The position numbers and the translations under genes were made by a program. Positions 1 to 41,956 of a stretch of 41,956 bases of DNA are shown one piece after another. The stretch is from Thermodesulfobacteriota bacterium (GTDB taxonomy: Bacteria > Desulfobacterota > Deferrisomatia > Deferrisomatales > JACRMM01), in the NCBI GenBank assembly GCA_040756475.1, contig JBFLZB010000018.1, positions 1-41,956 on the forward strand, read 5' to 3'. Numbering within the stretch: position 1 is the stretch's first letter; each line of letters opens with the position of its first letter. The notes beneath the pieces were generated by a model, which saw only the letters and a list, made by a program, of their open reading frames with translations, ran no database searches and had not been told where the DNA came from.

Positions 1-193
1 GGCGCTGCGGCTCCCTCCCGGCGGCCGGTTGCTCCGCCGTTTTGGTCTCGGGCTCCGCCGGCAGCTGTGCCTCGGATTCGGCGGGGGCCTCGGCAGGGGG
101 TTTCCCGGAGGCGTCCTGCTCGTCTGCGGGACCCCTGCGAAACAGGCGGCCGAAGAATCCCCTCTTCTTGTGCTCCTTCTCGATGTCGGACAC
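1..193 (-). CDS. N-terminal fragment of an unidentified protein (possibly FtsY), cut by window edge
   Basis: The first 64 codons of a minus-strand gene are visible and the rest lies beyond the left edge. I start it at the GTG at 193 because a purine-rich GGGAGA sits a suitable distance upstream. The peptide opens MSDIEKEHKKRGFFGRLFRR and then becomes a low-complexity stretch rich in Glu, Pro and Ala. A short basic, aromatic GFFGRL segment followed by an acidic linker is what the variable N-terminus of the SRP receptor FtsY often looks like, but no NG-domain sequence is inside the window, so this is a guess. It lies 126 bp downstream of aroA on the same strand and could be the next gene of that transcription unit. 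Confidence 0.45.
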   Translation of the reverse strand, partial: MSDIEKEHKKRGFFGRLFRRGPADEQDASGKPPAEAPAESEAQLPAEPETKTAEQPAAGREPQR

Positions 194-262
194 GGGTGAG
201 GTCTCCCGATACGCATGGTATGTGGAGCGGCTTGGGGGAATCGTGTGGGCGCCGCGCGTGGG

Positions 263-286
263 AGGGGCGACGCATGCCTCGCCCCT
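263..286. repeat. Short dispersed palindrome, copy 1
   Basis: The arms AGGGGCGA (263-270) and TCGCCCCT (279-286) flank the loop CGCATGCC. A second, cleaner copy lies at 26493-26520. It sits in the short gap between aroA and the edge gene. It could act as a transcript-end hairpin, but there is no T-tract. Confidence 0.6.
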
Positions 287-319
287 ACGGTCGAGACTAT
301 GCCATTGGCTTGCCCACGG

Positions 320-1600
320 CTATCCCTGCAGGAGCTCTTTCCAGAAGCCGGGGTAGGACACGCTGGCGGCGTCGGCCCCCTCCACCTCGCCCCCTCCGGG
401 GATGGCCAGGGCGAGCACCCCCAGGGCCATGGCCAGGCGGTGGTCGCCGTGGCTCTGGAACCGGGCCGGGCGCAAGGGCCTGCCCCCCGAGATCCGCATC
501 CCGTCGGCAAAGGTCTCCACCGCGACTCCCGCCTTTCGCAACTCGCCGGCCAGGGTGTCGATGCGGTCCGACTCCTTGTGCCGCAGCTCTTCCGCGCCCC
601 GCACCTCGGTCTCGCCCCGGGCCACGGCCGCCACCGCCCCGAGCACGGGAAACTCGTCGATGGCCGAGGGAACCTCGGCGGGGTCCACCGAGACCCCCCG
701 GAGGGGGCCGTGCTCGGCCACCACGTCGCCCACGGGCTCGCCGCAGGCGTCCCCCGTGGGCTCGATGGAGAGCGGGGCGCCCATGCGCTGGAGGATGTGG
801 AGGAACCCGATGCGGGTGGGGTTGAGGCTCACCTGCCGCACCCGCACCCGGGAGCCCGGCACCAGGAGCGCCGCCGCTACCCAGAAGGCCGCCGAGGACG
901 GGTCTCCGGGCACGGCGAGCTCCCCCGCGCGAAGGCGGGGGTGGCCCCGCACGCCCACCCGGCGGCCCTCGCGGAGCACCTCGGCCCCCATGGCGGCGAG
1001 CATGCGCTCGGTGTGGTCCCGGCTGAGCTCGGGTTCCTCCACCCAGGTGGTTCCCCGGGCGTGGAGGCCCGCCAGGAGTACCGCGCTCTTCACCTGGGCG
1101 CTGGCCACGGGCAGGAGCCAGGTCAGAGCCCGCAGGCTCCCCCCCCGGAGCACCAGGGGCGCCCGGGTGTCCTCCTGCCGCCCCAGGGCCAGGGCCCCCA
1201 TCTCCCGCAGGGGGTCGAGCACCCGGGCCATGGGGCGCCGCCGAAGGGAGGCGTCCCCCGTGAGCACCGAGAGAAAGGAATGGCCCGCGAGCACCCCGGC
1301 CAGGAGCCGCATGGTGGTGCCCGAGTTGGCGCAGTCGATGGCATCGCCGGGCTCGGCGAGCCCCCCCACGCCGACCCCTTCCACCGCGACGACCCCCTTC
1401 TCGTCCCGGATGGCGACCCCCAGGTGCTCGAGGGCCCGGCGGGTCGCCGCTACGTCGAGCCCGGCCTGGAGGCCCTCGATGCGCGATTCGCCCTGGGCCA
1501 GGGCGGCAAAGAGCAGCGCCCGGTGCGACACCGACTTGTCGCCCGGCACCCGGAGGTCGCGCCTCAGGGGGGCAGGAGGAGCCAAGGTTACCGTCTCCAC
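320..1600 (-). CDS. aroA: 3-phosphoshikimate 1-carboxyvinyltransferase (EPSP synthase)
   Basis: It catalyses transfer of enolpyruvate from PEP to shikimate-3-phosphate, the sixth step of the shikimate pathway, in the cytoplasm. The 426-residue product matches the usual family length. Visible hallmarks are the N-terminal PGDKSVSHRALL motif, DCANSGTTMRLL, GDASLRRRPM, a central ELSRDHTERML, and the C-terminal RHKESDRI and HGDHRLAMAL segments, all of which line the active site. The GTG at 1600 is chosen because GGGAGA lies just upstream and the protein then begins directly before the conserved first strand. It overlaps the end of tyrA by 13 nt, so it is the last gene of the coupled hisC-aroF-tyrA-aroA operon. 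Confidence 0.96.
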   Translation of the reverse strand: METVTLAPPAPLRRDLRVPGDKSVSHRALLFAALAQGESRIEGLQAGLDVAATRRALEHLGVAIRDEKGVVAVEGVGVGGLAEPGDAIDCANSGTTMRLLAGVLAGHSFLSVLTGDASLRRRPMARVLDPLREMGALALGRQEDTRAPLVLRGGSLRALTWLLPVASAQVKSAVLLAGLHARGTTWVEEPELSRDHTERMLAAMGAEVLREGRRVGVRGHPRLRAGELAVPGDPSSAAFWVAAALLVPGSRVRVRQVSLNPTRIGFLHILQRMGAPLSIEPTGDACGEPVGDVVAEHGPLRGVSVDPAEVPSAIDEFPVLGAVAAVARGETEVRGAEELRHKESDRIDTLAGELRKAGVAVETFADGMRISGGRPLRPARFQSHGDHRLAMALGVLALAIPGGGEVEGADAASVSYPGFWKELLQG

Positions 1601-2442
1601 GAAGGGTCTCCCGTCTCGGTGGCGCGCCGCAGAAGGCGGTCCAGGGCTTCGGCGTCGCCCCGGCTCACCGCGTCGTGCAGCACCCGGATGCGCCCGGCAA
1701 AGGCGTCCAGGGCATAGAGGAGGGCGTCGCGATTCTCCAGAAAGATCTCTCTCCAGACCACGGGTGAGCCGGAGGTGACCCGGGCGAAATCCCGGAGCGA
1801 TCCGCCCGCGAGAGCCGCCTGCTCGGGTTCCAGCTCGCCGGCCACGGTGTCCACGAGGCCGTAGGCCAGGGCGTGGGGGAGGTGGCTCACCAGGGCAAAG
1901 ACCCGGTCGTGGGTCTCGGGCGCCATGCACACGACCTGGGCGCCCAGGTCGTGCCACAGGTCCGTGACGGCTTCCACGGCTCGGGGGTCGGAATCGTCGG
2001 TGGGGGTAAGAACGCAGGTGCGCCCCTCGAAGAGCCCCGGTACGGCGCTCTCCACCCCGGAGCGCTCGGTGCCGGCCACCGGGTGCCCGCCCACGAAGGA
2101 AACGCCCGCCGGCAGCACCTCCCGGGCCTCCCGGAGGATGCCGGCCTTGGTGCTCCCCACGTCGGTGACCACCTGGCCGGGCCGAAGCCCCGGCCCCACC
2201 TCCCGAAGGGACGCCCGGATCGCCTGCACCGGCGTCGCGAGCACCACCAGGTCGGCGCCCTCGGCGGCCGCCGATGCGCTCGGGGCGGCCTCGTCGATCA
2301 TTCCCCGGTCCAGGGCGTAGTCCAGCGCGCTCCTGCGCCGGTCCGCTGCGCGCACCCGCCAGGGGGCGTTGCGGGTCTTGAGGGAGGCGGCGAGGCTCCC
2401 ACCGATGAGCCCCAGCCCCACCAGCGCCAGGGTGCGGCTCAC
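1588..2442 (-). CDS. tyrA: Prephenate (arogenate) dehydrogenase
   Basis: It performs NAD(P)-dependent oxidative decarboxylation of prephenate (or arogenate) towards tyrosine. The 284-residue protein starts with a Rossmann dinucleotide-binding motif GLGLIGGSLA (about residues 8-17), followed by DVGSTK, the catalytic-site stretch GGHPVAGTERSG, and the helical C-terminal domain with HDRVFALVSHLPH and LAGGSLRDFARV. There is no fused chorismate mutase and no C-terminal ACT domain, so feedback control by tyrosine must come from elsewhere. The GTG start forms a 4-nt GTGA overlap with the stop of aroF, which indicates translational coupling. Whether prephenate or arogenate is preferred cannot be read from the sequence. 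Confidence 0.95.
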   Translation of the reverse strand: MSRTLALVGLGLIGGSLAASLKTRNAPWRVRAADRRRSALDYALDRGMIDEAAPSASAAAEGADLVVLATPVQAIRASLREVGPGLRPGQVVTDVGSTKAGILREAREVLPAGVSFVGGHPVAGTERSGVESAVPGLFEGRTCVLTPTDDSDPRAVEAVTDLWHDLGAQVVCMAPETHDRVFALVSHLPHALAYGLVDTVAGELEPEQAALAGGSLRDFARVTSGSPVVWREIFLENRDALLYALDAFAGRIRVLHDAVSRGDAEALDRLLRRATETGDPSWRR

Positions 2443-3476
2443 GGCGCGCGCTCCGGCGGCCGGCCGAGCTCGCGCCCCACCGCCCGGGCCACCGCGGCCA
2501 GCTCGGCCACCAGCCGGGCGAAGCGCTCGGGTTTCAGGCTCTGGTTGCCGTCGCACAGCGCCTGCTCGGGCCGCGCGTGAACCTCGATCATGAGCCCGTC
2601 GGCCCCGGCGGCCAGCGCCGCCTTGGCCAGGGGGGCCACGAGCTCGAAGCGCCCGGCGGCGTGGCTCGGGTCCACGATGACCGGAAGGTGGGTCTGGGAC
2701 TTGAGCACAGGGACCGCGGACAGGTCCAGGGTGCTGCGGGTGGCTGTCTCGAAGGTGCGGATGCCCCGCTCGCACAGGATCACCCTCCGGTTGCCCTGGG
2801 CGGCCACGTACTCGGCGCTCATGAGGCACTCGGTCAGGGTAGCCGACATTCCCCGCTTGATGAGGACGGGCTTCTCCAGATTTCCGACCTCCTTGAGGAG
2901 TCGGAAGTTCTGCATGTTGCGGGCGCCGATCTGGACCACGTCCGCGTAGCGCGCCACGAGCAGGGTGTCCCGGGGGTCCATGAGCTCGGTCACCACCGGC
3001 AGGCCCGCGTGCTCCCGGGCCTCCGCCAGGAGCTCGAGCCCCTTTTCCCCGAGCCCCTGGAAGGCGTAGGGGCTGGTGCGGGGCTTGAAGGCGCCGCCGC
3101 GAAGAAGCGTCGCGCCCGCCTCCCGAATGGCCCGGGCGGTCTCCAGGAGGAGCCCCCGGTCCTCGATGGAGCAGGGCCCGGCGATGATCTGGACCAGGGG
3201 CCCGCCGATGGGCACCCCCCGGACGTCGACGACGCTGTCCTCGGCCCGGAACTCCCGGCTCACGAGCTTGTAGGGCTTGAGGATGGGAATGACCCGCTCC
3301 ACCCCGGGCATGGACTCCAGGGGCAGCTCCCGCAGGGAGTCCTCGTCGCCGATGGCGCCCAGGATGGTGCGCTTCTCCCCCGCCGACTCGTGCACCGACA
3401 GCCCCAGGGCCTTGAGGGTCTCCACGAGCTGGCGCCGGTCCTCGGGCCGATGGTCGGGGCGCAGCACGATGATCAC
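2439..3476 (-). CDS. aroF: 3-deoxy-7-phosphoheptulonate (DAHP) synthase, type I with N-terminal regulatory domain
   Basis: It condenses PEP and erythrose-4-phosphate, the entry step of the shikimate pathway. The 345-residue protein has an approximately 80-residue ferredoxin-like N-terminal domain (from MIIVLRPDHRPEDRRQLVE) of the kind that gives feedback control in the Thermotoga-type DAHP synthase. The TIM barrel follows with IAGPCSIE, RGGAFKPRTSPYAFQGLG, QIGARNMQNF, PVLIKRGMS and IVDPSHAAGR, which contain the substrate and metal ligands (Cys in AGPCS, His in DPSHA). The GTG start overlaps the hisC stop by 4 nt. Lying between hisC and tyrA, it directs carbon to aromatic amino acids. Confidence 0.95.
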   Translation of the reverse strand: MIIVLRPDHRPEDRRQLVETLKALGLSVHESAGEKRTILGAIGDEDSLRELPLESMPGVERVIPILKPYKLVSREFRAEDSVVDVRGVPIGGPLVQIIAGPCSIEDRGLLLETARAIREAGATLLRGGAFKPRTSPYAFQGLGEKGLELLAEAREHAGLPVVTELMDPRDTLLVARYADVVQIGARNMQNFRLLKEVGNLEKPVLIKRGMSATLTECLMSAEYVAAQGNRRVILCERGIRTFETATRSTLDLSAVPVLKSQTHLPVIVDPSHAAGRFELVAPLAKAALAAGADGLMIEVHARPEQALCDGNQSLKPERFARLVAELAAVARAVGRELGRPPERAP

Positions 3477-4612
3477 GGTACACCTCCTCCCGCCTCGGCC
3501 ACGCGGGCGAAGGCGGCCTCGAAACGGTCCAGCTCCTGGGGGGTTCCCACGGTCACCCGGATCCACTCCGGCATCCCGAAGCTGCGGGTGCTGCGCACGA
3601 TGACCCCGTGGTCCAGCAGGGCCTCGAAGCACCGATCCCCGTCTCCCACCCGGGCCAGGAGGAAGTTGGCCTGGCTCGCCACGGCAGGTACGCCCCGCTG
3701 CGCGAAGAAGCGCGCCAGCCGCTGCAACCCCTGGCGATTGACCCGGCGCGAGCGCTCCACGTGGTCGTCGTCGTCGGCCGCGGCGGCCGCCGCGGCCTGG
3801 GCCGGCCCGTTGGCGTTGAAGGGCAGGCGCAGCCGGTTCAGGTAGTCCACCAGGCGCCGCGGGGCGATGCCGTAGCCGATGCGCAGGGCGGCGAGCCCAT
3901 GTGCCTTGGAGAAGGTGCGCGCCACCACCAGGAGCCGCTCCTCGTCCAGGTAGTCGCGGCCCACGGGGAAGGCAGGGTCCTCGGCGTATTCCGCGTAGGC
4001 CTCGTCCAGGAGGATGCCCACCCGGCGAGGCACCGCCGCGAGGAAGCGCTCCCACTCGAGCCGGCGAAAGATCGTTCCCGTGGGGTTGTTGGGGTTGCCC
4101 AGGATCACCAAGGCCGTGTCGGCGTCCACGACAGCGGCCACGGCCTCCAAGTCCACCGCGTGGTCCCGGAGGGGCACCCGGTGCACGGTTCCCCCCTGGG
4201 CCCGGGCGGCGAGCTCGTAGATGCTGAACGAGGGGCTCGCGAGCACGACCCCCTTGCCTGGCCGCACCAGGAGGCGCACCGCCATCTCCAGGATCTCCGA
4301 CGAGCCGTTGCCCAGCACCAGGTTCTCGGGTGCCACCGCCCAGCGCCGGGCCAGCACCTGCTTGAGGGCGAAACCGTACCCGTCGGGGTAACGGTGGAGC
4401 CCCGCGAGCTGCGCCTCCAGGGCCGCCACCGCGGCCGGGGAAGGCCCCAGGGGATTTTCGTTGCTCGCGAGCTTGACGATGGAGGAAAGCCCCCGCTCCC
4501 GCCGCAGCTCTTCGATGGGCTTGCCGGGCACGTAGGGCTTGAGGTCGAGCACCTGGGGGCTGACGGCCTGGGCGAACAGGTCTGCCCCGGCAGGGGCGGG
4601 TTGGGTGGGCAT
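3473..4612 (-). CDS. hisC: Histidinol-phosphate / aromatic aminotransferase (PLP-dependent)
   Basis: A 379-residue fold-type I aminotransferase of the HisC family. Visible features are the substrate-end motif LASNENPLGPSP, GNGSSEILEM (PLP phosphate binding), NPNNPTG, DEAYAEY and the PLP lysine in RTFSKAHGLAALRIGYG. The family transaminates histidinol phosphate, and many members also act on prephenate or phenylpyruvate. Because it heads a shikimate/tyrosine operon and not a his operon, an aromatic role is likely here (inference). The ATG at 4612 has GGAG close upstream. A GTG 27 nt further upstream is an alternative start. An Ala8/Asp4 run (AAAAAAAADDDD) in the large domain is low-complexity but in frame. 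Confidence 0.93.
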   Translation of the reverse strand: MPTQPAPAGADLFAQAVSPQVLDLKPYVPGKPIEELRRERGLSSIVKLASNENPLGPSPAAVAALEAQLAGLHRYPDGYGFALKQVLARRWAVAPENLVLGNGSSEILEMAVRLLVRPGKGVVLASPSFSIYELAARAQGGTVHRVPLRDHAVDLEAVAAVVDADTALVILGNPNNPTGTIFRRLEWERFLAAVPRRVGILLDEAYAEYAEDPAFPVGRDYLDEERLLVVARTFSKAHGLAALRIGYGIAPRRLVDYLNRLRLPFNANGPAQAAAAAAADDDDHVERSRRVNRQGLQRLARFFAQRGVPAVASQANFLLARVGDGDRCFEALLDHGVIVRSTRSFGMPEWIRVTVGTPQELDRFEAAFARVAEAGGGVP

Positions 4613-4665
4613 GGCACTCCGCGCGTCGGTGGACACCGGGGCCACCGGGCCCCGAGAAGGGACTC

Positions 4666-4694
4666 TGTATATCCCGAACGGCCGCGGGAGTCCA
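4666..4694 (-). promoter_or_regulatory. Predicted sigma70-type promoter for the hisC-aroF-tyrA-aroA operon
   Basis: On the minus strand, TGGACT (4694-4689) and TATACA (4671-4666) are separated by 17 nt and lie 54 bp upstream of the hisC ATG. The -10 is a good match to TATAAT and the -35 matches four of six positions. Confidence 0.5.
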
Positions 4695-4716
4695 GGTGGA
4701 GAAGCGGCGGTCACCC

Positions 4717-4746
4717 TCGAATCGGGCGGCGGCGCTGTGGTACAGT
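4717..4746 (+). promoter_or_regulatory. Predicted promoter for the GerMN gene, extended -10
   Basis: TCGAAT (4717-4722) and TACAGT (4741-4746) are 18 nt apart. TGG directly before the hexamer makes an extended -10. It is divergent from the hisC promoter and 25 bp from the next start codon. Confidence 0.4.
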
Positions 4747-4771
4747 GCCCCGCCTTTGGGAGGAGGTGAGC

Positions 4772-5422
4772 ATGTCTGCTGGGTCTGCTGGGGAGAAGCC
4801 GGCGCGCGCGCGCGGCACGGTGCGCCGCACCCGGGGGCGAGCCCGGGGCTGGGGCGGCTGGGGGTGGACGGGCGGGGTGCTCTTCCTGCTCGTGGCCCTC
4901 GCGGTGGCGGCCACCGTGGCGGTGCGGTTGGGCTGGGTGGACCGGCGCGCCATCGAGAAGGTGCCCCTGCGGGGCCTCACGGCACCCGCCGGGCAGGAGG
5001 CGACGCTCTACTTTGCCGACCCGCGCTGGACGCGGCTCGTCCCCGAGGCGCGCCGCCTTCCCGGCGGGCTCGACGCGGTGCAGAAGCTGGGCGCCCTGGT
5101 CGAAGCCCTGGCGGAGGGCCCTCGGCAGGAGGGTGGCGCCCCCGTTCTGCCCCGGGGAACCCGCTTGCGCCGCGCCTACCTGGGCGCCGAGGGTCTGGCG
5201 GTGGTGGACTTCGAGCCGGCGCTGGGCGACTTCTCCCCCGGGGGCGCGTCGGGGGAGCTCCTCACGGTCTTCGCCCTGGTCCACACCCTCGCGGAGAACG
5301 TGCCGGACATCCGCTCGGTGCAGCTCCTGGTGGGGGGCGAGGAGCGGCAGACCCTGGCCGGCCACGTGAAGATCTCCGAGCCCCTGACCCCCGACCCCCA
5401 GTGGACGGCGGACCGAAAGTGA
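4772..5422 (+). CDS. Membrane-anchored GerMN-domain protein
   Basis: A 216-residue protein with an Arg-rich cytoplasmic N-terminus (about residues 1-30), one transmembrane helix (about 34-53, GGVLFLLVALAVAATVAV) and an extracytoplasmic GerMN domain. Recognisable GerMN features are ATLYFAD near the start, LVEALAEGP, LPRGTRLRRAYLGAEGLAVVDF, and the terminal LVHTLAENVPDIRSVQLLVGGEERQTLAGHVKIS. The family name comes from sporulation protein GerM, but such proteins are common in non-sporulating bacteria, where the domain is linked to envelope and peptidoglycan functions. A strong ribosome binding site (GGAGGAGGTGAGC) fixes the ATG. It precedes the EF-G gene by 12 bp and is probably cotranscribed with it. 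The precise role is unknown. Confidence 0.85.
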   Translation: MSAGSAGEKPARARGTVRRTRGRARGWGGWGWTGGVLFLLVALAVAATVAVRLGWVDRRAIEKVPLRGLTAPAGQEATLYFADPRWTRLVPEARRLPGGLDAVQKLGALVEALAEGPRQEGGAPVLPRGTRLRRAYLGAEGLAVVDFEPALGDFSPGGASGELLTVFALVHTLAENVPDIRSVQLLVGGEERQTLAGHVKISEPLTPDPQWTADRK

Positions 5423-5434
5423 AGGGAACCCCCC

Positions 5435-7474
<2,040 letters not shown>

Positions 7475-7548
7475 CGAGCGCCGGAGCGGGGGACGTCTCC
7501 CGGAGCTCCCGGCGAGGCCCCTTTCGTGGCAGTCGGGGTGCCCCGTAG

Positions 7549-7572
7549 GCGCCCGGGCGTGCCCCCGGGCGC
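7549..7572. terminator. GC-rich hairpin between convergent genes
   Basis: Perfect 9-bp arms GCGCCCGGG (7549-7557) and CCCGGGCGC (7564-7572) with a 6-nt loop lie between the fusA stop and the end of the minus-strand glycosyltransferase gene. It could terminate both strands. There is no T-run on either side, so intrinsic termination is uncertain. Confidence 0.4.
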
Positions 7573-7602
7573 ACTGGTCTGCATTGCTCCGACCGGAAGG
7601 TC

Positions 7603-8637
7603 CTACCCCATCGCCCCTCGAACCTGCTCTCGTCTACGTTCCAGTACCCCGCGATAGATCTCTTCCAGTTCCCGGCTCTCCCGGCCCGGGTCGTAGCCCT
7701 CTGGGCGGGGGGCGCAGAGGCCTCGGCGCAGCCCCGGATCTGCGAGGAGTCGGCGCGCCTCGCGGCGAAAGGACTCTTCTCCCTCGTAGAGAAGTCCGTT
7801 GACCCCCGGCTCCACCACCGCCGCGTTGCCGGGAATGTCGCGGGCGAGCACCGGCACCCCAAGGGCCGCGGCCTCCACCAGGGCGTTGGGGAGGCCCTCG
7901 CTGCGGGAGTGGTTGAGCACCAGGTCGGCTTGACGCAGGGCGGCGGGCATGGCTTGGGGGGAGATCACTCCCGCATGGTACGCCCAGGGGCGACGTTCCA
8001 GGGCGGCGAAGAGGCACCGGGCGTAGGCTTCGTCGAGGACCGGCCCGCAGAAGGCGAGGGCGAAGGGAAGCCCTTCCTCGGCGAGGGGATCGAAGAGGTG
8101 CAGCAGTTCCAGGTTCGCCTTCACCGGGCGGATGCCCGCCGGGTGGAGGAGCAAAGGGGTCTCCGGGCCGACGCCCGGCGGCCGCAGGGAAGGGCAGGGC
8201 GCCCGGCCCAGGGCGATTCCGGGGGCCAGGTAGCGCAGCTTTGCCGCGAGGGTGGGGCGGTCGGCGGCCAGAGCCCGGGCTGCCAGGCGGTTCTGGGTGA
8301 TGACGGCGTCGACTGCAGCGAGCACCGTGGTCACGATTCGTTCCCGGGCGGGGTCCACCACTTCCGGGTAGAGGTCGGTGCCGGTGAGAGTGACCACGGT
8401 GGGGTACCGGGAGGCAAGCCCCGCTTCCAGCCAGGGGAGGCCGGTGCGGTAGGCATGCAGGAGGTGGAGGACGTGGGGCGCAAGCTGCGCCGCTTCGCGG
8501 GCGAGGAGTGCGGCGTCGGAAACCTCGAGCCGCGCCAGGAGCACCTCGTGGCCGAGGCGCACCAGGCCGTCGCGGTGGCGGACGGCCGTCACCTCGTTTC
8601 CGGTGGCCCCGTGCTGCCGGGGCAGGGCGATCAGCAC
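7603..8637 (-). CDS. GT-B glycosyltransferase, group 1 (GT4-like)
   Basis: A 344-residue predicted sugar transferase. The N-terminal half carries LPRQHGATGNEVTAVRHRDGL and HVLHLLHAYRTG, as in acceptor-binding domains that begin with a Gly-rich loop. The C-terminal half has the nucleotide-sugar signature region: HPAGIRPVKANLELLH, then YHAGVISPQAMPAALRQADLVLNHSRSEGLPNALVEAAALGVPVLA, the E-X7-E motif of GT4 enzymes. Both sugar and acceptor are unknown. The GTG start overlaps the end of the upstream deacetylase gene by 7 nt, so the two are coupled and may act on the same glycan or glycolipid. No transmembrane helix or signal peptide is seen, so it is probably cytoplasmic or peripherally membrane-bound. 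Confidence 0.85.
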   Translation of the reverse strand: MLIALPRQHGATGNEVTAVRHRDGLVRLGHEVLLARLEVSDAALLAREAAQLAPHVLHLLHAYRTGLPWLEAGLASRYPTVVTLTGTDLYPEVVDPARERIVTTVLAAVDAVITQNRLAARALAADRPTLAAKLRYLAPGIALGRAPCPSLRPPGVGPETPLLLHPAGIRPVKANLELLHLFDPLAEEGLPFALAFCGPVLDEAYARCLFAALERRPWAYHAGVISPQAMPAALRQADLVLNHSRSEGLPNALVEAAALGVPVLARDIPGNAAVVEPGVNGLLYEGEESFRREARRLLADPGLRRGLCAPRPEGYDPGRESRELEEIYRGVLERRREQVRGAMG

Positions 8638-9461
8638 GCGCAGGGGAGATCTCCGAAGCAGGCCAGGCGGATGTCCCGGCGCCGGATCAGCTCTCGGACC
8701 GCCGGGGAGACGAGGGCCTGCAACTCCACCTCCCGCGGCGGCCCCGAGAAGTGATTTCCCGATTCGGCGTAGCCCGGGTGAACCATGAGCTCCCAGCAGC
8801 CCGCCGGAAGCCGGCCCAAGGTGCGGCAGAGGGAGTCCTCGGTGAGCCGGTCCAGGAGCGGCATGCCCCAGAGGCCCTTGGGGGCGGCGAGACCCGACCG
8901 GTGCACCCGCCGAGCCGCCTTCGGGGCGAGCCGGCGGTAGAGAGCGAGCTCCTCCCCCAGGGGGCCCGGGGGGTCCTCCCGCGCCGGCTCGGCGGGACGG
9001 GGCAGGCGCACCGCCCGCAGCTCGGCCCGGCGGCCGGCCTCCAGCACGAGGCCGGTCGCGGCCGGAAAGAGGAAGAAGTGCTGGTGGGTGTCCAGGTGGT
9101 CGGGCTCGAGGCCTGCCTCCCTCACCTGCTCCACCTGGGCCTCCAGCTCTCGGAGCACGGCCCCGGGGTCGGGAAGGCCCTGTCCCAGCGCGCGGCGCAG
9201 GCCTGCCTTGCCGGGAAATCCTCCGTCGGGTCCGGTGAGCCCGGGCACGTCCCCCGTCAGGGGTCGGCCCTCGGACAAATTCAGGTGCACTCCCACCGGT
9301 AGACGCAGGTCCCTTGCCAGGCGCGCGGCACAGGCAAAGGACGGGCCGTTGGGCAGCAGCGAAGCGCCGGTCACGACCCCCTCGCAGAAGGCACGGGCGA
9401 TGCCCTCGTCCCGGCGCACCCCGGCCCCAAAATCATCGGCGGTCACGATCAACCCAATCAT
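8631..9461 (-). CDS. YdjC/ChbG-family carbohydrate deacetylase
   Basis: A 276-residue member of the YdjC family, whose characterised members (ChbG) remove an acetyl group from N-acetylated oligosaccharides. Metal and catalytic motifs are present: TADDFGAG near the N-terminus (Asp-Asp), GVHLNLSEGRPL, and the strong DHLDTHQHFFLFP block in the middle. The C-terminus (VRELIRRRDIRLACFGDL) is also typical. The ATG at 9461 is adopted because the protein then begins with the conserved first strand IGLIVTADD. With the coupled glycosyltransferase it forms a small glycan-modification unit similar to hopanoid or lipid-linked sugar processing pairs. The real substrate is not evident. Confidence 0.88.
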   Translation of the reverse strand: MIGLIVTADDFGAGVRRDEGIARAFCEGVVTGASLLPNGPSFACAARLARDLRLPVGVHLNLSEGRPLTGDVPGLTGPDGGFPGKAGLRRALGQGLPDPGAVLRELEAQVEQVREAGLEPDHLDTHQHFFLFPAATGLVLEAGRRAELRAVRLPRPAEPAREDPPGPLGEELALYRRLAPKAARRVHRSGLAAPKGLWGMPLLDRLTEDSLCRTLGRLPAGCWELMVHPGYAESGNHFSGPPREVELQALVSPAVRELIRRRDIRLACFGDLPCAC

Positions 9462-9557
9462 GGCTGGATGGTAGCACGAATGGGGGCCCGCACCCTCGCC
9501 CCAAGGCCTCGCGGAACCGTGGGCCGCGCGCCGGTCCCTGCCGGTGGACGATGGTGT

Positions 9558-9755
9558 CTACCCCTCGCCGCTCCAAACGCCCTGGCGGAGCTCCCAGAGG
9601 AACAACTCCGCCCCTCCGGCCCGCGGCCTCCCGGTCGATGCTCGCAAGACATCGGCTCTCTTCCCATGACGGGTCGGCACCCACAGGGGCTTCTTCTCCC
9701 GATCCGGGAGGAGTTCCCGGGGGGTGACGATCGGGAGTTCGGGCTCCCGTGCCAC
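9558..9755 (-). CDS. Doubtful small open frame in the 9462-9920 spacer
   Basis: The spacer between the deacetylase and exbB holds one small minus-strand frame of 65 codons with a GTG start. The product is rich in Arg and Pro, has no recognised domain, and ends with LFLWELRQGVWSG. This closely resembles the C-terminus of the alpha/beta hydrolase at 20.5 kb (VFLRELRQGGWSG), because the underlying 35 bp are repeated there. There is no clear ribosome binding site. It may be a remnant of a longer gene or chance. Apart from this, the repeat at 9570 and an operator-like site at 9819, I see nothing in the spacer. Confidence 0.2.
   Translation of the reverse strand: MAREPELPIVTPRELLPDREKKPLWVPTRHGKRADVLRASTGRPRAGGAELFLWELRQGVWSGEG
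9570..9604. repeat. 35-bp repeat shared with the hydrolase 3' end (copy 1)
   Basis: This segment matches 20525-20559 at 31 of 35 positions in the same orientation. The other copy encodes the C-terminal residues of the alpha/beta hydrolase. Confidence 0.5.
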
Positions 9756-9818
9756 GAATTGTCAAAGCGTCGCATTTCTCCCTTGCTGGGAGGGGTTCAG
9801 ATGGGTAGGATCACGCGC

Positions 9819-9845
9819 GTGCCACAATCTTCTACTTCGTGTTAC
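9819..9845 (+). promoter_or_regulatory. Possible NikR operator upstream of exbB (weak)
   Basis: The half sites GTGCCAC (9819-9825) and GTGTTAC (9839-9845) are separated by 13 nt. From memory, the deltaproteobacterial NikR motif is GTGTTAC-N13/14-GTAACAC. The left half matches at 5 of 7 positions and the right at 4 of 7, with correct spacing. It lies 75 bp ahead of the exbB start. It is far weaker than the sites at 21429 and 24259. Confidence 0.3.
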
Positions 9846-9920
9846 GACCGCTGTTTCGGCAGGCCAGACTGAGGGGTGGCGCCTGCTGCGCCACCTTCGG
9901 GGGGTGGACGGGATCGCGTC

Positions 9921-10601
9921 ATGGAGGCCGTTGCCGCGTTACTACAAAAAGCCGGACCCCTGGGGTGGGTGATCCTGCTCTGCTCCGTTGCCGCCGCCGC
10001 CATCGCCCTGGAGCGCGCCTGGGTATTCCGCCGGGTGCGGTTGCAGGATCCCGGGCTGCTCCACGGCGTCCGGGAGAAGGCTGCCGCCGGAGACTTGGCC
10101 GGAGCCGCGTCCCTGGCGGGCCGGGAGCGCCACCCCCTGGCGGTGTCGCTGGCCCACGTGCTCGGCCGGGCCGACCGGGGCTGCTGCACGGGGCGGGCTG
10201 AACTGGAGAAGGCCGTTTCCCACACTGCCTCCCGCGAGGTACGGCGGTTGGAGCGTTTCCTCCCCACCCTGGCCCTCATCGCCCAGGTGGCGCCGCTCCT
10301 GGGGCTGCTGGGCACCGTGACCGGGATGATCGAGGCTTTTCGGGCCATCGAGGCCCTTGGGGGGAAGGTGAACGCCTCGGTGCTCGCAGGCGGCATCTGG
10401 GAGGCATTGCTCACCACCGCCCTGGGCCTGGCGGTGGCGATCCCGACCACCGTAGTCCACAACGCCTTCCAGGGGCGGGTCCACGCCCTGGTGGCCGATC
10501 TCAAGGACGAGGCCGGGGCGCTCTTCGACCTGTTGGAGGACGGCGGCCGGCTGTCCCACGGCCACGGCCACGCGGGCCGCGAGGCCCGGGGAGGCGCCTG
10601 A
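9921..10601 (+). CDS. exbB: ExbB/TolQ-type proton channel subunit
   Basis: A 226-residue inner-membrane protein that with ExbD converts the proton gradient into force on TonB. Three membrane segments are visible: about residues 12-28 (WVILLCSVAAAAIALER), about 110-130 (LALIAQVAPLLGLLGTVTGM) and about 155-175 (ALLTTALGLAVAIPTTVVHN). The MotA/TolQ/ExbB signature APLLGLLGTVTGMIEAF is intact. The C-terminal tail contains a HGHGHAGRE stretch (three alternating His), unusual for ExbB and perhaps metal-related. The ATG at 9921 is chosen because the first membrane helix follows directly. The stop codon overlaps the exbD start (TGATG). It is the first gene of the uptake block. Confidence 0.93.
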   Translation: MEAVAALLQKAGPLGWVILLCSVAAAAIALERAWVFRRVRLQDPGLLHGVREKAAAGDLAGAASLAGRERHPLAVSLAHVLGRADRGCCTGRAELEKAVSHTASREVRRLERFLPTLALIAQVAPLLGLLGTVTGMIEAFRAIEALGGKVNASVLAGGIWEALLTTALGLAVAIPTTVVHNAFQGRVHALVADLKDEAGALFDLLEDGGRLSHGHGHAGREARGGA

Positions 10602-10999
10602 TGGACATCCCAGTGCGGCCCCGGGCGCCGGGCTTGAACCTGACGCCCATGATCGACATCGTGTTCTTGCTCCTGGTCTTCTTTCTCCTCACCACCCACT
10701 TCGTGGAGGAAGGGGGCGTGGGGCTGCGGCTCCCCACCGCCGAGAGCCAGACCGAGCGCCCCGAGGAGCCGGTGACGGTGAGCGTGGCCCGGGACGGCTC
10801 GGTCTACCTGGGGACCGAGGCGGTGACCCTGGTCGGGCTGGTGGAGCGCCTACGGGTCGAGGTGGGACCGGGTGGCCGGCCGGTGGTGGTGCGCGGCGAC
10901 CGGGAGGCGCCCCTCCAGGCTGCGGTCGCGGTGCTCGATGCCGCCCGGGCCGCCGGAGCCGTGCGCCTGGTGGTGGCTACGGAGCACGGGGGGCCGTGA
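10601..10999 (+). CDS. exbD: ExbD/TolR-type biopolymer transport protein
   Basis: A 132-residue protein with a short cytoplasmic N-terminus, one transmembrane helix (MIDIVFLLLVFFLLTT, about residues 17-32) carrying the conserved proton-relay Asp (LTPMIDIVF), and a periplasmic domain ending in VLDAARAAGAVRLVVATE, as in other ExbD/TolR proteins. It partners ExbB. The gene starts on the last base of exbB and its stop overlaps the tonB GTG by 4 nt. All three energising subunits are therefore made in a coupled way directly ahead of the receptor, which suggests a dedicated TonB system. Confidence 0.94.
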   Translation: MDIPVRPRAPGLNLTPMIDIVFLLLVFFLLTTHFVEEGGVGLRLPTAESQTERPEEPVTVSVARDGSVYLGTEAVTLVGLVERLRVEVGPGGRPVVVRGDREAPLQAAVAVLDAARAAGAVRLVVATEHGGP

Positions 11000-11835
11000 C
11001 GCTGCGCACCGCCGCGGCCGTGGCGGGGTCGTTCTTCCTCCATGCTGCGGCCGTCTGGGGGGTGGGCCTGGCGCTTCGGCCGCCGGACCCGCCGGCGCCG
11101 GAAGCCGGAGTGGAGGTCGAGTTCGAGGTGGCCCTGGCGGCCCCCCCTCCCGAGCCCGAGGCTCCAGCTCCGCCGGATGTCCCGCAGGCGCCGGAGCCGG
11201 CGCCCCCCGCTGCTGCGGCACAACCAGAGGCGGTGGTCTCGCGGGAGCCGGAGACCGAACCGAAGGCGCAGCCGGAGTGCGAATCCGAGCCCGAACCGGA
11301 ACCCGAGCCGGAGCCTGAAGCCGAACCGGCGCCGCAGCCGGAGCCCGAGTCGGAGCCCAGGGAGGCGGCCGCCCCGCTTCCGGACCCGAAGCCCGCGCCG
11401 GCAGACCCGGCGCCTACCCCGGTACCGGTGGCCGCTCTTGCCCCTGCGCCCGCCGTGCCCGCCGCCGATCCGGAGCCCTTGGAAGAGGCGGAGTCGTCGG
11501 TTCGGACTGAGGGGGCCCGGGAGGTCCCCAAGCCGGACCCGAGCCCCGACCCGGCGGCCGTGGAGGCATACTACGCTGCGGTTCGGGCGCGGATCGAAGC
11601 GGCCAAACGCTATCCGGCCTGGGCCCGGCGAAACGGGATCGAGGGGCGAGTGACCGTGGCCTTTTGGCTCACAGCCGCGGGCGACCTGGCCGAGGCCGCG
11701 GTGCGGGAGAGCGCGGGCTCCGCGGTCCTGGACGAGGCGGCGGTGGCGGCGGTCCGCCGTGGGGCACCCTATCCTCGGCGGCCGGATGCGAGCCCCGGGG
11801 AACTGGCGGTCACCGTGGTCTTTACACTGCACTGA
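10996..11835 (+). CDS. tonB: TonB energy transducer
   Basis: A 279-residue protein: an N-terminal membrane anchor (about residues 6-28, AAVAGSFFLHAAAVWGVGLAL, with the His expected in the TonB anchor), a long rigid Pro/Glu/Ala linker with repeated Glu-Pro dipeptides (about 35-185), and a C-terminal TonB domain from AKRYPAWARRNGIEGRVTVAFWL to GELAVTVVFTL. The conserved YP and G-V-V-F-L pattern is present. It links the ExbBD motor to outer-membrane receptors. It begins with GTG in a GTGA overlap with exbD. The receptor gene starts 185 bp downstream, which leaves room for separate control of the receptor and transport genes. Confidence 0.95.
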   Translation: MTLRTAAAVAGSFFLHAAAVWGVGLALRPPDPPAPEAGVEVEFEVALAAPPPEPEAPAPPDVPQAPEPAPPAAAAQPEAVVSREPETEPKAQPECESEPEPEPEPEPEAEPAPQPEPESEPREAAAPLPDPKPAPADPAPTPVPVAALAPAPAVPAADPEPLEEAESSVRTEGAREVPKPDPSPDPAAVEAYYAAVRARIEAAKRYPAWARRNGIEGRVTVAFWLTAAGDLAEAAVRESAGSAVLDEAAVAAVRRGAPYPRRPDASPGELAVTVVFTLH

Positions 11836-11886
11836 CGGTGCCGTGGACGCCGAAGAAGCCAGGGGAAAGGAATACTGCGGCCCACA

Positions 11887-11938
11887 GTAGCACGATTGCA
11901 TAATTCGTAAGCTTTTCGTGTGACCTGGGCTGTCGCAC
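11887..11938 (+). promoter_or_regulatory. Cluster of operator-like half sites ahead of the TonB receptor
   Basis: GTAGCAC (11887-11893), GTGTGAC (11918-11924) and GTCGCAC (11932-11938) lie in the locally AT-rich gap between tonB and the receptor gene. The last two form an inverted repeat with 6 of 7 matching positions over a 7-nt gap. GTAGCAC and GTGTGAC are the same half-site variants seen in the box at 21429, but their order and spacing here do not fit NikR. The regulator is unknown. Confidence 0.3.
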
Positions 11939-12020
11939 TGGAGTTCTGGCGGGGTCCTGAGACGACAGGATCGGGCGGTCGAACGAGGGGCGCGGATTTC
12001 CTGGAGGAGAGGAGGAACCC

Positions 12021-14234
12021 ATGGGGCAGCGTTTCTGTTTGGGGGCGGCGGTCGCCCTGTTGCTGTGCGGTGGCCTGGCGGCGGCCGGTGCCGTGCTGGC
12101 GGCCACGGAGCTCGCGCCCATCGAGGTCTCGGAAGACCGGCTCGTTACACCCACCCGCCAGACCGGCGAGACGGTATACACGGGCAGCGAGGTGACCCGG
12201 CAGGGCCTGGACCTGCAAGGGACCCGGGCCGCCACCAGCGTGTACCAGGCCCTGGGCATCGTGCCGGGGATCAACGTGGCGGGCGCCGACGCCCGGGGCC
12301 TGGCGGCCGAGCAGGGCAGCGTGCGGGTGCGCGGGGTGCGCAGCATGCTGGGGGCGCTCACGGTGGAGGGGGTGCCCAACTGGGGCGCCAACCCCATCGG
12401 CCCCCGGGATTACCTGTACGACCTGGAAAACATGCAGGCGGTCTCTGTCTACAAAGGTGTCACGCCCGCCGACATCGGCACCGGGGTGGGGTCGCGGGCG
12501 GGGGCGATCGTGCTCCGGCCCCAGTGGCCCGGGGAGACCTTCGGCGCCGAGGTCCGGCAGAGCCTGGGGTCCCACGACTACTCCCGTACCTTCGGCCGGA
12601 TCGACTCGGGGAGCCTCCCGATTCTCGGCACGCGGCTCTCGGGCTCCTACTCCTACACCGACGCGGACAAGTGGCGCGGCCCCGGCAAGCTGGGCCCGCG
12701 GCACAACGCCACCGTGGGGCTGGCCAAGCCCCTGGGGCCCAAGGCGGACCTCAAGCTCCGGTACAACCACAACGACCTGGATCAGCACTTCTACCGGCCC
12801 CTGACCTGGGCCGAGCTCCAGGACCTGGACGAGAATTACCGGAAGGACTACGCGCGAAACGCCACGGGCGTTCCCGCCGAGGACATCTTCTACTACGGCT
12901 ACAACCGGGGCACTTTCGAAAACGACGATCTCCTGGCGATCTTCACCCTCACCCCTGCCGAGGTCTTCGGCCTCACCCTCAAGCCCTACTACGCCAAGGA
13001 GGACACGAAGATCCTCCAGGGGGTCACCGCGGGGGGCGGCCGGGTGCAGGAGCGCAACCGCGAGATCGAGCGCGCGGGCGTGATCGCCGAGGCCCAGGCC
13101 GGCGGGGCGTCGCTGAACGGCGTGCTCGGCTACCACTTCGAGCAGGCCGACATGGACATCTTCACCCGCAACTTCGCCATCACGCCCCAGTGCCTGGCGT
13201 ATCGGGGCCTGGGGGTCTTCGCCACCACGGGCGACACCTACCTCCACAGCCCCTACGGCAAGCTCTCCGGGAGCCTGGGCGCCTTCGACGGGCAGGCGGG
13301 GCTCAAGTACTTCCGCTTCGAGGAAGCGTCGAGCGAGGGGTTCGTCGCGGGGCCGGCGCCCGACTTCGCGCCGGTGCGGGCCCCGGACCTGGATCGGGGG
13401 TCGGAGGTCTACGAGGTCTGGCTCCCCACCCTGGGGGCCGCCTACACCCTGTCGGAACGGGCGCAGGTCTACGGCAGCTACGGCCGCAGCTTCATCCGCC
13501 CCTACTCCTACCTGCCCCTGGTCAACCTGTACAACCAGAACCGGGCCGCCTTCCAGGCCCAGGGCATCGACCTCCAGGAGCTGTTCGACGGTTACGAGCT
13601 GGAGACCTCCGACACCTTCGATCTGGGCCTGCGGCTGAGCGGCGGGTGGTTCGACCTGGCCCCCACGGTGTTCTTCGCCAAGCACCGCAACCTCCTGACC
13701 ACGGTCCACGATCCCCGGGTGAATCTCAACTACCAGCAGAACGTGGGCAAGGCCACCGGCTACGGGGTGGAGCTCGAGGCCAACGCCTACGTGGGGGACG
13801 ACCTGACGCTCTTCGTCAACCCGACCTACACGGTCCTCACTTACGACGAGGACCTGGGTTTCGCCGGCAGCACCCTCGACACGAAGGGCCGGCAGGTGGT
13901 GGACACGCCCCGGTGGCTCTTCAAGGCCGGCCTGAGCTACCGGCCCGGGGGCTTCGAGGTGACGCCCCTGGTGCAGACCCTGGGACCTCGGCACGCCGAC
14001 GCGGAGCACCAAAACCGGGTCGGCTCCCACACGGTGGTGGACCTGCGGGCGAGCTACACCTGGGACCGGGTGCTCGGGGCCCAGCGGGTGAAGCTGGGGC
14101 TGGAGGTGACCAATCTCTTCGACCGCCGGTACGTCTCGGTGATCAACGCCGCCGACGACACCCGGGACGGCACCGCCACCTTCCACCCGGGCCAGTCGTT
14201 CGCGGCCCTGGTGACCTTGGGGGTGGTACTGTGA
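12021..14234 (+). CDS. TonB-dependent outer-membrane receptor
   Basis: A 737-residue outer-membrane receptor. A signal peptide covers about residues 1-28 (AAVALLLCGGLAAAGAVLAA). A TonB-box-like APIEVSED follows, then a plug domain (about 50-155) with GTRAATSVYQALGIVPGINV, SVRVRGVRS and MQAVSVYKGVTPADIG, and a beta-barrel of about 580 residues ending in SFAALVTLGVVL (aromatic/hydrophobic terminal strand). The barrel includes the late FDLGLR and LGLEVTNLFDRRYV motifs of this family. The ATG is preceded by GGAGGAGAGGAGG. The ligand is not readable from sequence. The coupled family-5 binding protein and ABC importer, with NikR genes nearby, suggest nickel or cobalt bound to a small chelator (inference). 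An iron siderophore is the alternative. Confidence 0.93.
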   Translation: MGQRFCLGAAVALLLCGGLAAAGAVLAATELAPIEVSEDRLVTPTRQTGETVYTGSEVTRQGLDLQGTRAATSVYQALGIVPGINVAGADARGLAAEQGSVRVRGVRSMLGALTVEGVPNWGANPIGPRDYLYDLENMQAVSVYKGVTPADIGTGVGSRAGAIVLRPQWPGETFGAEVRQSLGSHDYSRTFGRIDSGSLPILGTRLSGSYSYTDADKWRGPGKLGPRHNATVGLAKPLGPKADLKLRYNHNDLDQHFYRPLTWAELQDLDENYRKDYARNATGVPAEDIFYYGYNRGTFENDDLLAIFTLTPAEVFGLTLKPYYAKEDTKILQGVTAGGGRVQERNREIERAGVIAEAQAGGASLNGVLGYHFEQADMDIFTRNFAITPQCLAYRGLGVFATTGDTYLHSPYGKLSGSLGAFDGQAGLKYFRFEEASSEGFVAGPAPDFAPVRAPDLDRGSEVYEVWLPTLGAAYTLSERAQVYGSYGRSFIRPYSYLPLVNLYNQNRAAFQAQGIDLQELFDGYELETSDTFDLGLRLSGGWFDLAPTVFFAKHRNLLTTVHDPRVNLNYQQNVGKATGYGVELEANAYVGDDLTLFVNPTYTVLTYDEDLGFAGSTLDTKGRQVVDTPRWLFKAGLSYRPGGFEVTPLVQTLGPRHADAEHQNRVGSHTVVDLRASYTWDRVLGAQRVKLGLEVTNLFDRRYVSVINAADDTRDGTATFHPGQSFAALVTLGVVL

Positions 14235-15817
14235 GCAACCTGGGCGTGCCCCTGCTCCTCCTGGCGGCCGTCAGCCTGGCGCTCCCGGCCGCGGCCCCGG
14301 CAGCCGGCGGGGGCCGCGTGGCCGAGATCCGGATCGCCGACGACCGGGGGGACCACGGCCCGCCCAACCCCTTTCGCCACTACCCCCGCGGTTCGGGCTA
14401 CGTGCGCATGAGCTGGGTGTTCGATACCCTGGTCTGGAAGGACGAGGGGGGCCAGTTCGTGCCTGCCCTGGCCCGGTCCTGGTCCTACGACGGGGCGAAG
14501 CGGGCCTACACCTTCCAGCTCGATCCCCGGGCCCGCTGGCACGACGACCGGCCGCTGACCGCCGAAGACGTGGCCTTCACCCTCGCCTACCTGCGCGAGC
14601 ACCCCTACCCGTGGGTGTCGCTGGACGCGGTGGACCGGGCCGAGGTCGCGGGACCCCACGCGGTCACCGTCTATCTCGCCCGGCCCTATGCGCCCTTTCT
14701 CGCCGAGATCGGCGGTACCCTGCCGATCCTCCCCCGGCACATCTGGGCCCCCGTGGAGAACCCCCAGGCCTTCGACGGGCCCTCGGCCTTCGTCGGCAGC
14801 GGCCCCTACCGGTTCCGGCACTTCGACCCGACCCAGGGCACCTACCTCTACGAGGCCTTCGCCGACTACTACCAGGGGCGGCCCCGGGCCGACCGGCTCA
14901 TCTACTTCCGCTCCACCAACCCCCTGGTCTCCCTGTCCTCGGGCCAGGCCGACCTGGCCCAGATCCAGGCCGACCTGGCCGAACCGCTGCGGCGCCAGGG
15001 CCTGACGGTGCTCGAGGATGAACGGAGCTGGGTGCGCAAGCTGATGATCAACCACACCCGGGCACCCTTCGACCAGCGGGACTTCCGCCGGGCCCTGGCC
15101 CACGCCCTGGACCGGGAGGAGCTGATCGCCAAGGGCCAGCGGGGCTTCGCCAGCCCGGCGGGTTGCGGGCTCCTCTCGCCCGATCACCCCCTGTACAACC
15201 CGGCCGCGCCGGCCTACCCCCACGACCCGGCCCGGGCCCGGGCGCTGCTGGCCGGCCTGGGCTACCGCCCGGACGACCAGGGCTTCTTCCACAAGGATGG
15301 CCGGTCGCTTCAGGTGGAACTCCTGGCTTCGTCCATCACGGTGTCGGGTGGGGCGGGGAGCGACCGGGATGGCGCCATCCTCAAGAAGCAGCTCGAGGCG
15401 GTGGGCATCCGGGTCCGGGCGCTCGCCCTGGAGCCGACCACGGCCGACCAACGGGTGCGCAGCTTCGACTTCGAACTGGCGATCTCCGGGCACGGCGGCA
15501 TCAGCGGCGACCCCCGGGGCCTGAACGAGCTGATCCTGCCGGCGGCCGGCTCGGTCAACAGCTCCCACTACGACCGCAGCCCCGAGCTGAATCAACTGCT
15601 GGCCGCCCAACTGGCAGAGATGGACCCGGCGAAGCGGGTGGCGCTCGTCCACCGCATCCAGGAGCTCGTCGCCGAGGAGCTGCCGGCCATTCCGCTCTAC
15701 TATCCGGCTGCGATGACGGCGTTTCGCCCGGCCAAGGGGATCCGCTGGTTCTACACCCCGGGGGGGCTCGCCCGGGGGGTCCCCATCGCCCAGAACAAGC
15801 TGGCGCTCCTGCCGTGA
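14231..15817 (+). CDS. Periplasmic solute-binding protein, family 5 (NikA/OppA/DppA type)
   Basis: A 528-residue binding protein with a signal sequence (about residues 1-25, VPLLLLAAVSLALPAAAPAA, no lipobox Cys seen) and typical family-5 blocks: FDTLVWKDEGGQFVPALARSW, TFQLDPRARWHDDRPLTAEDVAFTLAYL, GSGPYRFRHFDP, and RRALAHALDREELI. The family carries oligopeptides, dipeptides and nickel chelates, and the sequence alone does not decide between them. A 4-nt GTGA overlap with the receptor gene is notable. It ties the periplasmic protein to this outer-membrane receptor, so it should capture what the receptor delivers. It is followed by two permeases and a double ATPase in one coupled run. Confidence 0.9.
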   Translation: MSNLGVPLLLLAAVSLALPAAAPAAGGGRVAEIRIADDRGDHGPPNPFRHYPRGSGYVRMSWVFDTLVWKDEGGQFVPALARSWSYDGAKRAYTFQLDPRARWHDDRPLTAEDVAFTLAYLREHPYPWVSLDAVDRAEVAGPHAVTVYLARPYAPFLAEIGGTLPILPRHIWAPVENPQAFDGPSAFVGSGPYRFRHFDPTQGTYLYEAFADYYQGRPRADRLIYFRSTNPLVSLSSGQADLAQIQADLAEPLRRQGLTVLEDERSWVRKLMINHTRAPFDQRDFRRALAHALDREELIAKGQRGFASPAGCGLLSPDHPLYNPAAPAYPHDPARARALLAGLGYRPDDQGFFHKDGRSLQVELLASSITVSGGAGSDRDGAILKKQLEAVGIRVRALALEPTTADQRVRSFDFELAISGHGGISGDPRGLNELILPAAGSVNSSHYDRSPELNQLLAAQLAEMDPAKRVALVHRIQELVAEELPAIPLYYPAAMTAFRPAKGIRWFYTPGGLARGVPIAQNKLALLP

Positions 15818-16776
15818 GCCGGAAAACGGTTCGAGGCGTCCTGGCCTACTGGCTGGCCGGCGCGCTGCTGCTCTGCTTGAGCTACGGACTGCCGCGCCTC
15901 TTGCCGGGGGATTTCGTCACCGCCACCTGGGGGGCCGCCGACGTGCCCCTGGCCGCCGAGCAGGCGGCCCGGCTCCGGGCCCACTACGCCGGGGGCGACG
16001 GCCTGGCCGCCTATGGGCTCGACCTCCTGCGGGGCCGCTGGGGCACCTCCTTCGCCTTCCAGCAGCCGGTCCTCACGCTGATTGGGGACGCCCTGCCTTG
16101 GACCCTGGTCCTGGTGGGCAGCGCCCACCTGCTGGCCACCCTGGGCGGCTTTGTGGCCGGGGTCGAGGTGGCGTGGCGGCGCGGTTCCCGGCTCGAGAAA
16201 GCCGGCGTCGGCGCCATGGCCGTGCTCGACGGCGTGCCGGAGCTGGTGAGCGGCGTATTGCTCCTCCTGGTCTTCGCCCTCAAGCTGGGGTGGTTCCCGG
16301 CCGCCGGGGCCGAGACCGCCTACGCCGAGTTCACCGGCGTCCGGCGGCTGGCCGACCTGACCCACCACCTGGCGCTGCCCCTGGCTACCCTGGTCCTGGC
16401 CCAGTTTCCCGGCAACTTCCTCCTCGCCCGGGGCAGCATGGCCCTGGTGCTCGGCGCGCCCTACGTGCAGACCGCCCGGGCCAAGGGGCTGCCGCCCCTG
16501 CGGGTGCGCTACGCCCACGCCGCCCGCAACGCCCTCTTGCCCCTGGTCACCCGCTTCGGTCTGCGCCTCGCCGCCCTGGTGACCGGAGCCCTGGTGGTGG
16601 AGACGCTCTTCTCCTACCCCGGGCTGGGCAGCCTGCTCTTCCACGCCATCGGCCGGCGGGACCTGCCCCTGGTCCAGGGGATCGCGCTCTGCTCGTCCCT
16701 GCTGGTGCTGCTGGTGAACCTGGCCCTGGAGCTGGCGTACGGCCGCCTCGACCCCCTGGTGACCGGTGGTCGGTAA
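15814..16776 (+). CDS. ABC importer permease, DppB/NikB type
   Basis: A 320-residue inner-membrane permease. The first helix (LAYWLAGALLLCLSYGL) is followed by PGDFV and a periplasmic stretch, then five further hydrophobic helices. The EAA-type coupling loop is MALVLGAPYVQTARAKGLPPLRVRYAHAARNALLPLV, with the conserved A-RAKGL. The C-terminus (VETLFSYPGLGSLLFHAIGRRDLPLVQG) is typical of DppB/NikB. It starts with GTG in a GTGA overlap with the binding-protein gene and overlaps the next permease by 11 nt. It pairs with the 16766-17608 permease to form the translocation channel. Confidence 0.92.
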   Translation: MSRKTVRGVLAYWLAGALLLCLSYGLPRLLPGDFVTATWGAADVPLAAEQAARLRAHYAGGDGLAAYGLDLLRGRWGTSFAFQQPVLTLIGDALPWTLVLVGSAHLLATLGGFVAGVEVAWRRGSRLEKAGVGAMAVLDGVPELVSGVLLLLVFALKLGWFPAAGAETAYAEFTGVRRLADLTHHLALPLATLVLAQFPGNFLLARGSMALVLGAPYVQTARAKGLPPLRVRYAHAARNALLPLVTRFGLRLAALVTGALVVETLFSYPGLGSLLFHAIGRRDLPLVQGIALCSSLLVLLVNLALELAYGRLDPLVTGGR

Positions 16777-17608
16777 CTCCCGCCGGTCCCTGGCCCGGGA
16801 CCCCTGGTTTGGAACCGCCGGCCTGCTGGCCCTGGCCTTGCTGGCCCTGGCCGTGCTCGGCCCGGCGCTGACCCCCCACGACCCCCACGACATCTCCTTC
16901 GCGCCCTTGAGCCCGCCGTCCGCCGAGCACTGGCTCGGGACCAACGACGGGGGGATGGACCTCGCGTCCGAGCTCGTGCACGGCCTGCGCCACACGGCGT
17001 GGTTCGGCCTCCTGGGCGGGTCGACGGCCCTGGTGCTGGGGGTCGGGATCGGCCTCGCTGCAGCTTGGTTCGGCGGCGCCGTCGACGCCTTCTGCATGCG
17101 GCTGGCAGACGTCTTGCTGGCGATCCCGACCGTGATGCTGCTCATCCTGGCGGCGGTCTTGGTTCGACCCACGCCGACGCTCCTGGCGGTGCTGCTCGCG
17201 TGCCTGATCTGGCCGACCACCGCCAAGGGCATCCGGGCCCAGGCCCTGGTGCTGCGAAACCGCCTCCACGTGCGGGCGGCCCAGCAAATGGGTGCCTCGG
17301 GGCGCTACGTCATCGTCCGGCACCTTGTGCCGGAGCTCTTCCCCCTCTACCTGGTCAGCTTCGTCGGCAAGACCCGCCTGGCCGTGACCATGGAGGCGAC
17401 CCTCGCCTTCCTCGGGCTGTTCGACCCGGGGCACCTGTCCCTGGGCCTCATGATCCGCACCGGGAGCCAGTTCTACTACCTCGCCGGGTGGTGGCACTGG
17501 CTGCTGCCGCCGGTGGCGTGCCTGACCCTGCTGCTGCTGGCCCTGACCTGCCTGGCGGTCAGCCTGGAGCAGGCGTTCGACCCGCGCCTTGTGGGTGGTT
17601 GGCGATGA
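16766..17608 (+). CDS. ABC importer permease, DppC/NikC type
   Basis: A 280-residue inner-membrane permease. It has the N-terminal DppC layout: basic tail, helix 1 (LLALALLALAVLGPAL), PHDPHDISFAPLSPPSAEHWLGTNDGGMDLASELVHG. The last stretch is the family's LGTD.xGRD motif in variant form (GTNDGGMD). The coupling loop is ALVLRNRLHVRAAQQMGASGRYVIVRHLVPELFPLYLV, and MEATLAFLGLFDPG follows. It begins with GTG 11 nt inside the previous gene, and its TGA overlaps the ATG of the ATPase gene. It is probably the second half of the channel. Confidence 0.92.
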   Translation: MVGNSRRSLARDPWFGTAGLLALALLALAVLGPALTPHDPHDISFAPLSPPSAEHWLGTNDGGMDLASELVHGLRHTAWFGLLGGSTALVLGVGIGLAAAWFGGAVDAFCMRLADVLLAIPTVMLLILAAVLVRPTPTLLAVLLACLIWPTTAKGIRAQALVLRNRLHVRAAQQMGASGRYVIVRHLVPELFPLYLVSFVGKTRLAVTMEATLAFLGLFDPGHLSLGLMIRTGSQFYYLAGWWHWLLPPVACLTLLLLALTCLAVSLEQAFDPRLVGGWR

Positions 17609-19386
17609 TGAAACTCTCCCGGTGGAGCGTTGCCTACCGCGACGGCGACCACGACCTGTTGGCCCTGGACCGGGTCGACCTGAGCCTGGAGCCCGGTCGG
17701 ATCGTGGCACTGGTGGGGGAGTCGGGCTCGGGCAAGACCACCCTGGCGCGCTCGCTGCTGGGGCTGCTGCCGCCCAACGCCCGGGTCACCGGCTCCCTGG
17801 GGCTGGGGGCGAGAGCCCTCGGCGGTCTGCCCGAAGCCGACTGGCGCGGGCTTCGCTGGACCCAGGTGTCCCTGGTGTTTCAACACGGCGCGGCAAGCCT
17901 CAACCCCCTGCACGCCGTCATCGATCAGGTGGCCGAGCCCCTGGTCGAGCACCTCGGCCTGGGCCGACGGGAAGCGGCCCACCGGGCGGGTGCCGCGCTC
18001 CAAGCGCTGGGGCTCGACCTGTCCCTGGCACGGCGCTTCCCCCACGAGCTGAGCGGCGGCCAGGTCCAGCGGGCACTCCTGGCCATGGCCCTGATCCTCG
18101 ATCCGGCGGTGGTGGTCCTCGACGAGCCGACCGCGGCGCTGGACGCCGTGACCAAGCGGTTCGTGGCCGGGGTGATCCGCGGCCTGCGCGACCGGGGCAA
18201 GGCGATCCTGCTGATCACCCACGACCTGGAGGTGGCCCGTACCCTGGCCGACGAGGTAGCGGTGCTCTACCTGGGCCAGGTGGTCGAGACCCTGTCGGCC
18301 GCCGACCTGCTGTGCCGGCCGCGTCACCCCTACACCCTCGCCCTGGGCCGCTCCTATCCCGCCCTGGACGCGGTGCGGGACCTGGGGGGCATCCGGGGCG
18401 ACGCCTTCTACCGCCTCGTCCACGCCCACGGCCGCAACGACGGGCCGCCCCACACCCACGGCAGCGCCCCCGGGATCACCCCGGAGCCTGGCCACGAGAC
18501 CGGGCACGGGCCGGCCCAGGGCTGCCTGTTCGAGCCCCGCTGCACCCAGGCGCTGCCGGCGTGTGCCGAGCAGGAGGTGTTCCTGGTGCCGGCCGGCGCC
18601 CACGCCGTGCGCTGCCTACGGGGCGGGATCGCCGACCTTGTGGCGCTGGTCCAGGTGGGCAAGACCTACGGCCCGGTGACTGCCCTGGCGCCCCAGGATC
18701 TGACGCTACGCTGCGGCGAGGTCTTCTGCCTGGTGGGGGAGACCGGCTCGGGCAAGAGCACCCTGGCCCTGATCGCCGCCGGCGCCCTGCGGCCCGACGG
18801 CGGCTCCCGCTCCTTCGCCGGCCGCGATCTGGACGCCTGGCTGGCCACGGACCCCCGCGGCCTGGCCCGCCGGATCGGCGTCATCTATCAGAACCCCGGC
18901 CAGGCGGTGAGCCACCGCCTGAACGCCTTCGAGATCGTGGCCGAGCCCCTGCGCATCCAAGCTGGCCGGCGAGACCCGGAAGAGCTCCGCCGCCGGGTGG
19001 TGCAGGCCCTCGCCGAGGTGCACCTGCCTACCCGCCCCGAGTTCCTCGGGCGCTACCCCCACGAGCTCAATCAGGGCGCCCTCCAGCGCCTGTGCATCGC
19101 CCGCGCATTGATCACCGAGCCGGCGCTGGTGGTCGCCGACGAGCCCACCAGCGCCCTGGACCCCGGGGTCCAGGCCAAGGTCCTCAAACGGTTGCTGGAC
19201 CTGCAGATCGAGAAGGGGTTGACCCTGCTCCTGGTGACCCACGACCTGGGCCTGGCCCGCAAGGTGAGCGACCGCATCGGCGTGATGGACCGCGGCCGGC
19301 TGGTGGAGATCGGCCCCGCCGCCCACGTTCTCGCGCACCCGGAGCACCCCTGCACCCGGCAGTTGCTGGCCAGCGCCGGGGCGTGA
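17605..19386 (+). CDS. Fused double ABC ATPase (DppD-DppF / NikD-NikE in one chain) with His-rich linker
   Basis: A 593-residue cytoplasmic protein with two nucleotide-binding domains. NBD1 shows Walker A GESGSGKT (38-45), LSGGQ (149-153), Walker B VVVLDEP and the switch His in LLITHD. It ends with the Cys-bearing Opp-type tail (CLFEPRCTQALPAC...VRC, about 307-337). NBD2 shows Walker A GETGSGKS (378-385), Walker B LVVADEP and LLVTHD. Its signature reads ELNQGALQR (488-496) instead of LSGGQ. The linker at about 272-302 holds six His (HAHG, HTHG, GHETGHG), suggestive of Ni/Co/Zn binding. Opp/Nik systems normally use two separate ATPase genes. The asymmetric signatures suggest that one ATP site is degenerate. 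The ATG overlaps the preceding stop (ATGA). Confidence 0.92.
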   Translation: MMKLSRWSVAYRDGDHDLLALDRVDLSLEPGRIVALVGESGSGKTTLARSLLGLLPPNARVTGSLGLGARALGGLPEADWRGLRWTQVSLVFQHGAASLNPLHAVIDQVAEPLVEHLGLGRREAAHRAGAALQALGLDLSLARRFPHELSGGQVQRALLAMALILDPAVVVLDEPTAALDAVTKRFVAGVIRGLRDRGKAILLITHDLEVARTLADEVAVLYLGQVVETLSAADLLCRPRHPYTLALGRSYPALDAVRDLGGIRGDAFYRLVHAHGRNDGPPHTHGSAPGITPEPGHETGHGPAQGCLFEPRCTQALPACAEQEVFLVPAGAHAVRCLRGGIADLVALVQVGKTYGPVTALAPQDLTLRCGEVFCLVGETGSGKSTLALIAAGALRPDGGSRSFAGRDLDAWLATDPRGLARRIGVIYQNPGQAVSHRLNAFEIVAEPLRIQAGRRDPEELRRRVVQALAEVHLPTRPEFLGRYPHELNQGALQRLCIARALITEPALVVADEPTSALDPGVQAKVLKRLLDLQIEKGLTLLLVTHDLGLARKVSDRIGVMDRGRLVEIGPAAHVLAHPEHPCTRQLLASAGA

Positions 19387-19582
19387 CACCGAGAACCACG
19401 GGGGTTGGCTCACGCGACGGCGCAACGACGCAACGTAAGGCGGGTTCAGTGGTTCATGCGACGGCGCGACGTAATGATGGTTCTTGGAAGAAGAAGGTTT
19501 ACGTAGCGCCGTTGCGGCGTTGCGTGAAACAAGTTCTTGATCTTGGCTCCGTGAACATACTGAAGCGCCGTGGCGTGACACC
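19381..19582. mobile_element. MITE-like palindromic insertion between the ATPase and FmdE genes
   Basis: Ten-bp direct repeats GCGTGACACC (19381-19390 and 19573-19582) flank a segment dominated by inverted repeats. The 28-nt arm at 19411-19438 (CACGCGACGGCGCAACGACG then CAACGTAA) pairs with 19499-19526 at 24 of 28 positions. A second left arm at 19458-19474 pairs with 19499-19515 at 15 of 17. There is no coding capacity. The first direct repeat contains the last Ala codon and stop of the ATPase gene. The structure looks like a small non-autonomous element with a target duplication, but it could instead be a strong terminator or processing hairpin. The 278-bp gap to fmdE holds nothing else. 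Confidence 0.5.
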
Positions 19583-19664
19583 CACGTGGTTTCAACCCTG
19601 ATTGGTTCAGACTATGTCGGCTTAGGATTTCGGAACTCCGGAAACGTGACGAAGGAGGACGTAG

Positions 19665-20420
19665 ATGGACCCATCCCCGTACCGCCAAGAGGTCGAAGCG
19701 CTGCTCGCATCCCGAAACCTGAAGGGCCTGCTCGACCGCGCCGGCCAGCTCCACGGCCATGTGTGCGGCTTCGTGGGTTACGGCGTACTGGCCGGCTACC
19801 ACGGTCTGACCCTCCTGGGGGCCGCGACCCACCAGGGCATGGAGGAGGTGGTGGCCATCGTGGAGACCAACTCCTGCTTCCCCGACGGGGTGCAGGCCGT
19901 CACCGGCTGCACCTTCGGCAACAACTGCCTGGTCTACCGGGACTACGGCAAGACCGCCGTGACCCTGGCGACCCGGGCGGGCGACGCCGTGCGCCTGGCC
20001 CTGCGCCCCGAGTGCCAGGAGGCGGCATTTCGCGACTGCCCGGAGGCGGGCGCCCTGTTCCAGAAGCTGGTGGCCCGCCGCGAAGAGGGCACCCCCGAGG
20101 AGCGGCGCCGCCTGCTGGCACTGTTCCAGGAACTTGCCGTCGCCGCCCTGGAGCTGCCCGCCGAGGCCGTCTTTCGGATCCAGCGGAGCACCATCGACGT
20201 GCCCGCCTACGCCCGGATCTTTCCCTCGGTCCGGTGCGCTTCCTGCGGCGAGAACGTCATGGAGTCCAAGGTCGTGGACCGAAACGGCAGTCGCCGGTGC
20301 GTGCCCTGCGCCGGGGGCGGCTACGGGGAGCTGAACGGCGGCGGCATCTTCCAGGCGCCGGGCCAAGGGGGAGACGGCCGAGTGGGGGAAGGCAGGCGAG
20401 AGTCGCGCCCGGCGCCATAG
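19665..20420 (+). CDS. FmdE-family protein with C-terminal zinc ribbon
   Basis: A 251-residue cytoplasmic protein. The N-terminal FmdE domain (about residues 20-170) has the HGHVCGFVGYGVLAGYHGL motif (His30, His32, Cys34), CFPDGVQAVTGCTFGNNC (Cys71, Cys82, Cys88) and RDYGKTAVTL. The C-terminus has a four-Cys zinc ribbon (C191-X2-C194 and C212-X2-C215). The family is named after a gene in the molybdenum formylmethanofuran dehydrogenase operon, and its biochemical function is unsettled. The ribosome binding site GAAGGAGG fixes the ATG. Placed at the end of a TonB/ABC uptake operon, the Cys/His-rich protein may receive, sense or insert the imported metal (inference). It is separated from the transporter genes by the palindromic insertion. 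Confidence 0.85.
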   Translation: MDPSPYRQEVEALLASRNLKGLLDRAGQLHGHVCGFVGYGVLAGYHGLTLLGAATHQGMEEVVAIVETNSCFPDGVQAVTGCTFGNNCLVYRDYGKTAVTLATRAGDAVRLALRPECQEAAFRDCPEAGALFQKLVARREEGTPEERRRLLALFQELAVAALELPAEAVFRIQRSTIDVPAYARIFPSVRCASCGENVMESKVVDRNGSRRCVPCAGGGYGELNGGGIFQAPGQGGDGRVGEGRRESRPAP

Positions 20421-20512
20421 GGAGGGGGGAGCCTTCGCATGCCGGGGAAGGCCGGAACCAGCCGGGTGAGCCCGTGATCCCACGGCGATTCGGTCGGACG
20501 GGTGTTTTCGGG

Positions 20513-21439
20513 TTACTCCGGCCCACTCCAACCGCCCTGACGGAGCTCCCGGAGGAACACCGCTGCGAGCGCCTGGGGGCGGTGGAGGTGGATGTCGTGG
20601 TGGGTGTCGGGGAACCAGTGGAGCGCGGAGCGGGGCAGGGCGCGCCGGGCGGCGGCGACCTCCCGGCGGCGCACCTCCCGGTGGCGGCTCCCATCCTCGG
20701 CGGCGCACAGGACGACGGGCTCCCCCACCTGGGGGTAGAGCGCCGAAGGCGTCTGCTCCCACAGGCCCCGCAGGATCGCAAGGTGGCGCTCCAGGGTGAG
20801 CCAGGGGCGCACGGTGCCGTCGGGTAGCCGCTCGAAGCAGGCCATCACGGCGTCCACGGCTTCCTCGGTCCACTCGGGGTTCCCGGCTCGGATACGCTCC
20901 CGTAGCCGCTCCCACGGGGTGCCGCGCAGCTCCGGTGGCCGAAGCTCCCGGGCTGTCTCCTCCCACGTGGCTCCGGGCCGTTCCCGAAGCGCGATCCAGC
21001 CGCCGTCCACGAGCCCCAACCCGCGGGTCAGCCCGGGATGCCGGGCGCCGAGCTCCAGCACCACGTTGCCGCCCCAGGACTGGCCCACCACCACGGGCCG
21101 CTCCCAGCCCAGCGCGCCGACAAGCCCCGCCAGGTCGGCCGCCACGTCCCCCGGGCCGTAGCCCGCCGGGGGCTTTTCACTGCACCCGTGCCCGCGCAGG
21201 TCCGGCGCCGCCACGGCGTGGCCTGCGGCACTGAGCTCCCGGGCCACCAGGTCCCAGGTCCGGGCGTTGCTCGCCAGGCCGTGGAGGAGGACGAAGCCGG
21301 GCTCTTCCCCGGGCCAGAGGCGCAGGCACAGCCGCACCCCGACCTCGAGCGCCCGCACTTCGGGCAGACGAAGGGCAGCGGAAGCGCAGGGGGCGGGAGG
21401 GGCCCAGGGTGTCGGGGAAACGGCCATGGTGTGACGCAT
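20513..21439 (-). CDS. Alpha/beta-hydrolase fold protein under a NikR-like operator
   Basis: A 308-residue predicted hydrolase. Visible features are the oxyanion region FVLLHGLASNARTWD, the nucleophile elbow VVVGQSWGGN (Ser in G-X-S-X-G), a helical cap region, and the late HWFPDTHHDIHLHRPQALAAVFL with the catalytic His. The acid may be the Asp in CAAEDGS. The substrate is unknown; ester or lactone hydrolysis is typical for the fold. I start at the ATG at 21439 because the predicted -10 (TACCAT) lies 7 nt before it, giving a leaderless message. The ATG at 21427 is the alternative, and neither has a Shine-Dalgarno. The hydrolase converges on fmdE. The operator suggests it serves metal acquisition, perhaps by opening a metal chelate (speculative). 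Confidence 0.88.
   Translation of the reverse strand: MRHTMAVSPTPWAPPAPCASAALRLPEVRALEVGVRLCLRLWPGEEPGFVLLHGLASNARTWDLVARELSAAGHAVAAPDLRGHGCSEKPPAGYGPGDVAADLAGLVGALGWERPVVVGQSWGGNVVLELGARHPGLTRGLGLVDGGWIALRERPGATWEETARELRPPELRGTPWERLRERIRAGNPEWTEEAVDAVMACFERLPDGTVRPWLTLERHLAILRGLWEQTPSALYPQVGEPVVLCAAEDGSRHREVRRREVAAARRALPRSALHWFPDTHHDIHLHRPQALAAVFLRELRQGGWSGPE
20525..20559. repeat. 35-bp repeat, copy 2, inside the hydrolase 3' end
   Basis: It matches 9570-9604 at 31 of 35 positions in the same orientation. Read on the minus strand it encodes FLRELRQGGWS near the hydrolase C-terminus. Confidence 0.5.
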
Positions 21440-21456
21440 GTTGCGAATGGTAGCAC
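21429..21456 (-). promoter_or_regulatory. NikR-like operator overlapping the hydrolase promoter
   Basis: On the plus strand the site reads GTGTGAC-N14-GTAGCAC, 28 bp in all. It agrees with the remembered deltaproteobacterial NikR motif GTGTTAC-N14-GTAACAC at 12 of 14 half-site positions with exact spacing. On the minus strand the extended -10 TGCTACCAT overlaps one half site, and TTGGAG lies 18 nt upstream of TACCAT as a plausible -35. NikR binding here would block RNA polymerase. Confidence 0.6.
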
Positions 21457-21495
21457 GAACGTCTGGATGACTCCAAGGCTTCACGCGTCCTACGC

Positions 21496-21693
21496 TCCAC
21501 CACCTGGGTGGCAAGCGGCGTCCGGGAGCCCTTGCGCTCCGCCCCGCAATCCGCGATGTTCGAAGGCCGCGTAGCCGAGGGAGCCGGCGCGCCGAGCCTC
21601 ACCGCTTTCGGCCTCGCCGCCGCGGTTCGGTCGAGGCGGTACGGGGCTGCGCTCCAGGACTCCCGGACCCCGCCCCAAGGATTTGGTGGTGGA
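21496..21693 (+). repeat. 198-bp palindromic repeat, copy A
   Basis: It is bounded by the inverted ends TCCACCAC (21496-21503) and GTGGTGGA (21686-21693). Inside, GTCCGGGAG...GCCCCG near the left end pairs with its inverse near the right end at 22 of 27 positions. It shares long near-identical stretches with copy B, same orientation, and with copies C and D. It has no start-to-stop gene and no transposase. It lies between the hydrolase promoter and the end of nikO. Confidence 0.75.
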
Positions 21694-21723
21694 CTCTGGC
21701 GTCCCGGGCGCGCTGCCGACGGG

Positions 21724-22497
21724 TCAGGTAGCGGGCCCCCCGGGGGCGCGGGCGCCGCAGACGGGGCACCCCTGGAGGCTCAGGGGCCGCTCCAGGCCGC
21801 AGGCCGCGAGCAGCGCATCGTCCCGGAAGATCTCGGTCGTGGGGCCGTCGGCGGCCACCTGGCCCTGGCGGATCACGATGGTGCGCCGGCAGAGCTCGAG
21901 GACGAGATCCAGGTCGTGGGTGGCGATGATCTTGGTGTGCTCGAAGGACTGGAGGAGCCGAATCAGGCGGCGGCGGGCCCCCGGGTCGAGGTTGGAGGAG
22001 GGCTCGTCCATCACCAGGATGTCGGGGCTCATGGCTAGCACGGTGGCGATGGCCACGGCCCGCTTCTCGCCCCCCGAGAGATGGTAGGGGGGCCGTTCCC
22101 GCAGGGCCAGCGCCCCCACCCGCTCCAGCGACCGGGCGACCCGCGCCTCCACCTCGTCGGCGGGGAGGCCCAGGTTCAGGGGGCCGAAGGCCACGTCGTC
22201 GCCCACCGTGGGCATGAAGAGCTGGTCGTCCGGGTCCTGGAAGACCATGCCCACGGTCTTTCGCACCTCCCCCAGGGTCTGCCTCGTCAGAGGGAAATCG
22301 CCGATGCGCACGCGGCCTTCCTGGGGGGTGAGGTAGCCGTTGAGGTGCAGGAGCAGCGTGGACTTGCCTGCCCCGTTGGCCCCCACCACCGCCACCGATT
22401 CCCCGTGCACCACCCGGAAGGAGAGGCCCCGCAGGGCCCGGGTGCCGTCCGGGTAGGCGTAGGCGAGCCCCTCCACCTCTATAATGTGGTGGCTCAT
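21724..22497 (-). CDS. nikO: ECF-type nickel/cobalt importer ATPase
   Basis: A 257-residue ABC ATPase of the CbiO/NikO group that powers the nikMNQO importer. It shows [15 protein letters not shown] at the start, Walker A GANGAGKS (39-46), the Q-loop [22 protein letters not shown] (the QLF-type motif of ECF ATPases), signature [18 protein letters not shown], Walker [15 protein letters not shown] and the switch IIATHDLD. The C-terminus ends [11 protein letters not shown], a possible small metal or thiol motif not usual in CbiO. The ATG at 22497 overlaps the nikQ stop (ATGA), so it is coupled. Only one ATPase is encoded, implying a homodimer. Confidence 0.95.
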
Positions 22498-23306
22498 CCT
22501 ACGAGCCCCGTGACCGCTGCTCCCAGGAGCTGGGGGAGGTCGAAGAGCCGAAACGCCAGGAAGGCGAGCCCCCACCCGGTCCCGAAGGCGAGCTCCCGGG
22601 CGCCCAGCCGCGCCCCGTGCCGGCCCCGCAGCTCGCCGGTGAATCCCCGGCAGCGCATGGCCAGGTGGATGCGCTGGGCCCGGTCCAGGGTGCGCAGGAG
22701 CAGGTGGCCGAGCAGGCTCCCGTACACCCCCATCCCCAAGCCCTTCTTCCCGAAGGTACGCAGCGCCCGGGCGCGCACCAGGCGCACCGCCTCCTCACCC
22801 AGCACGAAGATGTAGCGGTACAGGAAGAGGAGTTGCACCGTGAGCACCTGGGGCGTGCCGAGCCGCTGCAGGGCGGCGCACAGCCCCTGGAAGCTCGTGG
22901 TGGCGATGAGGACCAGCGCCGTGCCCACCGTGAGGCAGAACCGCAGTTGAATGGAGAGGAAGGACACCCATCCCCCGCTCAGCTCCAGGGGTCCGAGCCG
23001 CACGAGGATCTCCCGGTCCAGCAGGGGGTTGAAGATCCCGACGAGGATGGCGAAAGGGGTCACGGCCAGGAGCCGAAGGCCCAGGTAGCCCAAGGGGATC
23101 CGCCCGGCGCTCGCCAGTGCTACGGGGTAGAGGAAGAAGGGAAGGAGCGCCGAGATCTCGTACTTGCCGAAGGAGACCACGGCGACGAGGAACGCCATCG
23201 TGGTCAAGAGCTTCGCGCGGGCGTCGAGGCGGTGGACCGAGGTGTCCTGGCGGGCCAGCCGGTCGAGGCGGCCCACGTCGAAGTAGGAGGCGTCGATGCG
23301 GGCCAC
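22494..23306 (-). CDS. nikQ: ECF-type nickel/cobalt importer transmembrane subunit
   Basis: A 270-residue inner-membrane protein of the CbiQ/NikQ (EcfT) family. It starts with a Ser/Arg-rich stretch ending in VHRLDARAKLLTTMAFLVAVVSF, the EcfT entry motif before helix 1. Four to five hydrophobic helices follow, and the two coupling motifs are recognisable: VRARALRTFG (first Ala-Arg-Gly-type motif, with Ala in place of Gly) and AMRCRGFTGE (second). These contact the two ATPase subunits. The GTG start lies 6 bp after the nikR stop. It belongs to the nikR-nikQ-nikO operon and joins NikMN from the divergent operon. Confidence 0.93.
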   Translation of the reverse strand: MARIDASYFDVGRLDRLARQDTSVHRLDARAKLLTTMAFLVAVVSFGKYEISALLPFFLYPVALASAGRIPLGYLGLRLLAVTPFAILVGIFNPLLDREILVRLGPLELSGGWVSFLSIQLRFCLTVGTALVLIATTSFQGLCAALQRLGTPQVLTVQLLFLYRYIFVLGEEAVRLVRARALRTFGKKGLGMGVYGSLLGHLLLRTLDRAQRIHLAMRCRGFTGELRGRHGARLGARELAFGTGWGLAFLAFRLFDLPQLLGAAVTGLVG

Positions 23307-23312
23307 GGGCGC

Positions 23313-23732
23313 TTAGACCAGATCCTTGCCGGTGGTAGACGTGACGAGCTTGCCGTGTTTGACGCCCTTGGTGCCGATGAGCTCGTCCGCCAGGCGGCGC
23401 ACCTCGGTGGTCTTGCCCCGCACCACCACGACCTCCAGGCAGTGGTGGGCGTCGAGGTGCACGTGGAGCGCCGAGACGATGGAGCCGTGGTGGCTGTGCT
23501 GCTGCTCGGTGAGCTTGTCCGAGAGGTCCCGGGTGTGGTGGTCGTAGACGAGGGTGACGGTGCCCACGATCTCCTCGTCGGACCGGGACCACTGGTCCTC
23601 CACCAGGGCGTTGCGGATGAGGTCCCGGATGGCCTCCGAGCGGTTCACGTACCCCTTGCGGTCGATGAGCTCATCGAACCGCTGGAGCAAGCGGTCGTCG
23701 ATGGAGATTCCAAACCGCACCACCTCGGCCAT
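23313..23732 (-). CDS. nikR: Nickel-responsive ribbon-helix-helix regulator
   Basis: A 139-residue regulator that represses nickel uptake genes when nickel is bound. The N-terminal ribbon-helix-helix DNA-binding segment is [19 protein letters not shown] followed by [16 protein letters not shown]. The C-terminal ACT-like domain carries the square-planar nickel ligands His79, His90, His92 and Cys98, with spacings 11, 2 and 6 that equal His76/His87/His89/Cys95 of E. coli NikR. The ATG at 23732 gives the normal NikR length. It leads the nikR-nikQ-nikO operon, and nikMN starts 566 bp away on the other strand. Operators predicted at 24259 and 21429 are its likely targets. Confidence 0.97.
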
Positions 23733-23767
23733 GACATGTCTCCCCTCCACAGTGCAGAGGGCTCCTG

Positions 23768-23795
23768 TGTAGACCATCGGAAGCCGGGCGGTCAA
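23768..23795 (-). promoter_or_regulatory. Predicted promoter of nikR-nikQ-nikO
   Basis: On the minus strand TTGACC (23795-23790) and TCTACA (23773-23768) are 16 nt apart, 35 bp upstream of the nikR start. No GTGTTAC-type inverted repeat is visible over it, so autoregulation of nikR is not supported here. Confidence 0.4.
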
Positions 23796-23818
23796 GGGCG
23801 TGGGGGGCACATCCTGGA

Positions 23819-24015
23819 TCCAACTCCTCGGTGGCAAGCGGGGTCCGGGAGCCCTTGCGCTCCGCCCCGCAATCCACGATGTCCGGAAGCAGTGTAGTCG
23901 AGGGAGCCGGTGCTCCGAGCTTCACTGCTTTCGGCTGAGCTGCTGCAGTTCGGTCGAGGCGGCACGGGGCTCCGCTCCAGGGCTCCCGGACCCCGCCCCA
24001 GACCTTGGTGGTGGA
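23819..24015 (+). repeat. 198-bp palindromic repeat, copy B
   Basis: 197 bp in the same orientation as copy A, with a degenerate left end TCCAACTC and an intact right end GTGGTGGA (24008-24015). The first 50 bp after the end are nearly identical to copy A. It lies upstream of nikR, so copies A and B bracket nikR-nikQ-nikO exactly. Confidence 0.75.
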
Positions 24016-24019
24016 TTCT

Positions 24020-24184
24020 GGGGCGTGGGGCATGGGGCATGGAGCCGGGGGGCACCGGCGAGAACCCGGGCCTGCCATCTGCCCCATTCGTCGGCTCGGT
24101 CGGATCTGTCCGAGCGGTCCCATGGACCGCCCGGTCCCCAACCCGCAACGCGCAACCCGCAACCCGCAACGCGCAACCTGCAAC
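24020..24184. repeat. Composite 7-mer / 9-mer / 7-mer tandem arrays, locus 1
   Basis: Three tandem 7-mers of the form GGGGCRT (24020-24040) are followed by four 9-mers beginning GTC (24090-24125; first unit GTCGGCTCG) and then seven 7-mers of the form NNGCAAC (24136-24184; first CCCCAAC, then CCGCAAC and GCGCAAC). A second locus at 36833-36964 has the same order. This fills most of the nikR-nikM gap. Confidence 0.6.
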
Positions 24185-24217
24185 CTGCCAACCCCGTGCT
24201 ACGCACCCACAAGACTC

Positions 24218-24247
24218 TTGACCTTGGGTGCGACGCCGGGCTATGGT
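24218..24247 (+). promoter_or_regulatory. Predicted nikMN promoter
   Basis: TTGACC (24218-24223) and TATGGT (24242-24247) are separated by 18 nt, 51 bp upstream of the nikMN start. The predicted start of transcription falls just ahead of, or within, the NikR box that follows. Confidence 0.5.
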
Positions 24248-24258
24248 TGCCGCGTTTC

Positions 24259-24286
24259 GTGTTACGATTATCAAAAGTGATTACAC
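24259..24286 (+). promoter_or_regulatory. NikR operator of nikMN
   Basis: GTGTTAC (24259-24265) and ATTACAC (24280-24286) are separated by 14 nt, 28 bp in all. The left half is a perfect match to the remembered deltaproteobacterial NikR half site, and the right half matches at 5 of 7. It lies directly downstream of the predicted -10 and abuts the ribosome binding site (GGAGG) of nikMN, the right place for repression. Confidence 0.7.
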
Positions 24287-24298
24287 AGGAGGTCGCCC

Positions 24299-25330
24299 AT
24301 GCACATGGCCGATGCGCTCTTGTCCCCCGCCGTGGGCGGGGCCATGTGGGCCGCTACTGCGGCGTCCACGGCTTACTGCTCCCGGAAGGTCCGCGAGGAG
24401 ATGGACGACCGGAAGGTGCCTCTGATGGGGGTGTTGGGGGCGTTCGTCTTCGCGGCCCAGATGATCAACTTCGCGATCCCGGGCACCGGGTCGAGCGGCC
24501 ACCTGGGGGGAGGGCTGCTCCTGGCGATCCTCCTCGGCCCCCACGCGGCCTTTCTCGTGATGGCCTCGGTGCTGGCGGTGCAGGCGCTCTTCTTCGCCGA
24601 CGGGGGGCTCCTGGCCCTGGGGGCCAACATCTTCAACCTGGGCGTTTTCCCGTGTTTCGTGGCCTATCCCCTCCTGTACCGGCCCTTGGCGGGGCGCGAC
24701 CCCACCCCGGGGCGCATCGCCGCCGCCGCCGTGCTGGCGTCAGTGATCGGCCTCCAGTTCGGCGCCCTGGGCGTGGTACTCCAGACGGTGCTCTCGGGGA
24801 TCTCCGAGCTGCGCTTTGCCCCGTTCCTCGCCCTCATGCTGCCGATCCACCTGGCCATCGGGGTGGTGGAGGGGCTCGTCACGGCGGCGGTGGTCACCTT
24901 CGTAGCGCGCGCCCAGCCGGACATCCTGGCCCGGCAGTCGGCCCCCCGGGCGCGGCCCGGGGCCTCGGTCCGGAGCGTCCTGCTGGGGCTGGGGGCAGCG
25001 GCCCTGGTGATCGGGGCCGTGGTTTCCTGGTTCGCCTCCTCCCACCCCGACGGGCTCGAGTGGTCCATCGCCGGGGTGACGGGCTCCGAGGAGGTGGAGC
25101 CCCCGGAGGGCGGCGTGCACGAGAGCCTGGGCCGCCTCCAGGAGAAGCTCTCCTTCTTGCCCGACTACGGGTTCCAGTCGTCCGGGGAAGAAGGGGAGGG
25201 GGAGGGGGAGCCGGCGTGGCCCGCGGTGGATCCCGGCACGAGCGTTTCCGGGGTGGTGGGCGGCGTGCTGACGTTGGTCGTGGCCGGTGCGGCCGGATGG
25301 GTTCTGCGACGCCGAGCGAGAACGGCCTGA
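24299..25330 (+). CDS. nikM: Nickel/cobalt ECF importer substrate-specific component, NikM-NikN fusion
   Basis: A 343-residue inner-membrane protein. The N-terminal CbiM/NikM domain starts MHMADALLSP, keeping Met1-His2, whose N-terminal amide nitrogens and His2 form the metal site, and has NFAIPGTGSSGHLGGG with the second ligand His68. About six further hydrophobic segments follow up to residue 210. The C-terminal part is a NikN/PDGLE domain with HPDGLEW at about 248-254 and a final membrane helix (VVGGVLTLVVAGAAGWVL). Fusions of NikM and NikN are known in ECF nickel importers. GGAGG precedes the ATG. It works with NikQ and NikO from the divergent operon and is followed after 30 bp by the porin gene. 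Confidence 0.95.
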   Translation: MHMADALLSPAVGGAMWAATAASTAYCSRKVREEMDDRKVPLMGVLGAFVFAAQMINFAIPGTGSSGHLGGGLLLAILLGPHAAFLVMASVLAVQALFFADGGLLALGANIFNLGVFPCFVAYPLLYRPLAGRDPTPGRIAAAAVLASVIGLQFGALGVVLQTVLSGISELRFAPFLALMLPIHLAIGVVEGLVTAAVVTFVARAQPDILARQSAPRARPGASVRSVLLGLGAAALVIGAVVSWFASSHPDGLEWSIAGVTGSEEVEPPEGGVHESLGRLQEKLSFLPDYGFQSSGEEGEGEGEPAWPAVDPGTSVSGVVGGVLTLVVAGAAGWVLRRRARTA

Positions 25331-25360
25331 CCTGTTCCCATTCGCAGGGGAGGAGGAACC

Positions 25361-26455
25361 GTGAAGAAGCCGCTTGCCGTGGTCCTCGCGTCCACACTCG
25401 TGCCCTTGAGCGTAGCCGCCGCCACTCTGGAGGAACGGGTGGAAACCCTGGAGAAGCGCGACGCCGAGCTCTACCACACCCTGGCCGAGCGAAAGTCGGC
25501 AGGTCTTCTGGCTTCCATCGGTGAGCGCCTCTGGGTCTCGGGGCTCCTGGAGGTCGAGGCGTCCTACGAGCGGCTCAAGTTCGGAGACGAGGGGCACGAG
25601 TCGACCAGCGACCTCGTGGTGGCCGCCGCGCAGCTCGGCTTCGGGGCCCGGATCACCGAGCACGTGGATGGGGCGATCGCGTTTCTCTTCGAGGAGGGCG
25701 AGACCGACCCGCCGGAGGTGGATGAGGCGATCATCGGCTACGCCCGCGACGGGTGGTTCGCGCGCTTCGGGCGCCAGTACGTGCCCTTCGGGGAGTTTTC
25801 GAGCCACTTCGTCTCCGACCCCTTGACCCTGGAGCTGGGCGAGACCCGGGAGACGGCGGCCCTGGTGGGTTACGCGCACGAGCCCTTCTCCATCGCGGCC
25901 TTCCTGTTCAACGGAGATGCCGAACGGGTCAACGCGGCCGGCGAGGCCGAGGAGAGCCACCTGAAGGATTGGGGCGTGGGCGTAAAGCTGATGCCCGTGG
26001 AGTGGCTGGAGCTCGGGGGGAGCTTCCTCTCGGACCTGGCCGACACGGATGCGGAGCTGGCTGCGGAGTACCGACGGCGGGTGCCCGGGTGGAGCGCCTA
26101 CGCGGCCGCCTCCCTCGGCCCGGTGGCGGTGAGCGGTGAGGTGCTGGGCGCGGTGCGGGCGTTTTCGTCCGAGGACCTGGACGAGGACGGCGACGGTTCG
26201 GGCGACCGCCCCCTGGCCTGGAACGTGGAGGCCGCGTGGGAGGCCCTGGAAAGTGTGGAACTCGCAGGCCGGGTGGAGGGCAGCCGGGAGTTCGCCGGCC
26301 AGCCCGAGCTCCAGTACGGCCTGTGTGCCTCCTGGGGTCCCTGGGAGCACGTGAGCCTATCGCTCGAGTACCTGCGGGGTCGTTTCGACCGGGACTTCGG
26401 CGAGGGGCTCAAGTCCCGCGACCGCGTCACGGCCCAGCTGGCGGTGGAGTTCTGA
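25361..26455 (+). CDS. Outer-membrane porin resembling the LbtU family
   Basis: A 364-residue predicted outer-membrane beta-barrel. It has a signal peptide (about residues 1-20, KKPLAVVLASTLVPLSVAAA), a short coiled segment LEERVETLEKRDAELYHTLAE (about 23-43), then alternating amphipathic strands such as VSGLLEVEASYERL, WFARFGRQYVPFG, TAALVGYAHEPFSIAAFLF and YAAASLGPVAVSG. It ends with the canonical terminal VTAQLAVEF (aromatic last residue). The layout matches LbtU-type porins, which take up siderophore in Legionella without TonB. The GTG is preceded by GGAGGAGG and lies 30 bp after nikMN. I infer a role in passing nickel or a nickel complex through the outer membrane. The start is firm; the substrate is inferred. 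Confidence 0.8.
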   Translation: MKKPLAVVLASTLVPLSVAAATLEERVETLEKRDAELYHTLAERKSAGLLASIGERLWVSGLLEVEASYERLKFGDEGHESTSDLVVAAAQLGFGARITEHVDGAIAFLFEEGETDPPEVDEAIIGYARDGWFARFGRQYVPFGEFSSHFVSDPLTLELGETRETAALVGYAHEPFSIAAFLFNGDAERVNAAGEAEESHLKDWGVGVKLMPVEWLELGGSFLSDLADTDAELAAEYRRRVPGWSAYAAASLGPVAVSGEVLGAVRAFSSEDLDEDGDGSGDRPLAWNVEAAWEALESVELAGRVEGSREFAGQPELQYGLCASWGPWEHVSLSLEYLRGRFDRDFGEGLKSRDRVTAQLAVEF

Positions 26456-26492
26456 CGATCCGCCGCCAGTGTTCCGGGAGCAGGTGGGGCAG

Positions 26493-26520
26493 GTAGGGGC
26501 GACACATGCGTCGCCCCTAC
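26493..26520. repeat. Short dispersed palindrome, copy 2
   Basis: Perfect 11-bp arms GTAGGGGCGAC (26493-26503) and GTCGCCCCTAC (26510-26520) flank the 6-nt loop ACATGC. It includes the stop codon of the convergent GIY-YIG gene and may terminate both that gene and the porin gene. Copy 1 lies at 263-286. Confidence 0.7.
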
Positions 26521-26819
26521 GTCCCTTGGAAGGCAGCGGCGCCGGCTGCCTGCCGGGCCAGCGCCGCCTTCGCCGTCCGCGGCAGGGCCTTGAGCTCCCG
26601 CTCCCGCCGGGTGGCGGAGCTGCGGTCGGGGTGGGGTTCGGCGTAGACCAGGCGCACGGGCCGGCGGGCCCGGGTGCACCGGGAGGCGGCGCCCCGGTTG
26701 TGCTGGGCCAGCCGGCGCGCGACGTCGGTGGTGATGCCGGCGTAGAAGGTGCCGTCGGCGCACAGAAGGAGGTAACAGTACCAAGCAGAGGGGGGAACCG
26801 CGCACGGATCTACGCCCAC
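26517..26819 (-). CDS. GIY-YIG domain protein, UPF0213 (YhbQ-like)
   Basis: A 100-residue protein. The GIY-YIG core is YCYLLLCADGTFYAGITTDVARRLAQHNRGAASRCTRARRPVRLVY, with the Tyr, the Gly of AGIT, the Arg of RRL and the Asn of HN in their expected places, followed by ATRRERELKAL with the Glu that binds metal. Small proteins of this family resemble the nuclease domain of UvrC but have no assigned substrate. The GTG at 26819 is chosen for the GGAGGAG upstream. Its stop codon lies within the short palindrome. It is transcribed towards the porin gene and away from the ABC gene. Confidence 0.85.
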   Translation of the reverse strand: MGVDPCAVPPSAWYCYLLLCADGTFYAGITTDVARRLAQHNRGAASRCTRARRPVRLVYAEPHPDRSSATRRERELKALPRTAKAALARQAAGAAAFQGT

Positions 26820-26904
26820 GCCCCATCTCCTCCCCCCGTCGTCGCAGCCCATCGGTCTGGCGAACCTATCATCGACAGCGTTGGGGATTCCAGGCCGTCC
26901 AGAA

Positions 26905-27103
26905 TCCGCGACCCAAATCTTTGGGGCGGGGTCCGGGAGTCCTGGAGCGCAGCCCCGTACCGCCTCGACCGAACCGCAGCAGCGAGGCCGAAAGCGGTGA
27001 GGGTCGGCGCGCCGGCTCCCTCGGCTACGCTGCATCCGAACACCGCGGATTACGGGGCGGAGCGCAAGGGCTCCCGGACCCCGTTTGCCACCCGGGTGGC
27101 GGA
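26905..27103 (-). repeat. 198-bp palindromic repeat, copy C (inverted)
   Basis: 199 bp in the opposite orientation to copies A, B and D. Its ends are TCCGCGAC (26905-26912) and GTGGCGGA (27096-27103). Compared with copies A and D, the fourth base of the end and its partner have both changed (A:T to G:C), keeping the pairing. It lies between the GIY-YIG gene and the ABC-2 ATPase promoter and fills most of the 26820-27203 gap. Confidence 0.75.
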
Positions 27104-27122
27104 TCGCGGTCGCCCCGCCCCG

Positions 27123-27151
27123 TTGCCCGCCTGTCCGCCGCGTGCTACCTT
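27123..27151 (+). promoter_or_regulatory. Predicted promoter of the ABC-2 ATPase gene
   Basis: TTGCCC (27123-27128) and TACCTT (27146-27151) are 17 nt apart. TGC before the -10 makes it an extended -10. It lies 52 bp upstream of the GTG start and just outside repeat copy C. Confidence 0.45.
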
Positions 27152-27203
27152 GCGCCTCCGGCCGGGGTTGGGCCGCACGGGAAGCCTTGCCGGGAGGTGG
27201 TGC

Positions 27204-28172
27204 GTGGACGGGTCGCCGCCGAGGCCCGGGGGCCGCGGGGTGGTGTCATCCCAAGGGGAGAGCGACGTGGTGGTGGAGGCCCGGGGGCTGGTGAAGGCCT
27301 TCGGGGGCCTTCGCGCCGTGGACGGGGTGGATTTTCGCGTGCGCCGGGGCGAGTGCTTCGGGCTCCTGGGGCCCAACGGGGCGGGCAAGACCACCACCAT
27401 CCGGATGACCTACGGCTACAGCCCGGTCACGTCCGGCGCCCTCACGGTCTTCGGCATCGACGTGACCCAGGATCGCCGTGCGGTCGCTCAACGGGTGGGG
27501 GTGTGCCAGCAGGAAAACAACCTCGACCCCGACCTCACGGTGGAGGAGAACCTGGCGGTCTTCGCCCGGTACTTCGACATCCCCCGGGCCCGCGCGGCGG
27601 AGCGGGCCGGCGAGCTCCTGCGCTTCATGGCCCTGGACCACCGCCGCACCTCCCGGGTGCCCGAGCTCTCGGGGGGCATGATGCGCCGCCTGGTGCTCGC
27701 CCGCGCCCTCATCAACGACCCCGAGCTCCTCATCCTCGACGAGCCCACCACCGGCCTCGACCCCCAGGCCCGCCACCAGGTGTGGGACAAGGTGGAGGAG
27801 CTGCGCGCCCGGGGGCTCACGGTGCTCCTCACCACCCACTACATGGAGGAGGCCGCGCGCCTGTGCGACCGCCTGTTGATCCTCGACCACGGCCGCGTGC
27901 TGGTGGAGGGGGAGCCCGCAGCCCTGGTGCGGGAGCACGTGGGGCGCGACGTCATCGAGGTGGACGACCCGAGCCCGGAGCTGCGCGCCCTGGTGGCCCA
28001 GGAGGGGTGGTCCCACGAGGCGCTGCCCCATCGGCTCCTGGTGTATTCCAGCGCTGGAGAGGAGGTGTTTCGCCGGATCGGCGAGGGGCACTGCCGGGGG
28101 GGGTGCGTGCTCCGCATGGCGACGCTGGAGGACGTGTTCTTGAAGCTCACCGGCCGGGATCTTCGGGAGTAG
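27204..28172 (+). CDS. ABC-2 type exporter ATPase (NodI/DrrA-like)
   Basis: A 322-residue cytoplasmic ATPase. It has VVEARGLVKAFGGLRAVDGVDF, Walker A GPNGAGKTT, Q-loop VCQQENNLD, signature ELSGGMMRRLVLARALI, Walker B LLILDEPTTGLDPQ and the switch LLTTHYMEEAARLCDR. A C-terminal domain ends with MATLEDVFLKLTGRDL, which is standard for NodI/DrrA-type exporters. The GTG at 27204 is chosen because GGGAGG precedes it by a normal distance; internal GTGs at the SQGESDVVV stretch are alternatives. Its permease partner follows after an intervening Uma2 gene. The exported substrate is unknown; lipooligosaccharides, polyketides and drugs are known for relatives. Confidence 0.92.
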   Translation: MDGSPPRPGGRGVVSSQGESDVVVEARGLVKAFGGLRAVDGVDFRVRRGECFGLLGPNGAGKTTTIRMTYGYSPVTSGALTVFGIDVTQDRRAVAQRVGVCQQENNLDPDLTVEENLAVFARYFDIPRARAAERAGELLRFMALDHRRTSRVPELSGGMMRRLVLARALINDPELLILDEPTTGLDPQARHQVWDKVEELRARGLTVLLTTHYMEEAARLCDRLLILDHGRVLVEGEPAALVREHVGRDVIEVDDPSPELRALVAQEGWSHEALPHRLLVYSSAGEEVFRRIGEGHCRGGCVLRMATLEDVFLKLTGRDLRE

Positions 28173-28175
28173 CCC

Positions 28176-28204
28176 TTTGGGGGGCCGTCGGTCCGCGGTA
28201 TGAT
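28176..28204 (+). promoter_or_regulatory. Possible separate promoter of the Uma2 gene
   Basis: TTTGGG (28176-28181) and TATGAT (28199-28204) are 17 nt apart, 45 bp ahead of the Uma2 ATG. The -10 is strong and the -35 weak. Confidence 0.35.
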
Positions 28205-28249
28205 GGGGCCGACTGTGCGGCTTCGCCGAAGGAGAAGGGAGGGCGGACC

Positions 28250-28831
28250 ATGCTCGTTTCCCCTGCGTCCAGAATGACGCCCGAAGAGTACCTGGAGGCC
28301 GAGCGGTCGGCGGAGACGAAGAGCGAGTACTTCGCGGGCGAGGTGTTCGCGATGGCGGGAGCCGGGGAGGCCCACAATCTGGTTGTGGCCAACGTGGTGG
28401 GCGAGCTTCGCCAGCGGCTGAAGCAGCGCCCCTGCCGCGTCTACCCCAGCGACCTGCGGGTGCTCGTGAGCGAGACCGGTCTCTACACTTACCCCGACGT
28501 CGTGGTCGTGTGCGGCGAGCCCCGTTTCCTCGACGAAAAGCGCGACACGCTCCTGAACCCCACCCTGCTGGTCGAGGTGCTCTCCGACGCCACCGAGGCC
28601 TACGACCGGGGAAAGAAGTTTGAGCACTACCGCCGGATCGATTCCCTCCAGGAATACGTGCTGGTGTCACCGACCGCGCCCAGGGTGGAGCGGTTCCTGC
28701 GCCAGGAAGGGGGCACCTGGCTCTTCTCCGAGGCCTCGGAAATCGCGGCGACGGCAGAGCTTTCGTCGATCGGGTGCGCGCTTCCGCTCGCCGAGGTGTA
28801 CGAGAAGATCGAGGGCATCGGGGCCGCGTGA
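28250..28831 (+). CDS. Uma2-family (DUF820, PD-(D/E)XK-like) protein
   Basis: A 193-residue protein with family features in order: MTPEEYLEAERSAETKSEYFAGEVFAMAGAGEAHNLVVANVV (start of the domain with Glu in the first helices), CRVYPSDLRVLVSETGLYTYPDVVVVCG (core Asp/Glu), LLVEVLSDATEAYDRGKKFEHYRRIDSLQEYVLVSP (E-X-L-S motif and Lys). This is a restriction-endonuclease-like fold, and members are often found in mobile or repeat-rich DNA. No target or substrate is established. It has its own predicted promoter and a ribosome binding site (GGAGAAGGGAGG). It sits between two halves of an ABC-2 transporter, which suggests a later insertion into that operon. Confidence 0.85.
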   Translation: MLVSPASRMTPEEYLEAERSAETKSEYFAGEVFAMAGAGEAHNLVVANVVGELRQRLKQRPCRVYPSDLRVLVSETGLYTYPDVVVVCGEPRFLDEKRDTLLNPTLLVEVLSDATEAYDRGKKFEHYRRIDSLQEYVLVSPTAPRVERFLRQEGGTWLFSEASEIAATAELSSIGCALPLAEVYEKIEGIGAA

Positions 28832-28871
28832 TGGGGCTGCCGGGCGGTTTCCTCGGAAGGACCCGCGGGGC

Positions 28872-29660
28872 ATGAGCGCATCATCCCCCAGACTCTCCCG
28901 GCGGTTCCTGCGCGTCTGGCAGCGAAACCTCACCGTCTACAAGAAGACCTGGAAGATCGGGTTCGTGCCGCCGCTCCTGGAGCCGCTCTTCTACCTGGTG
29001 GCCTTCGGCGCCGGCCTGGGAACCCTGGTGGGCGAGGTGACCTACCAGGGCGCGGCGGTGTCGTACGTGCGCTTCATCGCGCCGGCGCTCCTGGCCGTGA
29101 CCATCATGCAGAATGCCTTCTTCGAGACCACCTACGCCTCCTACGTCCGGATGTACTACCAGAAGACCTTCGACGCCATGCTCGCCACGCCCCTCTCCCT
29201 GGAGGACGTGATTACCGGCGAGATCGCCTGGGGGGCCACCAAGGCGCTCATCTCTGCCGCGATCATGCTGGCCGTGCTCACGCCCTTTGGCCTCGTGGCC
29301 TACCCCCACGTCCTGGGGGTCCTCCCTCTGGCCCTCCTGGGGGGCATTGCCTTCGGGTGCGTGGGCATGTGGTTCACCGGGATGGTACCCAACATCGAGG
29401 TCTTCAACCTGCCGGTGTTCCTCTTCGTGACCCCCATGTTCCTCTTCAGCGGCACCTTCTTCCCCCTGGAGGCCCTGCCGCGCTGGGCCCAGGCGTTCGC
29501 CCAGGTCTTTCCCCTCACCCACCTGGTGGCCCTGGTCCGGGCCCTGGCCCTGGGCCAGGGCCCCCCGGGGTGGTGGTTCTCCCTGGCCTACCTGGCCGCG
29601 TTCGCGGGGGTCTTCTACCCCGTGGCCGTGGCCCGCATGCGCCGCCGGCTCATCCGATAG
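28872..29660 (+). CDS. ABC-2 type exporter permease (NodJ-like)
   Basis: A 262-residue inner-membrane permease. After a short N-terminal cytoplasmic segment (LSRRFLRVWQRNLTVYKKTWKIGF) it has six hydrophobic helices. Recognisable NodJ/DrrB blocks are PPLLEPLFYLVAFGAGLG, QNAFFETTYASYVRMYYQKTFDAMLATPLS and LFSGTFFPLEALPRWAQAFAQVFPLTHLVALVRALALG, typical of ABC-2 permeases. The ATG begins 41 bp after the Uma2 stop. Its natural partner is the ATPase at 27204-28172. The pair would export a glycolipid or another amphipathic molecule (inference from family only). Confidence 0.9.
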   Translation: MSASSPRLSRRFLRVWQRNLTVYKKTWKIGFVPPLLEPLFYLVAFGAGLGTLVGEVTYQGAAVSYVRFIAPALLAVTIMQNAFFETTYASYVRMYYQKTFDAMLATPLSLEDVITGEIAWGATKALISAAIMLAVLTPFGLVAYPHVLGVLPLALLGGIAFGCVGMWFTGMVPNIEVFNLPVFLFVTPMFLFSGTFFPLEALPRWAQAFAQVFPLTHLVALVRALALGQGPPGWWFSLAYLAAFAGVFYPVAVARMRRRLIR

Positions 29661-29713
29661 GTGCTCCCCTCGGCAGGGCCGATCGCGCCCCCTGCGGGCC
29701 GTCAACAGGGGTC

Positions 29714-29898
29714 TGTGGATAACGTGTGGGTAAGCCTGTGGAAGGCGGCGGCGATCCCGGCCGGCGCGGGCTTGCCGCCGGGAGCGATGGATTCTTGTGC
29801 AAGGAGCGAAGTGTTGATTTGACGGGAAAATTCGAGGTGTGCCCGAAAAAACCCAGGCCAGCCAAGGCGATCGGCGCGGTCAACCGGGGTTGTCCACA
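29714..29898. other. Phased DnaA-box-like sites in a gene-free spacer
   Basis: Perfect box TGTGGATAA (29714-29722), then TGTGGGTAA (29725-29733), TGTGGAAGG (29737-29745) and an opposite-facing TTGTCCACA (29890-29898, one mismatch). The first three start 11 and 12 bp apart, one helical turn each. A moderately AT-rich stretch (about 29810-29850, with TTTGAC and AAAATTCG) lies between them and the fourth box. No dnaA or other replication gene is adjacent. The 29661-30025 gap between the ABC permease and the end of putA has no other recognisable feature. It may be an origin, a DnaA-titration site or a regulatory cluster. Confidence 0.45.
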
Positions 29899-30020
29899 GG
29901 TTGACGCGTTGCCGCCCCGCGCCCCGGCCATCCGCGGGAGGGTTTCCCTACCGAAAGGAAGGGCGGCGCTCGTTGATCCCGAGTCGGCAGAGGCAGTATC
30001 GTGTGTTGCAAGGACCTCCG

Positions 30021-30041
30021 GGGGGTCAGATCTGGACCCCC
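30021..30041 (-). terminator. Hairpin overlapping the putA stop
   Basis: Seven-bp perfect arms GGGGGTC (30021-30027) and GACCCCC (30035-30041) with a 7-nt loop span the putA stop codon. There is no T-tract, so terminator function is uncertain. Confidence 0.35.
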
Positions 30042-33013
30042 GGTGAGAACCCGCGGCGCACCGTGTTTTCGCACACGACCCGGGGATCGGCGAAGTGGAG
30101 GAGGTACCCTGGCCCTCCCGCCTTGGTGCCGCCCCCGCTCAGGCCGAAGCCCCCGAAGGGCTGGCGGCCCACCACGGCCCCGGTGCAGGTGCGGTTGAGG
30201 TAGAGGTTGCCGACCCGGAATTTGCGGGTGGCGAGGGCGAGGTGGCTCGGGGTGCGGGAGTAGACGGCGCCGGTGAGGGCGTAGTCGGTGGCGGTGGCGA
30301 CCTGGAGGCCCTCCTCGAAGGTCTCGGCCCGGCAGAGGGCGACGACGGGCCCGAAGAGCTCGTCGCGCATGAGGGGGTGGTCGGGGCTCGAGACCCGGTA
30401 GACGGCGGGGGGGACGTACCAGCCGCCTTCCCGCGGGGCGCCCACGAAGAGGGGCTCGGCCCCGGGGCCGGGGTCCGCGAGCACCGTTTGGAGCCGCGCG
30501 TAGGACTCCCGGTCCACCACCGGCCCCAGCCGGCAGCCGGGGTCGTCCGGGGGGAGCTGGGGCAGGCTCCGGCAGGCGTCTGCCAGGCGCCGGGCAAAGG
30601 GCTCGTGGGCTGTTCCCACGGTGATGACCCGGGAACACGCGGAGCACTTCTGGCCCGCGTACCCGAAGGCCCCCTGGAGCACGCCGGCCACGGCGGCGTC
30701 CACGTCGGCGGTCTCGTCCACCACGATCGCGTTCTTTCCCCCCATCTCGCACACGACCCGCTTGACGTGGCGCTGGCCGGCCGCCGTCTCGCCGGCAGCC
30801 CGGAGGATGGCGAGCCCCACGGCCTTGCTCCCGGTAAAGGCCACCGTGGCTACCCGGGGGTCGCCCACGAGCCGGGCGCCGACTTCCTCTCCCAGGCCCG
30901 GCAAGAAGCACACGACACCGGCGGGAAATCCGGCGGCGAGCAGGTGCTCGAAAAGGGTGTAGCCGGTGCCGCTGGCCTGCTCGGCAGGCTTGAGGAGGAC
31001 AGGGTTGCCGGCCACCAGCGCCGCGGATGCCATGCCGGTGAGGATGGCCAGGGGAAAGTTCCAGGGGGCGATGACGGCGGTGGGTCCGCGCCCTTCGTAC
31101 CAGAGGGTGTTCTCTTCTCCGGGGGCGCCCCCGAGGGCGCGGGGGCCGAGCTCGGCCGGGGCCCGGCGCGCATAGTAGCGGCAGTAGTCCACGGCCTCGG
31201 CCACGTCTGCGTCGGCCTCCCGCCAGGGCTTTCCGGCCTCGGCGACCTGGACCGCGGCCAGGGCCAGGCGGTCCGCCTCGAGGCGGTCCGCCAGGCGCTC
31301 CAGGAGCGCGGCGCGCTTCTCGATGGGTTCGTCCCGCCAGCCGGGCCAGGCCCGGGAGGCCTCCTCCACCGCGTGCGCCACGTCCTGACTCGAGGCGAGG
31401 GCCACGCGGGTGGCTGTGCGGTCGGGGGTGCCCGGGCACGGGTGCTCCAGAAAGTGCTGCCCCGGTCGGGTCCTGCCGGCCACGACGACCGGGGCGACAA
31501 GGGGCAGCCGGCGCCATACCGCGGCCACGGCGGCGGAGAAGGCGCCGCGGGTGTTCCGGTCCGCAAAGTCCGAGAAGGGACAGTTCTCGAAGGGCACTTC
31601 GACGCCCCGGAGCGGCTGCCGCGGGGTGCGCGCCCGGGAGGACTCGGGGGCCGGGCGGGCGAAGAGGACCTCCGGGGCTTCCCGCTCCCGGTGGGTCAGG
31701 CGCAGAAACCCCTGGGTGGAGGTATTTTCGAGCAGGCGGCGCACCAGGTACGCCATGCCCGGGACGAGCTCTCCCACGGGGGCGTACACCCGGACCCGGT
31801 AGCCCAGGTCGCGAAAGGCCAGCCGCTCCGGCTCGGCCATGCCTGCCAGGGTCTGGATCTCGATGGCCTCCGTGGGAAGACCCAGCTCCCGGGCGGCCAC
31901 CGCGGCGTGGGCCAGGGACCGCAGGTTGTGGCTCGCGAACGCTGCCTGGAACCACTGTGGCTCCCGAAGCAGGCCCACGGTGAGCTCCTCGAAGCGGGCG
32001 TCGGTGGCGGCCTTGTCGGTGAAGACGGGGCAGGGGTAGCCGTGCTGGCGCGAGCGCACGACCTCGGCGTCCCAGTAGGCCCCCTTGGCCAAGCGCACCC
32101 CCACGGGCGCCTGTCGGGCGCGGGCGATGGAGAGCAGCCGCTCCAGGTCGCGGCGGGAGCCGCGCAGGTAAGCCTGGAGCGTCATCCCCAGGTGCGGCCA
32201 GCTGCGCAGGCCCGGGTGGGACGCGACCTCCTCAAAGAGGTCGAAGGTGAGGTCGTGGAGCTCCCACTGTTCCAGGTCCAGGTGAACCGAGGCGCCGAGC
32301 TCTTGCGCCTCGAGGAGCAAGGGGAGGAGCCGCCTTGCCAGGCGGGCGACGCCCCCCGCCGGGTCGGCTGCCTCCAGCCGCGGGTCGAGCGCCGAGACCT
32401 TGAGGGAGACGTTTGCCCGGGGGAGCGGGCCCAGGTGCCCCCGGTCGATCCGGCCGTCCGGCGGCCAGGAGGCCACCCGCGCCGGCAGGTTGGCGATCAG
32501 GTCCCGGTACCGGTCCCGGCAGGCGTCGGCCTCGCCTTCGCTCAGGGTCGCCTCGCCCAGCAGGTCCACGGTAAAGGCCAGCCCCTGCCGGTGGAGGGCT
32601 TCGAGGCCCGGCAGCGCCTGGGCAGCCTCGGCTCCCAGGATGAAGCGGCGGGCCAGGGCCTCCACGTTGCGGCGCACGAGCCGGGCCGTGACGGGTGCCG
32701 CTGCTTCCGACCCGGCGATCTTCAGGGCGGCGGCGGGAAGTCCGGGGAGCTCTCGACCCTCGGTAAGCAGGTACTCCTGCACGTGGCGCGCCACCTGCCG
32801 GGAGCTCCCCAGGGAGGGGAAGACGTCCACGAAGCGGAAGAGGTCGGTCTTGAAGGCCGGATCGCGCATGGCCCAGTCCAAAGCGCGACCCACCCACCAT
32901 CGGGTGTCGAAGAGGCCCGGGACCCGATCCCCCATGCGGCGGAGGAGCTCCCGGCCCAGGGCCAGGACCTCGGCGTCGCGCGTCTCGGGAGACAGGGGCT
33001 GGTGCGCGGTCAT
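30026..33013 (-). CDS. putA: Bifunctional proline dehydrogenase / glutamate-semialdehyde (P5C) dehydrogenase
   Basis: A 995-residue enzyme that oxidises proline to glutamate in two steps. The N-terminal PRODH part (about residues 60-420, FAD barrel) has RANVSLKVSALDPR, HLDLEQWELHDLT, VGVRLAKGAYWDAEV and the final YAPVGELVPGMAYLVRRLLENTS. The C-terminal aldehyde dehydrogenase part (about 500-960) has APWNFPLAILTGMASAALVAGN, KPAEQASGTG, AFTGSK, VVCEMGGKNAIVV and the catalytic Cys in GYAGQKCSACSR, then FGGFGLSGGGTKAGG. There is no N-terminal DNA-binding domain, so it is not the trifunctional enterobacterial form. The ATG overlaps the ilvA stop by 4 nt (ATGA), coupling proline and threonine/serine catabolism. 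Confidence 0.95.
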   Translation of the reverse strand: MTAHQPLSPETRDAEVLALGRELLRRMGDRVPGLFDTRWWVGRALDWAMRDPAFKTDLFRFVDVFPSLGSSRQVARHVQEYLLTEGRELPGLPAAALKIAGSEAAAPVTARLVRRNVEALARRFILGAEAAQALPGLEALHRQGLAFTVDLLGEATLSEGEADACRDRYRDLIANLPARVASWPPDGRIDRGHLGPLPRANVSLKVSALDPRLEAADPAGGVARLARRLLPLLLEAQELGASVHLDLEQWELHDLTFDLFEEVASHPGLRSWPHLGMTLQAYLRGSRRDLERLLSIARARQAPVGVRLAKGAYWDAEVVRSRQHGYPCPVFTDKAATDARFEELTVGLLREPQWFQAAFASHNLRSLAHAAVAARELGLPTEAIEIQTLAGMAEPERLAFRDLGYRVRVYAPVGELVPGMAYLVRRLLENTSTQGFLRLTHREREAPEVLFARPAPESSRARTPRQPLRGVEVPFENCPFSDFADRNTRGAFSAAVAAVWRRLPLVAPVVVAGRTRPGQHFLEHPCPGTPDRTATRVALASSQDVAHAVEEASRAWPGWRDEPIEKRAALLERLADRLEADRLALAAVQVAEAGKPWREADADVAEAVDYCRYYARRAPAELGPRALGGAPGEENTLWYEGRGPTAVIAPWNFPLAILTGMASAALVAGNPVLLKPAEQASGTGYTLFEHLLAAGFPAGVVCFLPGLGEEVGARLVGDPRVATVAFTGSKAVGLAILRAAGETAAGQRHVKRVVCEMGGKNAIVVDETADVDAAVAGVLQGAFGYAGQKCSACSRVITVGTAHEPFARRLADACRSLPQLPPDDPGCRLGPVVDRESYARLQTVLADPGPGAEPLFVGAPREGGWYVPPAVYRVSSPDHPLMRDELFGPVVALCRAETFEEGLQVATATDYALTGAVYSRTPSHLALATRKFRVGNLYLNRTCTGAVVGRQPFGGFGLSGGGTKAGGPGYLLHFADPRVVCENTVRRGFSPGVQI

Positions 33014-34260
33014 GGGCGCTCTTCCGGCGGGCGGCCCGCCGGGGCGCAGGGGCGGCCCCGGGGCTCCGCCGGGAAGCCGGCGGCGGCCAGCGCCCCGCAC
33101 AGGGTGCCGATGTGGTCCTCCCCCCGGGTTTCCACGCTTACCTCCACGCGGGTGCGGCCCAGCGGGAGGTCGAGGCTCAGGCGGTCGTGGACGATGTGGA
33201 GGATGTTGGCCCTTTCCCGGGCGACCACCGAGAGCAGCGTGCCCAGGGCGCCGGGGGCGTCGTCCAGGACCACGGCGAAGCGCAGGATGCGGCCCGTGCG
33301 GATGAGGCCCTGCTCCAGGATGCGGTCCAGGGTGTTGAGATCCACGTTGCCGCCGCTCACCACCACCACCACCCGGTGGCCTCGGATGCTCTCGGGCGGG
33401 GCCGCCAACAGGGCGGCCAGGGCTGCCGCTCCGGCCCCCTCCGCCAGGACCTTCTTCTTCTCCAGGAGCTCCACGATGGTCATGGCGATCCGGTCCTCGT
33501 CCACGGTGCGCACCTCGTCTACCGCGGTCGCGAGGACCGGGTAGGTCACCGCCCCCACCCGGGGTACGAGAATGCCGTCGGCGATGCTGCGGGCCGGCAC
33601 CACCGTCACCGGGCCTCCGACCCGCCGCGCCTCCCGGGCGGAGGGGCAGGCCTCGGCCTGGACCCCGACGACCCGGACGCCCGGCCGGGCGTCCTTCACC
33701 GCCGCCGTGATTCCGGCGATGAGCCCGCCGCCCCCGACCGGCACCCAGACCTCGTCGAAGCCCGGCACCTGGTCCAGGATCTCGAGCCCCGCGGTGCCCT
33801 GGCCCGCCACGATGTCTTCGTCGTCGTAGGGGTGGACGAAGGTGTAGCCTTGGCGGACCATCGTCGATGCCCGTTCCAGGGCCTCCGCGATCGTGCGGCC
33901 GTGGAGGATCACCGTGGCGCCGTAGTCCCGGGTGGCGAGCTGCTTCGAGATGGAGGCGCCCTCGGGCATCACCACCGTGGCGGGCACGCCCGTCCACGTG
34001 GCGGCCAGGGCGACCCCCTGGGCGTGGTTTCCCGCCGAGGCCGTCACCACCCCTTGGGGGCCTACGGCTTCGCGGCACCGGGAAAGCTTGAAGAGGGCGC
34101 CCCGGATCTTGAAGGAGCCGGTGCGCTGCAAGTTCTCGAGCTTGAGGTACACCTGGGCGCCCGTGACCCGGCTGAAGTGCTCCGAGAGGATCAGCGGCGA
34201 GGGGGGCACGTGGGTGCGCACCACCTCGAGGGCCCGGCGGAGGGTGGCGGGGTCGACCAT
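33010..34260 (-). CDS. ilvA: Threonine dehydratase (deaminase), catabolic/biosynthetic type with C-terminal ACT domain
   Basis: A 416-residue PLP enzyme converting threonine to 2-oxobutyrate and ammonia. The catalytic domain has YLKLENLQRTGSFKIRGALFKL (PLP Lys in the SFKIRGA motif), TASAGNHAQGVA, PVGGGGLIAGI (the Gly-rich PLP phosphate loop) and VVVVSGGNVD. The C-terminal 80 residues (RILRFAVVLDDAPGALGTLLSVVARERANILHIVHDR) form one ACT-like domain, so regulation by ligand binding is likely. The length and single ACT domain fit the TdcB/IlvA-short class. The ATG has GGGAGG upstream. It heads a two-gene operon with putA. Feeding the oxo-acid dehydrogenase encoded nearby is possible but inferred. 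Confidence 0.93.
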   Translation of the reverse strand: MVDPATLRRALEVVRTHVPPSPLILSEHFSRVTGAQVYLKLENLQRTGSFKIRGALFKLSRCREAVGPQGVVTASAGNHAQGVALAATWTGVPATVVMPEGASISKQLATRDYGATVILHGRTIAEALERASTMVRQGYTFVHPYDDEDIVAGQGTAGLEILDQVPGFDEVWVPVGGGGLIAGITAAVKDARPGVRVVGVQAEACPSAREARRVGGPVTVVPARSIADGILVPRVGAVTYPVLATAVDEVRTVDEDRIAMTIVELLEKKKVLAEGAGAAALAALLAAPPESIRGHRVVVVVSGGNVDLNTLDRILEQGLIRTGRILRFAVVLDDAPGALGTLLSVVARERANILHIVHDRLSLDLPLGRTRVEVSVETRGEDHIGTLCGALAAAGFPAEPRGRPCAPAGRPPEERP

Positions 34261-34343
34261 GGGGACCTCCCGTTCGCGGTTCGGGGGACGCGGCGGGTTG
34301 CGTCCCGGCGAAGATACCTCGCAGGGGGTGTCGCGCAAACCGT

Positions 34344-34620
34344 AGTACCCCAAATCACCAGTTCGTGTGCGAATCGCATCCAGCTGCGCTCGGCGAATCC
34401 CACGACGCAGAGGTCTGAAACCATCGAACCACAAAGACACGAAGACACAAAGGAGATCACTGGAATAAGAAGTGCCCATTCTTTGTGTCATAGTGGTTCA
34501 AGGACAGCCTCTAGTACCAAAGACTACTCGTTCGTGTGCTAAACCGCCGACGAGTGAGCCGCACACCGCGCTGGCGGGGAACGAATACATGCGTCACACG
34601 AACTTATGCATCGAGGTAGT
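34344..34620. repeat. Three copies of a 26-27-bp module plus a palindrome in an AT-richer spacer
   Basis: Module copies: 34344-34370 and 34513-34539 (direct, AGTACC at the start and GTTCGTGTGC at the end, 20 of 27 identical) and 34595-34620 (inverted, about 19 of 26 identical to the first). Between the first two copies lies a palindrome with arms 34426-34444 and 34481-34499 (GAACCACAAAGACAC..., 16 of 19 paired). The spacer from 34261 to 34762 is noticeably richer in A and T than its surroundings. Apart from this and the pdhA promoter it holds no recognisable gene. Confidence 0.55.
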
Positions 34621-34700
34621 AGGGCGAGGCCCCGTTTCCCGATTGCCGCGCGGCGGCGGTTTGGAGTCTCCGTCAGGAAATCCTCGTTGCCGGCTCGGCT

Positions 34701-34728
34701 TTGACACGGCCGGGACCGACGGTACACT
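34701..34728 (+). promoter_or_regulatory. Strong sigma70-type promoter of the dehydrogenase operon
   Basis: A perfect TTGACA (34701-34706) and TACACT (34723-34728) are separated by 16 nt, 34 bp upstream of the pdhA ATG. It is the best promoter match in the window. Confidence 0.7.
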
Positions 34729-34762
34729 CCCGGCCATCCGATTTCCCCGGCATGGAGGACCG

Positions 34763-35848
34763 ATGTACCTGGACCGTTTCGATCCGCTCAAGGGCGAGAG
34801 GCTCGAGATCCTCGACGCCGAGGGGAGGGTGGACGAGGCACTGCGCCCGGACCTGCCCGACGGGGAGGTCCGGCGGCTGTACGGGTGGTTGCACCGGGTG
34901 CGGGCCGCCGACCGCATGGCGCTCGCCCTCCAGCGGGAGGGGCGCATGGGCACCTACGCCCCCATGGAGGGTCAGGAGGCGTGCCAGATGGCCGCTGCCG
35001 CCCTGGGAGAAGCCGACTGGCTCGTGCCGTCGTACCGGGAGACGGGGGCGATGTGGCTGCGGGGTGTGCCGCTTGCCACGCTCTACCGCTACTGGATCGG
35101 GGATGAGCGCGGCAGCGTGTGGCCCGGGGAGCTCCAGGTCCTTCCGGTCGCGATCCCGGTGGGGAGCCAGGCGCTCCACGCCGTGGGGCTCGCCTGGGCG
35201 CTCAAGCTCCGCAAGGAGCCCGGCGCGGTGCTCGTCTTCTTCGGCGACGGGGCCACCTCCCAGGGGGAGGTCCTGGAGGCCATGAACTTCGCCGGGGTGT
35301 TCCAGACGCCTACCGTCTTCTTCTGCCAGAACAACCAGTACGCCATCAGCGTGCCCCGCCGCCGGCAGACGGCCGCCCGGACCATTGCCCAGAAGGCGGT
35401 GGCGTTTGGCTTCCCGGGGATTCAGATCTACGGAAACGACCTCTTCTCGGTGATCGGCGCCGTGGGCGAGGCCCTGGACCGGGCCCGTTCGGGCCAGGGG
35501 CCGGCGCTCATCGAGGCCCTCACCTATCGGCTGGGCCCCCACACCACCGCCGACGATCCCACCCGCTACCGGGACGAGGCGGAAGTGGAGCGGATGCGCC
35601 CCTTCGATCCGCTGCGGCGGGTGCGGGCGTACCTGGAGGGCAAGGGGCTCTGGTCCGAGGCCGACGAGGAAGCCTTGGCCGCCGAGGTGCGGGCAGAGGT
35701 GGAGCGGGCCGTGGAGGAGACCTACGCGGTCCCCGAGCCGGACCCCTCCGTTATCTTCGACCACACCTACGCGGCGCTCCCGCCCTACTTGCAGCGACAG
35801 AAGGAGGAGCTCCTGGGCTCCCTCGGGGGGGGCGCAGGCCGTGGCTAG
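34763..35848 (+). CDS. pdhA: 2-oxoacid (probably pyruvate) dehydrogenase E1 alpha subunit
   Basis: A 361-residue thiamine-diphosphate enzyme subunit. It shows GWLHRVRAADRMALALQREGRMG (start of the domain), MEGQEACQMAAAALG, PSYRETGAMW, the TPP-Mg motif GDGATSQGEVLEAMNFAGVFQTPTVFFCQNNQYAIS, and the regulatory-loop area YRLGPHTTADDPTRYR. Sequence alone does not separate pyruvate from branched-chain oxoacid specificity; the ordering E1alpha, E1beta, E2 with short subunits occurs in both. The ATG at 34763 has GGAGG at a normal distance upstream, and an upstream ATG at 34752 is out of frame. It overlaps E1beta by 8 nt. No E3 gene follows within the window. Confidence 0.92.
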   Translation: MYLDRFDPLKGERLEILDAEGRVDEALRPDLPDGEVRRLYGWLHRVRAADRMALALQREGRMGTYAPMEGQEACQMAAAALGEADWLVPSYRETGAMWLRGVPLATLYRYWIGDERGSVWPGELQVLPVAIPVGSQALHAVGLAWALKLRKEPGAVLVFFGDGATSQGEVLEAMNFAGVFQTPTVFFCQNNQYAISVPRRRQTAARTIAQKAVAFGFPGIQIYGNDLFSVIGAVGEALDRARSGQGPALIEALTYRLGPHTTADDPTRYRDEAEVERMRPFDPLRRVRAYLEGKGLWSEADEEALAAEVRAEVERAVEETYAVPEPDPSVIFDHTYAALPPYLQRQKEELLGSLGGGAGRG

Positions 35849-36818
35849 GCGCAACGTCGTCTCTGCCCTGAATCTGGCCCTCGATCGGGAGATGGCCCGC
35901 AACGAGCGGATCGTGCTCCTGGGGGAGGATGTGGGGGGCGAAGGGGGAGTCTTTCGGGTCACGGAGGGGCTCCAGGAGAAGTACGGCGCCCAGCGCGTGG
36001 TGGACACGCCCCTGGCGGAGGCCGGGATCGTGGGGACGGCGCTGGGCCTCGCCCTGGGGGGCATGCTCCCGGTGCCCGAGATCCAGTTCGAGGGGTTTCT
36101 CTACCCGGCCCTGAACCAGCTCTGTAACCACATCGCCCGGTACCGCACCCGCACCCGGGGGGGACGGCCCGTGCAGCTGGTGCTGCGCTGCCCCTGGGGG
36201 GGCGGCATCCATGCCCCCGAGCACCACTCCGACGCCCCCGAGGCCCTCCTGGCCCACACCCCGGGCCTCACGGTGGTGACGCCGTCGAGTCCCTACGACG
36301 CCAAGGGCCTTCTCACGGCGGCGCTCCGCCACCCCGATCCGGTGGTCTTCTGCGAGCCCAAGCGCATCTACCGTGCCGTGAAGCAGGAGGTCCCCGAGGA
36401 GGATTACCTGGTCCCCATCGGGAAGGCCGCCGTGGTGCGGGAGGGGAGGGACGCCACGGTCGTGGCGTGGGGCGCGCTCGTTCGGGAGGCCCTGGGGGCC
36501 GCCGACCTCCTGGCCGAGGAGGGGGTCTCGGCGGAGGTGGTGGACCTGCGCACCCTGGCGCCCCTGGACGGGGAGACCGTGGCCGCGTCGGTACGCAAGA
36601 CCGGCCGCCTCGTCGTGGCCCACGAGGCACCCCGCACCTGCGGTCTTGGCGCCGAGCTCGCCGCCCGGGTGGCCGAGGACTGCCTCACCGACCTCCTGGC
36701 CCCGGTCGTGCGCGTCACCGGCTTCGACACCGTCGTCCCCTTGGCGAAGCTGGAGCACCACTACCTGCCCGACGCGAAGCGGATCGCCGCCGGCGTGCGC
36801 CGGGCGGTGAGGTTTTGA
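35841..36818 (+). CDS. pdhB: 2-oxoacid (probably pyruvate) dehydrogenase E1 beta subunit
   Basis: A 325-residue partner of E1alpha. It has ALNLALDREMARNERIVLLGEDVGGEGGVFRVTEGL, VVDTPLAEAGIVGTALGLALGGMLPVPEIQFEGFLYPALNQL, the His-containing APEHHSD loop, EPKRIYRA, and the late transketolase C-terminal domain (VVDLRTLAPLDGETVAASVRKTGRLVVAHEAPRTCGLGAELAARV). Pairing E1alpha and E1beta gives the decarboxylating component that loads the lipoyl arm of E2. It begins with GTG, 8 nt inside pdhA. A 145-bp spacer carrying tandem arrays separates it from the E2 gene. Confidence 0.93.
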   Translation: MARRNVVSALNLALDREMARNERIVLLGEDVGGEGGVFRVTEGLQEKYGAQRVVDTPLAEAGIVGTALGLALGGMLPVPEIQFEGFLYPALNQLCNHIARYRTRTRGGRPVQLVLRCPWGGGIHAPEHHSDAPEALLAHTPGLTVVTPSSPYDAKGLLTAALRHPDPVVFCEPKRIYRAVKQEVPEEDYLVPIGKAAVVREGRDATVVAWGALVREALGAADLLAEEGVSAEVVDLRTLAPLDGETVAASVRKTGRLVVAHEAPRTCGLGAELAARVAEDCLTDLLAPVVRVTGFDTVVPLAKLEHHYLPDAKRIAAGVRRAVRF

Positions 36819-36832
36819 GGGCGGCCGAGAGT

Positions 36833-36964
36833 GTGAAACGTGAAAGGTGAATGGTGCCGGGGGCGGCGCGTCGGCCATCCGACCGATCGGACCGATCCGA
36901 CGGATCCGTCGGATTAGGCCGGCGCACCCCCCCCACCCCCAACCTCCAACGAGCAACCCGCAAA
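36833..36964. repeat. Composite 7-mer / 9-mer / 7-mer tandem arrays, locus 2
   Basis: Three 7-mers of the form GTGAAAN (36833-36853; first GTGAAAC), four 9-mers (36881-36916; GACCGATCG, GACCGATCC, GACGGATCC, GTCGGATTA) and four 7-mers of the form NNNCAAN (36937-36964; CCCCAAC, CTCCAAC, GAGCAAC, CCGCAAA), in the same order as at 24020-24184. The last unit runs into the E2 start codon, leaving no Shine-Dalgarno. CCGACGGATCCGTCGG within it is a 16-bp perfect palindrome. Confidence 0.6.
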
Positions 36965-38328
36965 TGCCCTACGAATTCCGTTTTCCCGACGTCGGAGAAG
37001 GCATCGCCGAGGGCGAGATCGTGGAGTGGCGCGTGCGTCCCGGCGACGCCGTGGCGGCCCACCAGATCCTCGTGGTCGTGGAGACCGACAAGGCCGTGGC
37101 GGAGATCCCCTCGCCCGTGGCCGGGGTGGTCCGGGAGATCCGGGGAGAGCCGGGAGACGTGATCCCGGTGGGGCAGGTGCTGGCGGTCATCGCCCAGGAG
37201 GGAGAGGCGGCGCCTCCCGCCCGCGAGCCGGCCCCCCCGGATGGGATGCAACGTCCGGAGTTCGCCGTGGAGATTCCCATCCCCGGAGGCCGGCGGGGAA
37301 CCCGCCCCGGGCTTCGGGGAGCGGAGCCTGCCGTGGCGGTTTCCCGAGGGTCCGTGGGGGTCGTGGGGGAGTTGGAGGAGGCGCCGGAGGACGACGGGGA
37401 GGCTCGGGAGCAGGCGGAGCCCGAGGCGGGAGTTTCCCGCCCCCGGGCCCGAGTGCTGCCCCGGGACCGGCTCCTGGCCCGGAAGCTCGACGTGGATCCC
37501 GATGCCCTGCGGGGCACGGGGCCCGGCGGGAGGGTGACGGAGGAGGATCTGCGGCGGGCAGCCGAACGGGGGCTCCCGGGCCGCGCCGTGACCCCGGCGG
37601 CGGGGAGGCCCGGCCGGGACGCCTGGGGACCCGTGGAGCGGGTGCCCCTGCGGGGGGTGCGGCGCAAGGTGGCCGAGGCCATGGTGCGTTCCCTGGCCAC
37701 GGCGGCCCAGGTTACCACCACCGACGAGGCGCGGGTGGGGCTCTTGGAGCACATCCGGGAGAAGGAGAGAGCGGCTGCGGCGGAGCGGGGGGTGCCGCTC
37801 ACTTTGCTCGCCTTCGCGGTCAAGGCGGTGGTCTCGGCTCTGCGCCGGGACCCCTGGCTCAACGCCTCCTACGACGACGAAGCCGGCGAGGTGGTGCTCA
37901 AGGGCTACTACCACATCGGGGTCGCGGTGGAGACCCGCGACGGGCTCCTCGTGCCCGTGGTGCGCGACGCAGACCGCAAGTCCGTGCTGGAGATCGCCCG
38001 GGACCTGCGGGACTTGGCCGAACGTGCGCGCCGCCGGGTCCTCGCCCTGGACGAGCTCCGGGGGGGCACGTTCACCCTCAGCAACTTCGGCTCCATCGGC
38101 GGGCTCTATGGGACGCCGATCCTCAATCCCCCGGAGGTGGCGCTCCTGGGGCTCGGGAGGGCCGCCGACCGGCCGGTGGCCGCGCACGGGGGGCTCAAGG
38201 TGGAGAAGACGCTCCCCCTGTCCCTCACCTTCGATCACCGGGCCGTGGACGGCGCCACCGCCCAGCACTTCCTGCGCAACGTCGTGCGAAACCTGGAGGA
38301 CCCGGACCGGTTCCTGCTGGGAGGCTGA
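36964..38328 (+). CDS. pdhC: Dihydrolipoamide acyltransferase (E2) of the 2-oxoacid dehydrogenase complex
   Basis: A 454-residue E2. The lipoyl domain (residues about 1-78) starts YEFRFPDVGEGIAEGEIVEW and has the lipoylated Lys in VETDKAVAEI. A Glu/Ala/Pro/Arg-rich linker follows, then the peripheral subunit-binding domain (RARVLPRDRLLARKLDVDPDALRGTGPGGRVTEEDLR), and the catalytic acyltransferase domain with the active-site stretch LSLTFDHRAVDGATAQHFL (catalytic His and Asp). Only one lipoyl domain is present, as in many bacterial E2s. The ATG at 36964 is placed by the start of the lipoyl domain; its leader lacks a Shine-Dalgarno because a tandem repeat abuts it. Confidence 0.95.
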   Translation: MPYEFRFPDVGEGIAEGEIVEWRVRPGDAVAAHQILVVVETDKAVAEIPSPVAGVVREIRGEPGDVIPVGQVLAVIAQEGEAAPPAREPAPPDGMQRPEFAVEIPIPGGRRGTRPGLRGAEPAVAVSRGSVGVVGELEEAPEDDGEAREQAEPEAGVSRPRARVLPRDRLLARKLDVDPDALRGTGPGGRVTEEDLRRAAERGLPGRAVTPAAGRPGRDAWGPVERVPLRGVRRKVAEAMVRSLATAAQVTTTDEARVGLLEHIREKERAAAAERGVPLTLLAFAVKAVVSALRRDPWLNASYDDEAGEVVLKGYYHIGVAVETRDGLLVPVVRDADRKSVLEIARDLRDLAERARRRVLALDELRGGTFTLSNFGSIGGLYGTPILNPPEVALLGLGRAADRPVAAHGGLKVEKTLPLSLTFDHRAVDGATAQHFLRNVVRNLEDPDRFLLGG

Positions 38329-38363
38329 GAACCCGGCGGGAACGGCGCGGTCAGGAGGCGAGG

Positions 38364-38738
38364 ATGGCCACAGCTCGATTCCAGGACCTGGAAGGAAAGA
38401 CCGCCTACCTGGCCACCGCCGACGCCGCCGGGGTGCCCCACCTCGCCGTCGGGGAGATCGTGGAGGTGCGTGCGGAGGCCCTGCTCTTTCGGGGCTGGCT
38501 CTGCCCACGCACCCTGGCGAACCTGGAGGACAACCGGGCGGTGTCCCTGGCCGTGGGGCTCGGGCCCGACGGTCTCCAGTTCGTGGGGACGGTGGAGGAG
38601 AAGACCATCGACGCCGTGCTCGACGGGTATGGGGCAGCCGACAGGGACGTGCCCCAGGTGCGGTACCGCCTGGCAGTGAAGCCCGCGCAGACGCTGGTCA
38701 TGACCGACCGGGCCCACACCGACCGCCCCCTGGCGTGA
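38364..38738 (+). CDS. PPOX-class (pyridoxamine 5'-phosphate oxidase-like) flavin/heme-binding protein
   Basis: A 124-residue protein with the split-barrel layout of the FMN-binding PPOX family: TAYLATADAAGVPHLAVGEIVEVRAEALLFRGWLCPRTLANLEDNRAVSLAV in the first half, then a second sheet (RYRLAVKPAQTLVMTDRAHTDR). Small family members bind FMN, heme or F420 and have diverse or unknown roles. GGAGG precedes the ATG. It starts 35 bp after the E2 stop and ends 4 bp before the sensor-kinase gene, so cotranscription with both is likely. Its function is not established. Confidence 0.75.
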   Translation: MATARFQDLEGKTAYLATADAAGVPHLAVGEIVEVRAEALLFRGWLCPRTLANLEDNRAVSLAVGLGPDGLQFVGTVEEKTIDAVLDGYGAADRDVPQVRYRLAVKPAQTLVMTDRAHTDRPLA

Positions 38739-38742
38739 ATTC

Positions 38743-40317
38743 GTGACCGTGCCGCTTCGCTACCGCATCGCCATGCTAAGCGTGCTGTGCCTGTTGCCGG
38801 TGGTGGTGGTCTCGTCGGCCGCCCTGGTGAGGGTGGCCGCCAAGGATCTGCGCAAGGAGTCGGAGGCCCACGCGGCCGCCTTTGCCGACACCGTGCGCCG
38901 GGCGACGCGGCACGCCATGCTGAGCTTCAACCGGGACGATGTGGACGCCATCATGGAAACCGTCTCGCGGCAGCGGGGAGTCCGGGGGCTGCGGCTCTAC
39001 GACGAAGCCGGTCGCCACCGCCACCCCCTCGCGGAGGAAGGACCGGATCTGGACCTGGCCGGGCCGGCCTGCACGCGGTGCCACCCCGATCCCCGCCTGG
39101 GCCCGCTGATGCCGGAGCAGTGCCTTCACCGGGAAGGGGAGGTCTTGCGCCTGTATACCCAGGTGCCGAGCGATCCCGAGTGTGCCGGCCCGGGCTGCCA
39201 CGCCGACGGGTGGCGCCTGTTGGGGGTGCTCGAAGTGGAGATGGACGAGTCCCACATCGCCCGCCAGGTGCAAGACTTCGGGGCCCGGGCCGTGGTGGCG
39301 GGGCTCGTGGTGCTGGCGGTGGCGGTGCTGCCGCTGCTCCTGGTGTTTCGCTGGGCCTTCGAGAAACCCCTGGCCGAGTGTCTGCGGCTCGTGCGGGCCG
39401 TGGGGCGAAGCGACCTGGCGGCCCGAAGCCGGCTCTCCCGGAGCGACGAGTGGGGAGAGCTCCTGGGGGCGTTCGACATCATGATCGGGGCCCTCGCCCA
39501 GGCCCGCGCCGACCTGGAAGCCCTCAACCGCGAACTGGAGGCCCAGGTGGCGGCGCGCACGGCCGACCTGGAGGTCGCCCTGGCGGCCGCGCAGGACAGC
39601 GACCGCATGAAGACCGAGTTCCTGGCGGGCATCAGCCACGAGCTCTCGACCCCGCTGCAGGCGGTGATCGGGTACGCGGACCTCCTCCTGGACGGCATCG
39701 AAGGAGAGCTCGCCCCGGAGCAGCGCCGCGACATCGAGACCATCCGGCGAAACGGCGGCCTCCTGCTCCACCTGGTGGAAAACCTGCTGGAGCTGGCGCG
39801 GCTCGAAGGGCATCGTCGCTTCCTGTGCGTGGACCGCATTCGACTCGACGACATCGCGGAAGCCGTGGTGGAGTCCGGTCGCCGGCTGGCGGCCGGCAAG
39901 CCCCTGGACGTGGAGCTCCGGGTGGAACCCGGGTGCCCGGCCGTGCTCGGAGAGGCGTCGGCCCTGCGAAACGTCCTCTTCCACCTGGTGGAGAACGCGG
40001 TGCGCCATACGGAGGAGGGATGGGTTCGGGTGAGGGTAGGGGAGGCCGCGGATGGGTGGGCCGAGATCGAGGTGTCCGATACCGGGCCGGGGGTGGAGGC
40101 CGAGACCCTTCGCGGCGCCCTCCGGGGATTCGTGCCCAAGGGGGGCGGCGGGGGGGTGGGGGTGGGGCTCTCCCTCTCGCGGCGGATTGCCGAGCTCCAC
40201 GGCGGTGCGCTCGCCGTGGAGAGCGCCGTGGGGCAGGGCACCCGGGTCGTCCTTCGGCTGCCTCCCGCCCCGCCTGCTGCGCCCCCTCCACCCCCCTTTG
40301 GCGAGGCGGCGACGTGA
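38743..40317 (+). CDS. Sensor histidine kinase with c-type heme motifs in its periplasmic domain
   Basis: A 524-residue membrane kinase. N-terminal helix at about 12-29; periplasmic domain to about 183 with two heme-attachment motifs, CTRCH (Cys110-Cys113-His114, C-X2-C-H) and CAGPGCH (Cys147-Cys152-His153, C-X4-C-H); second helix about 186-205; HAMP domain about 205-260; coiled linker; dimerisation/phosphoacceptor box EFLAGISHELSTPLQAVIGYADLLL with His299; and ATPase motifs N box LVENAVRHT, G1 DTGPGV and G2 GGGGGVGVGLSLSRR. It is probably a redox or gas sensor that phosphorylates a response regulator not present in the window. The GTG start is 4 bp after the PPOX gene. Covalent heme is inferred from motifs. 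Confidence 0.9.
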   Translation: MTVPLRYRIAMLSVLCLLPVVVVSSAALVRVAAKDLRKESEAHAAAFADTVRRATRHAMLSFNRDDVDAIMETVSRQRGVRGLRLYDEAGRHRHPLAEEGPDLDLAGPACTRCHPDPRLGPLMPEQCLHREGEVLRLYTQVPSDPECAGPGCHADGWRLLGVLEVEMDESHIARQVQDFGARAVVAGLVVLAVAVLPLLLVFRWAFEKPLAECLRLVRAVGRSDLAARSRLSRSDEWGELLGAFDIMIGALAQARADLEALNRELEAQVAARTADLEVALAAAQDSDRMKTEFLAGISHELSTPLQAVIGYADLLLDGIEGELAPEQRRDIETIRRNGGLLLHLVENLLELARLEGHRRFLCVDRIRLDDIAEAVVESGRRLAAGKPLDVELRVEPGCPAVLGEASALRNVLFHLVENAVRHTEEGWVRVRVGEAADGWAEIEVSDTGPGVEAETLRGALRGFVPKGGGGGVGVGLSLSRRIAELHGGALAVESAVGQGTRVVLRLPPAPPAAPPPPPFGEAAT

Positions 40318-40348
40318 GCCCCGGCGGCCGGCCGTCCCCGCTCCGCCC

Positions 40349-40852
40349 TCAGGCCGGCGGAAACGCCCGGAGAAGGAAGGCCCCCAGGGCCCCATCGGCA
40401 GTCCCCTCCTCCAACCGTCGGCGCCGGAGCGCCAGGGTTCCCAGCACCGGTACGCCTCCGGCCTGGAGCCGGCGGGCGAGGCTTCCGAGGTAGCGGTCCT
40501 GGTCCCACCCGCCGCACGTGACCAGGAGAGCGGTGGGCGGCAGTCGGGGGCCGAAGCGAGCCAGGTATTCGTTGACGGGGGGGCAGGAAAAGGTCCACTT
40601 GGGAAGCGCGAGAAGGCAGCGGTCGAAGGCCCGGGGATCGGGCCACCCCTGGGCCGAGTCTTCCGGCGCCAGCGGCACTCGACAGCCCGGAACGAAGGAG
40701 AGCAGCAGCCACACGGGGTAGGGCAGGTCCCAGCGGGGCACGAGGGGGGCCTCGGCGACGCAGTGGCCCCATTCCTCCAGGAGGCTTCGGGAGCGAGCCG
40801 CGGCGGCGGCCGTCGTCCCGGTGCGGCTGCACCAGGCCAGCAGGACCTTCAC
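40349..40852 (-). CDS. Flavodoxin-like fold protein
   Basis: A 167-residue protein beginning VKVLLAWCSRTGTTAAAA, a variant of the flavodoxin phosphate loop (S-X-T-G-X-T), followed by LLEEWGHCVAEAPLVP and FDRCLLALPKWTFSCPP, then PPTALLVTCGGWD and the RLQAGGVPVLGTLALRR segment. The fold assignment is from the first loop and the alternating beta-strand/helix pattern and is only moderately secure; NAD(P)H-quinone-reductase-like and flavodoxin-like proteins are both possible. The GTG start overlaps the Nudix stop (GTGA), so the two genes form a coupled pair. The function is unknown. Confidence 0.6.
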   Translation of the reverse strand: MKVLLAWCSRTGTTAAAAARSRSLLEEWGHCVAEAPLVPRWDLPYPVWLLLSFVPGCRVPLAPEDSAQGWPDPRAFDRCLLALPKWTFSCPPVNEYLARFGPRLPPTALLVTCGGWDQDRYLGSLARRLQAGGVPVLGTLALRRRRLEEGTADGALGAFLLRAFPPA

Positions 40853-41424
40853 CGGGGTTCCCGACCCGCGCCCGTCCTCGCGTTGCGCCGCCACAGCTCG
40901 TACCAGTAGAACGCCGCGAGCACCAGCCCGTGCCGGATCTCGCCCGAGGCGATTCGGGCCGGCACCTCGTCCAGGGGGAAGCGCAACACCCGCAAATCCT
41001 CCCCGGCGTCGGGCTCGGGGTCCGCGACCTTCTCGCACCCCAAAGCCAGGTAGGTGTGGCAGAGGTTGTCCTGAAGGGCCGGCTGGGCCTGGACCGCGCC
41101 CAAGGGCAGGATTTCCCGAGGGGCGTACCCGGTCTCCTCCAGAAGCTCCCGCCGGGCGGCCGCCGCCGGGTCCTCTCCCGGTCCGTCGAGGATGCCCCCG
41201 GGGATCTCCAGGGTCACGGCCCGCACCCCGTGGCGGTACTGGCGTACCATCACCACCTCGCCCGCCTCGGTCACGGGGATCACGTTGACCCAGTCCCGGG
41301 TCTCGAGCACGTAGAAGTCGTGGGAGGCCCCCGTGCGCGGGCTCACAGCCCGGTCGCGCCGGAGGCGAAAGATCCGGTAGTCCCCTTCCACGACGGTCTC
41401 GGTGACGGGCCAGTGCCGGGGCAT
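40849..41424 (-). CDS. Nudix hydrolase (ADP-ribose pyrophosphatase-like)
   Basis: A 191-residue cytoplasmic hydrolase of nucleoside diphosphates linked to another moiety. The Nudix box is intact: GGILDGPGEDPAAAARRELLEETGY (G-X5-E-X7-R-E-X2-E-E-X-G) at about residues 74-98. The N-terminal ETRDWVNVIPVTEAGEVVMVRQYRHGVRAVTLEIPGG and the post-box VQAQPALQDNLCHTYLA (the loop that carries ADP-ribose specificity) fit the ADP-ribose/GDP-mannose pyrophosphatase subgroup. The ATG at 41424 is chosen for GGAG seven nt upstream. It is upstream of, and coupled to, the flavodoxin-like gene. Confidence 0.92.
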   Translation of the reverse strand: MPRHWPVTETVVEGDYRIFRLRRDRAVSPRTGASHDFYVLETRDWVNVIPVTEAGEVVMVRQYRHGVRAVTLEIPGGILDGPGEDPAAAARRELLEETGYAPREILPLGAVQAQPALQDNLCHTYLALGCEKVADPEPDAGEDLRVLRFPLDEVPARIASGEIRHGLVLAAFYWYELWRRNARTGAGREPR

Positions 41425-41560
41425 CGCTCGCTCCTCTCTCCCGGGGGCCGTGGCCGGCATGTGGTTCGCAGGGGAAGCCGCCTCCCGGTCAGCCGACGCT
41501 GCGCGAGGCGCCATCCTACCACCCTGCGTGCGACTTTCCCACGCCGGGGCGGCCCCGCGA

Positions 41561-41794
41561 TCCACCACCTGGGTGGCGAGCGGGGTCCGGGAGCCCCTGC
41601 GCTTCGCCGCTGGCCACGAAGGGCGCGTGTCGCGGAGCCCAGGAGCGGCGGGAGCGACCCCGCAATCCGCGCTCATTCGATGAGGGGCCCCTCACGAAAC
41701 CGGCGCGCCTCGGTTTCCACCGGTTGCGGCGGATCGGTCGATGCGGTACGGGGCTACGCTCCGGGGCGACCCCGCCCCAAGATTCGGTGGTGGA
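41561..41794 (+). repeat. 198-bp palindromic repeat, copy D (divergent, 234 bp)
   Basis: It has both intact ends TCCACCAC (41561-41568) and GTGGTGGA (41787-41794) and keeps the first 30 bp of copies A and B, but the middle is strongly diverged and expanded. It lies upstream of the Nudix gene and 59 bp from a transposase fragment. The rest of the 41425-41853 gap shows nothing recognisable. Confidence 0.6.
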
Positions 41795-41853
41795 TTCTGG
41801 GGCGCCTGGTAGCGGTTTCGGCGTGTCGGCCAGGGCGATCGCACATAAAAACC

Positions 41854-41956
41854 TTAGCCAGCCAGCACTTTGAGGCGATAGGCGTCATCCCAGCCTGCGC
41901 GGCGGCGCTTGGTCTGGGTACCGCGCTTGATGGAGGTTTCCTGGGTGAGGAGATTC
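41854..41956 (-). CDS. C-terminal end of a probable transposase (insertion sequence continues to the right)
   Basis: The last 33 codons of a minus-strand gene entering from the right edge are visible. They end in a basic stretch (TKRRRAGWDDAYRLKVLAG and stop) that looks like the C-terminus of an insertion-sequence transposase. From so short a piece the IS family cannot be decided. The rest of the gene lies outside the window. Local base use is less GC-rich than in neighbouring genes (the DNA after the stop holds CATAAAAACC). The IS end should lie between about 41795 and 41853, but no inverted end can be confirmed. Confidence 0.5.
   Translation of the reverse strand, partial: NLLTQETSIKRGTQTKRRRAGWDDAYRLKVLAG

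Follow-up and report, generated by a model that had tools for sequence, protein, structure and literature searches.

The window analyzed here, a stretch of 41,956 nucleotides from a Thermodesulfobacteriota bacterium, carries a set of nickel genes together with an alpha/beta hydrolase gene on the minus strand (20513–21439), which encodes 308 amino acids when read from ATG 21439 and matches the family profiles PF12697 (E = 3.6e-24) and PF00561 (E = 1.4e-20) above their cut-offs. On the same strand, this gene is preceded by nikR (23313–23735; PF08753 and NF003381 over cut-off), nikQ for a CbiQ-type permease (22494–23306; TIGR02454 over cut-off) and nikO for a CbiO-type ATPase (21724–22575), with a gap of about 285 bp between nikO and the hydrolase gene, and nikMN (CbiM plus PDGLE, 24299–25330) is located on the plus strand. 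One NikR match was obtained in the genome search. On its other side, the hydrolase gene is convergent with an FmdE-family gene (19665–20420). The window also contains nikABC-like genes and a fused nikDE-like ATPase, the genes exbB-exbD-tonB (9876–11835), of which exbD was identified by reading the sequence alone, and a TonB receptor gene (12021–14234). The NikD-like and NikE-like ATPases are joined in one reading frame of 593 amino acids (17605–19386), and the FmdE-family protein, which has a C-terminal dksA/traR-type zinc finger, ends the nikABCDE-like cluster.

A predicted NikR operator, the 28-bp inverted repeat GTGTGAC-N14-GTAGCAC (GTGTGACGCATGTTGCGAATGGTAGCAC), was located at positions 21429–21456, where it spans an extended -10 element and the ATG 21439 of the hydrolase gene. 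As the first-pass annotation had claimed, the site matches the delta-proteobacterial NikR consensus GTGTTAC-[N13/14]-GTAACAC (PMC545781) in 12 of 14 half-site positions. Only 0.03 sites with at least 12/14 matches are expected per window of the same composition, and two were found, namely the hydrolase site and the predicted nikMN operator at 24259–24286 (12/14), which occupies the same position as the nikMN operators of relatives. To score these sites, an order-specific matrix was built from 13 operators of nikR-nikMN intergenic regions (12 operators from other genomes and the source genome's own nikMN site), the hydrolase site itself being outside the training set. With this matrix, the hydrolase site ranked second in the window at 18.5 bits, behind the exbB site (23.3 bits), and the own nikMN site scored 17.9 bits. 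When the matrix was retrained without the own-genome site and without the G006-only site (G006 being a relative from the same order), the hydrolase site reached 17.5 bits and the site of its G006 orthologue 18.9 bits. In 4 Mb of simulated DNA, one score of at least 17.5, the level of the hydrolase site, was observed and none at the level of the G006 site, and scores as high as that of the hydrolase site are expected about 5e-5 times per 200 bp. Real DNA from unrelated loci (1.22 Mb) yielded no score of at least 18.46. Allowing at most one mismatch, the IUPAC motif identified the exbB site alone (N13) and the hydrolase site alone (N14) in the 5-Mb genome. Since reversed-pattern controls in ten relatives gave about 0.2 (N13) and 0.5 (N14) matches per Mb at the same stringency, the weight rests on the position of the site and not on its genome-wide uniqueness. 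The A/T-rich run common to most nikMN operators is absent from the spacer of the hydrolase operator. A looser pattern, GTGTGAY..RTCACAC, was uninformative (2 found versus 2.9 expected).

Further predicted NikR operators were identified upstream of exbB-exbD-tonB, one at 9819–9845 (23.3 bits, no motif mismatches), the best in the window, and a second at 9749–9775 (16.5 bits); these paired sites suggest that the TonB system is under NikR control. A weaker NikR-like site lies upstream of the TonB receptor gene (11887–11913, 12.2 bits). Close to it, GTGTGAC-N7-GTCGCAC is present at 11918–11938 with the wrong spacing. In relatives, the motif likewise led to plausible targets, an lbtU-like porin gene (G005) and nikK/nikL-like genes with a TonB receptor gene (G008), all of which were identified by sequence reading. 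Matches in G010 and G007 were discarded because of their location inside open reading frames, and a match in G002 because of its low score.

As no plus-strand gene begins just beyond the operator at 21429–21456, the hydrolase gene is its sole sensible target. The gene would form a single-gene transcription unit and a member of the NikR regulon. The proposed overlap of the operator with an extended -10 was borne out at the level of the letters, with TGCTACCAT being read directly inside the operator half-site (21447–21455, minus strand), but a sigma-70 scan gave no scoring promoter at this element. It was further proposed that the transcript is leaderless and starts at the ATG itself, which now appears doubtful. 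The geometry fits, given that the extended -10 ends about 7 nucleotides ahead of ATG 21439 and that neither this codon nor the alternative ATG 21427 is preceded by a Shine-Dalgarno sequence. However, the leaderless state is not conserved in G006, where the hydrolase gene has a leader of about 55 nucleotides and a Shine-Dalgarno-like GAGAGG ahead of its ATG, and in the source genome another alternative start, GTG 21484, carries AGGA ahead of it. In addition, residues 1–21 are disordered in the AlphaFold (AF2) model and have no counterparts in most homologues, so that the start codon is uncertain and the real start may be elsewhere than at 21439.

The first-pass annotation had also predicted that the hydrolase is repressed by NikR, and this prediction is supported mainly by the orthologue in G006, which keeps the operator apart from any nik gene. 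At E <= 1e-40, the hydrolase gene was found in 2 of 395 genomes of the phylum, the source genome and G006, and the remaining 10 genomes of the same order lack it; conservation of the operator thus rests on two genomes, with one other genome in which it could be tested. G006 belongs to the same order but to a different family, and its hydrolase, which is 57% identical, is encoded on a separate contig, where no nik gene lies closer than about 9 kb and none was found across the 19.9 kb read. A strong predicted NikR site, GTGGCACCCAGTTTTTTTTCGTGCTAC, is located 62–88 bp before the ATG of this gene. A search of the 3-Mb G006 genome with the N13 motif (at most one mismatch) returned this site and the nikMN operator and no others, and chance would produce a comparable site within 150–200 bp of a gene named in advance about 1e-4 times or less. 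The two hydrolase promoters have TTCGTGCTACYAT in common, and in G006, too, the half-site forms an extended -10. Among NikA-like proteins, G006 encodes distant ones alone, and the TonB receptor of the window has no close counterpart there. A phylogenetic tree places the two hydrolases as sisters (96/96) in a clade made up mainly of Chloroflexota sequences, which suggests a single acquisition of the gene. Taken together, the operator match and its conservation make NikR control of the hydrolase gene likely, and the enzyme is very probably switched on by nickel shortage.

Ser121, Asp145 and His281 of the hydrolase are invariant among 11 aligned homologues, and Ser121 is situated in the nucleophile elbow GQS121WGG; these residues would form a Ser-Asp-His triad with Asp145 as the presumed acid. 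No signal sequence is visible in the protein and no NCBIfam equivalog was obtained at cut-off. The AF2 model (pLDDT 89.9) has its closest PDB fold match in 3kxp, the E-2-(acetamidomethylene)succinate hydrolase (Z 32.5, rmsd 2.2, 261 aligned residues), followed by a group of matches at about 28 (Z 28.4 at the top). The triad Ser and Asp of 3kxp align with those of the hydrolase, but the identity is only 21–22%, so that the substrate is not inferable from the fold match and a shared substrate is not indicated. Substrate binding in the 3kxp enzyme involves Arg146, Arg167 and Arg179 (PMC3538738), at whose positions the cap region of the hydrolase aligns weakly.

It had also been proposed to survey whether homologues sit beside nik genes. 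This was the case at none of 80 loci outside the order (some of them only 3–7 kb long), and G006 was likewise negative. Nor was a NikR site at the score of the hydrolase site found in these 80 loci, which include Chloroflexota and Actinomycetota. In one Anaerolineales genome, the homologue and a Fur-family gene are transcribed divergently, with ABC genes for zinc uptake behind the Fur-family gene, and the shared intergenic region holds TGCAAAT-N7-ATTTGCA, which may belong to the Fur-family/zinc-uptake cluster alone. In Chloroflexota and one Proteobacteria MAG (loci L010–L017), the homologue adjoins an unclassified protein that sometimes carries a CysS_C-like tail. No NikR-controlled hydrolase was found in the literature searched, which is no proof of absence.

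Known targets of NikR are mostly transporters. The retention of an enzyme gene's operator in two families, even far from nickel genes, points to a link between some metabolic step and nickel shortage. We infer that nickel-loaded NikR, bound to the operator over the -10 and start region, would block transcription of the hydrolase gene at high nickel supply. When nickel runs short, the hydrolase would be made alongside NikMNQO, and the ExbB/TonB outer-membrane system would probably be co-expressed with it. The delta-proteobacterial NikR regulon has operators of the same form and nikMNQO as core targets, but an alpha/beta hydrolase is not among its targets (PMC545781); here, an enzyme and exbB/tonB would be added.

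Concerning the role of such an enzyme, one tentative explanation is that the hydrolase takes the place of a nickel enzyme without needing nickel itself, or that NikR has captured a general hydrolase. The position of the G006 gene, independent of transport genes, agrees with this, but we know of no nickel enzyme with matching chemistry. A precedent is provided by the Fe-only hydrogenase genes hydAB of Desulfovibrio desulfuricans, predicted to be NikR-repressed and likewise encoding a non-transport enzyme (PMC545781), although this hydrogenase has an obvious nickel counterpart and none is evident for the hydrolase. Replacement of a nickel-dependent step is no less conceivable than chelate cleavage. 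The hydrolase would act on a small organic ligand, possibly, in the simplest case, one with affinity for nickel or one taken up together with it. Fes-type iron-chelate esterases are cytoplasmic hydrolases made under metal starvation, and they share with the present case the idea of a starvation-induced cytoplasmic enzyme, though they belong to a different hydrolase branch. By analogy, the hydrolase might cleave a nickel chelate or metallophore and free nickel in the cell, in the way that Fes acts on iron-enterobactin. This appears doubtful, although the predicted co-regulation with uptake genes, including those for TonB energization, the apparently cytoplasmic location, the amide cleavage of a dicarboxylate by the enzyme of nearest structure and the Anaerolineales locus with its zinc-uptake genes are in its favor. 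Against it, G006 retains the hydrolase and its operator without this TonB receptor, and the homologues are not clustered with nickel genes. Chelate cleavage fits with the TonB genes that accompany the hydrolase gene in the window. The proposal that an organic nickel chelate would be broken after import, by an enzyme under its own NikR operator independent of the nik clusters, seems rather unlikely. The hydrolase gene is a concrete candidate for the handling of nickel-binding molecules, and a chelate-cleaving hydrolase, if true, would be the nickel counterpart of siderophore esterases. Finally, the motif is short and degenerate and many promoters were inspected in the first reading, but an accidental operator match at a hydrolase gene without nickel regulation is very unlikely in view of the site upstream of the orthologue (chance about 1e-4 or less).

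Besides the hydrolase, an LbtU-type siderophore porin is encoded downstream of nikMN (25361–26455), and a strong predicted NikR site is present upstream of its G005 relative (L167). A dispersed intergenic repeat of about 200 bp, whose copies are 85–91% alike, occurs at 21493–21699, 23817–24021, 26899–27106 and in part of 41545–41809, including the regions ahead of the hydrolase gene and ahead of nikR.
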